Of a stretch of 48,010 nucleotides of DNA, positions 1-48,010 are shown piece by piece. Position 1 is the stretch's first letter. Each line of letters starts with the position of its first letter. Both the position numbers and the translations under genes were made by a program. The DNA is taken from positions 1 through 48,010 of the forward strand of contig JALEKC010000133.1 in assembly GCA_022769325.1 (NCBI GenBank). Reading direction: 5' to 3'. This DNA is from Eubacterium sp. (GTDB lineage: Bacteria > Bacillota > Clostridia > Lachnospirales > Lachnospiraceae). The notes under the pieces were generated by a model. The model did not search any database. It was given only the letters and a program-made list of their open reading frames with translations, and was not told the origin of the DNA.

Positions 1-2
1 CT

Positions 3-1037
3 ATGTTGAAAAAACGTGTTCGACAGAGCCAGGAGCATGAAAAGTTGTTGGATTTGGTTCAGAATAACACCTATATGTTTGTCGAGATGTCGGATGTAGC
101 AGATGCAGAAGCCCTTGTGGATCATGTGAGACTTCTTGAGAATAAAGATAATTTTGTGGAGCATTTCTTTATTTGTTTGGGGGAAGGAAGAGGAAAGGTA
201 TATCCCAAGTATTGTTCTAAAAAACCGGGATATCCTCCCAAGATGAAAGCCATTGGAAGTGTGTTGAACCGGCGTGTTATTCAGACAAAGCCGTTTTTTA
301 CCTCTGAATTGCTGCCGAAGGAAGCGGTGACACAGGAACCCATGGTTTATTATTTCTTTCCATTGCACAATCTACAGGATACATTTGGTTATTTTGCCAT
401 TAGTTACCAGGGAGAGCATAGTTGTGAACAAACCTTTCACAGCTGGATTGCCATTTTGGGAAATGCACTTGAAAATTTGAGATTAAAACAAAAAACCCAT
501 GCACTACTGGAAGAGTTAAACAGTCTCTATATTCATGATGCGCTTACCGGACTTTTAAATCGGCGTGGTTATGAAAATTCCACACGAGAAATGTATCAAA
601 AAAGTATTGTAGAGCAGAAATCCATGGCGATTTTTTCAATCGATATGGATGATTTAAAAATCGTAAATGACCAATTTGGCCATGCCCAGGGAGATCTTGC
701 TTTAAAGACGATTGCCAGAGCCATGGAATATGCTGCCAAAGAGGGCGATTATTGTGCCCGAATCGGTGGCGATGAATTTACGGCATTTGGTTTGGACTAT
801 GAAGAGGCTGAGGCAGAAAAATTTTTATTACGATTTCACGAATATCTGACAGAATTTAATCAAAGTAGTCAACTTCCATACAATGTCTGGGCAAGTTGTG
901 GATATTGTATCATATCCGGAATGCACGATATGACCTTGGAGGAAGCGGTAATTGAAAGTGATGCAAGATTGTATCAGGAAAAGAGGGAAAGAAAGGAAAA
1001 TTCTGTGGAAGAAGTTTTACGTAAGAAAGAGGGGTAA
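3..1037 (+). CDS. GGDEF-domain protein (putative diguanylate cyclase), possibly 5'-truncated by window edge
   Basis: Contains DALTGLLNRRGYE and RIGGDEFTAFG motifs typical of GGDEF domains; ORF begins at window edge. Confidence 0.85.
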   Translation: MLKKRVRQSQEHEKLLDLVQNNTYMFVEMSDVADAEALVDHVRLLENKDNFVEHFFICLGEGRGKVYPKYCSKKPGYPPKMKAIGSVLNRRVIQTKPFFTSELLPKEAVTQEPMVYYFFPLHNLQDTFGYFAISYQGEHSCEQTFHSWIAILGNALENLRLKQKTHALLEELNSLYIHDALTGLLNRRGYENSTREMYQKSIVEQKSMAIFSIDMDDLKIVNDQFGHAQGDLALKTIARAMEYAAKEGDYCARIGGDEFTAFGLDYEEAEAEKFLLRFHEYLTEFNQSSQLPYNVWASCGYCIISGMHDMTLEEAVIESDARLYQEKRERKENSVEEVLRKKEG

Positions 1038-1043
1038 TAGAAC

Positions 1044-1937
1044 TTGAATGGAGAAAAAGTGGTGGATATAAGTACACAAGAGTATCAGAATAAACGAAAA
1101 AAAAGAGTGAAAAAAATAAAAAAGATCATTGTTGTACTTTGTATAATATGCCTTGTACTTCCTTTGATTTTATCGATTTTCCTTTTGTTTCGTGTGAGTC
1201 AGTTGGAAAACAAGATAAATATCATTTTGTCCGAAGAGACATCCCAACAGGAGCAAAATAGCATGGATGTGGTGGAAGCAAAGGAAAAAAATGTAACAGG
1301 CGGAGGCATTACTGTTTCTGCCGGGAAAAAAGTATATCTTACCTTTGACGATGGACCCAGCAAAGAGACGGAAAAAATCTTGGATATTTTAAAAAAGAAA
1401 CAAGTGAGAGCTACTTTTTTTTCCATAGGCCGGGAGGATTCCTTTTCCAGGAAGATGTATCAACGCATTGTTAAGGAAGGACATACATTGGGGATGCATT
1501 CCTACTCTCACCAATACAAAGAGATTTACCAGTCCATGGAGAATTTTCAGTCGGATTTTGAAAAAATATCCAATTATCTGACGGAAGTTACGGGGATAAA
1601 ACCGCTTTATTATCGTTTTCCCGGTGGAAGTATCGACCATGCAAATAATCTGGAAATGGCGGAATTGGAGCAATTTTTTTCTTCCCAAGGAGTTACTTAC
1701 TTTGACTGGAATGTAATTGCCCCCAACAGTGTGACAGATCATGTATCCACTTCTAAAATGGTAAATGGTATTATGAATGGTGTAGCTTTATATGATACAT
1801 CCATTGTATTGATGTATGATGCCGCAGATCGTAAAATGACAGCTAAGTCTTTGGAACCCTTATTAGAGAGGCTGCTTAATGAAGGTTATGAAGTACTTCC
1901 GATTGATGAAAATACCATTCCTATTCATCATTCGTAA
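1044..1937 (+). CDS. Membrane-anchored polysaccharide deacetylase (NodB-like)
   Basis: N-terminal TM segment followed by KVYLTFDDGPSKETEKIL, TFFSIG, GHTLGMHSYSH, YRFPGGS; TTG start. Confidence 0.88.
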   Translation: MNGEKVVDISTQEYQNKRKKRVKKIKKIIVVLCIICLVLPLILSIFLLFRVSQLENKINIILSEETSQQEQNSMDVVEAKEKNVTGGGITVSAGKKVYLTFDDGPSKETEKILDILKKKQVRATFFSIGREDSFSRKMYQRIVKEGHTLGMHSYSHQYKEIYQSMENFQSDFEKISNYLTEVTGIKPLYYRFPGGSIDHANNLEMAELEQFFSSQGVTYFDWNVIAPNSVTDHVSTSKMVNGIMNGVALYDTSIVLMYDAADRKMTAKSLEPLLERLLNEGYEVLPIDENTIPIHHS

Positions 1938-1967
1938 GAAATCATATAAATAACAGGAGGATATAGT

Positions 1968-2894
1968 ATGAGTTTTTTTAAAGAATTAAAGGAAGATATT
2001 GTACAGTCTGTAAACGAACTTGGAGATTCTCTCGAAGAAACCGTAGGAGAAGGGAAAAGTACGGATATGGATGTTGTGGAAGAACCATTGGAGGATAAAA
2101 TAGTGTCAGAATATCCGAATGAAGATGCGGAGGAGGAACCGGAAGATATGGAAGAATCCTTCGTTGAAACCGAATCCGAAGGAGAATCGGCAGAAGAACC
2201 GCAGGAAGAGATTCCTTCGGAAATTAGTGAAGAAGATATGAAAAAAGAAATACAAAAAGAATTGAGTAATATTCTGCAGGGGGATTCCAGATTTCAGGAT
2301 GAAGAAATCTCTCAGGAGAGTCAGGATGATTGGCAGGAATCTGAAACCATAGAGGAATCCGTTGCGGATGAAGCAGAGAAAGAAGAAATAAAGGATATGG
2401 AGGAACCAATAATGAGCGATTATGAAGAAACGACAGTACAAGATTTTGATCCAGAAGAGACAACCGTGATTACCAAAGGAACTACAATTAGCGGAGGGAT
2501 TAAGTCCGATACCGCTCTTATTGTCAAAGGTGTCATTGAAGGAGATGTGGAATGTCTGGGCAAATTGACAATTACCGGTAGAGTGTCAGGAAACAGTATT
2601 GCCTCTGAGATTTACGTAAACACACCGCGATTGGAGGGCAACCTGGAAAGCCGTGGTAGTGTGAAAGTGGATGTAGGAACCGTGATTATTGGTTCTATTA
2701 CCAGTTCTTCTGTTGTCATTGCCGGTGCCGTAAAAGGGGATATTGATGTCAATGGTCCGGTTGTCATTGATTCCACAGCCGTTGTAAAAGGAAATATTGT
2801 GGCAAAAGCTATCCAGCTTAACAGTGGAGCTGTATTTGAGGGATCTTGCGAATTGAAATATGCAGATGTTGACTTGGATTCTTTCTTTGAATAA
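1968..2894 (+). CDS. Bactofilin-like polymer-forming protein with acidic N-terminal region
   Basis: C-terminal repeat (TTISGGIKSDTALIVKGVIEGDVECLGKLTITGRVSGN...VVIAGAVKGDIDV) typical of bactofilins; about 155 acidic residues before it. Confidence 0.8.
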   Translation: MSFFKELKEDIVQSVNELGDSLEETVGEGKSTDMDVVEEPLEDKIVSEYPNEDAEEEPEDMEESFVETESEGESAEEPQEEIPSEISEEDMKKEIQKELSNILQGDSRFQDEEISQESQDDWQESETIEESVADEAEKEEIKDMEEPIMSDYEETTVQDFDPEETTVITKGTTISGGIKSDTALIVKGVIEGDVECLGKLTITGRVSGNSIASEIYVNTPRLEGNLESRGSVKVDVGTVIIGSITSSSVVIAGAVKGDIDVNGPVVIDSTAVVKGNIVAKAIQLNSGAVFEGSCELKYADVDLDSFFE

Positions 2895-2934
2895 AAGACA
2901 ATAGCAGACGCTTTTGCGTAGAATGGAGACAGTT

Positions 2935-3636
2935 ATGAAATATAATCGAGTGTTATTAAAATTGAGCGGAGAGGCACTTTCCGGAGAAAAAGGAACCGGT
3001 TTTGATGAGGCAACCTGCATTGGTGTTGCCAAGCAGATAAAAAAACTGGTGGAAGAAGGGTGTCAGGTTGCCATCGTGATTGGCGGTGGAAATTTCTGGC
3101 GTGGACGTACCAGTGAGACGATTATGCGAAATCAGGCAGATCAGATTGGAATGCTTGCTACTGTGATGAATTGCATTTATATGTCGGAGATATGTCGTCA
3201 TGAAGGAATGAAAACCAAAGTATATACCCCTTTCGTTTGCGGTGCATTTACGGAACTTTTTAGTCGTGATAAAGTCGAGAACGGATTTGAAAATAAAGAA
3301 GTGGCTTTCTTGGCCGGAGGAACCGGTCATCCTTATTTTTCAACCGATACAGCTACGGCACTTCGTGCCATTGAAATTGGGGCTGATGTGATTTTGGCTG
3401 CAAAATCCATTGATGGTGTATATGACAGCGATCCAAGTTTGAATCCGGATGCGAAAAAATATGATACACTGCCAATTAGCAAAATTATTGATGAAAAATT
3501 AGGTGTCATTGATTTGGCTTCTGCAGTTCTTTGTTATGAAAATAAAATGCCAATGTGTATCTTTGGCTTAAATGAAGAAAATAGCATTATTCATTGTGTC
3601 AACGGAACTTGCACAGGCACCGTGATTACCGTATAA
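2935..3636 (+). CDS. pyrH: UMP kinase
   Basis: MKYNRVLLKLSGEALSGEKGTGFD, IVIGGGNFWRGR, AAKSIDGVYDSDP. ORF opens at 2914; ATG at 2935 after GGAG is the likelier start. Confidence 0.95.
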   Translation: MKYNRVLLKLSGEALSGEKGTGFDEATCIGVAKQIKKLVEEGCQVAIVIGGGNFWRGRTSETIMRNQADQIGMLATVMNCIYMSEICRHEGMKTKVYTPFVCGAFTELFSRDKVENGFENKEVAFLAGGTGHPYFSTDTATALRAIEIGADVILAAKSIDGVYDSDPSLNPDAKKYDTLPISKIIDEKLGVIDLASAVLCYENKMPMCIFGLNEENSIIHCVNGTCTGTVITV

Positions 3637-3670
3637 TTTTTAAAATCAGATAGAAGGAAGGATAATAAAA

Positions 3671-4219
3671 ATGGATATTAAAGTATATGAAGAAAAAATG
3701 GAAAAAACATTGTCAAATTTACAGGAAGAGTATGTGTCAATTCGTGCCGGACGTGCCAATCCACATATTCTGGATAAAATTCAAGTGGATTACTATGGTA
3801 CGCCATCTTCTTTACAGAGCGTTGCCAATATTTCTGTGCCGGAAGCTCGTATGATACAGATTCAGCCGTGGGAAGCAAGTTTGATTAAAGACATTGAAAA
3901 AGCAATTTTGGCATCCGATATCGGATTAACACCTGCCAATGATGGAAAGACCATTCGCCTTGTGTTTCCGGAACTTACCGAAGAACGACGTAAGGAACTG
4001 GTAAAAGACGTAAAGAAAAAAGGTGAAAATGCTAAAGTTGCTGTTCGAAATGTGCGTCGAGATGCCAATGATACCATTAAAAAAGAGAATAAAGCAAACG
4101 AAATTTCGGAAGATGAGCAAAAGCAGTTAGAAGATCAAATTCAGAAATTAACAGATAAGTATGTTGCTAAAATTGAGGATGCCATTGAGGCAAAATCAAA
4201 CGAAGTAATGACGGTTTAA
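3671..4219 (+). CDS. frr: Ribosome recycling factor
   Basis: Full-length RRF: YVSIRAGRANPHILDKIQVDYYGTPSSLQSVANISVPEARMIQIQPWE; follows pyrH. Confidence 0.97.
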   Translation: MDIKVYEEKMEKTLSNLQEEYVSIRAGRANPHILDKIQVDYYGTPSSLQSVANISVPEARMIQIQPWEASLIKDIEKAILASDIGLTPANDGKTIRLVFPELTEERRKELVKDVKKKGENAKVAVRNVRRDANDTIKKENKANEISEDEQKQLEDQIQKLTDKYVAKIEDAIEAKSNEVMTV

Positions 4220-4231
4220 TGGTGGATTTCT

Positions 4232-4948
4232 ATGAGCGAGACAAGAATGCAGGTGCCGGAGCATGTGGCAATTATTTTAGATGGAAATGGACGTTGGGCA
4301 AAAAAACGTCTTCTTCCACGAAAGGCAGGTCATGTTGCCGGAAGTCAAACGGTGGAACAGATATGTGAAGATGCGTGGAATCTGGGCATTAAATATTTAA
4401 CAGTATATGCCTTTTCCACGGAAAACTGGAAACGTCCTCAGGATGAAGTGGATGCTCTTATGAAACTGTTGCGGCGTTATTTAAAAGATTGTATAAAACG
4501 AAGCACAAAGAACAATATGAGTGTTCGGGTACTGGGTGATATTACCCCTTTGGATGAGGATTTGAAAGCCAGTATATTGGAATTGGAAGAAGTATCCAAG
4601 GATAATACCGGTCTTCATTTTCAAGTGGCTTTAAATTATGGAAGTCGAGATGAAATCCTTCGTGCTGTCCAAAGGATAGCAGAAGATGTAAAAATGGGAA
4701 AATTGGAATCTTCACAGATTACAGAAGAAAAATTTTCCTCGTTTTTGGATACCAAAGGAATTCCGGATCCGGATTTGTTGATTCGAACCAGTGGAGAAGA
4801 ACGCTTGTCTAATTTCCTTTTATGGCAGTTGGCATATACCGAGTTTTATTTTACGGATGTGCTTTGGCCGGACTTCAATAAAGCCGAGTTGGAGAAGGCA
4901 ATTGCGTATTATAATAAGAGAGATCGAAGGTTTGGCGGAGTAAAATAA
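4232..4948 (+). CDS. uppS: Isoprenyl transferase (undecaprenyl diphosphate synthase)
   Basis: HVAIILDGNGRWAKKR, VYAFSTENWKRP, DLLIRTSGEERLSNFLLWQLAYTEFYF. Confidence 0.96.
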   Translation: MSETRMQVPEHVAIILDGNGRWAKKRLLPRKAGHVAGSQTVEQICEDAWNLGIKYLTVYAFSTENWKRPQDEVDALMKLLRRYLKDCIKRSTKNNMSVRVLGDITPLDEDLKASILELEEVSKDNTGLHFQVALNYGSRDEILRAVQRIAEDVKMGKLESSQITEEKFSSFLDTKGIPDPDLLIRTSGEERLSNFLLWQLAYTEFYFTDVLWPDFNKAELEKAIAYYNKRDRRFGGVK

Positions 4949-4970
4949 AAGAGTTGAATGGAGTTTCGTT

Positions 4971-5777
4971 ATGTTTGGCAAAAGATTTATCAGTGCAGTC
5001 ATTTTATTGGCTTTTGCAGGAGTTGCACTTGTTTTTGGTGGTAGTTTTTTATTGGTCCTTAGTGCAATTGTGGCAATTGGTGGAACCTATGAAATCTTGA
5101 AAATGGATAAATTGCAGGGAACCATACTGGGAATCGTAAGTTATATTTCGGTTTTTGGATATTATGGAATGCTTTTTTTCCATCAGCAGCAATATTTTCC
5201 TTTGTGGATTGTACTTACTGTAGTTCTGCTCTTGGCTGGTTATGTTTTTACCTATCCCCAATATGATATTAAAAAGGTGGGATTGGCTTTTTTACCAGTG
5301 GTGTATGTCGCTGTTTTGATTTCCTATATCTATCAAACACGTGAACTTCCTTATGGAAATTGGTTTGTGTGGTTGATTATCATCGGAGCATCTGGTTCAG
5401 ATACCTTTGCTTATTTGACTGGAATGTTGATTGGCAAACATCATTTTTCAGAATTGAGTCCGAAAAAAACCATTGAAGGATGCGTTGGTGGAGTCATAGG
5501 AACAGCAGTACTGACTTTGGTTTATTCCTTTTTCCTTCCAACAGGTGCCGTTGAATTACTGGGAGTAAATACACAGATTCTATTTCTATTTATCGGTGCC
5601 ATCTGTTCTGTGGTTTCCCAAATTGGAGATTTGGCAGCTTCTGCCATAAAACGGAACTATGGTATCAAAGATTATAGTAATTTAATCCCTGGACATGGGG
5701 GGATTATGGATCGGTTTGATAGTATTCTTTTTACTTCTCCTTTTGTTTTTTATTTTTTACTTTTTTTTATATGTTAA
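4971..5777 (+). CDS. cdsA: Phosphatidate cytidylyltransferase
   Basis: Polytopic membrane protein with SPKKTIEGCVGGVIGT...SQIGDLAASAIKRNYGIKDYSNLIPGHGGIMDRFDS signature. Confidence 0.94.
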   Translation: MFGKRFISAVILLAFAGVALVFGGSFLLVLSAIVAIGGTYEILKMDKLQGTILGIVSYISVFGYYGMLFFHQQQYFPLWIVLTVVLLLAGYVFTYPQYDIKKVGLAFLPVVYVAVLISYIYQTRELPYGNWFVWLIIIGASGSDTFAYLTGMLIGKHHFSELSPKKTIEGCVGGVIGTAVLTLVYSFFLPTGAVELLGVNTQILFLFIGAICSVVSQIGDLAASAIKRNYGIKDYSNLIPGHGGIMDRFDSILFTSPFVFYFLLFFIC

Positions 5778-5795
5778 GGAAGGGAGGAAGCAAAG

Positions 5796-6968
5796 ATGAA
5801 ACAGATATGTATCCTGGGTTCTACCGGTTCCATTGGAAGTCAGACTCTTGAAGTGGTTCGCAACAATCCGGAAGAATTTCAGATTATTGCTTTGACTGCC
5901 GGAAATAATATCAAACTTCTGGCAGAGCAAATAGAAGAATTTCATCCTCATCTTGTTGCTGTAAAAACACCGGGAGGGGCAAAGCAATTAAAAACTTTGG
6001 TAGAGCAAAATCCTTCATTTGAAGGAAAACTGCCTGAAATATATGTAGGAATGGATGGATTTATCCAATGTGCCACACATCCACAGGTGGATCTTGTTGT
6101 AGCCGCCATGGTGGGGATGATTGGACTTCAGCCGGTGATAAAAGCCATGGAACACAAAAAAAATATTGCTCTTGCAAATAAAGAGACCCTGGTAACGGCG
6201 GGACACCTGATTATGGATTTAAAACAAAAATATCAGGTTAATCTATATCCGGTGGATAGTGAACATTCGGCTATATTTCAGTGTTTACAAAGTGGGAAGC
6301 AGCAAGAAATTGAACAGATTTATCTGACGGCTTCCGGTGGACCTTTTCGGGAACTGTCAAGAGAACAGCTTTCTCATGTAACAGTGGAGGATGCTTTGGC
6401 TCATCCCAATTGGTCTATGGGGAAGAAAATTACCATTGATTCTGCCACCATGATAAATAAGGGATTGGAAATTATAGAGGCTTGCTGGTTGTTTGATGTT
6501 CCCATTGACAAAATACATGTTTTAGTTCAGCCAGACAGTGTGATTCATTCTATGGTTGAGTTTCAGGATGGAGCAGTTATTGCTCAGATGGGAACCCCTG
6601 ACATGAAACTGCCAATCCAATATGCTATGTTTTATCCGAAGCGGGTATTTCTTGGTGGTGAAAGACTTGACTTTGAGGCAATGGGGAGTCTGCATTTTGC
6701 CAAACCCAATCCGGCATTGCGGGGAATTGAACTGGCTTCGGAGGCTTTTCGAAGTGGGGGAACGATGCCGACAGTTATGAATGCGGCAAATGAATATGCG
6801 GTTGCTAAATTTTTAAATCACGAAATCAGTTTTTTAGATATTTATCGTTGGATTGAATATGCCATGAAGCATCATGTTGTCAGTTCCAATCCTTCCTTGG
6901 AAGAAATTCTGAAAACCGAACAGGAAACATATCATTTGTTAGAAAAAGATCGAAATGTTATATCATAA
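5796..6968 (+). CDS. dxr: 1-deoxy-D-xylulose-5-phosphate reductoisomerase
   Basis: ILGSTGSIGSQTLEVV, ANKETLVTAGHL, LYPVDSEHSAIFQCL, TASGGPFR, HPNWSMGKKITIDSATMINKGLEIIEA. Confidence 0.97.
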   Translation: MKQICILGSTGSIGSQTLEVVRNNPEEFQIIALTAGNNIKLLAEQIEEFHPHLVAVKTPGGAKQLKTLVEQNPSFEGKLPEIYVGMDGFIQCATHPQVDLVVAAMVGMIGLQPVIKAMEHKKNIALANKETLVTAGHLIMDLKQKYQVNLYPVDSEHSAIFQCLQSGKQQEIEQIYLTASGGPFRELSREQLSHVTVEDALAHPNWSMGKKITIDSATMINKGLEIIEACWLFDVPIDKIHVLVQPDSVIHSMVEFQDGAVIAQMGTPDMKLPIQYAMFYPKRVFLGGERLDFEAMGSLHFAKPNPALRGIELASEAFRSGGTMPTVMNAANEYAVAKFLNHEISFLDIYRWIEYAMKHHVVSSNPSLEEILKTEQETYHLLEKDRNVIS

Positions 6969-6985
6969 AGGAAATGAGGTTGACT

Positions 6986-8110
6986 ATGGGAATCAGTAAT
7001 ATCTTAATTGCCATTCTTTTATTTAGTGCCATTATTTTGTTTCATGAATTGGGACATTTTTTGTTGGCAAAGGCAAATAAAGTAGGCGTAATTGAATTTT
7101 CACTTGGGATGGGTCCAAGAATCATTTCTTTTGCCAAGACCGCAAAAGGAAATCGGATTAAATTTTTTGGTTCCACAAATTATTTTGAAGAACACGAAGA
7201 ATTTAAGGATCATACGTTGTATTCATGGAAAATACTTCCCTTTGGTGGCTCTTGTGCCATGCTGGGGGAGATGGAAAATATTGAAGATGATAGAGCTTTT
7301 GGGAAAAAGAGTGTATTGGCACGTATGGCAGTTATTTTTGCCGGACCATTTTTCAATTTTATCCTGGCTTTTGTTTTGGCATTCATTCTTCTTTCCATGG
7401 TCGGATATGATAAAGCAGAGATTTCCAATCTTGAGGCAGGAATGCCCATGGCAGAAGCGGGATTTCAAGATGGAGATGTGATAAAGGAGTTTGACGGAAA
7501 GCATATTGTGGTAAATCGTGAATTGAGTTACTATTTGATGTTCCATCCCCTTTCCGATGCTCCTGTAGAGATTACCATGGATCGTAATGGAGAAGAAATC
7601 ACGAAAATGGTAACTCCCAAGCTTGTAAAAGATGAAAAGGGGAAAGAGACTTACCGTATGGGGTTTGCTTATGGAACCCGTGAAAAAATCGGAGGTCTTT
7701 CTCTCATAAAATATTCTGCGTATGAAGTGAAATTCTGGATTTGTACCACGATAGAAAGTTTGGGACAACTGGTAAAAGGTCGTGTCAGTGCCAAAGATGT
7801 TTCCGGACCGGTTGGAATCGTACAGGCAGTGGGAAATGTGGTCCAGGAAAGTAAAGCCGATGGTATCAAATATGTTTTCTTAAATATAATTAGTTTTGGA
7901 ATCATGTTGACAGCTAACTTAGGTGTCATGAATTTACTTCCAATTCCGGCTTTGGATGGAGGAAGATTAGTGTTCCTGATTATTGAGGGAATTCGTCGAA
8001 AACCATTGCCGGAAAAATTTGAAAATTATGTCAATGTTGGAGGATTTATGCTTCTTATGGGACTTATGGTATTGATTCTTGCCAACGATATTTTGAAAAT
8101 ATTTCATTAA
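6986..8110 (+). CDS. rseP: Site-2 metalloprotease RseP/RasP family
   Basis: HELGHFLLAK zinc motif, PDZ-like region, NLLPIPALDGGRL. ORF opens at 6974; ATG 6986 has the better-spaced RBS. Confidence 0.93.
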   Translation: MGISNILIAILLFSAIILFHELGHFLLAKANKVGVIEFSLGMGPRIISFAKTAKGNRIKFFGSTNYFEEHEEFKDHTLYSWKILPFGGSCAMLGEMENIEDDRAFGKKSVLARMAVIFAGPFFNFILAFVLAFILLSMVGYDKAEISNLEAGMPMAEAGFQDGDVIKEFDGKHIVVNRELSYYLMFHPLSDAPVEITMDRNGEEITKMVTPKLVKDEKGKETYRMGFAYGTREKIGGLSLIKYSAYEVKFWICTTIESLGQLVKGRVSAKDVSGPVGIVQAVGNVVQESKADGIKYVFLNIISFGIMLTANLGVMNLLPIPALDGGRLVFLIIEGIRRKPLPEKFENYVNVGGFMLLMGLMVLILANDILKIFH

Positions 8111-8125
8111 AAGAGGGCGAACAAA

Positions 8126-9181
8126 ATGCGGATGAAAACAAGAGAAGTGAAAATTGGTTCTGTTACAATCGGAGGAAATCATCCGATTGCCATTCAATCC
8201 ATGACTAATACTAAAACAGAAAATGTGGCAGAAACGGTGGAACAGATTCGTCAACTTACGGTGGCAGGATGTGATATCATTCGTGTGGCAGTACCGACTA
8301 TGGAGGCAGCAAAAGCAATTGCTGAAATAAAAAAACAGATTTCCATTCCCTTGGTGGCAGATATCCATTTTGATTATCGACTTGCCATTGAAGCGGTAAA
8401 AAACGGGGCTGATAAAATTCGCATTAACCCTGGTAATATTGGAGATTTGTCCCGGATTAAAGCCGTTGTAGATGTATGTAAAGAGCACCAGGTTCCCATT
8501 CGTGTTGGTGTCAATAGTGGTTCTCTGGAAAAACATCTCTTGGAAAAATATGGAGGTGTAACACCGGAAGCATTGGTTGAAAGTGCTTTGGATAAAGTTC
8601 ATATCATTGAAGAATTAGGATATGAGAATTTGGTAATCAGCATTAAATCGTCGGATGTATTAATGGGAATTCAAGCACATGAATGTATTCGCGAAAAAAC
8701 GGACTATCCTCTGCATGTGGGAATTACAGAATCAGGTACTGTATTTACCGGCGGTTTAAAATCAGCTGTTGGAATTGGAAATATATTATATCAGGGTATG
8801 GGAGATACCATTCGTGTTTCTCTGACGGGAAATCCGGTGGAGGAAGTACGGGCGGCTCAGGTAATTCTCAAATCACTTGGTCTAAGAAAGGGAGGAATCA
8901 GTGTTGTTTCCTGTCCAACTTGTGGGCGCACACAAATTGATTTGATTGGTCTTGCCACAAAAGTAGAAGAAATGGTGGCAGATTTTGACCTGGATATCAA
9001 AGTGGCGGTTATGGGATGTGTTGTCAATGGTCCAGGGGAAGCTCGAGAAGCGGATATTGGAATTGCCGGAGGAAAAGGAGAAGGCCTTTTGATTAAGAAA
9101 GGTGAGATACTTCGAAAAATGCCGGAAAATGAGTTGCTTGATGCTTTGCGACAGGAACTTGAAAATTGGGAAAAAGAGTAA
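8126..9181 (+). CDS. ispG: (E)-4-hydroxy-3-methylbut-2-enyl-diphosphate synthase
   Basis: KIGSVTIGGNHPIAIQSMTNTKTENV, SCPTCGRTQIDL, VMGCVVNGPGEAREADIGIAGG. Confidence 0.97.
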   Translation: MRMKTREVKIGSVTIGGNHPIAIQSMTNTKTENVAETVEQIRQLTVAGCDIIRVAVPTMEAAKAIAEIKKQISIPLVADIHFDYRLAIEAVKNGADKIRINPGNIGDLSRIKAVVDVCKEHQVPIRVGVNSGSLEKHLLEKYGGVTPEALVESALDKVHIIEELGYENLVISIKSSDVLMGIQAHECIREKTDYPLHVGITESGTVFTGGLKSAVGIGNILYQGMGDTIRVSLTGNPVEEVRAAQVILKSLGLRKGGISVVSCPTCGRTQIDLIGLATKVEEMVADFDLDIKVAVMGCVVNGPGEAREADIGIAGGKGEGLLIKKGEILRKMPENELLDALRQELENWEKE

Positions 9182-9220
9182 ACTTACATTTAGAATTTAT
9201 ATTTGATAGGAGAGGGAACT

Positions 9221-12200
9221 ATGGAGAGATTTTTAAGTGCATTTTCCAAACTGGATTGCAAAGAAAGAATAAAAGCAGATTTTGAATCGGTTTTGGTAGA
9301 CCGAATTAGTGCATCCAAGTCCAAGAATATGGTATTTGTATATTGCCAAAATGAGGCTTGGATGCCAAGTAAAGAAATCCAGCATATGGAACAGCAACTG
9401 TATAAACAGATTTTCCGAAAGATGGGGTTTCATCCACAAATTTGTATGCAATATCCTTCTTTGGGGAAATTATCTCTTTCTCAGATTCTACAGATTGTGG
9501 AAGGAGATATAAAGTCTGAACTTCGTGAAAATGATTATGTGGATGCTATTGAATTTTGCGAAGAACCTTTTGAATGTGAAGGGGATTCTTTATATATTAC
9601 ATGCAACGATTCTTTCTTATCAAGAAGGCGTGCGGAACAGGTAAAAGATTGGTTCCACGCCTTATTTTTGACGCGCTTTGATAAAGAAATTTCGGTGGAA
9701 TTTCATTTTAAGGAATATGAAAGGAAGAAAAAGGATGATATGGAAACCTTTGTCCTGAAAAAACCGGAAGAAAAGAAAGCGGCAGAAAAGAAACCGACAG
9801 ATTCAAAGAAAATCGTAAAGAGAGAATCTGGGAAAAATTCGTTTCGCAAAAAAAATATACGAGATGTGGATGTGTTTTATGGGCGAAATTGTGAAGGAAC
9901 CGTTGTACCCATTAAAGAAATTCAGGATGAAATTGGTGAAGTTGTAATCGATGGTATGATTCGAAGTGTGGAAAGTCGTGAGATAAAAGGGGAAAAACAG
10001 ATTGTAACCTTTGCATTAACCGACTATACGGACACCATTGTTTGCAAAGTTTTTATAAAAAACGAACAGATTACCGACACCAACTTTTTCGAAATGGTAA
10101 AAAAAGGAAACTTTATCCGGGTAAAAGGTGTGGCCAGTTTGGATGCTTATGACAAAGAAATTCGGATTGGCAGTATTATGGGAATGAAAGAAATTTCCGA
10201 TTTCCGTGTGGGACGTCAGGATAATGCGTCTGTGAAACGAGTAGAATTACACGCCCATACACAAATGAGTGATATGGATGGAATTACGCATGTGGATCAG
10301 TTGGTTAAACGTGCCCATCAATGGGGACATCCGGCGGTTGCTATTACGGATCATGGTGTGGTACAGGCCTTTCCGGATGCCAATCATGCTCTCGAGGGAT
10401 TAAAATTAGAGAAAGAGGATCCCTTTAAAGTGATTTATGGATGCGAAGTCTATCTTGTGGATGATGTAAGTGACTTTGCGGTGGAAAATGAAAAAGGCCA
10501 GAGTCTGCGAGATGACTATGTGGTTTTTGATTTGGAAACAACAGGATTTTCCCAGGAAAAAGATAAGATTATTGAAATAGGTGCCGTACGGGTTAAGAAT
10601 GGGAAAATATGTGAAAAATATAGTACCTTTGTGAATCCGGAGAGAAGTATTCCGGAACGGATTACGGATTTGACGTCCATTACCAATGATATGGTGAAAG
10701 AGGCACCCACCATTGAAACAGTTTTGCCGGAATTTCTTGAATTTATTGGCGATAGTGTGTTGGTAGCCCATAATGCAGGATTTGATCATGGATTTATTCG
10801 CCAAAAAGCAGAAGAGCAGGGAAAGAAAACGGATTTTACAGTGGTAGATACCGTAGGACTTGCCCGGGTTTTATTTCCGGAATTAGCTAAGTATAAATTG
10901 GATAATATTGCAAAAAAATTAAAAATTTCTCTGGAAAATCATCATCGCGCAGTGGATGATGCAGGAGCTACTGCGGAAATTTTTGAAAAATTTGTGGAAA
11001 TGTTGGAAGAACGTGGAATGAACTCCTTGAAAGAAGTGGCAGAATTCGCCAACACTTCTTCGGATATTGTGAAAAAGAAGCCGTATTTTCACGCTATTGT
11101 TCTTGCTGCCAATGAAACCGGACGAATTAATTTGTATCGATTAGTTTCCATGGGTCATTTGGATTACTTTTATCGGAAGCCAAGAGTTCCCAAAAGTATG
11201 TTTATGAAATACAGAGAGGGCTTGATTATTGGTTCCGCCTGTGAAGCAGGAGAGTTGTACCGTGCTCTCTTGGATGAAGCGCCAGAGAGTCGTATCAAAG
11301 AATTGGTGGATTTCTATGACTATCTGGAAATCCAGCCAATTGGAAACAATAAATTTATGATTGAAAGTGAGCGGGTAGAAAATATCAATAGTTATGATGA
11401 TTTGAAAGAGATGAACCGGAAAATTGTTGCTTTGGGAGAAAAATATAACAAACCGGTTTGTGCAACTTGTGATGTTCACTTTCTGGATCCGGAAGATGAA
11501 ATCTATCGGAAAATAATATTTGCGGGAAAAAAGATGAAAGATGCGGATGACCAGCCACCTCTTTATCTTCGTACCACAGAAGAGATGCTGGAAGAGTTTT
11601 CCTATCTCGGAAGGGAAAAAGCCTATGAGGTCGTGGTGACCAATACCAATTTAATTGCGGATCGTATTGAAAAGATTTCGCCGGTTTATCCGGATAAATG
11701 TCCGCCGGTTATTCCAAAATCCGATGAAACACTTCGAAATATTTGTTATAATAAAGCAACCAGTATGTATGGTGATCCCTTGCCACCGCAAGTAAAGAAC
11801 AGATTGGATCATGAGTTGGATTCGATTATTAAAAATGGTTTTGCCGTGATGTATATCATTGCACAGAAGCTGGTGTGGAAATCCAATGAAGATGGGTATC
11901 TGGTGGGCTCCCGTGGCTCAGTAGGTTCTTCTTTTGTTGCTACCATGTCCGGTATTACAGAAGTAAACCCTTTGCCGGCTCATTATTATTGTAAAAAATG
12001 CCATTATGTGGATTTTGATTCGGAGGAAGTAAAAAAATATGCCGGAAGTTCAGGATGTGATATGCCACCAAAAACATGTCCAAATTGTGGAGAACCTTTG
12101 GTGCAGGAAGGACATGATATTCCTTTTGAGACCTTCCTTGGATTTTATGGAGATAAAGAACCGGATATCGACTTGAACTTTTCCGGAGAATATCAAAGTA

Positions 12201-13597
12201 AAGCTCATGCCTATACGGAAGTAATATTTGGAGATGGGCAAACATTTCGTGCCGGAACCATTGCCACTCTGGCAGATAAAACAGCCTATGGTTATGTGAA
12301 AAATTATTTTGAAGAACGTGGACAACATAAACGAGTGGAAGAAATAGAGCGTATTATCGATGGCTGTGTGGGAATTCGTCGTTCCACCGGTCAGCATCCG
12401 GGTGGAATTATCGTTCTTCCTTTTGGCTGGGAAATTTATACCTTTACCCCGGTGCAGCATCCCGCCAACGATCAAAATACACCAATTATTACAACACATT
12501 TTGATTATCATTCCATTGACCACAATCTTCTGAAACTTGATATACTTGGTCATGATGATCCTACTATGATTCGTATGTTAGAAGATTTGACCGGAGTAGA
12601 TGCGAAAACCATTTCGCTGGATAATCAAGAGGTTCTTTCCTTATTTGCCAATACCTCTGCTCTTGGAGTGACTCCGGATGAATTGATGGGATGTGACCTC
12701 GGAAGTCTTGGTATCCCGGAATTCGGAACGGAATTTGTAATGCAGATGTTACGGGATACAAAGCCGAAGAACTTTTCGGATCTTGTACGTATTTCGGGAC
12801 TGTCGCATGGAACGGATGTGTGGTTGAATAACGCCCAATATTTTATCAAAGAGGGAAAATGTACTCTTTCCACCGCGATTTGTACCCGTGATGATATCAT
12901 GACATATTTGATACATACCGGAGTTGAAAATGGACTTGCCTTCAAAATCATGGAGAGTGTGCGAAAGGGAAAGGGACTTACGGAGGATATGGAAAAGGCT
13001 ATGCGTGAGGCCGGGGTAGAAGATTGGTATATTGAGTCCTGCAAAAGGATTAAATATATGTTTCCAAAAGCTCATGCCGTTGCCTATGTCATGATGGCAT
13101 TTCGTATCGCTTACTTTAAAGTATTTTATCCATTGGCCTATTACGCAGCGTTTTTCAGTATCCGTGCCAAGGCATTTGATTATCAATTGATGTGTCAGGG
13201 AAAGGAAAAATTGGAAGCCACAATGCGGGATTATAAAAAGCGTTACAATGAACTTTCCAAAAAGGAACAAGATACTTATAATGATATGAAAATTGTACAG
13301 GAAATGTATGCGCGAGGATATGAATTCATGCCAATTGATATTTTTCGTGCCAAAGCAAATCATTTTCAAATCATCGATAATAAATTAATGCCGGCACTCA
13401 GTACCATTGACGGAATGGGAGGAAAAGCGGCAGAAGGAGTGGTGGAAGCAGCGAAAAATGGCCCTTTTTCTTCCCGGGAAAATTTCAAACTGCGTGCTAA
13501 AATATCCGGTACCGTAGTGGATAAGATGGCGGAGATGGGATTGCTCGGAGATTTGCCGGAAACAGATCAAATGTCCATTTTGGACTTTATGTCATGA
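9221..13597 (+). CDS. polC: DNA polymerase III alpha subunit, PolC type
   Basis: PHP domain (RVELHAHTQMSDMDG), proofreading exonuclease (YVVFDLETTGFS), C-family polymerase core (GSRGSVGSSFVATMSGITEVNPL, PDIDLNFSGEYQ). ATG 9221 after aggagaggg. Confidence 0.97.
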   Translation: MERFLSAFSKLDCKERIKADFESVLVDRISASKSKNMVFVYCQNEAWMPSKEIQHMEQQLYKQIFRKMGFHPQICMQYPSLGKLSLSQILQIVEGDIKSELRENDYVDAIEFCEEPFECEGDSLYITCNDSFLSRRRAEQVKDWFHALFLTRFDKEISVEFHFKEYERKKKDDMETFVLKKPEEKKAAEKKPTDSKKIVKRESGKNSFRKKNIRDVDVFYGRNCEGTVVPIKEIQDEIGEVVIDGMIRSVESREIKGEKQIVTFALTDYTDTIVCKVFIKNEQITDTNFFEMVKKGNFIRVKGVASLDAYDKEIRIGSIMGMKEISDFRVGRQDNASVKRVELHAHTQMSDMDGITHVDQLVKRAHQWGHPAVAITDHGVVQAFPDANHALEGLKLEKEDPFKVIYGCEVYLVDDVSDFAVENEKGQSLRDDYVVFDLETTGFSQEKDKIIEIGAVRVKNGKICEKYSTFVNPERSIPERITDLTSITNDMVKEAPTIETVLPEFLEFIGDSVLVAHNAGFDHGFIRQKAEEQGKKTDFTVVDTVGLARVLFPELAKYKLDNIAKKLKISLENHHRAVDDAGATAEIFEKFVEMLEERGMNSLKEVAEFANTSSDIVKKKPYFHAIVLAANETGRINLYRLVSMGHLDYFYRKPRVPKSMFMKYREGLIIGSACEAGELYRALLDEAPESRIKELVDFYDYLEIQPIGNNKFMIESERVENINSYDDLKEMNRKIVALGEKYNKPVCATCDVHFLDPEDEIYRKIIFAGKKMKDADDQPPLYLRTTEEMLEEFSYLGREKAYEVVVTNTNLIADRIEKISPVYPDKCPPVIPKSDETLRNICYNKATSMYGDPLPPQVKNRLDHELDSIIKNGFAVMYIIAQKLVWKSNEDGYLVGSRGSVGSSFVATMSGITEVNPLPAHYYCKKCHYVDFDSEEVKKYAGSSGCDMPPKTCPNCGEPLVQEGHDIPFETFLGFYGDKEPDIDLNFSGEYQSKAHAYTEVIFGDGQTFRAGTIATLADKTAYGYVKNYFEERGQHKRVEEIERIIDGCVGIRRSTGQHPGGIIVLPFGWEIYTFTPVQHPANDQNTPIITTHFDYHSIDHNLLKLDILGHDDPTMIRMLEDLTGVDAKTISLDNQEVLSLFANTSALGVTPDELMGCDLGSLGIPEFGTEFVMQMLRDTKPKNFSDLVRISGLSHGTDVWLNNAQYFIKEGKCTLSTAICTRDDIMTYLIHTGVENGLAFKIMESVRKGKGLTEDMEKAMREAGVEDWYIESCKRIKYMFPKAHAVAYVMMAFRIAYFKVFYPLAYYAAFFSIRAKAFDYQLMCQGKEKLEATMRDYKKRYNELSKKEQDTYNDMKIVQEMYARGYEFMPIDIFRAKANHFQIIDNKLMPALSTIDGMGGKAAEGVVEAAKNGPFSSRENFKLRAKISGTVVDKMAEMGLLGDLPETDQMSILDFMS

Positions 13598-13602
13598 GAA
13601 AA

Positions 13603-13650
13603 GAAAAAATGATAAATTGGCTTGAAAGAAAAGCCGATTTATCATTTTTC
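13603..13650. terminator. Bidirectional terminator between convergent polC and lexA
   Basis: Inverted repeat AAAAATGATAAATtGGCTT-gaaaga-AAGCCgATTTATCATTTTT with A/T tracts both sides. Confidence 0.85.
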
Positions 13651-13684
13651 TTTGTCATAAAATAGGGAAACCAGATAAAAGGTA

Positions 13685-14299
13685 TTAATATAAGCGGAAC
13701 AAGCCTACAACCGTTCCTAAAATAACCACTTCATTGACATAAATAGGATCCATAGAATCGTTTTCCGGTTGCAGACGGTAGCGTCCCTCTTCTTTATAAT
13801 AGGTTTTAACCGTGGCGGAGTCATCCACCAGCGCAACTACAATATCTCCATTTTTAGCGGTGGAAGTCTGACGAACAATGACTTTATCCCCATCATGAAT
13901 TCCGATATTGATCATGCTTTCTCCACGGACATTTAACATAAATAGATTTCCACTGGGAAGCTCATCTGCTAAAATCGGAAAATAGCCACTGATATTTTGC
14001 TCAGCAAAGATGGGCTGACCGGCAGCAACTTCCCCAATGACAGGGATGTTTCGCATCTCTTTTCGGGTAAGATTAAAATTGTCATCCACGATTTCAATGG
14101 CACGGGGTTTCGTAGGGTCTCTTCGAATGTATCCGTTTTTTTCCAATGTTTCCAAATGAGAATGAACCGAAGAGGTTGATTTGAGATGAACGGCATTACA
14201 AATTTCCCGCACGGCAGGCGGATATCCTTTATTTATAATCTCTTCCTTGATATATTCAAGAATTTCACTTTGTTTTGCAGAAATACGACCATTTCCCAT
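13685..14299 (-). CDS. lexA: LexA SOS repressor
   Basis: MGNGRISAKQSEILEYIKEEIINKGYPPAVREIC HTH, VAAGQPIFA cleavage region, GESMINIGIHDGD and KNGDIVVALV catalytic region. ORF opens at 14383 but the conserved start is 14299. Confidence 0.96.
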   Translation of the reverse strand: MGNGRISAKQSEILEYIKEEIINKGYPPAVREICNAVHLKSTSSVHSHLETLEKNGYIRRDPTKPRAIEIVDDNFNLTRKEMRNIPVIGEVAAGQPIFAEQNISGYFPILADELPSGNLFMLNVRGESMINIGIHDGDKVIVRQTSTAKNGDIVVALVDDSATVKTYYKEEGRYRLQPENDSMDPIYVNEVVILGTVVGLFRLY

Positions 14300-14335
14300 A
14301 TATGTTTCATTCCTTTCCAGATAGTAATGTAAAAT

Positions 14336-14393
14336 CAAACAATTGTTTGTTTTTATAGTATCATAGTTTTTCTTAAATGTCAAACATTTGTTC
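14336..14393 (-). promoter_or_regulatory. lexA promoter with two LexA-box-like operators
   Basis: Minus strand: TTGACA (14378-14383), 17 bp, TACTAT (14355-14360). Box 1 GAACAAATGTTTG at 14381-14393 overlaps the -35; box 2 CAAACAATTGTTTG at 14336-14349 downstream of the -10. Confidence 0.8.
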
Positions 14394-14423
14394 TGATAAA
14401 AGTAAAAATCTTTGAAATTATAG

Positions 14424-14452
14424 TAGACAAATTTTTGCTAAGTGGTTATAAT
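14424..14452 (+). promoter_or_regulatory. Sigma-A-type promoter of the SH3-domain gene
   Basis: TAGACA (14424-14429), 17 bp, TATAAT (14447-14452). Confidence 0.65.
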
Positions 14453-14501
14453 TAGAAAGGTAGTATTTTTGAACATAAAATGCATAAGGAGAAGTAGACA
14501 A

Positions 14502-15326
14502 ATGAGTGAAGGAAAAGGAACTAATTTTTTTGATAAATTGAAAGGGGATAAAAAAACTCGATTTGAATTTATAATGGCTGTGTGGTCCGGCATAGTAGGA
14601 ATTGTACTTGTTGTGGGAATTGCTTTTGTCGTAAAGACATTTTTCTTTGGACAGAAAGCCATTGACAGTGGGGAACTTGCTGAAAATCAGCCGGCGGTGG
14701 TGACCGAGCAGGCAGTGGATGCAGATGAGACACCGGCTCCATATGATTCTGCGATTATCAGTGGAAACGAAGAGGATTTTCAGGATGAGGAAGATGTCGA
14801 AGATGAAGAGTTAAAAGAAGCAAAGACTGCTTATGCAACAACCGTTGTCAATCTTCGTAGTGAGCCGGCATTGACTGCTTCTGTCATTGGAAAACTCCAG
14901 GCAGGAGATGAAGTTACAATTATAAAGTATGACAAAGAATGGACCCAGGTAGAAGTAAATGGTACCAAGGGGTATGTAAGCACGATTTATCTGAGCAGGA
15001 AAAAACCGGCCGAGGAGCCTACGGTAGCAACATCAGCGCCGACAAAAGCCACTGCCACACCAAAAGTGACATCGACTCCAAAACCGACCAAACGTCCGAA
15101 GGCTACAAAGAAGCCAAAGAAAACGGAGCGGCCGGCTACCATTGAGCCAACAACGGCACCACAGGAAACAGAGGCACCAAAGCCGACAGCGACACCGGAG
15201 CCGACGAAAGCACCGGAACCAACCAAGGCACCGGAACCGACGAAAGCACCAGACCCAACCAAAGCACCAGACCCAACTAAGATTCCGGAACCGGAAAAAA
15301 CACCGGAACAAAATTCTGTACAGTAA
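14502..15326 (+). CDS. Membrane protein with SH3b domain and C-terminal Pro/Thr/Lys-rich repeats
   Basis: One TM helix, acidic linker, ATTVVNLRSEPALTASVIGKLQAGDEVTIIKYDKEWTQVEVNGTKGYVS (bacterial SH3), PT-rich tail; ATG 14502 after aaggagaag. Confidence 0.8.
   Translation: MSEGKGTNFFDKLKGDKKTRFEFIMAVWSGIVGIVLVVGIAFVVKTFFFGQKAIDSGELAENQPAVVTEQAVDADETPAPYDSAIISGNEEDFQDEEDVEDEELKEAKTAYATTVVNLRSEPALTASVIGKLQAGDEVTIIKYDKEWTQVEVNGTKGYVSTIYLSRKKPAEEPTVATSAPTKATATPKVTSTPKPTKRPKATKKPKKTERPATIEPTTAPQETEAPKPTATPEPTKAPEPTKAPEPTKAPDPTKAPDPTKIPEPEKTPEQNSVQ
15195..15284 (+). repeat. 18-bp in-frame coding repeat (EPTKAP/DPTKAP units)
   Basis: Translated EPTKAPEPTKAPEPTKAPDPTKAPDPTK. Confidence 0.8.
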
Positions 15327-15347
15327 GACAGATAAAGGAGACGACCG

Positions 15348-17999
15348 ATGGAAGAACAGCTTACCCCCATGATGCAAAAGTATCTTGAGACGAAAAATCA
15401 GTACAAAGATTGTATTCTCTTTTATCGTCTGGGTGATTTTTATGAGATGTTTTTTGAAGATGCCACTTGTGTATCAAAAGAATTGGAATTAACTCTTACC
15501 GGTAAGAGTTGTGGATTAAAGGAAAGGGCACCCATGTGTGGTGTCCCCTTTCATTCTGCTGAAGGCTATATCACTCGCTTGGTATCAAAAGGATATAAAG
15601 TTGCTATTTGTGAGCAGGTTGAAGATCCCAAATTGGCAAAGGGACTTGTGAAAAGAGAAGTTGTCCGTATTGTTACGCCGGGGACAAATTGTAACCTGGA
15701 AGCTTTGGATGAATCCAAGAACAATTATCTAATGGGTGTGGTGGCAGTGGATGATCTCTTTGGCATTTCTGTTGTAGATGTAACCACAGGAGAATACCGA
15801 CTGACGGAAGTGGATACTCTTGGAAAACTTTTGGATGAAATTAATAAATTTATGCCTAGTGAACTCATTTGTAATGAGTCTTTTTATATTAGTGGGGTTG
15901 ATGTTGAGGATTTGAAGGAAAGACTTGGAATATCTGTATCATCATTGGCACCTCACTATTTTGATGAAGAATGTTGCAAGAAGGCATTATGTCGGCATTT
16001 TTCCGTTCAGACACTGGATGGTCTTGGGCTGGCAGATTATTCCGTAGGTATTACGGCAGCCGGAGCGGTAATGGAATATCTGGAAGAAACGCAAAAAAAT
16101 TCTCTGGCACATATTTTGGAACTGGTTCCATATAATGTGGGAAAGTATATGCTTCTTGATCGAAATACCCGTAGAAATCTGGAATTGGTTGAGACATTGA
16201 GGGAAAAGAAGAAAAGAGGTTCTCTTTTATGGGTTCTGGACCGTACCAAGACAGCCATGGGTGCCCGAAAATTGCGCAGTACATTGGAGCAGCCTTTTAT
16301 CAAAAAAGAAGAGATTGTAAAACGTCTGGATGCAATCGAAGAATTGAATCAAAATATGATTACGAGGGAGGAACTTCGGGAATATTTAAATCCGATTTAT
16401 GATTTGGAACGTTTATTAAGTAAAATCAGTTATAAGTCGGCAAATCCCAGAGATTTAATTGCTCTAAAAAGTTCCCTTGAAATGTTGCCGCCCATTCGTT
16501 TTCTTTGCAGCAATTTTCAAGGTAAAATGTTTGCTGAGATATTGGAAGAATTAGATCCTCTAGAGGACTTGTGCCAGCTTATTACAGATGCCATTACGGA
16601 AGAACCACCGCTTGCCTTGCATGATGGCGGGATTATCCGTGATGGATATAATGAGCAGGTGGATAAACTGCGAAAAGCAAAATCCGAAGGAAAAGATTGG
16701 CTTCTTGAACTGGAATCCCAGGAAAGAGAAAAAACTGGAATTAAAAATTTGAAAGTAAAATACAATCGTGTATTTGGATATTATCTGGAAGTTACAAATT
16801 CCTATAAAAATCTGGTCCCCGAAGAATGGATGCGTAAGCAGACTTTGGCAAATTCCGAGCGTTATACAACGAAACGATTAAAAGAATTGGAAGATGTCAT
16901 ACTGGGAGCAGAGGACAAATTATATAATTTGGAATATCAATTGTTTTGCGACATTCGGGATCAAATATTTATGCAGGTGGACCGAATTCAGCATACAGCA
17001 AAAGCCATTGCAACCTTGGATATGATGGCAAGTCTTGCTTTGGTTTCGGAAAAAAATAATTATGTACGTCCATCACTCAATGACCAGGGGATTATTAATA
17101 TCAAAGAAGGACGCCATCCGGTTATTGAGCAAATGATTGATCACGATATGTTTATATCCAACAATACCTACCTGGATGAAGATTCTCATCGTGTAGTCAT
17201 TATCACCGGGCCTAATATGGCTGGAAAATCCACTTATATGCGTCAGACGGCCTTGATTGTTTTGATGGCACAAATTGGATGTTTTGTTCCGGCTGCCTCC
17301 GCTGATCTTTCTGTCGTAGACCGCATTTTTACAAGAGTGGGTGCTTCCGATGATCTGGCCAGTGGACAGAGTACATTTATGGTTGAAATGACAGAAGTAG
17401 CCAATATTTTACACAATGCCACCAAGGATAGTCTGATTATTTTGGACGAAATTGGAAGAGGTACTTCGACCTTTGATGGACTAAGTATTGCCTGGGCAGT
17501 GGTAGAACATATTGTGGACAAGAAAAATATAGGTGCGAAAACTCTTTTTGCAACTCATTATCATGAACTTACCGAATTGGAAGGAAAGTTAGAAGGTGTA
17601 CAAAATTATTGTATTGCTGTGAAAGAAGATGGAGATGAGATTGTTTTCTTACGAAAAATCGTAAAAGGCGGTGCTGATAAGAGTTACGGAATTCAGGTGG
17701 CTAAGCTGGCGGGAGTTCCGGAAAGTGTTTTGAGTCGTGCCAGAGAGATCGCCCAGGAATTAGAAAATGAAAACGGGGAGTTGTCCATATCCATACCGGA
17801 AGCACAATCTGGTGAGCCGGAAAGAGGAACAAAGCCAATACAAAATATGACACAGCTTTCCATATTTGATACGGTAACCACATTTCATTCAGAAGACATT
17901 TTATTTGAACTTCGAGACATAGATTTATCCCGGGTTACCCCTATGGATGCCATGAATCTTGTTTATAAGTGGCAAAATGAATTAAAAGATAAATGGTAA
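15348..17999 (+). CDS. mutS: DNA mismatch repair protein MutS
   Basis: LTPMMQKYLETKNQYKDCILFYRLGDFYEMFFEDA mismatch-binding motif and ITGPNMAGKSTYMRQTALI Walker A. Confidence 0.98.
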   Translation: MEEQLTPMMQKYLETKNQYKDCILFYRLGDFYEMFFEDATCVSKELELTLTGKSCGLKERAPMCGVPFHSAEGYITRLVSKGYKVAICEQVEDPKLAKGLVKREVVRIVTPGTNCNLEALDESKNNYLMGVVAVDDLFGISVVDVTTGEYRLTEVDTLGKLLDEINKFMPSELICNESFYISGVDVEDLKERLGISVSSLAPHYFDEECCKKALCRHFSVQTLDGLGLADYSVGITAAGAVMEYLEETQKNSLAHILELVPYNVGKYMLLDRNTRRNLELVETLREKKKRGSLLWVLDRTKTAMGARKLRSTLEQPFIKKEEIVKRLDAIEELNQNMITREELREYLNPIYDLERLLSKISYKSANPRDLIALKSSLEMLPPIRFLCSNFQGKMFAEILEELDPLEDLCQLITDAITEEPPLALHDGGIIRDGYNEQVDKLRKAKSEGKDWLLELESQEREKTGIKNLKVKYNRVFGYYLEVTNSYKNLVPEEWMRKQTLANSERYTTKRLKELEDVILGAEDKLYNLEYQLFCDIRDQIFMQVDRIQHTAKAIATLDMMASLALVSEKNNYVRPSLNDQGIINIKEGRHPVIEQMIDHDMFISNNTYLDEDSHRVVIITGPNMAGKSTYMRQTALIVLMAQIGCFVPAASADLSVVDRIFTRVGASDDLASGQSTFMVEMTEVANILHNATKDSLIILDEIGRGTSTFDGLSIAWAVVEHIVDKKNIGAKTLFATHYHELTELEGKLEGVQNYCIAVKEDGDEIVFLRKIVKGGADKSYGIQVAKLAGVPESVLSRAREIAQELENENGELSISIPEAQSGEPERGTKPIQNMTQLSIFDTVTTFHSEDILFELRDIDLSRVTPMDAMNLVYKWQNELKDKW

Positions 18000-18010
18000 G
18001 GAGGGATTCG

Positions 18011-19840
18011 ATGATACAGCTATTGGAGCCATCTACGATTGATAAAATCGCAGCAGGTGAGGTTGTGGAACGCCCTGCTGCCGTTGTGAAAGAATTGGTT
18101 GAAAATGCCATCGATGCAGGGGCAAACGCAATCACAGTAGAAATCAAAGAGGGGGGCATTTCTTTTATTCGCATCACGGATAATGGATGCGGAATTGCGA
18201 AAGATGAAATTCCCATGGCTTTTACCAGACATGCAACAAGTAAAATAAAAAATATTGAAGACCTCCTTACGATTCACAGTCTTGGATTTCGTGGGGAGGC
18301 TCTTTCCAGTGTTGCAGCAGTGGCAAAAGTGGAATTGATTACCAAACGGGAAGAGGATTTAATTGGCTGCCGTTATGAAATTCAAGGAGGAAAAGAAGTG
18401 GCAGTGGAAGAAGTGGGATGCCCCAATGGTTCCACCTTTTTGATTCGAAATTTATTTTATAATACGCCGGCTCGTGCCAAATTTTTGAAATCCAAAATGA
18501 CGGAGGGAGGATATATCAGTGATGTCATGCTTCATTTTACCCTTTCCCATCCGGAAATTCGATTTCGATTTATTTGGGATGGAAAAACGAAGATACAGAC
18601 ATCCGGAAATGGAAATGTCAAGGATAATATTTATCAGCAATTCGGAGCTGATATAACCAAAGCTTTACTGCCTATTCAAGTGGAACGAGATGGAATGCAT
18701 CTGGAAGGATTTGTGGGAAAACCAGAAATTTCTCGTGGTACACGGAGTTTTATGTATTATTATACCAATGGAAGACATATCAAAAGTCCGATTGTCACAA
18801 AAGCAATTGAAACGGCATATGAAGGATATACCATGACAAACCGGTTCCCTTTTGTTGTGTTATTTTTATCCATTGATAGTGCTTTTTTAGATGTAAATGT
18901 GCATCCTACGAAAATGGAAGTTCGTTTTATGAACCAGGAAGAAGTGTATCAACTCTTTCAGGAAGAAATACATCGGGTATTGCATGAAGCAACGCTGATT
19001 CCCAAGGTTCTTCCAGGAAAAGAAGAAAAGAAAAAACAGGAGAAAAAAGAAAAAATAACGGTGAATGTTATCCCTGAACCTTTTGAAAAAAACAGGATGG
19101 AACAGGAACATATGGCAACAGAGAAAGAACAAAAAGAATCCATCCGGCAGGCGGTAATTTCAGAAAAAGCAATCAAAGAAGAAAAAGTGGAAAAGCCAAT
19201 TGTAAAATATGAGCAACAATCCTTTTTCAAAAATGAGATGCTGGCAGAGGAAGATCGAATTAAATTTCGTTTGATAGGCCAGGTGTTTGGGACCTATTGG
19301 ATGATTGAGTATGGAGATGAAATGTTGATTATCGACCAACATGCGGCCCATGAGAAGATTTTGTATGAGCAATTGATGGAAGAATTATCTCAAAATCATG
19401 TTTATAGCCAGAATTTAGTCACTCCGATATTAATCACATGTACACATAGAGAAAAAGAAATGCTGATAAAATGCCAGGATGCTTTTTCCAAACTAGGTTT
19501 TGAAATTGAAGAATTTGGTGGGGATGAGTTTGCAATTGTGGCAGTACCATCTCATTTTTTACACTTGGCCAGCAAAGATTTGTTTTATCAGATTTTGGAT
19601 GAATTAATTGAAAATCCAATGGCAGACCGAATTGAAAAAATCACGGAACGTTGTGCCACAATTTCCTGTAAAGCGGCAGTAAAAGGAAATCACTCCTTAT
19701 CCTTTGCAGAAGCCAATGAATTAATTGATAAAATGCTCCATGCAAAGGATCCCTATCATTGCCCTCATGGGAGACCAACAACCATTTCCATGTCAAAGAA
19801 AGAATTTGAAAAGAAATTTAAGAGGATTGTATCAGGATGA
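18011..19840 (+). CDS. mutL: DNA mismatch repair protein MutL
   Basis: IQLLEPSTIDKIAAGEVVERPAAVVKELVENAIDAGA, GFRGEAL; C-terminal DQHAAHEKILYE. ATG 18011 preferred over ORF start 17993. Confidence 0.97.
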   Translation: MIQLLEPSTIDKIAAGEVVERPAAVVKELVENAIDAGANAITVEIKEGGISFIRITDNGCGIAKDEIPMAFTRHATSKIKNIEDLLTIHSLGFRGEALSSVAAVAKVELITKREEDLIGCRYEIQGGKEVAVEEVGCPNGSTFLIRNLFYNTPARAKFLKSKMTEGGYISDVMLHFTLSHPEIRFRFIWDGKTKIQTSGNGNVKDNIYQQFGADITKALLPIQVERDGMHLEGFVGKPEISRGTRSFMYYYTNGRHIKSPIVTKAIETAYEGYTMTNRFPFVVLFLSIDSAFLDVNVHPTKMEVRFMNQEEVYQLFQEEIHRVLHEATLIPKVLPGKEEKKKQEKKEKITVNVIPEPFEKNRMEQEHMATEKEQKESIRQAVISEKAIKEEKVEKPIVKYEQQSFFKNEMLAEEDRIKFRLIGQVFGTYWMIEYGDEMLIIDQHAAHEKILYEQLMEELSQNHVYSQNLVTPILITCTHREKEMLIKCQDAFSKLGFEIEEFGGDEFAIVAVPSHFLHLASKDLFYQILDELIENPMADRIEKITERCATISCKAAVKGNHSLSFAEANELIDKMLHAKDPYHCPHGRPTTISMSKKEFEKKFKRIVSG

Positions 19841-20778
19841 AAAAGCCAATTATTATTTTGACAGGCCCGACAGCAGTCGGAAAAACACAGGCTTCAATTG
19901 AGTTAGCAAAAAAAATTGGAGGAGAAATTATTTCTGCGGATTCCATGCAGGTTTATCAGCAAATGAATATTGGAACGGCGAAAATAACTTCGGAAGAGAT
20001 GCAGGGAATCCCTCATTATTTGGTGGATGTTTTGCCACCGGATGCACCTTTTCATGTCTATGAATTTCAGCAATTGGCAAAACAGAGTTTGAAACAAATT
20101 TATGATAACGGGCACATTCCTATTGTTGTGGGAGGAACCGGTTTCTATATCCAGGCATTGTTATATGATATACAATTTCAGGAAGAAAAGGGATCCCATG
20201 GCTATCGTGAAAAATTAGAGGAAATTGCACAAAATGGCGGAGGAGATTTGCTTTATCACAAATTAGAATCCGTCGATCCGGAATCCGCAAAAGCCATTCA
20301 TAAAAATAATATCAAGCGAATTATTCGCGCTCTGGAATATTATGAGGAAACGGGAAATCCTATTTCCATGCATAATGAAGAACAACGGCAAAAAGATTCC
20401 CCCTATTGTTTTTTATACGCGGTATTGACCATGAACCGAAGTCAATTATATCATCGAATCAATAAACGAGTGGATCTTATGATGGAACAGGGACTGGAAG
20501 AGGAAGTAGCCGAGCTGCAAAAAAGAGGGTATGGAAAAGAACTTACTTCCATGCAGGCCATCGGATATAAAGAATGGTTTCCTTTTTTTGAAGGGAAGTG
20601 TTCCAGGGAAGAGGTAGTGGAACAGATTAAAAAGGATACTCGACATTTTGCAAAAAGGCAACTTACCTGGTTTCGTAGGGAGCGGGAGGTTCATTTTATT
20701 GATAAAGATGCCTTTTCGTCGGAAGCCGATATTGTCAATGAAATCATCGGATTAGCAAAAGAACAAGGTGTTTTATAA
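19837..20778 (+). CDS. miaA: tRNA dimethylallyltransferase
   Basis: IILTGPTAVGKTQASIELAKKIGGEIISADSMQVYQQMNIGTAK; start overlaps mutL stop (ATGA). Confidence 0.97.
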   Translation: MKKPIIILTGPTAVGKTQASIELAKKIGGEIISADSMQVYQQMNIGTAKITSEEMQGIPHYLVDVLPPDAPFHVYEFQQLAKQSLKQIYDNGHIPIVVGGTGFYIQALLYDIQFQEEKGSHGYREKLEEIAQNGGGDLLYHKLESVDPESAKAIHKNNIKRIIRALEYYEETGNPISMHNEEQRQKDSPYCFLYAVLTMNRSQLYHRINKRVDLMMEQGLEEEVAELQKRGYGKELTSMQAIGYKEWFPFFEGKCSREEVVEQIKKDTRHFAKRQLTWFRREREVHFIDKDAFSSEADIVNEIIGLAKEQGVL

Positions 20779-20794
20779 AGAAGGAGAGAAAAAT

Positions 20795-22099
20795 ATGTTA
20801 TCGTTTGCAGAAAGAGAAAAAATGTATGAATTGGCCGGAATCAGTGTCCCTGTTTTTGAATACGGAGAAAAAATATGTGAGACATTAAAAGAGAGATTTG
20901 AACAAATTGATCAAATGTCAGAATATAATCAATTAAAAGTGATGCAGGCATTTCATAATAATCGGGTCAGTGCAGAGCATATGAATGGAACTACCGGATA
21001 TGGATATGATGATAGTGGAAGAGATACCTTAGAAAAAGTATTTGCCGATATTTTTCATACGGAAGATGCTTTGGTGCGTACACAGATTACATGCGGGACC
21101 CATGCTCTGACATTGGCCCTTACATCCATTTTGCGGCCGGGAGATGAATTGCTTTCGCCGGTGGGGAAGCCCTATGACACGCTGGAGGGAATCATTGGAA
21201 TCCATGGGAAAAGCGAACCCGGCTCTCTGCGTGAATTTGGGATAACTTATGCGCAGGTGGATTTAAAAGAAGACAGTGCCATTGATTATCCGGGAATTGA
21301 ACAGGCATTAAATGAACGGACCAAGCTTGTGACCATACAACGTTCCAAAGGATATGCCATGCGAAAGACCTTTTCGGTCAAACAGATTGGAGAAATTATA
21401 GCCTTTGTAAAGGAACGGCGACCGGATGTGATTTGCATGGTGGATAATTGCTACGGAGAATTTGTGGACCGCATTGAACCTTCGGATGTAGGAGCAGATT
21501 TGGTTGTAGGGTCTCTGATTAAAAATCTGGGAGGAGGAATTGCCCCTATGGGAGGTTATCTTGTGGGGAAAAAGGAACTCATTGAATTGGCAGCAAATCG
21601 ATTGACAGCTCCGGGCTTAGGAAAAGAAGTAGGAGCATCTCTGGAAGTGAACCGTTCTTTTTATCAAGGACTGTTTTTTGCCCCCCAGGTGGTGGCAAGT
21701 GCTTTGAAATCGGCAATTTTTGCGGCAAATTTATATGAAAACCTTGGATTTGAAACCAGTCCCGGAAAAGACGAGGAACGAAATGACATCATTCAGGCGG
21801 TGGCTCTGGGAACACCGGAACGAATTATTGCCTTTTGTCGCGGTATTCAAGCCGGTTCTCCCGTTGACAGTTATGTGGCACCGGAACCTTATGCCATGCC
21901 GGGATATCACAGTGATGTAATCATGGCGGCAGGAAATTTTATACAGGGGTCTTCCATCGAATTAAGTGCCGATGCCCCTATTGAACCTCCGTATAGTGTA
22001 TATTTTCAGGGAGGTCTTACCTGGCAGCATGGAAAATACGGAATTTTAATGTCCCTCCAGAAATTGGTGGATGAAAAAATTGTCGAACTTCCAAAATAA
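20795..22099 (+). CDS. Methionine gamma-lyase family (YnbB-like) PLP-dependent protein
   Basis: NHNRV-like NNRVSAEHMNGTTGYGYDDSGRDTLEKVFADIF, CGTHALTLAL, VGSLIKNLGGGIAPMGGY; miaA neighbour as in other Firmicutes. Confidence 0.85.
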   Translation: MLSFAEREKMYELAGISVPVFEYGEKICETLKERFEQIDQMSEYNQLKVMQAFHNNRVSAEHMNGTTGYGYDDSGRDTLEKVFADIFHTEDALVRTQITCGTHALTLALTSILRPGDELLSPVGKPYDTLEGIIGIHGKSEPGSLREFGITYAQVDLKEDSAIDYPGIEQALNERTKLVTIQRSKGYAMRKTFSVKQIGEIIAFVKERRPDVICMVDNCYGEFVDRIEPSDVGADLVVGSLIKNLGGGIAPMGGYLVGKKELIELAANRLTAPGLGKEVGASLEVNRSFYQGLFFAPQVVASALKSAIFAANLYENLGFETSPGKDEERNDIIQAVALGTPERIIAFCRGIQAGSPVDSYVAPEPYAMPGYHSDVIMAAGNFIQGSSIELSADAPIEPPYSVYFQGGLTWQHGKYGILMSLQKLVDEKIVELPK

Positions 22100-22135
22100 A
22101 ATACGAAAAGTATGTGAATTTTATTGGCTTCAATC

Positions 22136-22164
22136 TATACATTTTTGAAAATGTATGGTAGAAT
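22136..22164 (+). promoter_or_regulatory. Putative radC promoter containing a 9-bp inverted repeat
   Basis: TATACA (22136-22141), 17 bp, TAGAAT (22159-22164); ATACATTTT-tg-AAAATGTAT at 22137-22156 lies over the -35 and spacer. Confidence 0.55.
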
Positions 22165-22206
22165 AAATTATGTATGGGTAGACAGTGTGTAGAGTTAGGA
22201 GGCCAA

Positions 22207-22905
22207 ATGAGTCAACAATTTTACACAATAAAGGAACTTCCGGTTTCGGAACGTCCTTATGAAAAGGCAAAAGAATATGGAGTATCCTCATTATCGGATG
22301 CAGAATTACTTGCTGTTTTACTGAAAACGGGAACACGTGAAAAAAACAGTATCGATCTTGCAAGAGAAGTATTGAATCTTCATCCGGTTCACAAAGGATT
22401 GATGGGACTTTATTATTTATCTGCCGAGGAACTAAAAAAGTTACGTGGTATCGGAACTGTGAAAGCTACGCAGCTGTTGGCATTAACAGAACTGTCAAAA
22501 CGTTTGTGCAGACAACGCAAGCCGGAACGGGAAAAATTTGATTCTCCCCAACGGATTGCGGAGTATTTCATGGAAGAGATGCGGATTAAAGAGACAGAGC
22601 AGACCATGGTGGTTTATTTGGACCATCGATGTCGATTGATTCATCATGAGATTCTTTTTACCGGCTCCCTGTCTTCTTGTGCATTAAGTCCCCGGGAGGT
22701 ATTGAAAAAGGGACTTCAATATGATGCTTCTTGTTTTATACTGTTACATAACCATCCAAGTGGGGACCCGACGCCCAGTCAGGCAGATCTGGATGCGACG
22801 ATACGCATGAAAAAAGCAGGAGAAATGATTGGAATATCGTTACTGGATCATTTAATTCTTGGAGATTATCAATATGTCAGCTTGAGAGAAAGAGGACACA
22901 TATAA
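22207..22905 (+). CDS. radC: RadC family JAB-domain protein
   Basis: LPVSERPYEKAKEYGVSSLSDAELLAVLLKTGT, HhH region, LLHNHPSGDPTPSQADLDAT; ATG 22207 after taggaggcc. Confidence 0.93.
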   Translation: MSQQFYTIKELPVSERPYEKAKEYGVSSLSDAELLAVLLKTGTREKNSIDLAREVLNLHPVHKGLMGLYYLSAEELKKLRGIGTVKATQLLALTELSKRLCRQRKPEREKFDSPQRIAEYFMEEMRIKETEQTMVVYLDHRCRLIHHEILFTGSLSSCALSPREVLKKGLQYDASCFILLHNHPSGDPTPSQADLDATIRMKKAGEMIGISLLDHLILGDYQYVSLRERGHI

Positions 22906-22935
22906 GATGACAATAATATAGAGAGGATGAACAAA

Positions 22936-23928
22936 ATGTTAGGAAAAGCAATAGGAATTGATTTTGGTACAAGCTCAATTAAAATTTATAAAAATGGGGA
23001 AGGTGTTATCTTACATCAAAAAAGTGTCATTGCAATTTATAAAAAGAATCATGTTTTTGCAGTGGGAGATGAAGCTTTTGAAATGTATGAAAAAGCCCCG
23101 GAAAATCTCGATGTTTCTTATCCGATAAAAAATGGTGTAATTGCGGATATTGGAAATATGCAGGCATTGATTGACTATTTTTTTGCTGAATTAAACGGAA
23201 AAAAACGTTTTAAAGGCGCAGAGTACTATATTGCAGTTCCGACGGATATTACGGAAGTTGAAAAACGTGCTTATTTTGATTTGATTGCCAATACCAATTT
23301 AAAGTCTAAAAAAATTCATGTAGTTGAAAAACCAATTGCAGATGCGCTGGGAATGAATTTGGATATTACCAAATCAACTGGAACCCTTGTGGTGGATATC
23401 GGAGCCAATACAGCAGAAATATCCGTATTATCTTTAGGTGGTATCGTACTCAGCCGGTTGATTCCGGTGGGAGGAAATCGTTTTGATGAAGCGATTATCA
23501 ATAAAATTAAAAAGGATATGAACTTTGTGATTGGAGAGAAAAGTGCCGAGACAATCAAGAAAAATATTGCCTCTGCCTATGTTACCGATGCCCAGATGGA
23601 TATATGCGGTCGAAACCTGGTAACCGGTCTCCCTAGTGAGATTACAGTGACAGGAGAAACTGTTCATGAGGCACTGGCTGAATTATTCCAAAATATTGTT
23701 GATTCCATAAAAATCATTTTGGAGCGCACACCACCGGAAATTTCATCGGATATCTATAAATCAGGTCTTTATCTGACTGGTGGTTCAAGTCGTATTCAGG
23801 ATTTAGGGCAGTTTATTTACGATGAACTGGGGTTGAAAGTAAATTTGTGCGAAGAACCAGAAAGTACTGTAATTATGGGACTTGGTGCAGTGATTGAGGA
23901 CCCACAGCTTGCAAAACTTGCATTATAA
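22936..23928 (+). CDS. MreB/Mbl-like actin homologue
   Basis: AIGIDFGTSSIKIYKNGEGVILHQKSVIAI, VEKPIADALGMNLDI, VVDIGANTAEISVLSLGGIVLSRLIPVGGNRFDEAI; followed by mreC and mreD. Confidence 0.9.
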   Translation: MLGKAIGIDFGTSSIKIYKNGEGVILHQKSVIAIYKKNHVFAVGDEAFEMYEKAPENLDVSYPIKNGVIADIGNMQALIDYFFAELNGKKRFKGAEYYIAVPTDITEVEKRAYFDLIANTNLKSKKIHVVEKPIADALGMNLDITKSTGTLVVDIGANTAEISVLSLGGIVLSRLIPVGGNRFDEAIINKIKKDMNFVIGEKSAETIKKNIASAYVTDAQMDICGRNLVTGLPSEITVTGETVHEALAELFQNIVDSIKIILERTPPEISSDIYKSGLYLTGGSSRIQDLGQFIYDELGLKVNLCEEPESTVIMGLGAVIEDPQLAKLAL

Positions 23929-23946
23929 GCAGAATGGAGACGGGCA

Positions 23947-24825
23947 ATGAAAAGAAAAAGAAGAAAGGGACCAAGAATTCATCCCCAATATATTTATATT
24001 TTTTGCAGCATTCTTTGTGCCATTCTTGTAGTGCTCAGTTTTAAATTTTCGGACCAATTAAGTGGAGTGAAAGCTACTGTTGGTGATATCGTTTCTCCCA
24101 TGCAAAGCGGAATCAACAAAGTGGGGAAATTCCTCTCCGATAAGGCGGATTTACTTCGTTCCAAAGAGCAGCTCTTGTCTGAGAATAAAGAATTAAAAGA
24201 AAAAATTGATGCACTCAGTTATGATAATAAAATACTTGCGGGTGAAAACAATGACTTAGATAACTATCGTGAATTGTATCAATTGGATCAGAAATACCCG
24301 GATTATCCAAAAGTTGCAGCAACGGTTATTGGAAGAGATGGAAATAACTGGTTTCACCTATTTACCGTTGATAAAGGGAAAAAAGATGGTATTGCCGTGG
24401 ATATGAATGTCATTGCTGGAAATGGACTAGTGGGCATCGTATCGGAGGTGGGGGATCATTATGCAAAAGTACGTGCTATTATTGATGACAAAAGCAATGT
24501 AAGTGCCATGTTTGAAAATACAGGAGAAACTTGTATTGTAAAAGGAAATATGGAAAGCATTTACAAAGGTTATATTGATGTAAACATGATTAGTAATTCT
24601 GTTACGGCTAAAAATGGGGATTCGGTGGTGACATCCCATATCAGTGATAAGTTTCTTCCGGGGCTTTTGGTTGGGTATATTTCTGATATTACGCAGGAAT
24701 CCGATGGATTGTCAAAGTCAGGGCATCTTACACCGGTGGTATCTTTTGATAAATTAGAAACGGTTTTGATTATTACTACCTTGAAGGACTCTTCAGAAAT
24801 CGAGGAAATAAAAAAATATGATTAA
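23947..24825 (+). CDS. mreC: Rod shape-determining protein MreC
   Basis: N-terminal TM, coiled coil, ATVIGRDGNNWFHLFTVDKGKKDGI...NGLVGIVSEVG. Confidence 0.93.
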   Translation: MKRKRRKGPRIHPQYIYIFCSILCAILVVLSFKFSDQLSGVKATVGDIVSPMQSGINKVGKFLSDKADLLRSKEQLLSENKELKEKIDALSYDNKILAGENNDLDNYRELYQLDQKYPDYPKVAATVIGRDGNNWFHLFTVDKGKKDGIAVDMNVIAGNGLVGIVSEVGDHYAKVRAIIDDKSNVSAMFENTGETCIVKGNMESIYKGYIDVNMISNSVTAKNGDSVVTSHISDKFLPGLLVGYISDITQESDGLSKSGHLTPVVSFDKLETVLIITTLKDSSEIEEIKKYD

Positions 24826-25327
24826 AAGACGTATTTCAACCATTATCATTATTTTGTTGGCATTTTTGCTCCAGACTACTATATTTCACAAATTGGCATT
24901 GGCTAATGTAGTACCCAATTTATTATTAATACTTACTGTGTGTTACAGCTATATGAGAGGACGTACTTCCGGTGAGTTGATTGGGCTTCTTTGTGGACTC
25001 CTTCTGGATATGATGTATGGAAGCGTCATTGGTTTGTATGCCTTTATCTTTATGACGATTGGCTTTTTATGTGGTTATTGCCAGAAAATTTACTTTACGG
25101 ATAATTACATATTGCCTTGTGTATTGGTAGGATTGAGTGATTTGTTATATGGATTTTATTATTTTATAACAGAATTTTTGGTTCGTGGAAGATTACATTT
25201 TGCCTTTTATTTTTCTCATATTATTTTACCGGAATTGATATATACTTTGGTGGTTTCCGTCGTTATTTTTCATATATTAAATCGATTGGAAAAGTATTTA
25301 TCTGCCGACCGAAGGGAGGAAATGTAA
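24818..25327 (+). CDS. mreD: Rod shape-determining protein MreD
   Basis: Small polytopic membrane protein overlapping the mreC end; LLQTTIFHKLALANVVPNLLLILTVCYSYMRG. Confidence 0.88.
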   Translation: MIKRRISTIIIILLAFLLQTTIFHKLALANVVPNLLLILTVCYSYMRGRTSGELIGLLCGLLLDMMYGSVIGLYAFIFMTIGFLCGYCQKIYFTDNYILPCVLVGLSDLLYGFYYFITEFLVRGRLHFAFYFSHIILPELIYTLVVSVVIFHILNRLEKYLSADRREEM

Positions 25328-25330
25328 TAC

Positions 25331-28225
25331 ATGTTTTCTGCAATTTTAGATTATATTAAGACCTTGATGCGTTCACGTATTTTTACTTTGATTGTTGCTT
25401 ATGTTGTATTATTCAGCATTTTGGTTGGACGTTTATTTTATCTGCAGATTATTCAAGGGGAAGCCTATGAAGAACAGGCAACCATTAAAAATGAAAAACA
25501 AAAAACAATTAAAAGTTCCCGGGGGAAAATATATGATTGCAACGGAAAATTATTGGCTTCCAATGAGCAGAGTTATGCTATAACTCTGGAAGATACCGGA
25601 GAGATTGAAACCAATAAACAGATGAATGAAATGATATTAAAATGCATTCAACTCATTGAAAAAAATGGGGATAAAGTTACTGTGGATTTTCCAATTATCA
25701 TTGATAAAAAGGGACGGTTTAAATTTAAAGTAGAAAAAAATGAACAGCTTCGTTTCAAACGGGAAATTTATTTTTGCAAATCTGTGGACGAGCTTACGGA
25801 TGAGCAAAAAAATATGACGGCGGAAGAGTGCTTTCGCTATATTCGGACTTCTACGGATTCCGTAAATGCCATCCATTTTTTTGATCCACTTACGGAAGAA
25901 AACAAAGGAGAGCCGGATGCAGAAGAAAAATATGAACAGAATTATGATGATGCAACCGCATTGAAAATTATGGCAATCCGCTATGCTTTGATGATGAATA
26001 CATATCAAAAGTATGAGCCGATTACCATTAGTTCCGATGTATCTTTAAATACGGTGGCGGCCATCAAAGAAAATTCTGCCAGTTTGATTGGTGTGGATGT
26101 AAGCGAAGAGGCAAAGAGGGTATATTATGACAGTACTTATTTTGCCCATATCATAGGTTATACCGGATTGATTTCTTCCGATGCCCTTGCTTCCATGAAA
26201 GAAAATGGGGACAATACTTATACGGCAGCGGATCAGATTGGAAAAACAGGAATTGAAAGTTCTTATGAAGAGCAACTTCGTGGAAAAAAAGGAAGCGAAA
26301 CTTTGGTTATCGACAGCAGTTCCCGTGTGGTTGAAACCAAGGATCATCGAGATGCCACAGCAGGGAAAGACATTTATTTGACCATCGATGCGGATTTGCA
26401 AAGTGCGGTATACCAATTGACGGAAAAAGCCATTGCAGGTGTTTTGATTTCGAAATTAAATAATAGTAAAAGTGCAGGCTCAAAGGGGAAAAAAGCAGAA
26501 AATATTCGGATTCCCATTTATGATGTCTACTGTGCAATTATTGAAAATAGTCTGGTGGACATTGCAAAATTTTCAAGAGAAGACGCATCTGAATTGGAAA
26601 AAATAGTATATAAAACATTTCAGAGAGAGAAAAAGAATTCCTTGAAAATCCTGCGAAGATATTTGGACTATGACAATAAAACATCAGCCAAGGAGATTTC
26701 CGAAACATCGGCTGATTATATGGAATATATTTATTCCATGCTTCGGAAAAATGAAGTGATTTCAACGGAGAAAATGGATAAATCCGATGAGATATATAAT
26801 CGTTATGCCAATGGAAAAATCAGTTTGAGTGAATTCTTGATTTATGCAATTTCACACAACTGGATTGACCTGGAAATGCTCAATGTAGGCGATGATTATT
26901 ATAGTACCAAAGAGATTTATTCGAAAATTATTGATTACATTTTTGATGAATTAAATGATGATAGTGCTTATGATAAAAAAGTATATCATACTCTTATTTA
27001 TGAAGATAAGATTAGTGGAAGACAAGTTTGTATGCTTTTGTATGAACAAGGGTATTTAAAGAAAAATAAAACAACTTTGGCAAAACTCAGAACAGGAATG
27101 ATTTCTCCTTTTCATTTTTTGAAATCGAAAATCAAATCCTTAGAAATTACACCAGGTGAATTGGGACTGACACCATGTGCGGCATCGGTAATTATCACAG
27201 ATCCCAATACCGGAAAAGTGAAAGCCATGGTATCATACCCAAGCTATGACAATAATCAATTTGCAAATTCGGTAGATAGCGAATATTTTGCAAAAATCAA
27301 TTCCAATTCTGCGTCGCCACTTTTAAATCGCGCTACACAGCAAAAGACGGCACCGGGTTCCACGTATAAAATGGTTTCTGCAACAGCTGCCTTGGAAGAG
27401 GGGGTAATTGATCTATATTCTACGGTAACAGACCATGTGGTATTTGATAAGGTGAATCCTTCTCCAAAATGTTGGAGTAACTACAGCCATGGCACCATTA
27501 ATGTTTCCCAGGCAATTCAGCATTCCTGTAACTACTTTTTCTATGAGATGGGATATCGTCTCAGTGGTCTGAGTGGAACGGTAGTAAACCATGAAAAGGG
27601 TCTGAAAAAATTGGAGAAGTATGCGGATAAATATGGATTGACCGATTTGTCCGGAGTTGAACTTTCAGAAGCACAACCTCATGTTTCGGACAGTGATGCG
27701 GTTCGTTCTGCCATCGGCCAGGGAACCAATAGTTTTACGCCAATTCAATTATCGCGTTATGTATCCACCATTTCCAATGGAGGTACCTGTTATGATTTGA
27801 CCTTAATAGATAAAATTGCAGATCCTTCACAGGATAAATTGAAAACAAATAAAGCCTCTGTTCGAAATAAATTGGATATACAGGATTCTACTTTAAAAGC
27901 CATACAAAGCGGAATGTATATGGTGGTTAATAATGGAAGCTTAAAAAGTGTTTTTCAAAAAGTTCCGGTAAAGGTTGCCGGTAAAACCGGTACGGCGCAG
28001 ATTAGTGCCAATGAGCCAAACCATGCATTGTTTGTTTCCTATGCTCCGTATACAGACCCCAAGATTTCGGTTACAGTGGTGATTCCCAATGCATTTACTT
28101 CCAGTAATGCCGCATCTTTGGCAAGCAATGTATATCAATACTATTTTGACGAAAAGGCAAGACAAAAATTACTGAAGAAATCGGCAACTAGTCCGGTAAG
28201 CAACTCTGGAGGAGTGGCAGATTAA
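25331..28225 (+). CDS. mrdA: Penicillin-binding protein 2 (transpeptidase), oversized
   Basis: TM plus GRLFYLQIIQGEAYEEQA, transpeptidase motifs APGSTYKM (SxxK), SCNYFF (SxN), AGKTGTAQ (KTG). Confidence 0.92.
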   Translation: MFSAILDYIKTLMRSRIFTLIVAYVVLFSILVGRLFYLQIIQGEAYEEQATIKNEKQKTIKSSRGKIYDCNGKLLASNEQSYAITLEDTGEIETNKQMNEMILKCIQLIEKNGDKVTVDFPIIIDKKGRFKFKVEKNEQLRFKREIYFCKSVDELTDEQKNMTAEECFRYIRTSTDSVNAIHFFDPLTEENKGEPDAEEKYEQNYDDATALKIMAIRYALMMNTYQKYEPITISSDVSLNTVAAIKENSASLIGVDVSEEAKRVYYDSTYFAHIIGYTGLISSDALASMKENGDNTYTAADQIGKTGIESSYEEQLRGKKGSETLVIDSSSRVVETKDHRDATAGKDIYLTIDADLQSAVYQLTEKAIAGVLISKLNNSKSAGSKGKKAENIRIPIYDVYCAIIENSLVDIAKFSREDASELEKIVYKTFQREKKNSLKILRRYLDYDNKTSAKEISETSADYMEYIYSMLRKNEVISTEKMDKSDEIYNRYANGKISLSEFLIYAISHNWIDLEMLNVGDDYYSTKEIYSKIIDYIFDELNDDSAYDKKVYHTLIYEDKISGRQVCMLLYEQGYLKKNKTTLAKLRTGMISPFHFLKSKIKSLEITPGELGLTPCAASVIITDPNTGKVKAMVSYPSYDNNQFANSVDSEYFAKINSNSASPLLNRATQQKTAPGSTYKMVSATAALEEGVIDLYSTVTDHVVFDKVNPSPKCWSNYSHGTINVSQAIQHSCNYFFYEMGYRLSGLSGTVVNHEKGLKKLEKYADKYGLTDLSGVELSEAQPHVSDSDAVRSAIGQGTNSFTPIQLSRYVSTISNGGTCYDLTLIDKIADPSQDKLKTNKASVRNKLDIQDSTLKAIQSGMYMVVNNGSLKSVFQKVPVKVAGKTGTAQISANEPNHALFVSYAPYTDPKISVTVVIPNAFTSSNAASLASNVYQYYFDEKARQKLLKKSATSPVSNSGGVAD

Positions 28226-28255
28226 GATCATTGTGAAAGGAAAGAGAGGATAAAA

Positions 28256-28918
28256 ATGAATCAACCGGTGGTAATAAAAGGAAATAAATCAGGTTTAATT
28301 GTTCATTTGGATGAGGAATTGGAGTTTTCCCAGTTAAAAGAAAAAGTAGAAGAGAAATTTGAAACTTCTTCTGATTTCCTTGGCTCGGCACAGATTGCTC
28401 TGGCTTTTGAAGGACGTCAATTGTCAGAAGAAGAAAAATACGAGTTAATGGAATGCATCCGGGAACATTCACAGCTTGATATTGTTTGTCTGATTGATGA
28501 TGATGCACAAAGGGAAGCTTATTTCACAAAAACGTTAGAAGAAAAATTGTCTTCCCTTCAAGGGGATTCCGGTCAATTTTATAAAGGCACTCTCCGTTCC
28601 GGACAAGTTCTTGAATTTGAGACAAGTATTGTGATTCTTGGAGATGTTAATGTGGGGGCCCAGGTTGTGTCTTCCGGGAATGTTATTGTTCTTGGAAAAA
28701 TGTTAGGAACCGTATATGCAGGAGCATCCGGCAATGAAAATAGTTTTGTCGTTGCCCTTCAAATGAATCCCACCCAGATTCGAATTGCAGATATCATTGC
28801 CAGAAGTCCGGATAAAAAAGCGGAGACAGAACTTGAAACCAAAATTGCATTTGCAAAAGAAGGAAATATTTATATTGAACCTTTAAACCGAAAAGTTTTG
28901 GATGGGATTTCAATATAA
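28256..28918 (+). CDS. minC: Septum site-determining protein MinC
   Basis: C-terminal VLEFETSIVILGDVNVGAQVVSSGNVIVLGKMLGTVYAGASGN; precedes minD and minE. Confidence 0.94.
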   Translation: MNQPVVIKGNKSGLIVHLDEELEFSQLKEKVEEKFETSSDFLGSAQIALAFEGRQLSEEEKYELMECIREHSQLDIVCLIDDDAQREAYFTKTLEEKLSSLQGDSGQFYKGTLRSGQVLEFETSIVILGDVNVGAQVVSSGNVIVLGKMLGTVYAGASGNENSFVVALQMNPTQIRIADIIARSPDKKAETELETKIAFAKEGNIYIEPLNRKVLDGISI

Positions 28919-28922
28919 AGGA

Positions 28923-28951
28923 TTGCTTTTTTTTACAATTTCAAGTAAAAT
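28923..28951 (+). promoter_or_regulatory. Possible internal promoter for minDE
   Basis: TTGCTT (28923-28928), 17 bp, TAAAAT (28946-28951). Confidence 0.45.
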
Positions 28952-28993
28952 ATTAAGATAGATAGTTATAGAAGGAAAGGATAGGTAGTTACC

Positions 28994-29785
28994 ATGAGTG
29001 AAGTAATCGTTATAACATCTGGTAAAGGTGGAGTTGGTAAGACAACAACCACAGCAAATGTAGGAACCGGATTGGCAAAAGAAGGAAAGAAAGTTGTATT
29101 AATTGATACAGATATAGGACTTCGTAACCTGGATGTGGTTATGGGGCTTGAAAATCGAATTGTATATAATCTTGTAGATGTTATTGAAGGAAATTGTCGT
29201 ATCAATCAGGCATTGATTAAGGATAAGAGATACCCGACATTATATCTCTTACCGTCAGCCCAGACCCGGGATAAGACAGCAGTGTCTCCGGAGCAGATGG
29301 CAAAATTGACGGAGCAGTTAAAAGATGAATTTGATTACATATTGCTTGACTGTCCGGCTGGAATTGAACAGGGATTTATGAATGCCATTGCTGGAGCAAG
29401 TCGTGCAATTGTTGTGACAACACCTGAAGTATCCGCAGTGAGAGATGCGGACCGCATTATTGGATTGCTCAATGCCAATGAAATCAAGAAAACGGAGTTG
29501 GTGGTAAATCGTCTTCGTTATGATATGGTGAAGCGTGGAGATATGATGTCAAGTGATGATGTGGTGGAGATTCTGGCGATTGATTTGCTGGGAGTTGTTC
29601 CGGATGATGAGAATATCGTCGTTTCGACAAACCAGGGAGAGCCTCTTGTAGGAACCAAATCTCTTGCCGGACAAGCATATGAAAATATTTGTAAACGAAT
29701 CATGGGAGAGGAAGTTCCTTTGTTGGATTTGTCAAAGGGAACAGGATTTTTCTCGAAGATAAAGAGTAAATTCAAAAACAACTAA
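28994..29785 (+). CDS. minD: Septum site-determining ATPase MinD
   Basis: VIVITSGKGGVGKTTTTANVGTGLAKEGKKVVLIDTDIGLRNLDVVMGLENR. Confidence 0.97.
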   Translation: MSEVIVITSGKGGVGKTTTTANVGTGLAKEGKKVVLIDTDIGLRNLDVVMGLENRIVYNLVDVIEGNCRINQALIKDKRYPTLYLLPSAQTRDKTAVSPEQMAKLTEQLKDEFDYILLDCPAGIEQGFMNAIAGASRAIVVTTPEVSAVRDADRIIGLLNANEIKKTELVVNRLRYDMVKRGDMMSSDDVVEILAIDLLGVVPDDENIVVSTNQGEPLVGTKSLAGQAYENICKRIMGEEVPLLDLSKGTGFFSKIKSKFKNN

Positions 29786-29800
29786 AAGGAGATGAAAACT

Positions 29801-30061
29801 ATGAAATTTGCAGATTTTTTTCGGAAAAAGTCATCCGGTAATGTGGCAAAGGACAGACTTAAATTGGTTTTAGTTTCGGATCGTGCGAATTGTTCTCCGG
29901 ATATTATGGAACAAATACAAAAGGATATTATTAATGTACTTTCCAAATATGTTGAAATTGATCAAGGTGGTTTGGATATAAAAATTGAGCAAAATGAATT
30001 GGAAGGAAACAATGCGATTTTTGCCAATATTCCGATTTTAAGTATTAAACAGACCAAATAA
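29801..30061 (+). CDS. minE: Cell division topological specificity factor MinE
   Basis: AKDRLKLVLVSDRANCSPDIMEQIQKDIINVLSKYVEID; directly after minD. Confidence 0.94.
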   Translation: MKFADFFRKKSSGNVAKDRLKLVLVSDRANCSPDIMEQIQKDIINVLSKYVEIDQGGLDIKIEQNELEGNNAIFANIPILSIKQTK

Positions 30062-30081
30062 AATGGTGGTGATATGCAGAG

Positions 30082-31308
30082 ATGGTAACGATTAACAATT
30101 TGAAAGAACGTGTGACACATTGGTTTTTATCAAAGCATTATAATTATAAGCGATTTGATTTCCTTTTGGTAATGGTCGTTATTATTCTTTTTTTAATTAG
30201 CTCCTTTATCTTGTCAATCATTCCTTCCTCGGGACAGGTAGGGTCTATGAAACGACAGATTTTTACGATAGGAATGGGATTATGTGTTATACTGGTTTTC
30301 TCATTGATTGATTATCACACGTTATGCATGTATGTTCCGATTTTGTATATTATTACTACTCTGATGGTTGCAGGAACCCGTTTTTCACCTTTGGGCACCA
30401 ATAACGATACGGATTCTTATCGTTGGTTGGATTTTAAAATATTTAAATTTCAGCCATCGGAGGTTTGTAAAATTGTTGTGATATTAGCTTTGGCCTCTTT
30501 TTTTCTTGCTTATCGGGAAAAAATGGAGTCCTTTAAGACCTTTTTTCTTGCCTGTGCTATTGCGCTATTGCCAACAGCATTTATTTTGGTGCAATCCGAT
30601 TTATCCTCCAGTGTTGTCATTATTGTTGTACTGGCGATGATGATTTTGTGTTCGGGGATGAGTAAAAAAATAATCGGACCGGTGGTGGCAGTATTGATTC
30701 CCATCGCAGGTTTTTTGATTTGGTATATTCAGCAGCCGGGACAGAAATTGTTACAGGGATATCAATTAAGACGTATTACCGGTTGGTTACATCCGGAAAC
30801 GGAAGCATTGGGAATTATGTATCAGCAAAACAATTCCGTATTGTCCATTGCCTCCGGGAAATTATATGGAAAACTTTTAATGGATGGATTGGGAGAAAAT
30901 CGAAATTACAATTCCGTAGATGTAATTGAAAGTGATTTTGTATGGACACCTATTAGTGAAGAATTTGGATTTATTGGATGCCTGATTATTCTTGGGCTTT
31001 TATCCATTATTATTATTAAGTGTTTTATTGCCGCCAAGAATGCCAGAGATTACCTGGGAATGATGATTGCTCTTGGTATTGGCTCACTGTTTTGTTTTCA
31101 GACCTTTTTTAATATTGGTGTCGTGACGTCGCTTTTGCCAAATACAGGACTACCACTTCCTTTTTTGAGTAATGGATTGTCTTCTATGCTTAGTAATTCT
31201 ATGGCAATTGGTATCCTGATTAATATTCAAATACAACCTACACGAGGAAATAGCAGCAGTTTTGTGGAAAGTCTGGCTTTGGAAAATAACTTATCATGGA
31301 AAAAATGA
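30082..31308 (+). CDS. rodA: RodA/FtsW family (SEDS) protein
   Basis: Polytopic; DSYRWLDFKIFKFQPSEVCKI, QSDLSSSVV, EEFGFIGC, TNLGV-like region ending TGLPLPFLSNGLSSMLSN. Confidence 0.92.
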   Translation: MVTINNLKERVTHWFLSKHYNYKRFDFLLVMVVIILFLISSFILSIIPSSGQVGSMKRQIFTIGMGLCVILVFSLIDYHTLCMYVPILYIITTLMVAGTRFSPLGTNNDTDSYRWLDFKIFKFQPSEVCKIVVILALASFFLAYREKMESFKTFFLACAIALLPTAFILVQSDLSSSVVIIVVLAMMILCSGMSKKIIGPVVAVLIPIAGFLIWYIQQPGQKLLQGYQLRRITGWLHPETEALGIMYQQNNSVLSIASGKLYGKLLMDGLGENRNYNSVDVIESDFVWTPISEEFGFIGCLIILGLLSIIIIKCFIAAKNARDYLGMMIALGIGSLFCFQTFFNIGVVTSLLPNTGLPLPFLSNGLSSMLSNSMAIGILINIQIQPTRGNSSSFVESLALENNLSWKK

Positions 31309-31341
31309 TGTAAAATGGATACTTGGAAGGAGGAAATATAT

Positions 31342-31740
31342 ATGAATATTGGCCTAATTGCACATGATTCTAAGAAAATATTGATGCAGAATTTTTGTAT
31401 TGCATATCGTGGAATCTTATGTAAGCATGATATTTTTGCCACTGCAACTACAGGCAGATTAGTGGAAGAAGTTACCAATTTAACCATTCATAAATATCTT
31501 GCAGGACATTTGGGGGGAGAAAAACAATTGGGAGCTCAGATTGAGAATAATGATATCGATCTTGTGATTTTTTTGCGAGACCCACTCACGCCAAAATCTC
31601 ATGAACCGGAAGTGACAACACTTTTTCAGCTTTGTGACGTTCACAATATTCCTTTGGCAACCAATGTGGCAACCGCAGAATTGTTGGTGAAGGCTTTGGA
31701 ACGTGGAGATTTGGATTGGCGCGAGTTGGTTCGACAATAA
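31342..31740 (+). CDS. mgsA: Methylglyoxal synthase
   Basis: IGLIAHDSKKILMQNFCIAYRGIL, GHLGGEKQLGAQIENNDIDLVIFLRDPL, HNIPLATNVATAELLVKAL. Confidence 0.94.
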   Translation: MNIGLIAHDSKKILMQNFCIAYRGILCKHDIFATATTGRLVEEVTNLTIHKYLAGHLGGEKQLGAQIENNDIDLVIFLRDPLTPKSHEPEVTTLFQLCDVHNIPLATNVATAELLVKALERGDLDWRELVRQ

Positions 31741-31744
31741 ACGT

Positions 31745-31777
31745 AATCAGTTTTTTAGCCTTCCACAAAAACTGATT
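31745..31777. terminator. Bidirectional terminator between mgsA and DUF378 gene
   Basis: Perfect 11-bp inverted repeat AATCAGTTTTT-tagccttccac-AAAAACTGATT. Confidence 0.7.
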
Positions 31778-31941
31778 GCATATAGACCGCATATACCTAC
31801 GATGGCATAAATGATTCGGGATAAAATGGACATGGAACCACAGATAAAGGCAACAAGGTCAAATCCGAAAAATCCGATTAATCCCCAATTAATGGCACCG
31901 ATAATTACCAGGGTAAGTGCGATATAGTCAATTGTTTTCAT
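31747..31941 (-). CDS. DUF378 family small membrane protein
   Basis: KTIDYIALTLVIIGAINWGLIGFFGFDLVAFICG; RBS aaaggaggt upstream. Confidence 0.88.
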   Translation of the reverse strand: MKTIDYIALTLVIIGAINWGLIGFFGFDLVAFICGSMSILSRIIYAIVGICGLYAISFCGRLKN

Positions 31942-32013
31942 GTTGAAAAACCTCCTTTTGTAGTAATTTTAGTTATTTACCAAAAGAATTTTTTTATTCA
32001 AAAAAGATGTATA

Positions 32014-32043
32014 TAATCGAGTAGGTGTCAGCCTACTCGATTA
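32014..32043. promoter_or_regulatory. 12-bp perfect inverted repeat overlapping a -10-like TATAAT
   Basis: TAATCGAGTAGG-tgtcag-CCTACTCGATTA, overlapping TATAAT at 32012-32017 upstream of the HlyD-like gene. Confidence 0.6.
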
Positions 32044-32061
32044 AAATGGAAAGGAAGCATT

Positions 32062-33468
32062 TTGGTTTTGAAAAGAAATAGAAATGTAATAAAATATCGA
32101 AAGCCTTTAAAACCGAATATTGCATTGGTTATTTTGATTATTATTATCCTATATGTGGTTGTGATTTCCTGGAATTATTTTAATGCTGAACATATTAGTA
32201 TTTATGAAGTAAATGAGACCAGTATTGCAGATGACAGCACTATGACAGGATTTATATTGCGTGACGAATCTGTAGTGTATTCTGAACAAGAGGGATATAT
32301 CAACTTTTATCATGCCGATCAAAGTAAAGTTGGAAAAAATGAGGTAATATATACCATTGATAAAAATGGAACGGTAAATGATTTGCTGGAGCAGGTGGAG
32401 TCCAGTCATCAGGTGACTTCCTCAGATATCTTAAAACTGCGTGAGGTTATCAATGATTATTATAGTAACTATAATCCGGCGAATTATTATACCATAAAAG
32501 ATTTTCATTATAATGTTGAAAATACAATATTTGAGCAAAGTCGGGATAATCTTTACAGTGATATAAAAAAGCAGTTATCGGAAGCCTCAAAATCAACGGA
32601 AATAATCAAATCTAAAGCGGCGAACCCCGGGGTGATTTCTTATTCCATAGATGGTTATGAAGATATAAAATTGGAACGAATTACATCGGAATTATTTAAA
32701 GACACTGCTTCGGTGGACCGTACACAGCTTACTTCATCCGAAAAAGTTCAGGCGGGTGCCCCCATATATAAATTGGTAACCAGTGATGAGTGGAAGATTG
32801 TCATTCCACTTACAGATAGTATTTACAAGAAAATTATGGATTTATCCACGGTTCGTGTTACCGTAAAAAAAGATCAGATATCCTTTAATTGTGCGCTATC
32901 TTTTCAACAAAATGAAGGAACGAATTTTGCTATATTAACTACCAGTCGCTATATGGGAAGGTATATTAATGACCGCTATTTGGATATTGAATTGAATTTA
33001 AATGCAGCAACGGGATTAAAGATTCCCAATTCATCCATTATTAAAAAGAAGATGACTGTTGTGCCCAAACAATATGTTTCAAATGGTTCTGAAAAACCGA
33101 ATAGTGCTACGCAACCCGGTGTAGTAAAAGTTTCTTATGATAAATCCGGGAAAGAAGAAAAATCTTTTGTTCCCCTGGAAAATGCCAGTTTGAAAGAGGA
33201 TAAGTATTATGTTAATGATACGATTCTTCCACCGGGAACCACCATTGTCGATCCGAAGACAACCCAGCTTGTCACTTTAAGTGAACAGGAAACCCTGGAG
33301 GGAGTCTATTGTGTTAATACCGGATATTGTCAATTTCGTAAAATTGAAAAAATATATGAAAATAATGAATATTCCATTGTTTCCGCGGAAACAAATGGAG
33401 GCATATCAAATTATGACCATATTGTTGTCAATCCACAGCGTTTAAATGAGAATGATTTTATTGAATAA
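32062..33468 (+). CDS. HlyD/membrane-fusion-like envelope protein
   Basis: Single N-terminal TM then GFILRDESVVYSEQEGYINFYHADQSKVGKNEVIYTID barrel-sandwich-like segment and a second late barrel region; TTG start after aaggaag. Confidence 0.65.
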   Translation: MVLKRNRNVIKYRKPLKPNIALVILIIIILYVVVISWNYFNAEHISIYEVNETSIADDSTMTGFILRDESVVYSEQEGYINFYHADQSKVGKNEVIYTIDKNGTVNDLLEQVESSHQVTSSDILKLREVINDYYSNYNPANYYTIKDFHYNVENTIFEQSRDNLYSDIKKQLSEASKSTEIIKSKAANPGVISYSIDGYEDIKLERITSELFKDTASVDRTQLTSSEKVQAGAPIYKLVTSDEWKIVIPLTDSIYKKIMDLSTVRVTVKKDQISFNCALSFQQNEGTNFAILTTSRYMGRYINDRYLDIELNLNAATGLKIPNSSIIKKKMTVVPKQYVSNGSEKPNSATQPGVVKVSYDKSGKEEKSFVPLENASLKEDKYYVNDTILPPGTTIVDPKTTQLVTLSEQETLEGVYCVNTGYCQFRKIEKIYENNEYSIVSAETNGGISNYDHIVVNPQRLNENDFIE

Positions 33469-33504
33469 ATCCATTGGATAATTGGAAGGTTAGGAGGAAT
33501 TAAT

Positions 33505-34191
33505 ATGGTAGTGGAAAATCTAAAAAAGGTGGAAGAAAAAATCCAGCAGGCTTGTGAAAGAAGTGGCCGCTCTCGCAGTGAAGTTACTCTGATTGCTGTA
33601 AGTAAGACAAAACCCATTGAAATGATGCAGGAAGCAATGGAGACAGGAGTAAACATATTTGGAGAAAATAAGGTTCAGGAAATCGTGAAGAAGGAAGTGG
33701 AATTACCGAAGGATGTTGAATGGCATCTGATTGGCCATCTTCAAAGAAATAAAGTTCGTCAGATTGCAGGAAAAGTGAAGCGAATCCATTCCGTAGATTC
33801 CCTTCGATTGGCAGAGCAAATACAAAAAGAATATGAAAAAATTGGAGAAATTGCAGATATATTACTGGAAGTGAATGTTGCAAGAGAAGAATCGAAATAT
33901 GGATTGATGCCGGAGGAAACAGAGGCTGTGATTCGGGAAATTGCTAATTTTCCCAATATCAAGGTACATGGATTGATGACAATCGCCCCTTTTGTGGAGG
34001 ATCCGGAAAAAAATCGCATTCATTTTCAAAATTTACGTAAATTACTAGTTGACATCAACGCAAAAAACATTGATAATATTAGTATGGATGAGCTTTCTAT
34101 GGGTATGACCGGAGATTATGAAGTTGCCATTGAAGAAGGGGCAACTTATATCCGGGTGGGTACCGGTATTTTTGGAAGCAGACAATATTAG
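33505..34191 (+). CDS. YggS/PLPBP family PLP homeostasis protein
   Basis: VTLIAVSKTKPIEMMQEAMETGVNIFGENKVQEI, WHLIGHLQRNKVRQI, LSMGMTGDYEVAIEEGATYIRVGTGIFG. Confidence 0.95.
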   Translation: MVVENLKKVEEKIQQACERSGRSRSEVTLIAVSKTKPIEMMQEAMETGVNIFGENKVQEIVKKEVELPKDVEWHLIGHLQRNKVRQIAGKVKRIHSVDSLRLAEQIQKEYEKIGEIADILLEVNVAREESKYGLMPEETEAVIREIANFPNIKVHGLMTIAPFVEDPEKNRIHFQNLRKLLVDINAKNIDNISMDELSMGMTGDYEVAIEEGATYIRVGTGIFGSRQY

Positions 34192-34216
34192 ATACAGATA
34201 GAGAGGTTTTGATAAT

Positions 34217-34732
34217 ATGAGTTTTAAATCACTTGTTAATTTTTTTAAATTGGATGGAATGGAAGAGGATGACGAATTTGAGAGCTATGTAGATGAGTTT
34301 GAGGAGGAAGAACCACAGCGTACAGCGCCTGTTCGAAATCATAGTACATCAAGAGAAATTCAGGATGATATGAATGGAAAATCCAAAATAGGAGGATTTC
34401 GTGGTTCTAAACCGAAAGTTGTTCCTTTGAACCGTGCTATTTCCGAAGTGAAAATCATTTTCCCATCTTCCTTTGAAGATTCCCAGGAAATATGTAATAC
34501 TTTGTTGGAATCCAAACCGGTTGTTGTAAACTTGGAAGGATTTGATGCCGATGACGCACAGCGTATTATGGATTTTATTTCCGGTTGTATTTATGCCATC
34601 AATGGTAAATATCACCAGATTTCAAAATATGTATTTATTTTTACCCCGGAACAGGTTGATATTAGTGGCGACACATTAAATCATGTTAAGGAAGAATCAC
34701 AAGCGATGCCTACCATTAATCGCGAATTTTAA
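34217..34732 (+). CDS. sepF: Cell division protein SepF
   Basis: Acidic N-terminus then EVKIIFPSSFEDSQEICNTLLESKPVVVNLEGFDADDAQRIMDFISGCIYAINGKYHQIS. Confidence 0.95.
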   Translation: MSFKSLVNFFKLDGMEEDDEFESYVDEFEEEEPQRTAPVRNHSTSREIQDDMNGKSKIGGFRGSKPKVVPLNRAISEVKIIFPSSFEDSQEICNTLLESKPVVVNLEGFDADDAQRIMDFISGCIYAINGKYHQISKYVFIFTPEQVDISGDTLNHVKEESQAMPTINREF

Positions 34733-34760
34733 TGCTGCATAACGATTGGAGGAAATACGG

Positions 34761-35942
34761 ATGTTATCATTAATTGAGTTACAAAACAAAAAAGTAGAAG
34801 CAAAGCGTAAAAAATATGAAAAAGATGAGATGGATGCTTATCTGGAACTTATTTTTGATAATTATAAGCAAATGACAGAAGAGAATGCCAAATTGACGGA
34901 ACAGCTTCGAAACCAGGAAAGAAAAATGCAGGAAGAGCGTGAGGATTTGAATAGTAAAATCAAAACCTTAAGCGATGGCGTTCAATATTATCGTTCTATC
35001 GAAACAACATTGCAAAAAGCTCTGGTTCTTGCAGAAAAAACATCAAAAGAGACCAAGGATGCGGCAATTGTTAAGGCACAATCCATAGAAAAAGCAGCAC
35101 ATCTTCATGCAGATAAAATTATTAATAATGCAGAAGAGGAATATCAAAAAATCCGTGAGAAGACAATGCAATTAATTCAGCAGTTTAATCAATATAAGAT
35201 GCAGTTAAAAAAGGCTGCCAGTGCAGAATTGCAATTGATTGACGGCCCGGAGTTTGATGTTCAGAAACCGGAAGACTTAGATGTGAAAATGGATATGGAA
35301 ATTTCGCAAGAAAATGTGGAAGATACTCTTGCAGGTGAGATGACGGCTTCCGGAGAAAATCTCAAAGAACAACCAAAGGAACCGGAAAATGAAATGGATG
35401 AAGCAGAACGTACGGCAGAAATATTAAGTGCAGATACCATTGACTTGAGTGATACTTTGGAAACATTAAAAAAGGATGAAAAAACGGAAGATGAGAAGCC
35501 AGAGGATGAGAAACCGAAGGCAAAGGAAGAAGAAATAAACGAACAAACAAAAGAGCAGGAAGAATCTGCTCAAGTTGAACAAGAAGAGGAAGATATATCT
35601 TCAGAAATGACACCCAGTGAATCGGAAACCTTAGAGGAAGATTCCAAGGAGGAAGAAATAGAATCTAAGGAAGAAGAGGTCAAGGAGCAGGAAACACATA
35701 GTGAGAGTGTAAAAGAAGCTACGGTTACGCCTATAAAGCCAGTGGATGTTACCTTTACTTCTTTAAATAAAGAACTGGAGCAGGAAAAAACTGAGAAAAA
35801 AGAGCAAGTAATGGAACCCAGCACTTCCGGAAAAGAAGATTTAGTTCCAACGTTGGATTCTTTGTTGCAGGATTTAAATATGAACAATAAAGAAAAAAAG
35901 ACAGATGATCCTTTTGAATTTTTAGGTTCTGTGGATTTTTAA
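34761..35942 (+). CDS. DivIVA-like coiled-coil protein with long acidic tail
   Basis: LSLIELQNKKVEAKRKKYEKDEMDAYLELIFDNYKQMTEENAKL coiled coil; downstream of sepF; Glu-rich tail with FLGSVDF C-terminus. Confidence 0.75.
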   Translation: MLSLIELQNKKVEAKRKKYEKDEMDAYLELIFDNYKQMTEENAKLTEQLRNQERKMQEEREDLNSKIKTLSDGVQYYRSIETTLQKALVLAEKTSKETKDAAIVKAQSIEKAAHLHADKIINNAEEEYQKIREKTMQLIQQFNQYKMQLKKAASAELQLIDGPEFDVQKPEDLDVKMDMEISQENVEDTLAGEMTASGENLKEQPKEPENEMDEAERTAEILSADTIDLSDTLETLKKDEKTEDEKPEDEKPKAKEEEINEQTKEQEESAQVEQEEEDISSEMTPSESETLEEDSKEEEIESKEEEVKEQETHSESVKEATVTPIKPVDVTFTSLNKELEQEKTEKKEQVMEPSTSGKEDLVPTLDSLLQDLNMNNKEKKTDDPFEFLGSVDF

Positions 35943-35999
35943 AACGTTGTTTTTCTGACAGTTTAATTTGATTTAGAATGGGAAAGGAAAAGAAAGAGA

Positions 36000-36503
36000 A
36001 TGTTTTCATCAAAGAAAAAGACAAATTTGATCCTATTTTTTCTTTTTGTTTTTCTTATCTTTATAGACCAACTTACAAAAAAATTAGCAACAGATTATTT
36101 AATTGGGAATGATATTACAATCATTCCCAATGTTTTGCAATTGCATTATCTGGAAAATCGTGGTGCTGCATGGGGAATTTTCCAAAATAGCACATGGATG
36201 CTTGGCATTTTTTCTCTTTTTATCCTAGGAATTCTTATTTTTGCCTACATTAAAATTCCCGATGAAAAGAAATTTTTGTTTTTGCGATTTGTATTTTGTC
36301 TATTAGCAGCGGGGGCATTTGGAAATTGTATCGATCGATTTTGGCATCATTTTGTTGTTGATTTCATCTATGTATCAGCTATTAATTTTCCAGTATTTAA
36401 TGTAGCAGATTGCTATGTAACCATTGCATCAATTCTGCTTGTTTATGGTTTGATTTTTCGGTATAAAGATGATTTTGAGAAAGAAGAAGAAAAGGAATTC
36501 TAG
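36000..36503 (+). CDS. lspA: Lipoprotein signal peptidase
   Basis: IDQLTKKLATDYL, LENRGAAWGIFQN, GNCIDRFWHHFVVDFIYV, FNVADCYVTIASILL. Confidence 0.96.
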   Translation: MFSSKKKTNLILFFLFVFLIFIDQLTKKLATDYLIGNDITIIPNVLQLHYLENRGAAWGIFQNSTWMLGIFSLFILGILIFAYIKIPDEKKFLFLRFVFCLLAAGAFGNCIDRFWHHFVVDFIYVSAINFPVFNVADCYVTIASILLVYGLIFRYKDDFEKEEEKEF

Positions 36504-36505
36504 AT

Positions 36506-37438
36506 ATGAAACGAAAATATCAATATGAGGTGGAGCAGGAGGCAGAAAATATGCGTTTGGATCAGTATATTACCAAGCATTGTATGGATCTGTCTCGTTC
36601 TTATATTCAAAAATTGATTCAAGAGGAAAGGGTTACCATCAATGAACATATACAGGTTAAAAGCAAAACACCGGTTCAAACAGGAGATAAAATTGAGGTT
36701 TCTTTGCCGACTCCGAAAGAATTAAATATTCAACCACAAAATATTCCTCTTGATATTTTATATGAAGATGATGATTTGTTAATTGTCAATAAACCCAAAG
36801 GCATGGTTGTGCATCCGGCACCGGGGCATTATGAAGATACACTTGTCAATGCAATCTTGTATCATTGTAAAGACAATTTGTCAGGAATTAATGGAGTGCT
36901 TCGTCCGGGAATTGTTCATCGAATTGATAAAGATACCACGGGCGCTTTGATTGTATGTAAAAATGATAAATCCCATCAGAAAATAGCTGACCAGTTGCGA
37001 GCTCATACCATTACCAGAAGTTATCGAGCAATTGTATATAATAATTTTTCTGAAGAGGAAGGAACAATTAATCAACCTATTGGAAGACATCCAACAAATC
37101 GTAAAAGAAGAATGGTTACAGAGAAAAATAGTAAAGAAGCAATTACACATTATAAGGTTTTAGATCATTTGAATCATAAATTCAATTATATTGAATGTCA
37201 CCTGGAAACAGGAAGAACACATCAAATACGTGTTCATATGTCATATATAGGGCATCCGCTTTTGGGAGATGAAGTATATGGTCCGGCAAATTCTAAATAT
37301 AAAAATTTGCAAGGACAAACATTACATGCGGCAACCATAGGATTTGTTCATCCTACAACTGAAGAATACATGGAATTTGCAGCACCGATTCCGGATTATT
37401 TTGAAAAATTACTAAAAACATTAGGCCAAAATTGTTGA
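36506..37438 (+). CDS. RluD-family 23S rRNA pseudouridine synthase
   Basis: S4 domain, LLIVNKPKGMVVHPAPGHYEDTLVNAILYH, PGIVHRIDKDTTGALIVCKN. Confidence 0.95.
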   Translation: MKRKYQYEVEQEAENMRLDQYITKHCMDLSRSYIQKLIQEERVTINEHIQVKSKTPVQTGDKIEVSLPTPKELNIQPQNIPLDILYEDDDLLIVNKPKGMVVHPAPGHYEDTLVNAILYHCKDNLSGINGVLRPGIVHRIDKDTTGALIVCKNDKSHQKIADQLRAHTITRSYRAIVYNNFSEEEGTINQPIGRHPTNRKRRMVTEKNSKEAITHYKVLDHLNHKFNYIECHLETGRTHQIRVHMSYIGHPLLGDEVYGPANSKYKNLQGQTLHAATIGFVHPTTEEYMEFAAPIPDYFEKLLKTLGQNC

Positions 37439-37448
37439 AAAATCCCCT

Positions 37449-37477
37449 TGACGTTGAGGTTCTATTGTAGTAGAATG
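37449..37477 (+). promoter_or_regulatory. Promoter upstream of BlaI-like regulator
   Basis: TTGACG, 17 bp, TAGAAT just after the rluD stop. Confidence 0.65.
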
Positions 37478-37566
37478 AAGTTACTTTCTATTTTTTGTTA
37501 TTTAAACCATTCTACACCTAGAGAATGATTGCTATATATTTGGCTTAGGAGGAGGCATGATAAAAA

Positions 37567-37950
37567 ATGAGTCAGCAAAAAAATAATAAGGAAATACGTT
37601 TGCACGAAGGGGAATTAAATGTTATGGAGTTGCTCTGGAGTAATAAAGTCTTGGCAGCAAAAGATATTTCAAAAATTATCAAAGAATATATTGGATGGGA
37701 AAAAAATACTACATATACATATATCAAACGTTTAATTGATAAGGGAGCCATTACCCGTGAAGATCCCGGATTTTTATGTCGGCCGGCAATTTCAAAAAAA
37801 GATGTTCAGGAAATTGAGACCTCTGTATTGATTAAGAACTTGTTTAATAATTCATTTGCAAATTTTATTCAAGACTATATTGGAAATAAAAAATTATCTA
37901 CAGAAGAGTTGTTTGAATTACAGAAGATTATTCAGGATAACCAAGATTGA
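37567..37950 (+). CDS. BlaI/MecI/CopY family transcriptional regulator
   Basis: LHEGELNVMELLWSNKVLAAKDISKIIKEYIGWEKNTTYTYIKRLIDKGAITRED; C-terminal dimerisation region. Confidence 0.9.
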   Translation: MSQQKNNKEIRLHEGELNVMELLWSNKVLAAKDISKIIKEYIGWEKNTTYTYIKRLIDKGAITREDPGFLCRPAISKKDVQEIETSVLIKNLFNNSFANFIQDYIGNKKLSTEELFELQKIIQDNQD

Positions 37951-37981
37951 TAAAAGCATATCTTAGCAGATATGCTTTTAT
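37950..37981 (+). terminator. Terminator after BlaI-like gene
   Basis: ATAAAAGCATATC-ttagca-GATATGCTTTTAT followed by gttt. Confidence 0.8.
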
Positions 37982-38029
37982 GTTTCTCCCTAAACTCTAT
38001 TGGACAAACTCCAGTTTTTCAAAAAAAGG

Positions 38030-38058
38030 TATACAAAATCAAAGAAGTATGATATAAT
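38030..38058 (+). promoter_or_regulatory. Promoter of tyrosine recombinase gene
   Basis: TATACA (38030-38035), 17 bp, TATAAT (38053-38058). Confidence 0.6.
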
Positions 38059-38094
38059 GATACATAAGCAAGGATAAAGGAGGTTGATTTGGCT

Positions 38095-39156
38095 ATGGCT
38101 TCAAAGAATCGAGTTACTTATCATGAGGAAAATGTTCATTCTAACACATTGAAATTACGGCAGGTTTTAGATACGATGCCGCGATTTAGCAAAGATTATT
38201 TTCGTGCCATCGAACCAAATACATCGGCAAAGACAAGAATATCTTATGTATATGATATTCGTTTGTTTTTCCGTTTTTTGATTCAAACAAATCCTTATTT
38301 TCAAAACAAAACGATTAAAGATATCCAATTACAGGATTTAGAGAAATTACAGGCTGTTGATATTGAGGAATATTTAGAATATTTGAAGCTTTATGAGGAT
38401 GAGGATGGAAAAACGCATACCAATAAGGAACAAGGTCTGCATCGAAAACTTGCCGCTTTAAGAAGCTTTTATGCTTATTATTATAAACGGGAATTGATAT
38501 CCAGCAATCCAACATTAATTGTTGATATGCCTAAATTACATAAAAAGGAAATTATTCGACTGGAATATGATGAAGTTGCCGAGTTGCTGGATTATGTGGA
38601 ACATGGTGGCGAAAAGTTATCCGGCATGAAAAAGGTATATTTTGAAAAGAATAAAGTACGAAATCTGGCATTGATTACTCTTCTACTTGGAACAGGTATT
38701 CGTGTTTCCGAATGTGTAGGTTTGGATCTAGAGGATGTGGATTTTAAAAATAATCGTATCCGTATTATTCGCAAAGGCGGAAAGGAAGATTTTGTCTATT
38801 TTGGTACCGAAGTTGCTGATGCTTTGAGTCAATATATCGAACAAAGAAATGCTATCGTTGCCAAAGAAGGTCATGAGCATGCTCTTTTTCTTTCTACTCA
38901 AAAGCGTCGTATTTGTGTACAATCAGTAGAAAATCTAGTGACGGACTATGCCAGCCAGGTTACTTCTATAAAACATATTACCCCACATAAGCTTAGGAGT
39001 ACTTACGGTACGTCATTATATCGCGAAACAAGTGATATTTACCTGGTTGCAGAGGTTCTGGGGCATAATGATGTGAATACAACCAGAAAGCATTATGCAG
39101 CACTGGGTGAAGATCGGAAACGTATGGCGGCAAAGGCAGTGACATTACGGAAATAA
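38095..39156 (+). CDS. Tyrosine recombinase (XerC/XerD-like)
   Basis: LLLGTGIRVSECVGLDLEDVDF, HKLRSTYGTSLYRET, VAEVLGHNDVNTTRKHYAAL: the R-K-H-R-H-Y catalytic set appears intact. Confidence 0.92.
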   Translation: MASKNRVTYHEENVHSNTLKLRQVLDTMPRFSKDYFRAIEPNTSAKTRISYVYDIRLFFRFLIQTNPYFQNKTIKDIQLQDLEKLQAVDIEEYLEYLKLYEDEDGKTHTNKEQGLHRKLAALRSFYAYYYKRELISSNPTLIVDMPKLHKKEIIRLEYDEVAELLDYVEHGGEKLSGMKKVYFEKNKVRNLALITLLLGTGIRVSECVGLDLEDVDFKNNRIRIIRKGGKEDFVYFGTEVADALSQYIEQRNAIVAKEGHEHALFLSTQKRRICVQSVENLVTDYASQVTSIKHITPHKLRSTYGTSLYRETSDIYLVAEVLGHNDVNTTRKHYAALGEDRKRMAAKAVTLRK

Positions 39157-39184
39157 GGATATTGAAAAATTGATTAAAGAAAAG

Positions 39185-39219
39185 AGAAGGGAAGTATCGT
39201 CAAAAGATACTTCCCTTCT
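39185..39219. terminator. Bidirectional terminator between recombinase and amidase genes
   Basis: 14-bp perfect stem AGAAGGGAAGTATC-gtcaaaa-GATACTTCCCTTCT followed by gtctttta. Confidence 0.8.
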
Positions 39220-39245
39220 GTCTTTTATGATTATGTTAATACGTT

Positions 39246-41432
39246 CTATCGTCCGGTTGGATAAGTTGCAAAAATTTCATTGATAGTATCATAGATAACC
39301 TTTGCTGAATTTGCTTGGAAAGCAGAATTGGTTAAACTATAATAATCTTTGCTTCCGGACAAAAATCCAAGTTCAATTAAGACGGCAGGAACCGTATTAT
39401 GTTTGGTAACATAATAACCGGCAGTTTTTACACCACGATTCGAAGTTCCCAATCGAGTAACAAGGTTATTTTTAAATAGTGTTGCAATTGCCTTGCTGGT
39501 TACTCCGGAAAAACTGCTTGAATTATTGTTGGTTGAATAATATACCTCCGTCCCGTTTGCACTTGAACTGGAAGCTGAATTCATGTGAAGACTCACAAAA
39601 ATGTCAGCACCCACAGTACTAGCAAAAGAAGCTCGTTTAGCTAATGTAATAAATACATCAGAAGTTCTGGTCCAATAAACTTTTGTATCTGGTGCATTTG
39701 ATGAAAAATAGTTTTTCATCAAGGTATATATTATTTTGTGATTCAAGTCTTTTTCCTTTGTTCCCTTGTTGGTTGCCCCAGAATCATATCCACCGTGGCC
39801 GGCATCCAAAACAACAATATTCTTGTAAATACTTCTGGGATCCCCCACAGAAACAACAAAAGAATCTGATTTTTCATAAATCTTATATCCTTGTAGTTTG
39901 GATGTAGTAACGGATATCACCGTATTACCATTGGATAATTCCGTATTTACACTTGTTATTACATTACTATTTATGGCAATTGGGTTTTGATTATAAAAAT
40001 CAATATGATTGCCAGGAATAATTATTTTAAACATTTTACTTTGATATAAATCTTCGTTCTTTATTGAATTAATGGTAGTACCTGTTGGTTTGCTGAATTT
40101 TAATGCATAATTTCCAACATATTCTCCCATTATGTTAATGGTAAGAATTCCATCTAATGAAGAATAAGCAAAATCAGACTCTCCAAAGCAGGCAATATTT
40201 ATGGTTATGGAGTCATTCCCATCTTCTATCACCTCAAATTTTTCAATGGAAGAAACAAATTTAGTAAAAGAAAATTGCTCCAGCAGATACTTTGAGGTTT
40301 TTGGAATGGAGATAGAAATTACTTTTCCATTTCGGGAAACAGTTACCTGATCCATAATTTCTGTTTTGGTTCCTTTAATTTCAAATGAAATGCAATCAAT
40401 GGATGGATTATAAGTTGCTTTTGCATTTGTAATATAATTGATATTGGAGTCGGTGGCTTTCTTGGAATCTCCAACCCAATCAAAATATACCAAATCATGG
40501 GCAGAAATCAATATTTTTTTCTTATCCCATTTATAAGAATAACCCAGCGCAGTTAAAACTTTCTTTGCAGGAATACATAAAATGTCTTTTTTTGTATCTT
40601 TGCGGGTGACAATATACATCGGTGTATTATTATTGGAAGATATATTGTTTATGTTAATGGAGGGTTCATTTAACACAAGTTTTACTTTCTTATTGGTTGC
40701 TGTATTTTCTACTTCTAAGGTTTGAGTATCCTCATAATATTTGTAATTTAAGCCCATGATTTTGTTCAATACTTCTTCAGCAGGGACATACATGGCACCG
40801 GATAATTTGAAAATTGGCATGGAAGCAAGCTTGTTATTTTTATCATTATAAGTAAAATAATTTCCAAACTGAGTAGTCTTTGCATCTTTGCCCTGATAAG
40901 AATACATAAATTGCTTCGTGATTGTTATGGTAGATTTGGAAGCTTTATATTGAAATCCAAGATGCTGACATAAAAATTTTGCAGGAACTAAAATAGCGGA
41001 AGTTTTTTTCTTTACATACCGGATACTAACAGGTGCTGTATGTAATCGATATTTTTTACCATTGACATACGCATTTTTACTTCCGACTGTGAGGGTCACT
41101 TTAACTCCGTTTCTTGAAAATGTTAATCGCTTTTTAGAAGATTGATAGGTAGTCTTAACTTTTAGTCCTTTTTGAAATACATCTTTATAAGGCACCATTC
41201 TTGTACCATTTATAGTGAGCCCTTTACGAGTACTCTTAGTAATGGTCTTATTCTGATATTTTACAATGGACTGTGTTTTTTTATAATAACTGGTTTTTCC
41301 ATTTAATTTTACTTTCAGTGTGGCTGCATCACTAGATGAAGCAGGAATTAGGATAAGTCCTAACAATAAAAAGGAAAAAAATAGAAATGGAAGGATTCTT
41401 TTGCATTTTTTTGTCATATTGGTTCTTTTCAT
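39246..41432 (-). CDS. Secreted N-acetylmuramoyl-L-alanine amidase (Amidase_3) with copper-amine-oxidase-like N-terminal repeats
   Basis: Signal-like N-terminus, VKLNGKTSYYKKT...GTRMVPYKDVF repeats, C-terminal VVLDAGHGGYDSGATNKGTKEKDLNHKI, FVSLHMNSA, VLIELGFLSG. Start 41432 preferred. Confidence 0.88.
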   Translation of the reverse strand: MKRTNMTKKCKRILPFLFFSFLLLGLILIPASSSDAATLKVKLNGKTSYYKKTQSIVKYQNKTITKSTRKGLTINGTRMVPYKDVFQKGLKVKTTYQSSKKRLTFSRNGVKVTLTVGSKNAYVNGKKYRLHTAPVSIRYVKKKTSAILVPAKFLCQHLGFQYKASKSTITITKQFMYSYQGKDAKTTQFGNYFTYNDKNNKLASMPIFKLSGAMYVPAEEVLNKIMGLNYKYYEDTQTLEVENTATNKKVKLVLNEPSININNISSNNNTPMYIVTRKDTKKDILCIPAKKVLTALGYSYKWDKKKILISAHDLVYFDWVGDSKKATDSNINYITNAKATYNPSIDCISFEIKGTKTEIMDQVTVSRNGKVISISIPKTSKYLLEQFSFTKFVSSIEKFEVIEDGNDSITINIACFGESDFAYSSLDGILTINIMGEYVGNYALKFSKPTGTTINSIKNEDLYQSKMFKIIIPGNHIDFYNQNPIAINSNVITSVNTELSNGNTVISVTTSKLQGYKIYEKSDSFVVSVGDPRSIYKNIVVLDAGHGGYDSGATNKGTKEKDLNHKIIYTLMKNYFSSNAPDTKVYWTRTSDVFITLAKRASFASTVGADIFVSLHMNSASSSSANGTEVYYSTNNNSSSFSGVTSKAIATLFKNNLVTRLGTSNRGVKTAGYYVTKHNTVPAVLIELGFLSGSKDYYSLTNSAFQANSAKVIYDTINEIFATYPTGR

Positions 41433-41576
41433 GTAAATTCGCCCCTTTAAATATATTGTACTTTTTATGTGATAATTGTAACAGTCTTTCATGACACAAT
41501 TATGGCATGGGAAAAATCCAATGCTTTATAGGCTCAAAAAGAATGAAAGGGACAGTAATCCAATAATAAATGAAAA

Positions 41577-41900
41577 CTAAAAGGCAGAACTATCTTCATA
41601 AATTGGTATAATGAGATAATTTCCCGCATAAATTGTATCTGCTCCAGAAATATGATTGATGCTTTTGATTTCATCTACATAGGCATATAATTCTTCTTCA
41701 GAAGCACTGGCTCGATGTGCTTTTGCAATGGACCAAACAGAATCTCCCTCATAAACCAAAACGGATTCATAACGCGAAATGGCAGAAGGATCATCTTTGA
41801 CAGTCTTTGCATTTATATTCTGGAATAGGATAAAGCATGCAAATAAAATGACTGTGATTAAAAGGGAAAGTACAATTTGAAAACGAATTTTTTTAGTCAT
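41577..41900 (-). CDS. Small TM + LysM protein, candidate YneA-type SOS cell division inhibitor
   Basis: 107 aa: N-terminal TM (IVLSLLITVILFACFILF) then VLVYEGDSVWSIAKAHRASASEEELYAYVDEIKSINHISGADTIYAGNYLIIPI; LexA-like boxes in its promoter. Confidence 0.75.
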   Translation of the reverse strand: MTKKIRFQIVLSLLITVILFACFILFQNINAKTVKDDPSAISRYESVLVYEGDSVWSIAKAHRASASEEELYAYVDEIKSINHISGADTIYAGNYLIIPIYEDSSAF

Positions 41901-41937
41901 GGCAAATCACTCCTTGTATCAATTATGACAATATAAT

Positions 41938-41963
41938 CGAACAAACAATCCGAACAAACAATC
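41938..41963. repeat. Two tandem copies of 13-bp CGAACAAACAATC
   Basis: CGAACAAACAATC CGAACAAACAATC immediately abutting the LexA-like box at 41964. Confidence 0.85.
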
Positions 41964-42011
41964 CGAACATCTGTTTACATGTATCATACTATACGAACAA
42001 GCGTTTGTCAA
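41964..42011 (-). promoter_or_regulatory. Promoter of YneA-like gene with two LexA-box-like operators
   Basis: Minus strand: TTGACA (42006-42011), 17 bp, TATGAT (41983-41988). Plus-strand boxes CGAACAAGCGTTTG (41994-42007) and CGAACATCTGTTTA (41964-41977). Confidence 0.8.
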
Positions 42012-42033
42012 TCCTTTTTTTATTATTTGAATA

Positions 42034-42087
42034 TAAAAAAAGAACGGACACCAGCGAAAACCCTTCCACTGGTGTAACACGTTCTTA
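42034..42087 (-). terminator. Terminator of yicC-remA-gmk-lepB-rpoZ operon
   Basis: Minus strand AAGAACGtgttACACCAG...CTGGTGTcCGTTCTTTTTTT. Confidence 0.8.
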
Positions 42088-42109
42088 ATCATGTATGATT
42101 TGTGTAGTA

Positions 42110-42511
42110 TTATTCTTCTTCTGCTGTATTTTCCTCAGAGACAGACACTATATTTTCATCTTCCTCCGTTTGCAAGGAATCTTCTTCTTCTGCCTGAACT
42201 TCCTCTTCTGTAGCTGCAGATTCGGTAGTTTCTGTGGCGAGGGATGCGGCTAATGCAGCTGCTTCTCTCTTGGCCTGTGCCTCTTCTTCTGTATCAATTT
42301 TAATGGCAGAAGTCGATAATTCTTTGATGGCAACACTCAATGGTTGTGGGTAATTACCGGATACCAAAGGTTGAGAGCCGGCAATCAACTGACGTGCGCG
42401 TTTTGCTGTTGCTAAAACAATCGAATATCGACTATTGACAACAGGATGTTCTCCTGGTTCAACATCACTATTTACGACATTCATTAAATCATTATAAGAT
42501 GGGTGTAACAT
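42110..42511 (-). CDS. rpoZ: RNA polymerase omega subunit with acidic C-terminal extension
   Basis: MLHPSYNDLMNVV...SRYSIVLATAKRARQLIAG...PLSVAIKEL, then Glu-rich tail; gmk-linked locus. Confidence 0.88.
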   Translation of the reverse strand: MLHPSYNDLMNVVNSDVEPGEHPVVNSRYSIVLATAKRARQLIAGSQPLVSGNYPQPLSVAIKELSTSAIKIDTEEEAQAKREAAALAASLATETTESAATEEEVQAEEEDSLQTEEDENIVSVSEENTAEEE

Positions 42512-42575
42512 AAGTTATAATCTCCTTTCAACTATCTCATTTTTGAATTCTATTTTTTCTGATTATTATCAAGAG

Positions 42576-43247
42576 TTAAGGCGTGCCAAATTTTTTTAGT
42601 GGCCAGATTCGCAAAACCACATGTCCAGCTATATTTTTTTCTTTAATTGGCCCTAATTCTCTGCTGTCAAGACTTACTTTTCGATTGTCACCCAGAACAA
42701 AATATTCATCTTCTCCTAAAGTGATTGGTGTGGAAGCAACACCTGCATCTTCGTCTTTCATTACATTTTTTGCATATTCATCTTCGATTTTTTCACCATT
42801 GATATAAATATCATTTCCAATGATTTGTATGGTTTCACCGGGAAGACCAAAGACTCGTTTAACATATAATTCAGATTCTTCTGAAGTATCCGAATCGTCT
42901 TCGATTTCCATTATATCTTTCATACTTTCCGGAACTTCCGTACCACTTTTCCCATAAGGATAAAATACAATGATGTCATAACGTGACGGCTCTTTAAAAT
43001 GGTAGGAAACTTTTTCCACAAGCAAACTATCCTTGTTTTGTAAGGTGTTTTCCATGGACTCACCTTTTACAACCGTACGTTGGATTACATGTTCCGGAAC
43101 CCAAAAGACACATAGAAGGATTAACGCGATATAAATAACAAATTCAACAAAATAACTAAGTTTTGAACGCTTTTTCTTTTCCGTCGCAGGTTCCTTGTTG
43201 GTCTCTTCATGGAGTTCGTTTTTAAGTTCTGTTTCTTCCTGGTTCAT
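42576..43247 (-). CDS. lepB: Signal peptidase I
   Basis: VVKGESMENTLQNKDSLLVEKVSY, DIIVFYP, YVKRVFGLPGETI, YFVLGDNRKVSLDSRELGPI. Confidence 0.95.
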   Translation of the reverse strand: MNQEETELKNELHEETNKEPATEKKKRSKLSYFVEFVIYIALILLCVFWVPEHVIQRTVVKGESMENTLQNKDSLLVEKVSYHFKEPSRYDIIVFYPYGKSGTEVPESMKDIMEIEDDSDTSEESELYVKRVFGLPGETIQIIGNDIYINGEKIEDEYAKNVMKDEDAGVASTPITLGEDEYFVLGDNRKVSLDSRELGPIKEKNIAGHVVLRIWPLKKFGTP

Positions 43248-43262
43248 AATAATCTCCCTTCT

Positions 43263-43886
43263 TTATTTGCTTACTAATGTATTTAATTGTTGCCTCATGG
43301 ATTCAATTAAATCTTCACAATGAGTGGTTTTATAATGCCTTGTCTGAATGAGATTGTGAAGGTTTTCTACGGCATCATCCAGAGAATCGTTGACTAAAAT
43401 ATAATCATATTTATCCATATATTCCACTTCTTCCGCAGCACGATTTAATCTGCGAGTGATTTCCTCGGCGGTTTCGGTGCCCCGCCCGGTTAACCGGTCT
43501 TTCAATATTTCTGCATTTGGCGGAGTGACAAAAAGAAGTAAAGCATCCGGATATTGCTCTTTTACCAACATACCGCCCTGCATTTCAATTTCAAGTAAAA
43601 CATCATTTCCGGCCTCTAATTGTTTTTCCACATATTCTTTCGGTGTGCCATAATAATTACCCACATATTCAGCCCATTCGATAAGTTCATTTTTTTCAAT
43701 CATTTTTTCGAATTCATCTCTGGTTTTGAAAAAATAATCAACACCTTCAACGTCTCCCTTTCTTGGCTGACGTGTAGTGGCAGAAATGGACAATTGGTAG
43801 TTATATTTCTTTCTTAATTCTTTTATAATTGTCCCCTTTCCGGCTCCGGAAAAGCCGGAAACAACAGTAAGTATACCTTTTTTCAT
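43263..43886 (-). CDS. gmk: Guanylate kinase
   Basis: GILTVVSGFSGAGKGTIIKELRKKYNYQLSISATTRQPRKGDVEGVDYFF. Confidence 0.96.
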   Translation of the reverse strand: MKKGILTVVSGFSGAGKGTIIKELRKKYNYQLSISATTRQPRKGDVEGVDYFFKTRDEFEKMIEKNELIEWAEYVGNYYGTPKEYVEKQLEAGNDVLLEIEMQGGMLVKEQYPDALLLFVTPPNAEILKDRLTGRGTETAEEITRRLNRAAEEVEYMDKYDYILVNDSLDDAVENLHNLIQTRHYKTTHCEDLIESMRQQLNTLVSK

Positions 43887-43909
43887 TGAAATCTCCAATC
43901 TGTATTATA

Positions 43910-44146
43910 TTAACAATTATTGAGTCGGTTTGTGATGGTTTCCGGCAAAAGAGAGGTCAAAACAAGCATCTGATTTTCCATAATAATTACTGCTTTTGTT
44001 TTCTTTCCACAAGTTGCATCAATGGCAAGTCCATCGTCCTTTGCACTTTGCACCATTCGTTTGATTGGAGCGGCTTCGTAACTGACTATACTAATGATTT
44101 TATCTGCATTTACGACATTTCCATATCCGATATTAACAAAAGACAT
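43910..44146 (-). CDS. remA: RemA family (DUF370) extracellular matrix regulator
   Basis: MSFVNIGYGNVVNADKIISIVSYEAAPIKRMVQSAKDDGLAIDATCGKKTKAVIIMENQMLVLTSL. Confidence 0.9.
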   Translation of the reverse strand: MSFVNIGYGNVVNADKIISIVSYEAAPIKRMVQSAKDDGLAIDATCGKKTKAVIIMENQMLVLTSLLPETITNRLNNC

Positions 44147-44181
44147 AGGAACCGATCCTTTCTGAATTATGTTCTGATTTT

Positions 44182-45060
44182 TTATTCTAAATTTTGTATC
44201 TGTTCGCGGAATTTTTCAATTTCTGTTTTTAAAATTATACCTAAATCTGCAATGATAATATCATTGGCTTTTGACAAGGTGGTATTGGCTTCACGATTTA
44301 ATTCCTGTGTCATAAAATCCAACTTTCGACCAACCGTTTCCTCTGTTTCAAGGATTTCACGCATATGCCGAATATGACTTTTCAGTCGAACCAATTCTTC
44401 GTCAACACATATTTTATCCGCATAAATCACAAGTTCTGTGGCAAGTACGCTTTCGTCTAATTTATTATCAGCCAGTGTTTCCTTGATTTTTGCAGTAAGT
44501 CTTTCTTTATAATCTGTGAAAACCTGCGGAGAACGTTTTTCAATTTGGTTTGTAACGTCTTCTAAAAGAGTCAGCTTGTTTAATAAATCGTTTTTTAATA
44601 ACTCACCCTCGGTTTCACGAGATTTTAGAAATTGTAGTAAAGCCCCTTCAACCGTGGTTTCTACCAACTTCTGCAACTTATCTTCATCAATATGAATCTC
44701 TTCCATGGTATATACATCCGGATATCTTGAAAGCATGGCTGCATCCAAACCGGTATTTAGAGAAAAATCATCGGACAATTGTCGAATCAAATTTACATAG
44801 GCACGAGCCATATCCGGGTGATAGGCAATACTATCTTCTCCATGGGCGATGTTTTCATAAGTAATAAATACATCCACTTTTCCACGACTGATTTTTTCTT
44901 TTAATTGTTTGCGAATTAGATTTTCATATGGATTCAAAATTTTTGGAAGGCGTATGGAGATATCGCAATATCGGTGGTTTACGGATTTGATTTCCACCAC
45001 CAGACGAGATTCTTCATTTTCTGCTTCATAACGGCCATAGCCGGTCATACTTCTTATCAT
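44182..45060 (-). CDS. YicC/YloC family endoribonuclease
   Basis: MIRSMTGYGRYEAENEESRLVVEIKSVNHRYCDISIRLP and C-terminal MTQELNREANTTLSKA. ORF opens at 45255; conserved start at 45060. Confidence 0.95.
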   Translation of the reverse strand: MIRSMTGYGRYEAENEESRLVVEIKSVNHRYCDISIRLPKILNPYENLIRKQLKEKISRGKVDVFITYENIAHGEDSIAYHPDMARAYVNLIRQLSDDFSLNTGLDAAMLSRYPDVYTMEEIHIDEDKLQKLVETTVEGALLQFLKSRETEGELLKNDLLNKLTLLEDVTNQIEKRSPQVFTDYKERLTAKIKETLADNKLDESVLATELVIYADKICVDEELVRLKSHIRHMREILETEETVGRKLDFMTQELNREANTTLSKANDIIIADLGIILKTEIEKFREQIQNLE

Positions 45061-45102
45061 AATGCCCTCCAAGTCTAAAAATGAATCTATGCATTCTGTT
45101 CT

Positions 45103-45131
45103 ATTATAAAGGAGAATGAAACAGAAGTCAA
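45103..45131 (-). promoter_or_regulatory. Promoter of yicC-remA-gmk-lepB-rpoZ operon
   Basis: Minus strand TTGACT (45126-45131), 17 bp, TATAAT (45103-45108). Confidence 0.75.
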
Positions 45132-45155
45132 GTTGTCTGAGATTATTTTTGTAAT

Positions 45156-45184
45156 TTGACCCCCAAAATATTTTATAGTATAAT
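45156..45184 (+). promoter_or_regulatory. Promoter of rqcH
   Basis: TTGACC (45156-45161), 17 bp, TATAAT (45179-45184). Confidence 0.75.
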
Positions 45185-45218
45185 ACTTCATAAGAAATTG
45201 TTGACGGAGGAATTAGAC

Positions 45219-46973
45219 ATGGCTTTTGATGGATTTTTCGTAGCATCATTGACAAAGGAGCTATCGGAACAATTGACGGGAGGACATTTACAAAAAATAT
45301 CCCAACCGGAAAAGGATGAGTTGGTACTTGCTGTTAAAAATAATCGACAGACATTGCGTTTGGTGTTATCAGCAAGTCCTTCTCTTCCACTGATTTATTT
45401 GACAAAGAAAAGTAAAGTGGCCCCTCTTACGGCGCCTAATTTTTGTATGCTTTTGCGAAAACATCTAAGTGGTGCCCGAATATGTCGGATTTATCAATAC
45501 GAGCTAGAGCGTGTCCTGTTCATTGAATTTGAAAATCGAAATGAATTAGGGGATTTGGTTCATCGCAATCTTGTGATTGAGATTATGGGAAAACATAGCA
45601 ACATTATTTTTTTGGACGAAAAAAATGTAATTGTTGACAGTATTCGTCATATTTCTTCTTTGGTAAGTTCAGTGCGGGAAGTTTTGCCGGGAAGACCATA
45701 TTTTATACCGAATACACGGGAAAAGCACAATCCTTTTGAATTGACAACGGAACAATGGATTCAGGAATTAACCAAACAGCCGGTATCCATTGTGAAAGGA
45801 CTATGTAATTATTTGACCGGATTTAGTTTTTCTATGGCACAGGAACTGGCGTATCGTTGTCAATTGGACGGAGATGCTCCGTTAGCATCCTGCAATGGAA
45901 ATCAGCTTTCTGCATTATTATCGGGGCTTCGGGACCTAATGGAAAAGGTTAAGCAGGGGGATTTTTCGCCGGAAATTGTATTTCGGGATGCGGAACCAAT
46001 TGAGTTTTCGGCCTTTGAAATGAAGCGATATGGAGAGGAAATGTTTCGTCATCAATCGTTTGATTCCGTCAGTGAAATGATTGAAGTTTTTTATGGAGAA
46101 AAAGAAGCTATTCAGAGAATCCGGCAAAAATCTGCAGATTTGAGAAAAAATATTATGACATTATTGGAGAGGGATCAGAAAAAAATCGCTATTCAGAGAA
46201 AGCAATTAAAAGATACGGAAAAGCGAGAACGATATAAGATCTATGGAGAACATATCAATACGTATGGATATCAGTTGGGTCCGGAAGATACGGTGTTAAA
46301 ATGTACCAGTTATTATGATGAGTCTCCTTTGGAGATTCCGATTGATCCGGCGAAAACACCAACAGAGAATGCCAATAAGTATTTTGATAGATATAATAAA
46401 CTAAAGCGTACTTATGAGGCGGTTTCGGTTCAAATTGAAGAGACCCAGGTGCAGATGGATCATTTGGAAACGATATTAACAGCTCTGGATATCGCACGGC
46501 AGGAAGAAGACTTGCAATTGATTAAACAGGAGCTTGTGGACAGTGGATATATGAAAGGGCATATTCATAAGAAAAATAAAAATACTAAGGCCATGCCAAA
46601 AAGTAAACCACTCCACTTTCGCTCCAGCGATGGATTTGATATGTTTGTAGGAAAAAACAATTATCAAAATGATATGTTGACCTTTAAGATGGCGACTGGA
46701 AATGACTGGTGGTTTCATGTTAAGCAGGCACCGGGTTCTCATGTTATCGTTCAATGCAACAATGAGGAGCCACCAATACGTACATTTGAGGAAGCGGCAA
46801 GTCTGGCGGCACATTTTTCACAAAAATCTTCAGCAGATAAAGTGGAAATTGATTATACCCAGAAAAAAAACGTGAAAAAACCAAATGGCAGTAAGCCTGG
46901 TTTTGTTGTTTATTATACGAATTATTCCATGGTCGTATCTCCGGACATCAGTGAAATCGAAGAAATTTGTTAG
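45219..46973 (+). CDS. rqcH: RqcH / NFACT-family protein (fibronectin-binding protein A-like)
   Basis: MAFDGFFVASLTKELSEQLTGGHLQKISQPEKDELVLAV and C-terminal NFACT-R-like FDMFVGKNNYQNDMLTFKMATGNDWWFHVKQAPGSHVIV. Confidence 0.93.
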   Translation: MAFDGFFVASLTKELSEQLTGGHLQKISQPEKDELVLAVKNNRQTLRLVLSASPSLPLIYLTKKSKVAPLTAPNFCMLLRKHLSGARICRIYQYELERVLFIEFENRNELGDLVHRNLVIEIMGKHSNIIFLDEKNVIVDSIRHISSLVSSVREVLPGRPYFIPNTREKHNPFELTTEQWIQELTKQPVSIVKGLCNYLTGFSFSMAQELAYRCQLDGDAPLASCNGNQLSALLSGLRDLMEKVKQGDFSPEIVFRDAEPIEFSAFEMKRYGEEMFRHQSFDSVSEMIEVFYGEKEAIQRIRQKSADLRKNIMTLLERDQKKIAIQRKQLKDTEKRERYKIYGEHINTYGYQLGPEDTVLKCTSYYDESPLEIPIDPAKTPTENANKYFDRYNKLKRTYEAVSVQIEETQVQMDHLETILTALDIARQEEDLQLIKQELVDSGYMKGHIHKKNKNTKAMPKSKPLHFRSSDGFDMFVGKNNYQNDMLTFKMATGNDWWFHVKQAPGSHVIVQCNNEEPPIRTFEEAASLAAHFSQKSSADKVEIDYTQKKNVKKPNGSKPGFVVYYTNYSMVVSPDISEIEEIC

Positions 46974-47004
46974 AAGGAAATTTGTGAGAAGGAAGGAATG
47001 AATT

Positions 47005-47838
47005 ATGATTTTATATGATGCACATTTGCATACCCATTATTCCACAGATAGTGAGGAATCTATGGAAAAAATAATTTGTGATGGGATTTCAAAGGGACTT
47101 CATGGCATTACGTTTACGGATCATATGGATTATCATTTTCCAGAGTCTTATGATTGGAATTTAGAGGAAGGAAAAAAGCCCTTTCAATTTTGTTTCGAGG
47201 ATTATAAAGAGGAAATTTCCGTGTTGCGTGGGAAGTATCATGATGAAATTGAAATTCATACCGGTGTTGAAATTGGGTTAAAATCAGATGCTTATGAAGA
47301 TAATGTAAAATTGAGCAATCGAGAGGATTTGGAATACTGTATCGGTTCCATTCATCTGATTGATAATATGGATCCCTATTATCCGGAATTTTGGGAAAAT
47401 TATGGAGAAGAGAATGGTTTGCAGCTTTATTTTGAGACTACCTATGAGCAGATAAAAAATATAGGGGATATTCGTATTGACACTATTGGTCATTTGGATT
47501 ATATTACTAGATATCTTCCCTCGGGTTATTCTTTTTTTCAATATAATAAATACAAGGAATTGCTGGATGAAATCTTACATTTGATCCTGGAGAAGGATTT
47601 TATTTTGGAAATCAATACTTCTGGTTATAAAAATGGCGGAACTATGCCCAATCCGTGTGGTGAAATTTTGTACCAGTTTTATGCTATGGGCGGAAGAAAT
47701 ATTATTTTCGGCTCAGATGCTCACGATATTTCCCGTGTGGGAAAGGATTTTTACAGAGCAGAAAAATTGGCCAGAGAGGCGGGGTTTAAGGGATATTTTT
47801 CGATATCAGACCATAATCGTAGTTTTCATTCGTTTTAA
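47005..47838 (+). CDS. PHP-domain histidinol-phosphatase family protein
   Basis: YDAHLHTHYSTDSEESMEKI, GITFTDHMDYHFP, IGSIHLIDNMDPYY, IIFGSDAHDISRVGKDF. Confidence 0.88.
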   Translation: MILYDAHLHTHYSTDSEESMEKIICDGISKGLHGITFTDHMDYHFPESYDWNLEEGKKPFQFCFEDYKEEISVLRGKYHDEIEIHTGVEIGLKSDAYEDNVKLSNREDLEYCIGSIHLIDNMDPYYPEFWENYGEENGLQLYFETTYEQIKNIGDIRIDTIGHLDYITRYLPSGYSFFQYNKYKELLDEILHLILEKDFILEINTSGYKNGGTMPNPCGEILYQFYAMGGRNIIFGSDAHDISRVGKDFYRAEKLAREAGFKGYFSISDHNRSFHSF

Positions 47839-47844
47839 TAAAAG

Positions 47845-47880
47845 AAAGGAGTATAAAGTCGATTTGACCTATACTCCTTT
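47845..47880. terminator. Bidirectional terminator at convergent gene ends
   Basis: 11-bp perfect stem AAAGGAGTATA-aagtcgatttgacc-TATACTCCTTT. Confidence 0.8.
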
Positions 47881-47886
47881 TATATT

Positions 47887-48010
47887 CTAGTACTCTTCTT
47901 CCATGTCTTCTTCCCCTTCGTGGATATCAGATTTTGGTTTGGATAATCCTTCAATTTTGATACCATGTTTTTCGGCATAATCCCAAAGGGCCGCATGTAT
48001 TGCTTCTTCT
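47887..48010 (-). CDS. C-terminal fragment of uncharacterised protein (continues past window)
   Basis: Minus strand reads ...EEAIHAALWDYAEKHGIKIEGLSKPKSDIHEGEEDMEEEY-stop (TAG at 47887-47889), followed by a terminator. Confidence 0.55.
   Translation of the reverse strand, partial: EEAIHAALWDYAEKHGIKIEGLSKPKSDIHEGEEDMEEEY

Follow-up and report, generated by a model that had tools for sequence, protein, structure and literature searches.

A putative YneA-type SOS cell division checkpoint gene separated from lexA in a genus of the Lachnospiraceae

The yneA-like gene and its product

The window (the whole 48,010-nucleotide stretch of DNA analysed) carries a small yneA-like gene whose promoter region holds two putative LexA boxes, and a lexA gene with a box pair of its own. 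The relevant features are as follows.

13685..14299, minus strand: lexA; the Ala-Gly cleavage site is intact and the S24 peptidase Ser and Lys are present, as read in the sequence
14336..14394, minus strand: putative LexA box pair of lexA itself, CAAACAATTGTTTG at 14336-14349 and, on the minus strand, AGAACAAATGTTTG at 14381-14394
38089..39156, plus strand: tyrosine recombinase gene, the putative ancestral neighbour of yneA, marking its original site
39246..41492, minus strand: Amidase_3 cell wall amidase gene, directly downstream of yneA
41577..41900, minus strand: yneA-like gene encoding 107 amino acids, with an N-terminal transmembrane helix (residues 2-27), a linker and a LysM domain (residues 49-99)
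41938..41963, minus strand: directly duplicated 13-bp segment of the 5' leader that repeats half-sites of the boxes (coding strand, TGTTCG)
41964..41977, minus strand: putative LexA box 2, CGAACATCTGTTTA (coding strand, TAAACAGATGTTCG), 5 bp past the -10 element
41983..42011, minus strand: core promoter TTGACA-17-TATGAT, with TTGACA at 42011-42006 and TATGAT at 41988-41983
41994..42007, minus strand: putative LexA box 1, CGAACAAGCGTTTG (coding strand, CAAACGCTTGTTCG), overlapping the -35 element at its 3' end and the spacer

The yneA-like reading frame starts with ATG and has AAGGAG 5' of it. Its product had been described as a 107-residue transmembrane and LysM protein, and this description held: residues 49-99 match the Pfam LysM family (PF01476, E=3.5e-7), and the AlphaFold2 model (mean pLDDT 87.5, pTM 0.61) consists of an N-terminal helix at residues 2-27 and a LysM fold of beta-alpha-alpha-beta topology. 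LysM domains ranked top when the model was compared with the PDB by Foldseek (E 0.03, probability 1.0), and a sequence-based search of solved structures returned no match. The protein thus has the architecture of the YneA type, an N-terminal transmembrane helix followed by one LysM domain in about 100 residues, with both helix and fold predicted.

The best NCBIfam match of the protein is YneA (NF010723; E=4e-12, 45.9 bits). This score lies below the 60-bit cut-off of the strict YneA equivalog, and the protein is therefore placed in the wider YneA-type group, outside the equivalog; two relatives that stand divergent from lexA exceed the cut-off (73.9 bits at locus L117 and 63.2 bits at locus L115). 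The YneA model is matched by all 20 members of the family alignment and any other model by at most 11, and the match of the window protein to SosA (NF041581) was insignificant (E=0.33). Across the order, YneA profile matches occur in 258 of 294 genomes, some of them being other LysM proteins.

Bacillus subtilis YneA binds less peptidoglycan and loses its toxicity when it carries the substitution D46A, T47A or I81A (PMC13396833). The counterparts by motif position in the window protein are D53, S54 and I90, which sit in the best-conserved stretch of the family alignment: D53 is invariant, position 54 is Thr in 15, Ser in four and Asn in one of the 20 members, and I90 is kept in at least 90%. 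The peptidoglycan-binding residues of a YneA-type LysM domain are consequently present, S54 being a conservative Thr-to-Ser replacement. The transmembrane sequences of these yneA-like proteins are very divergent.

Separation of yneA from lexA

The stated distance of about 27 kb to lexA was accurate (27.3 kb), and lexA lies between polC and mutS. Divergence from lexA is typical of YneA synteny, without being a functional requirement, and is not found for the window gene. In all 10 other families of the order in which both a yneA-like gene and lexA were found, the two are divergent, with 178-390 bp between the matches. In other genera of the same family, a divergent yneA-like gene lies within 1.5 kb at 24 of 28 lexA loci, and in two of the four exceptions it is about 1.8 and 9.5 kb from lexA, divergent even so. 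Within the genus of the window, yneA is beside lexA at none of 30 lexA loci, and congeners with both genes on one contig have them 24-35 kb apart.

Sister genera (loci L203, L206 and L209-L211) share the order yggS-sepF-(divIVA)-lspA-rluD-recombinase-yneA, followed by the divergent lexA. The same order is preserved in the window as yggS-sepF-divIVA-lspA-rluD-(blaI)-recombinase-(amidase)-yneA (SepF, DivIVA and the recombinase were assigned by Pfam, the other names by reading the sequences). Because the sepF-divIVA-lspA-rluD-recombinase-yneA order is conserved, the simplest explanation is a move of lexA, with yneA remaining in place. An ancestral yneA would have been divergent from lexA, which would then have relocated between polC and mutS, each gene keeping its own operator pair. 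Several congeners gave no yneA match, and in most of these the neighbouring recombinase gene is likewise missing or broken, which fits either assembly gaps or joint loss.

In several families of the order, yneA has a tyrosine recombinase gene as a conserved neighbour (loci L111, L112, L115 and L117, and the window). In Bacillus, the neighbour of yneA is the serine recombinase gene yneB. In two congeners, the interval between rpoZ and yneA holds a weakly MutS-like stretch (23-24% identity; L123:4553-5272 and L125:8371-8841), which suggests an inserted gene.

The amidase gene had also been correctly placed next to yneA. It additionally encodes Cu_amine_oxidN1 domains, the yneA-amidase order is kept in the six congeneric loci examined, and no terminator-like site was found between the two genes in the window. 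This arrangement, together with the generic nature of a transmembrane plus LysM architecture, would suit a LexA-regulated, peptidoglycan-binding envelope protein that does not stop division and instead protects or marks the wall or works with the amidase. Such a role is improbable, as the 20 family members match YneA specifically and not another LysM family, and the relatives share the lexA-divergent synteny known for YneA from B. subtilis and Clostridium thermocellum.

Promoter and putative LexA operators

The promoter of yneA matches the consensus at 11 of 12 positions, the best of the region, and the two LexA-type boxes are located where the original prediction had put them, one over the -35 element and spacer and the other past the -10 element, where it coincides with the expected transcription start. 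The short motif GAACN4GTTY occurs in the window at close to the chance rate (four found, 3.1 expected), and the yneA boxes therefore count by being complete, paired and on a promoter. As a genome-wide predictor, the short motif was rejected (40 forward matches and 98 in the reversed control); only complete or paired boxes were counted, single weak boxes carrying little meaning. The longer CGAACN4GTTY was found twice in the window with 0.43 expected, a count reached by nine of 100 shuffles, while exact copies of the complete CGAACN4GTTYG number only two in the 2.28-Mb genome, one in the yneA promoter and the other at a Y-family polymerase gene. A pair as good as that in the 200 bp upstream of yneA arose in none of 300 shuffles. 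A further window box at 36666 (GAACCGGTGTTT) falls within the open reading frame at 36506-37438 and was taken as a chance match.

Adjoining box 2, the 13-bp sequence CGAACAAACAATC (plus strand) is present twice in tandem, giving CGAAC/GTTCG half-sites 13 bp apart. The duplication could possibly provide extra weak LexA contacts.

Boxes of the same type occur at other genes of the source genome. The box of the Y-family (IMS) polymerase gene is just 5' of its likely start, recA has one just past its -10 element, the lexA pair is kept in congeners, usually 44-54 bp apart, and two LexA-like boxes lie around the promoter of a radical-SAM gene (locus L060, G000:C13:14377-14390), which is likely an SOS gene. 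From these occurrences at recA, lexA, the polymerase gene and the radical-SAM gene, we infer that the CGAAC-N4-GTTYG-type motif is the LexA box of this genome.

Conservation of the operators was assessed in the window and 29 orthologues (28 of loci L026-L054, plus L111). Paired good boxes lie within 200 bp of the start in the window and in every one of the 29 orthologue promoters read, and for each of them the observed box-pair sum was reached by none of 300 shuffles. All 23 promoters read from the genus, counting that of the window, combine TTGACA with a TANNNT -10 element at a spacing of 17 bp; in all 23, box 1 begins 4 bp into the -35 element and box 2 lies 4-8 bp past the -10 element. Among 74 upstream regions of other genes at six congeneric loci, one (L125) scored as high as yneA, and this region proved to be the yneA operator itself, leaving none of 73 true controls at that level. 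LexA operators in the promoter, a trait of the YneA type, are thus predicted by both sequence and conservation.

A sporulation LysM membrane protein of the SpoIIIM or coat assembly type, with incidental boxes, is highly improbable: SpoIIIM has a similar topology (PMC13396833) and the SafA model weakly matches the window protein (0.0032), but the YneA model far outscores SafA, and a box pair in constant position in all 23 promoters is no accident. Extra LexA-like proteins occur in several relatives, yet there is very little chance that the boxes bind a second S24-family or phage repressor recognizing a similar palindrome, as the same boxes are found at lexA itself and recA, and elsewhere the orthologue and lexA share one intergenic region.

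Proposed function and relation to known systems

The window gene is very probably (about 0.88) the YneA-type SOS cell division checkpoint gene of its genus. This reading, which agrees with the original prediction, draws on the sequence family, the predicted structure, the promoter, the conservation of the operators and the lexA-divergent orthologues; from it we infer that LexA binds at yneA, that the SOS response induces the gene, and that its product targets FtsW and arrests division.

In the SOS response, RecA triggers the self-cleavage of LexA. In undamaged cells, LexA dimers on both operators, at the -35/spacer and the start region, would keep the yneA promoter shut. DNA damage would lead to RecA filaments, LexA self-cleavage and transcription of yneA, and the product would insert into the membrane via its N-terminal helix and display its LysM domain outside. 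If the protein acts as YneA does in B. subtilis, the helix would dock on FtsW, the septal synthase, while the LysM domain would bind peptidoglycan, so that septum synthesis would be halted until repair is done. B. subtilis YneA binds FtsW through its transmembrane helix and uses its LysM domain to block the synthesis of septal peptidoglycan, and the divisome is not dispersed (PMC13396833). The source genome has three genes of the FtsW/RodA/SpoVE family. A lexA mutant of Clostridioides difficile is filamentous (PMC4689574). It is doubtful, though conceivable, that after the departure of lexA the rigid private operators of yneA also place the downstream Amidase_3 gene under LexA; if so, SOS would govern a brake on septum synthesis and a wall hydrolase via one transcript.

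Staphylococcus SosA is comparable as a small SOS-induced division inhibitor anchored in the membrane, and is not known to have a LysM domain. The likeness to B. subtilis YneA is closer and comprises small size, one transmembrane helix and one extracellular LysM domain, a promoter with LexA operators, a lexA-linked ancestry and conserved peptidoglycan-binding residues. The window protein differs from B. subtilis YneA in its lower score (45.9 versus 60 bits) and divergent transmembrane sequence, and the gene, in this genus, is not adjacent to lexA and has a tyrosine recombinase and an amidase gene as neighbours. The YneA-like protein Clo1313_1450 of C. thermocellum is encoded divergently from lexA with a conserved LexA site (PMC8457756). 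With this clostridial precedent already described, the kind is known; whereas Clo1313_1450 shares its intergenic region with lexA, yneA of the window is 27 kb from lexA and the two genes have separate operator pairs. A search for literature on LexA in this family found nothing relevant. Going by the literature searched, what is new is that yneA and lexA are split at the level of a genus, that the operators keep a strict geometry, that the gene is spread across the family, and that the evidence points to lexA as the one that moved.

The finding would widen the range of the YneA-type checkpoint to a broad clostridial family and could allow annotators to name many small "LysM domain" proteins. 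The genus would represent a natural experiment in which a shared divergent LexA-controlled promoter region was split into two independent ones, and these anaerobes are predicted to form filaments upon DNA damage.
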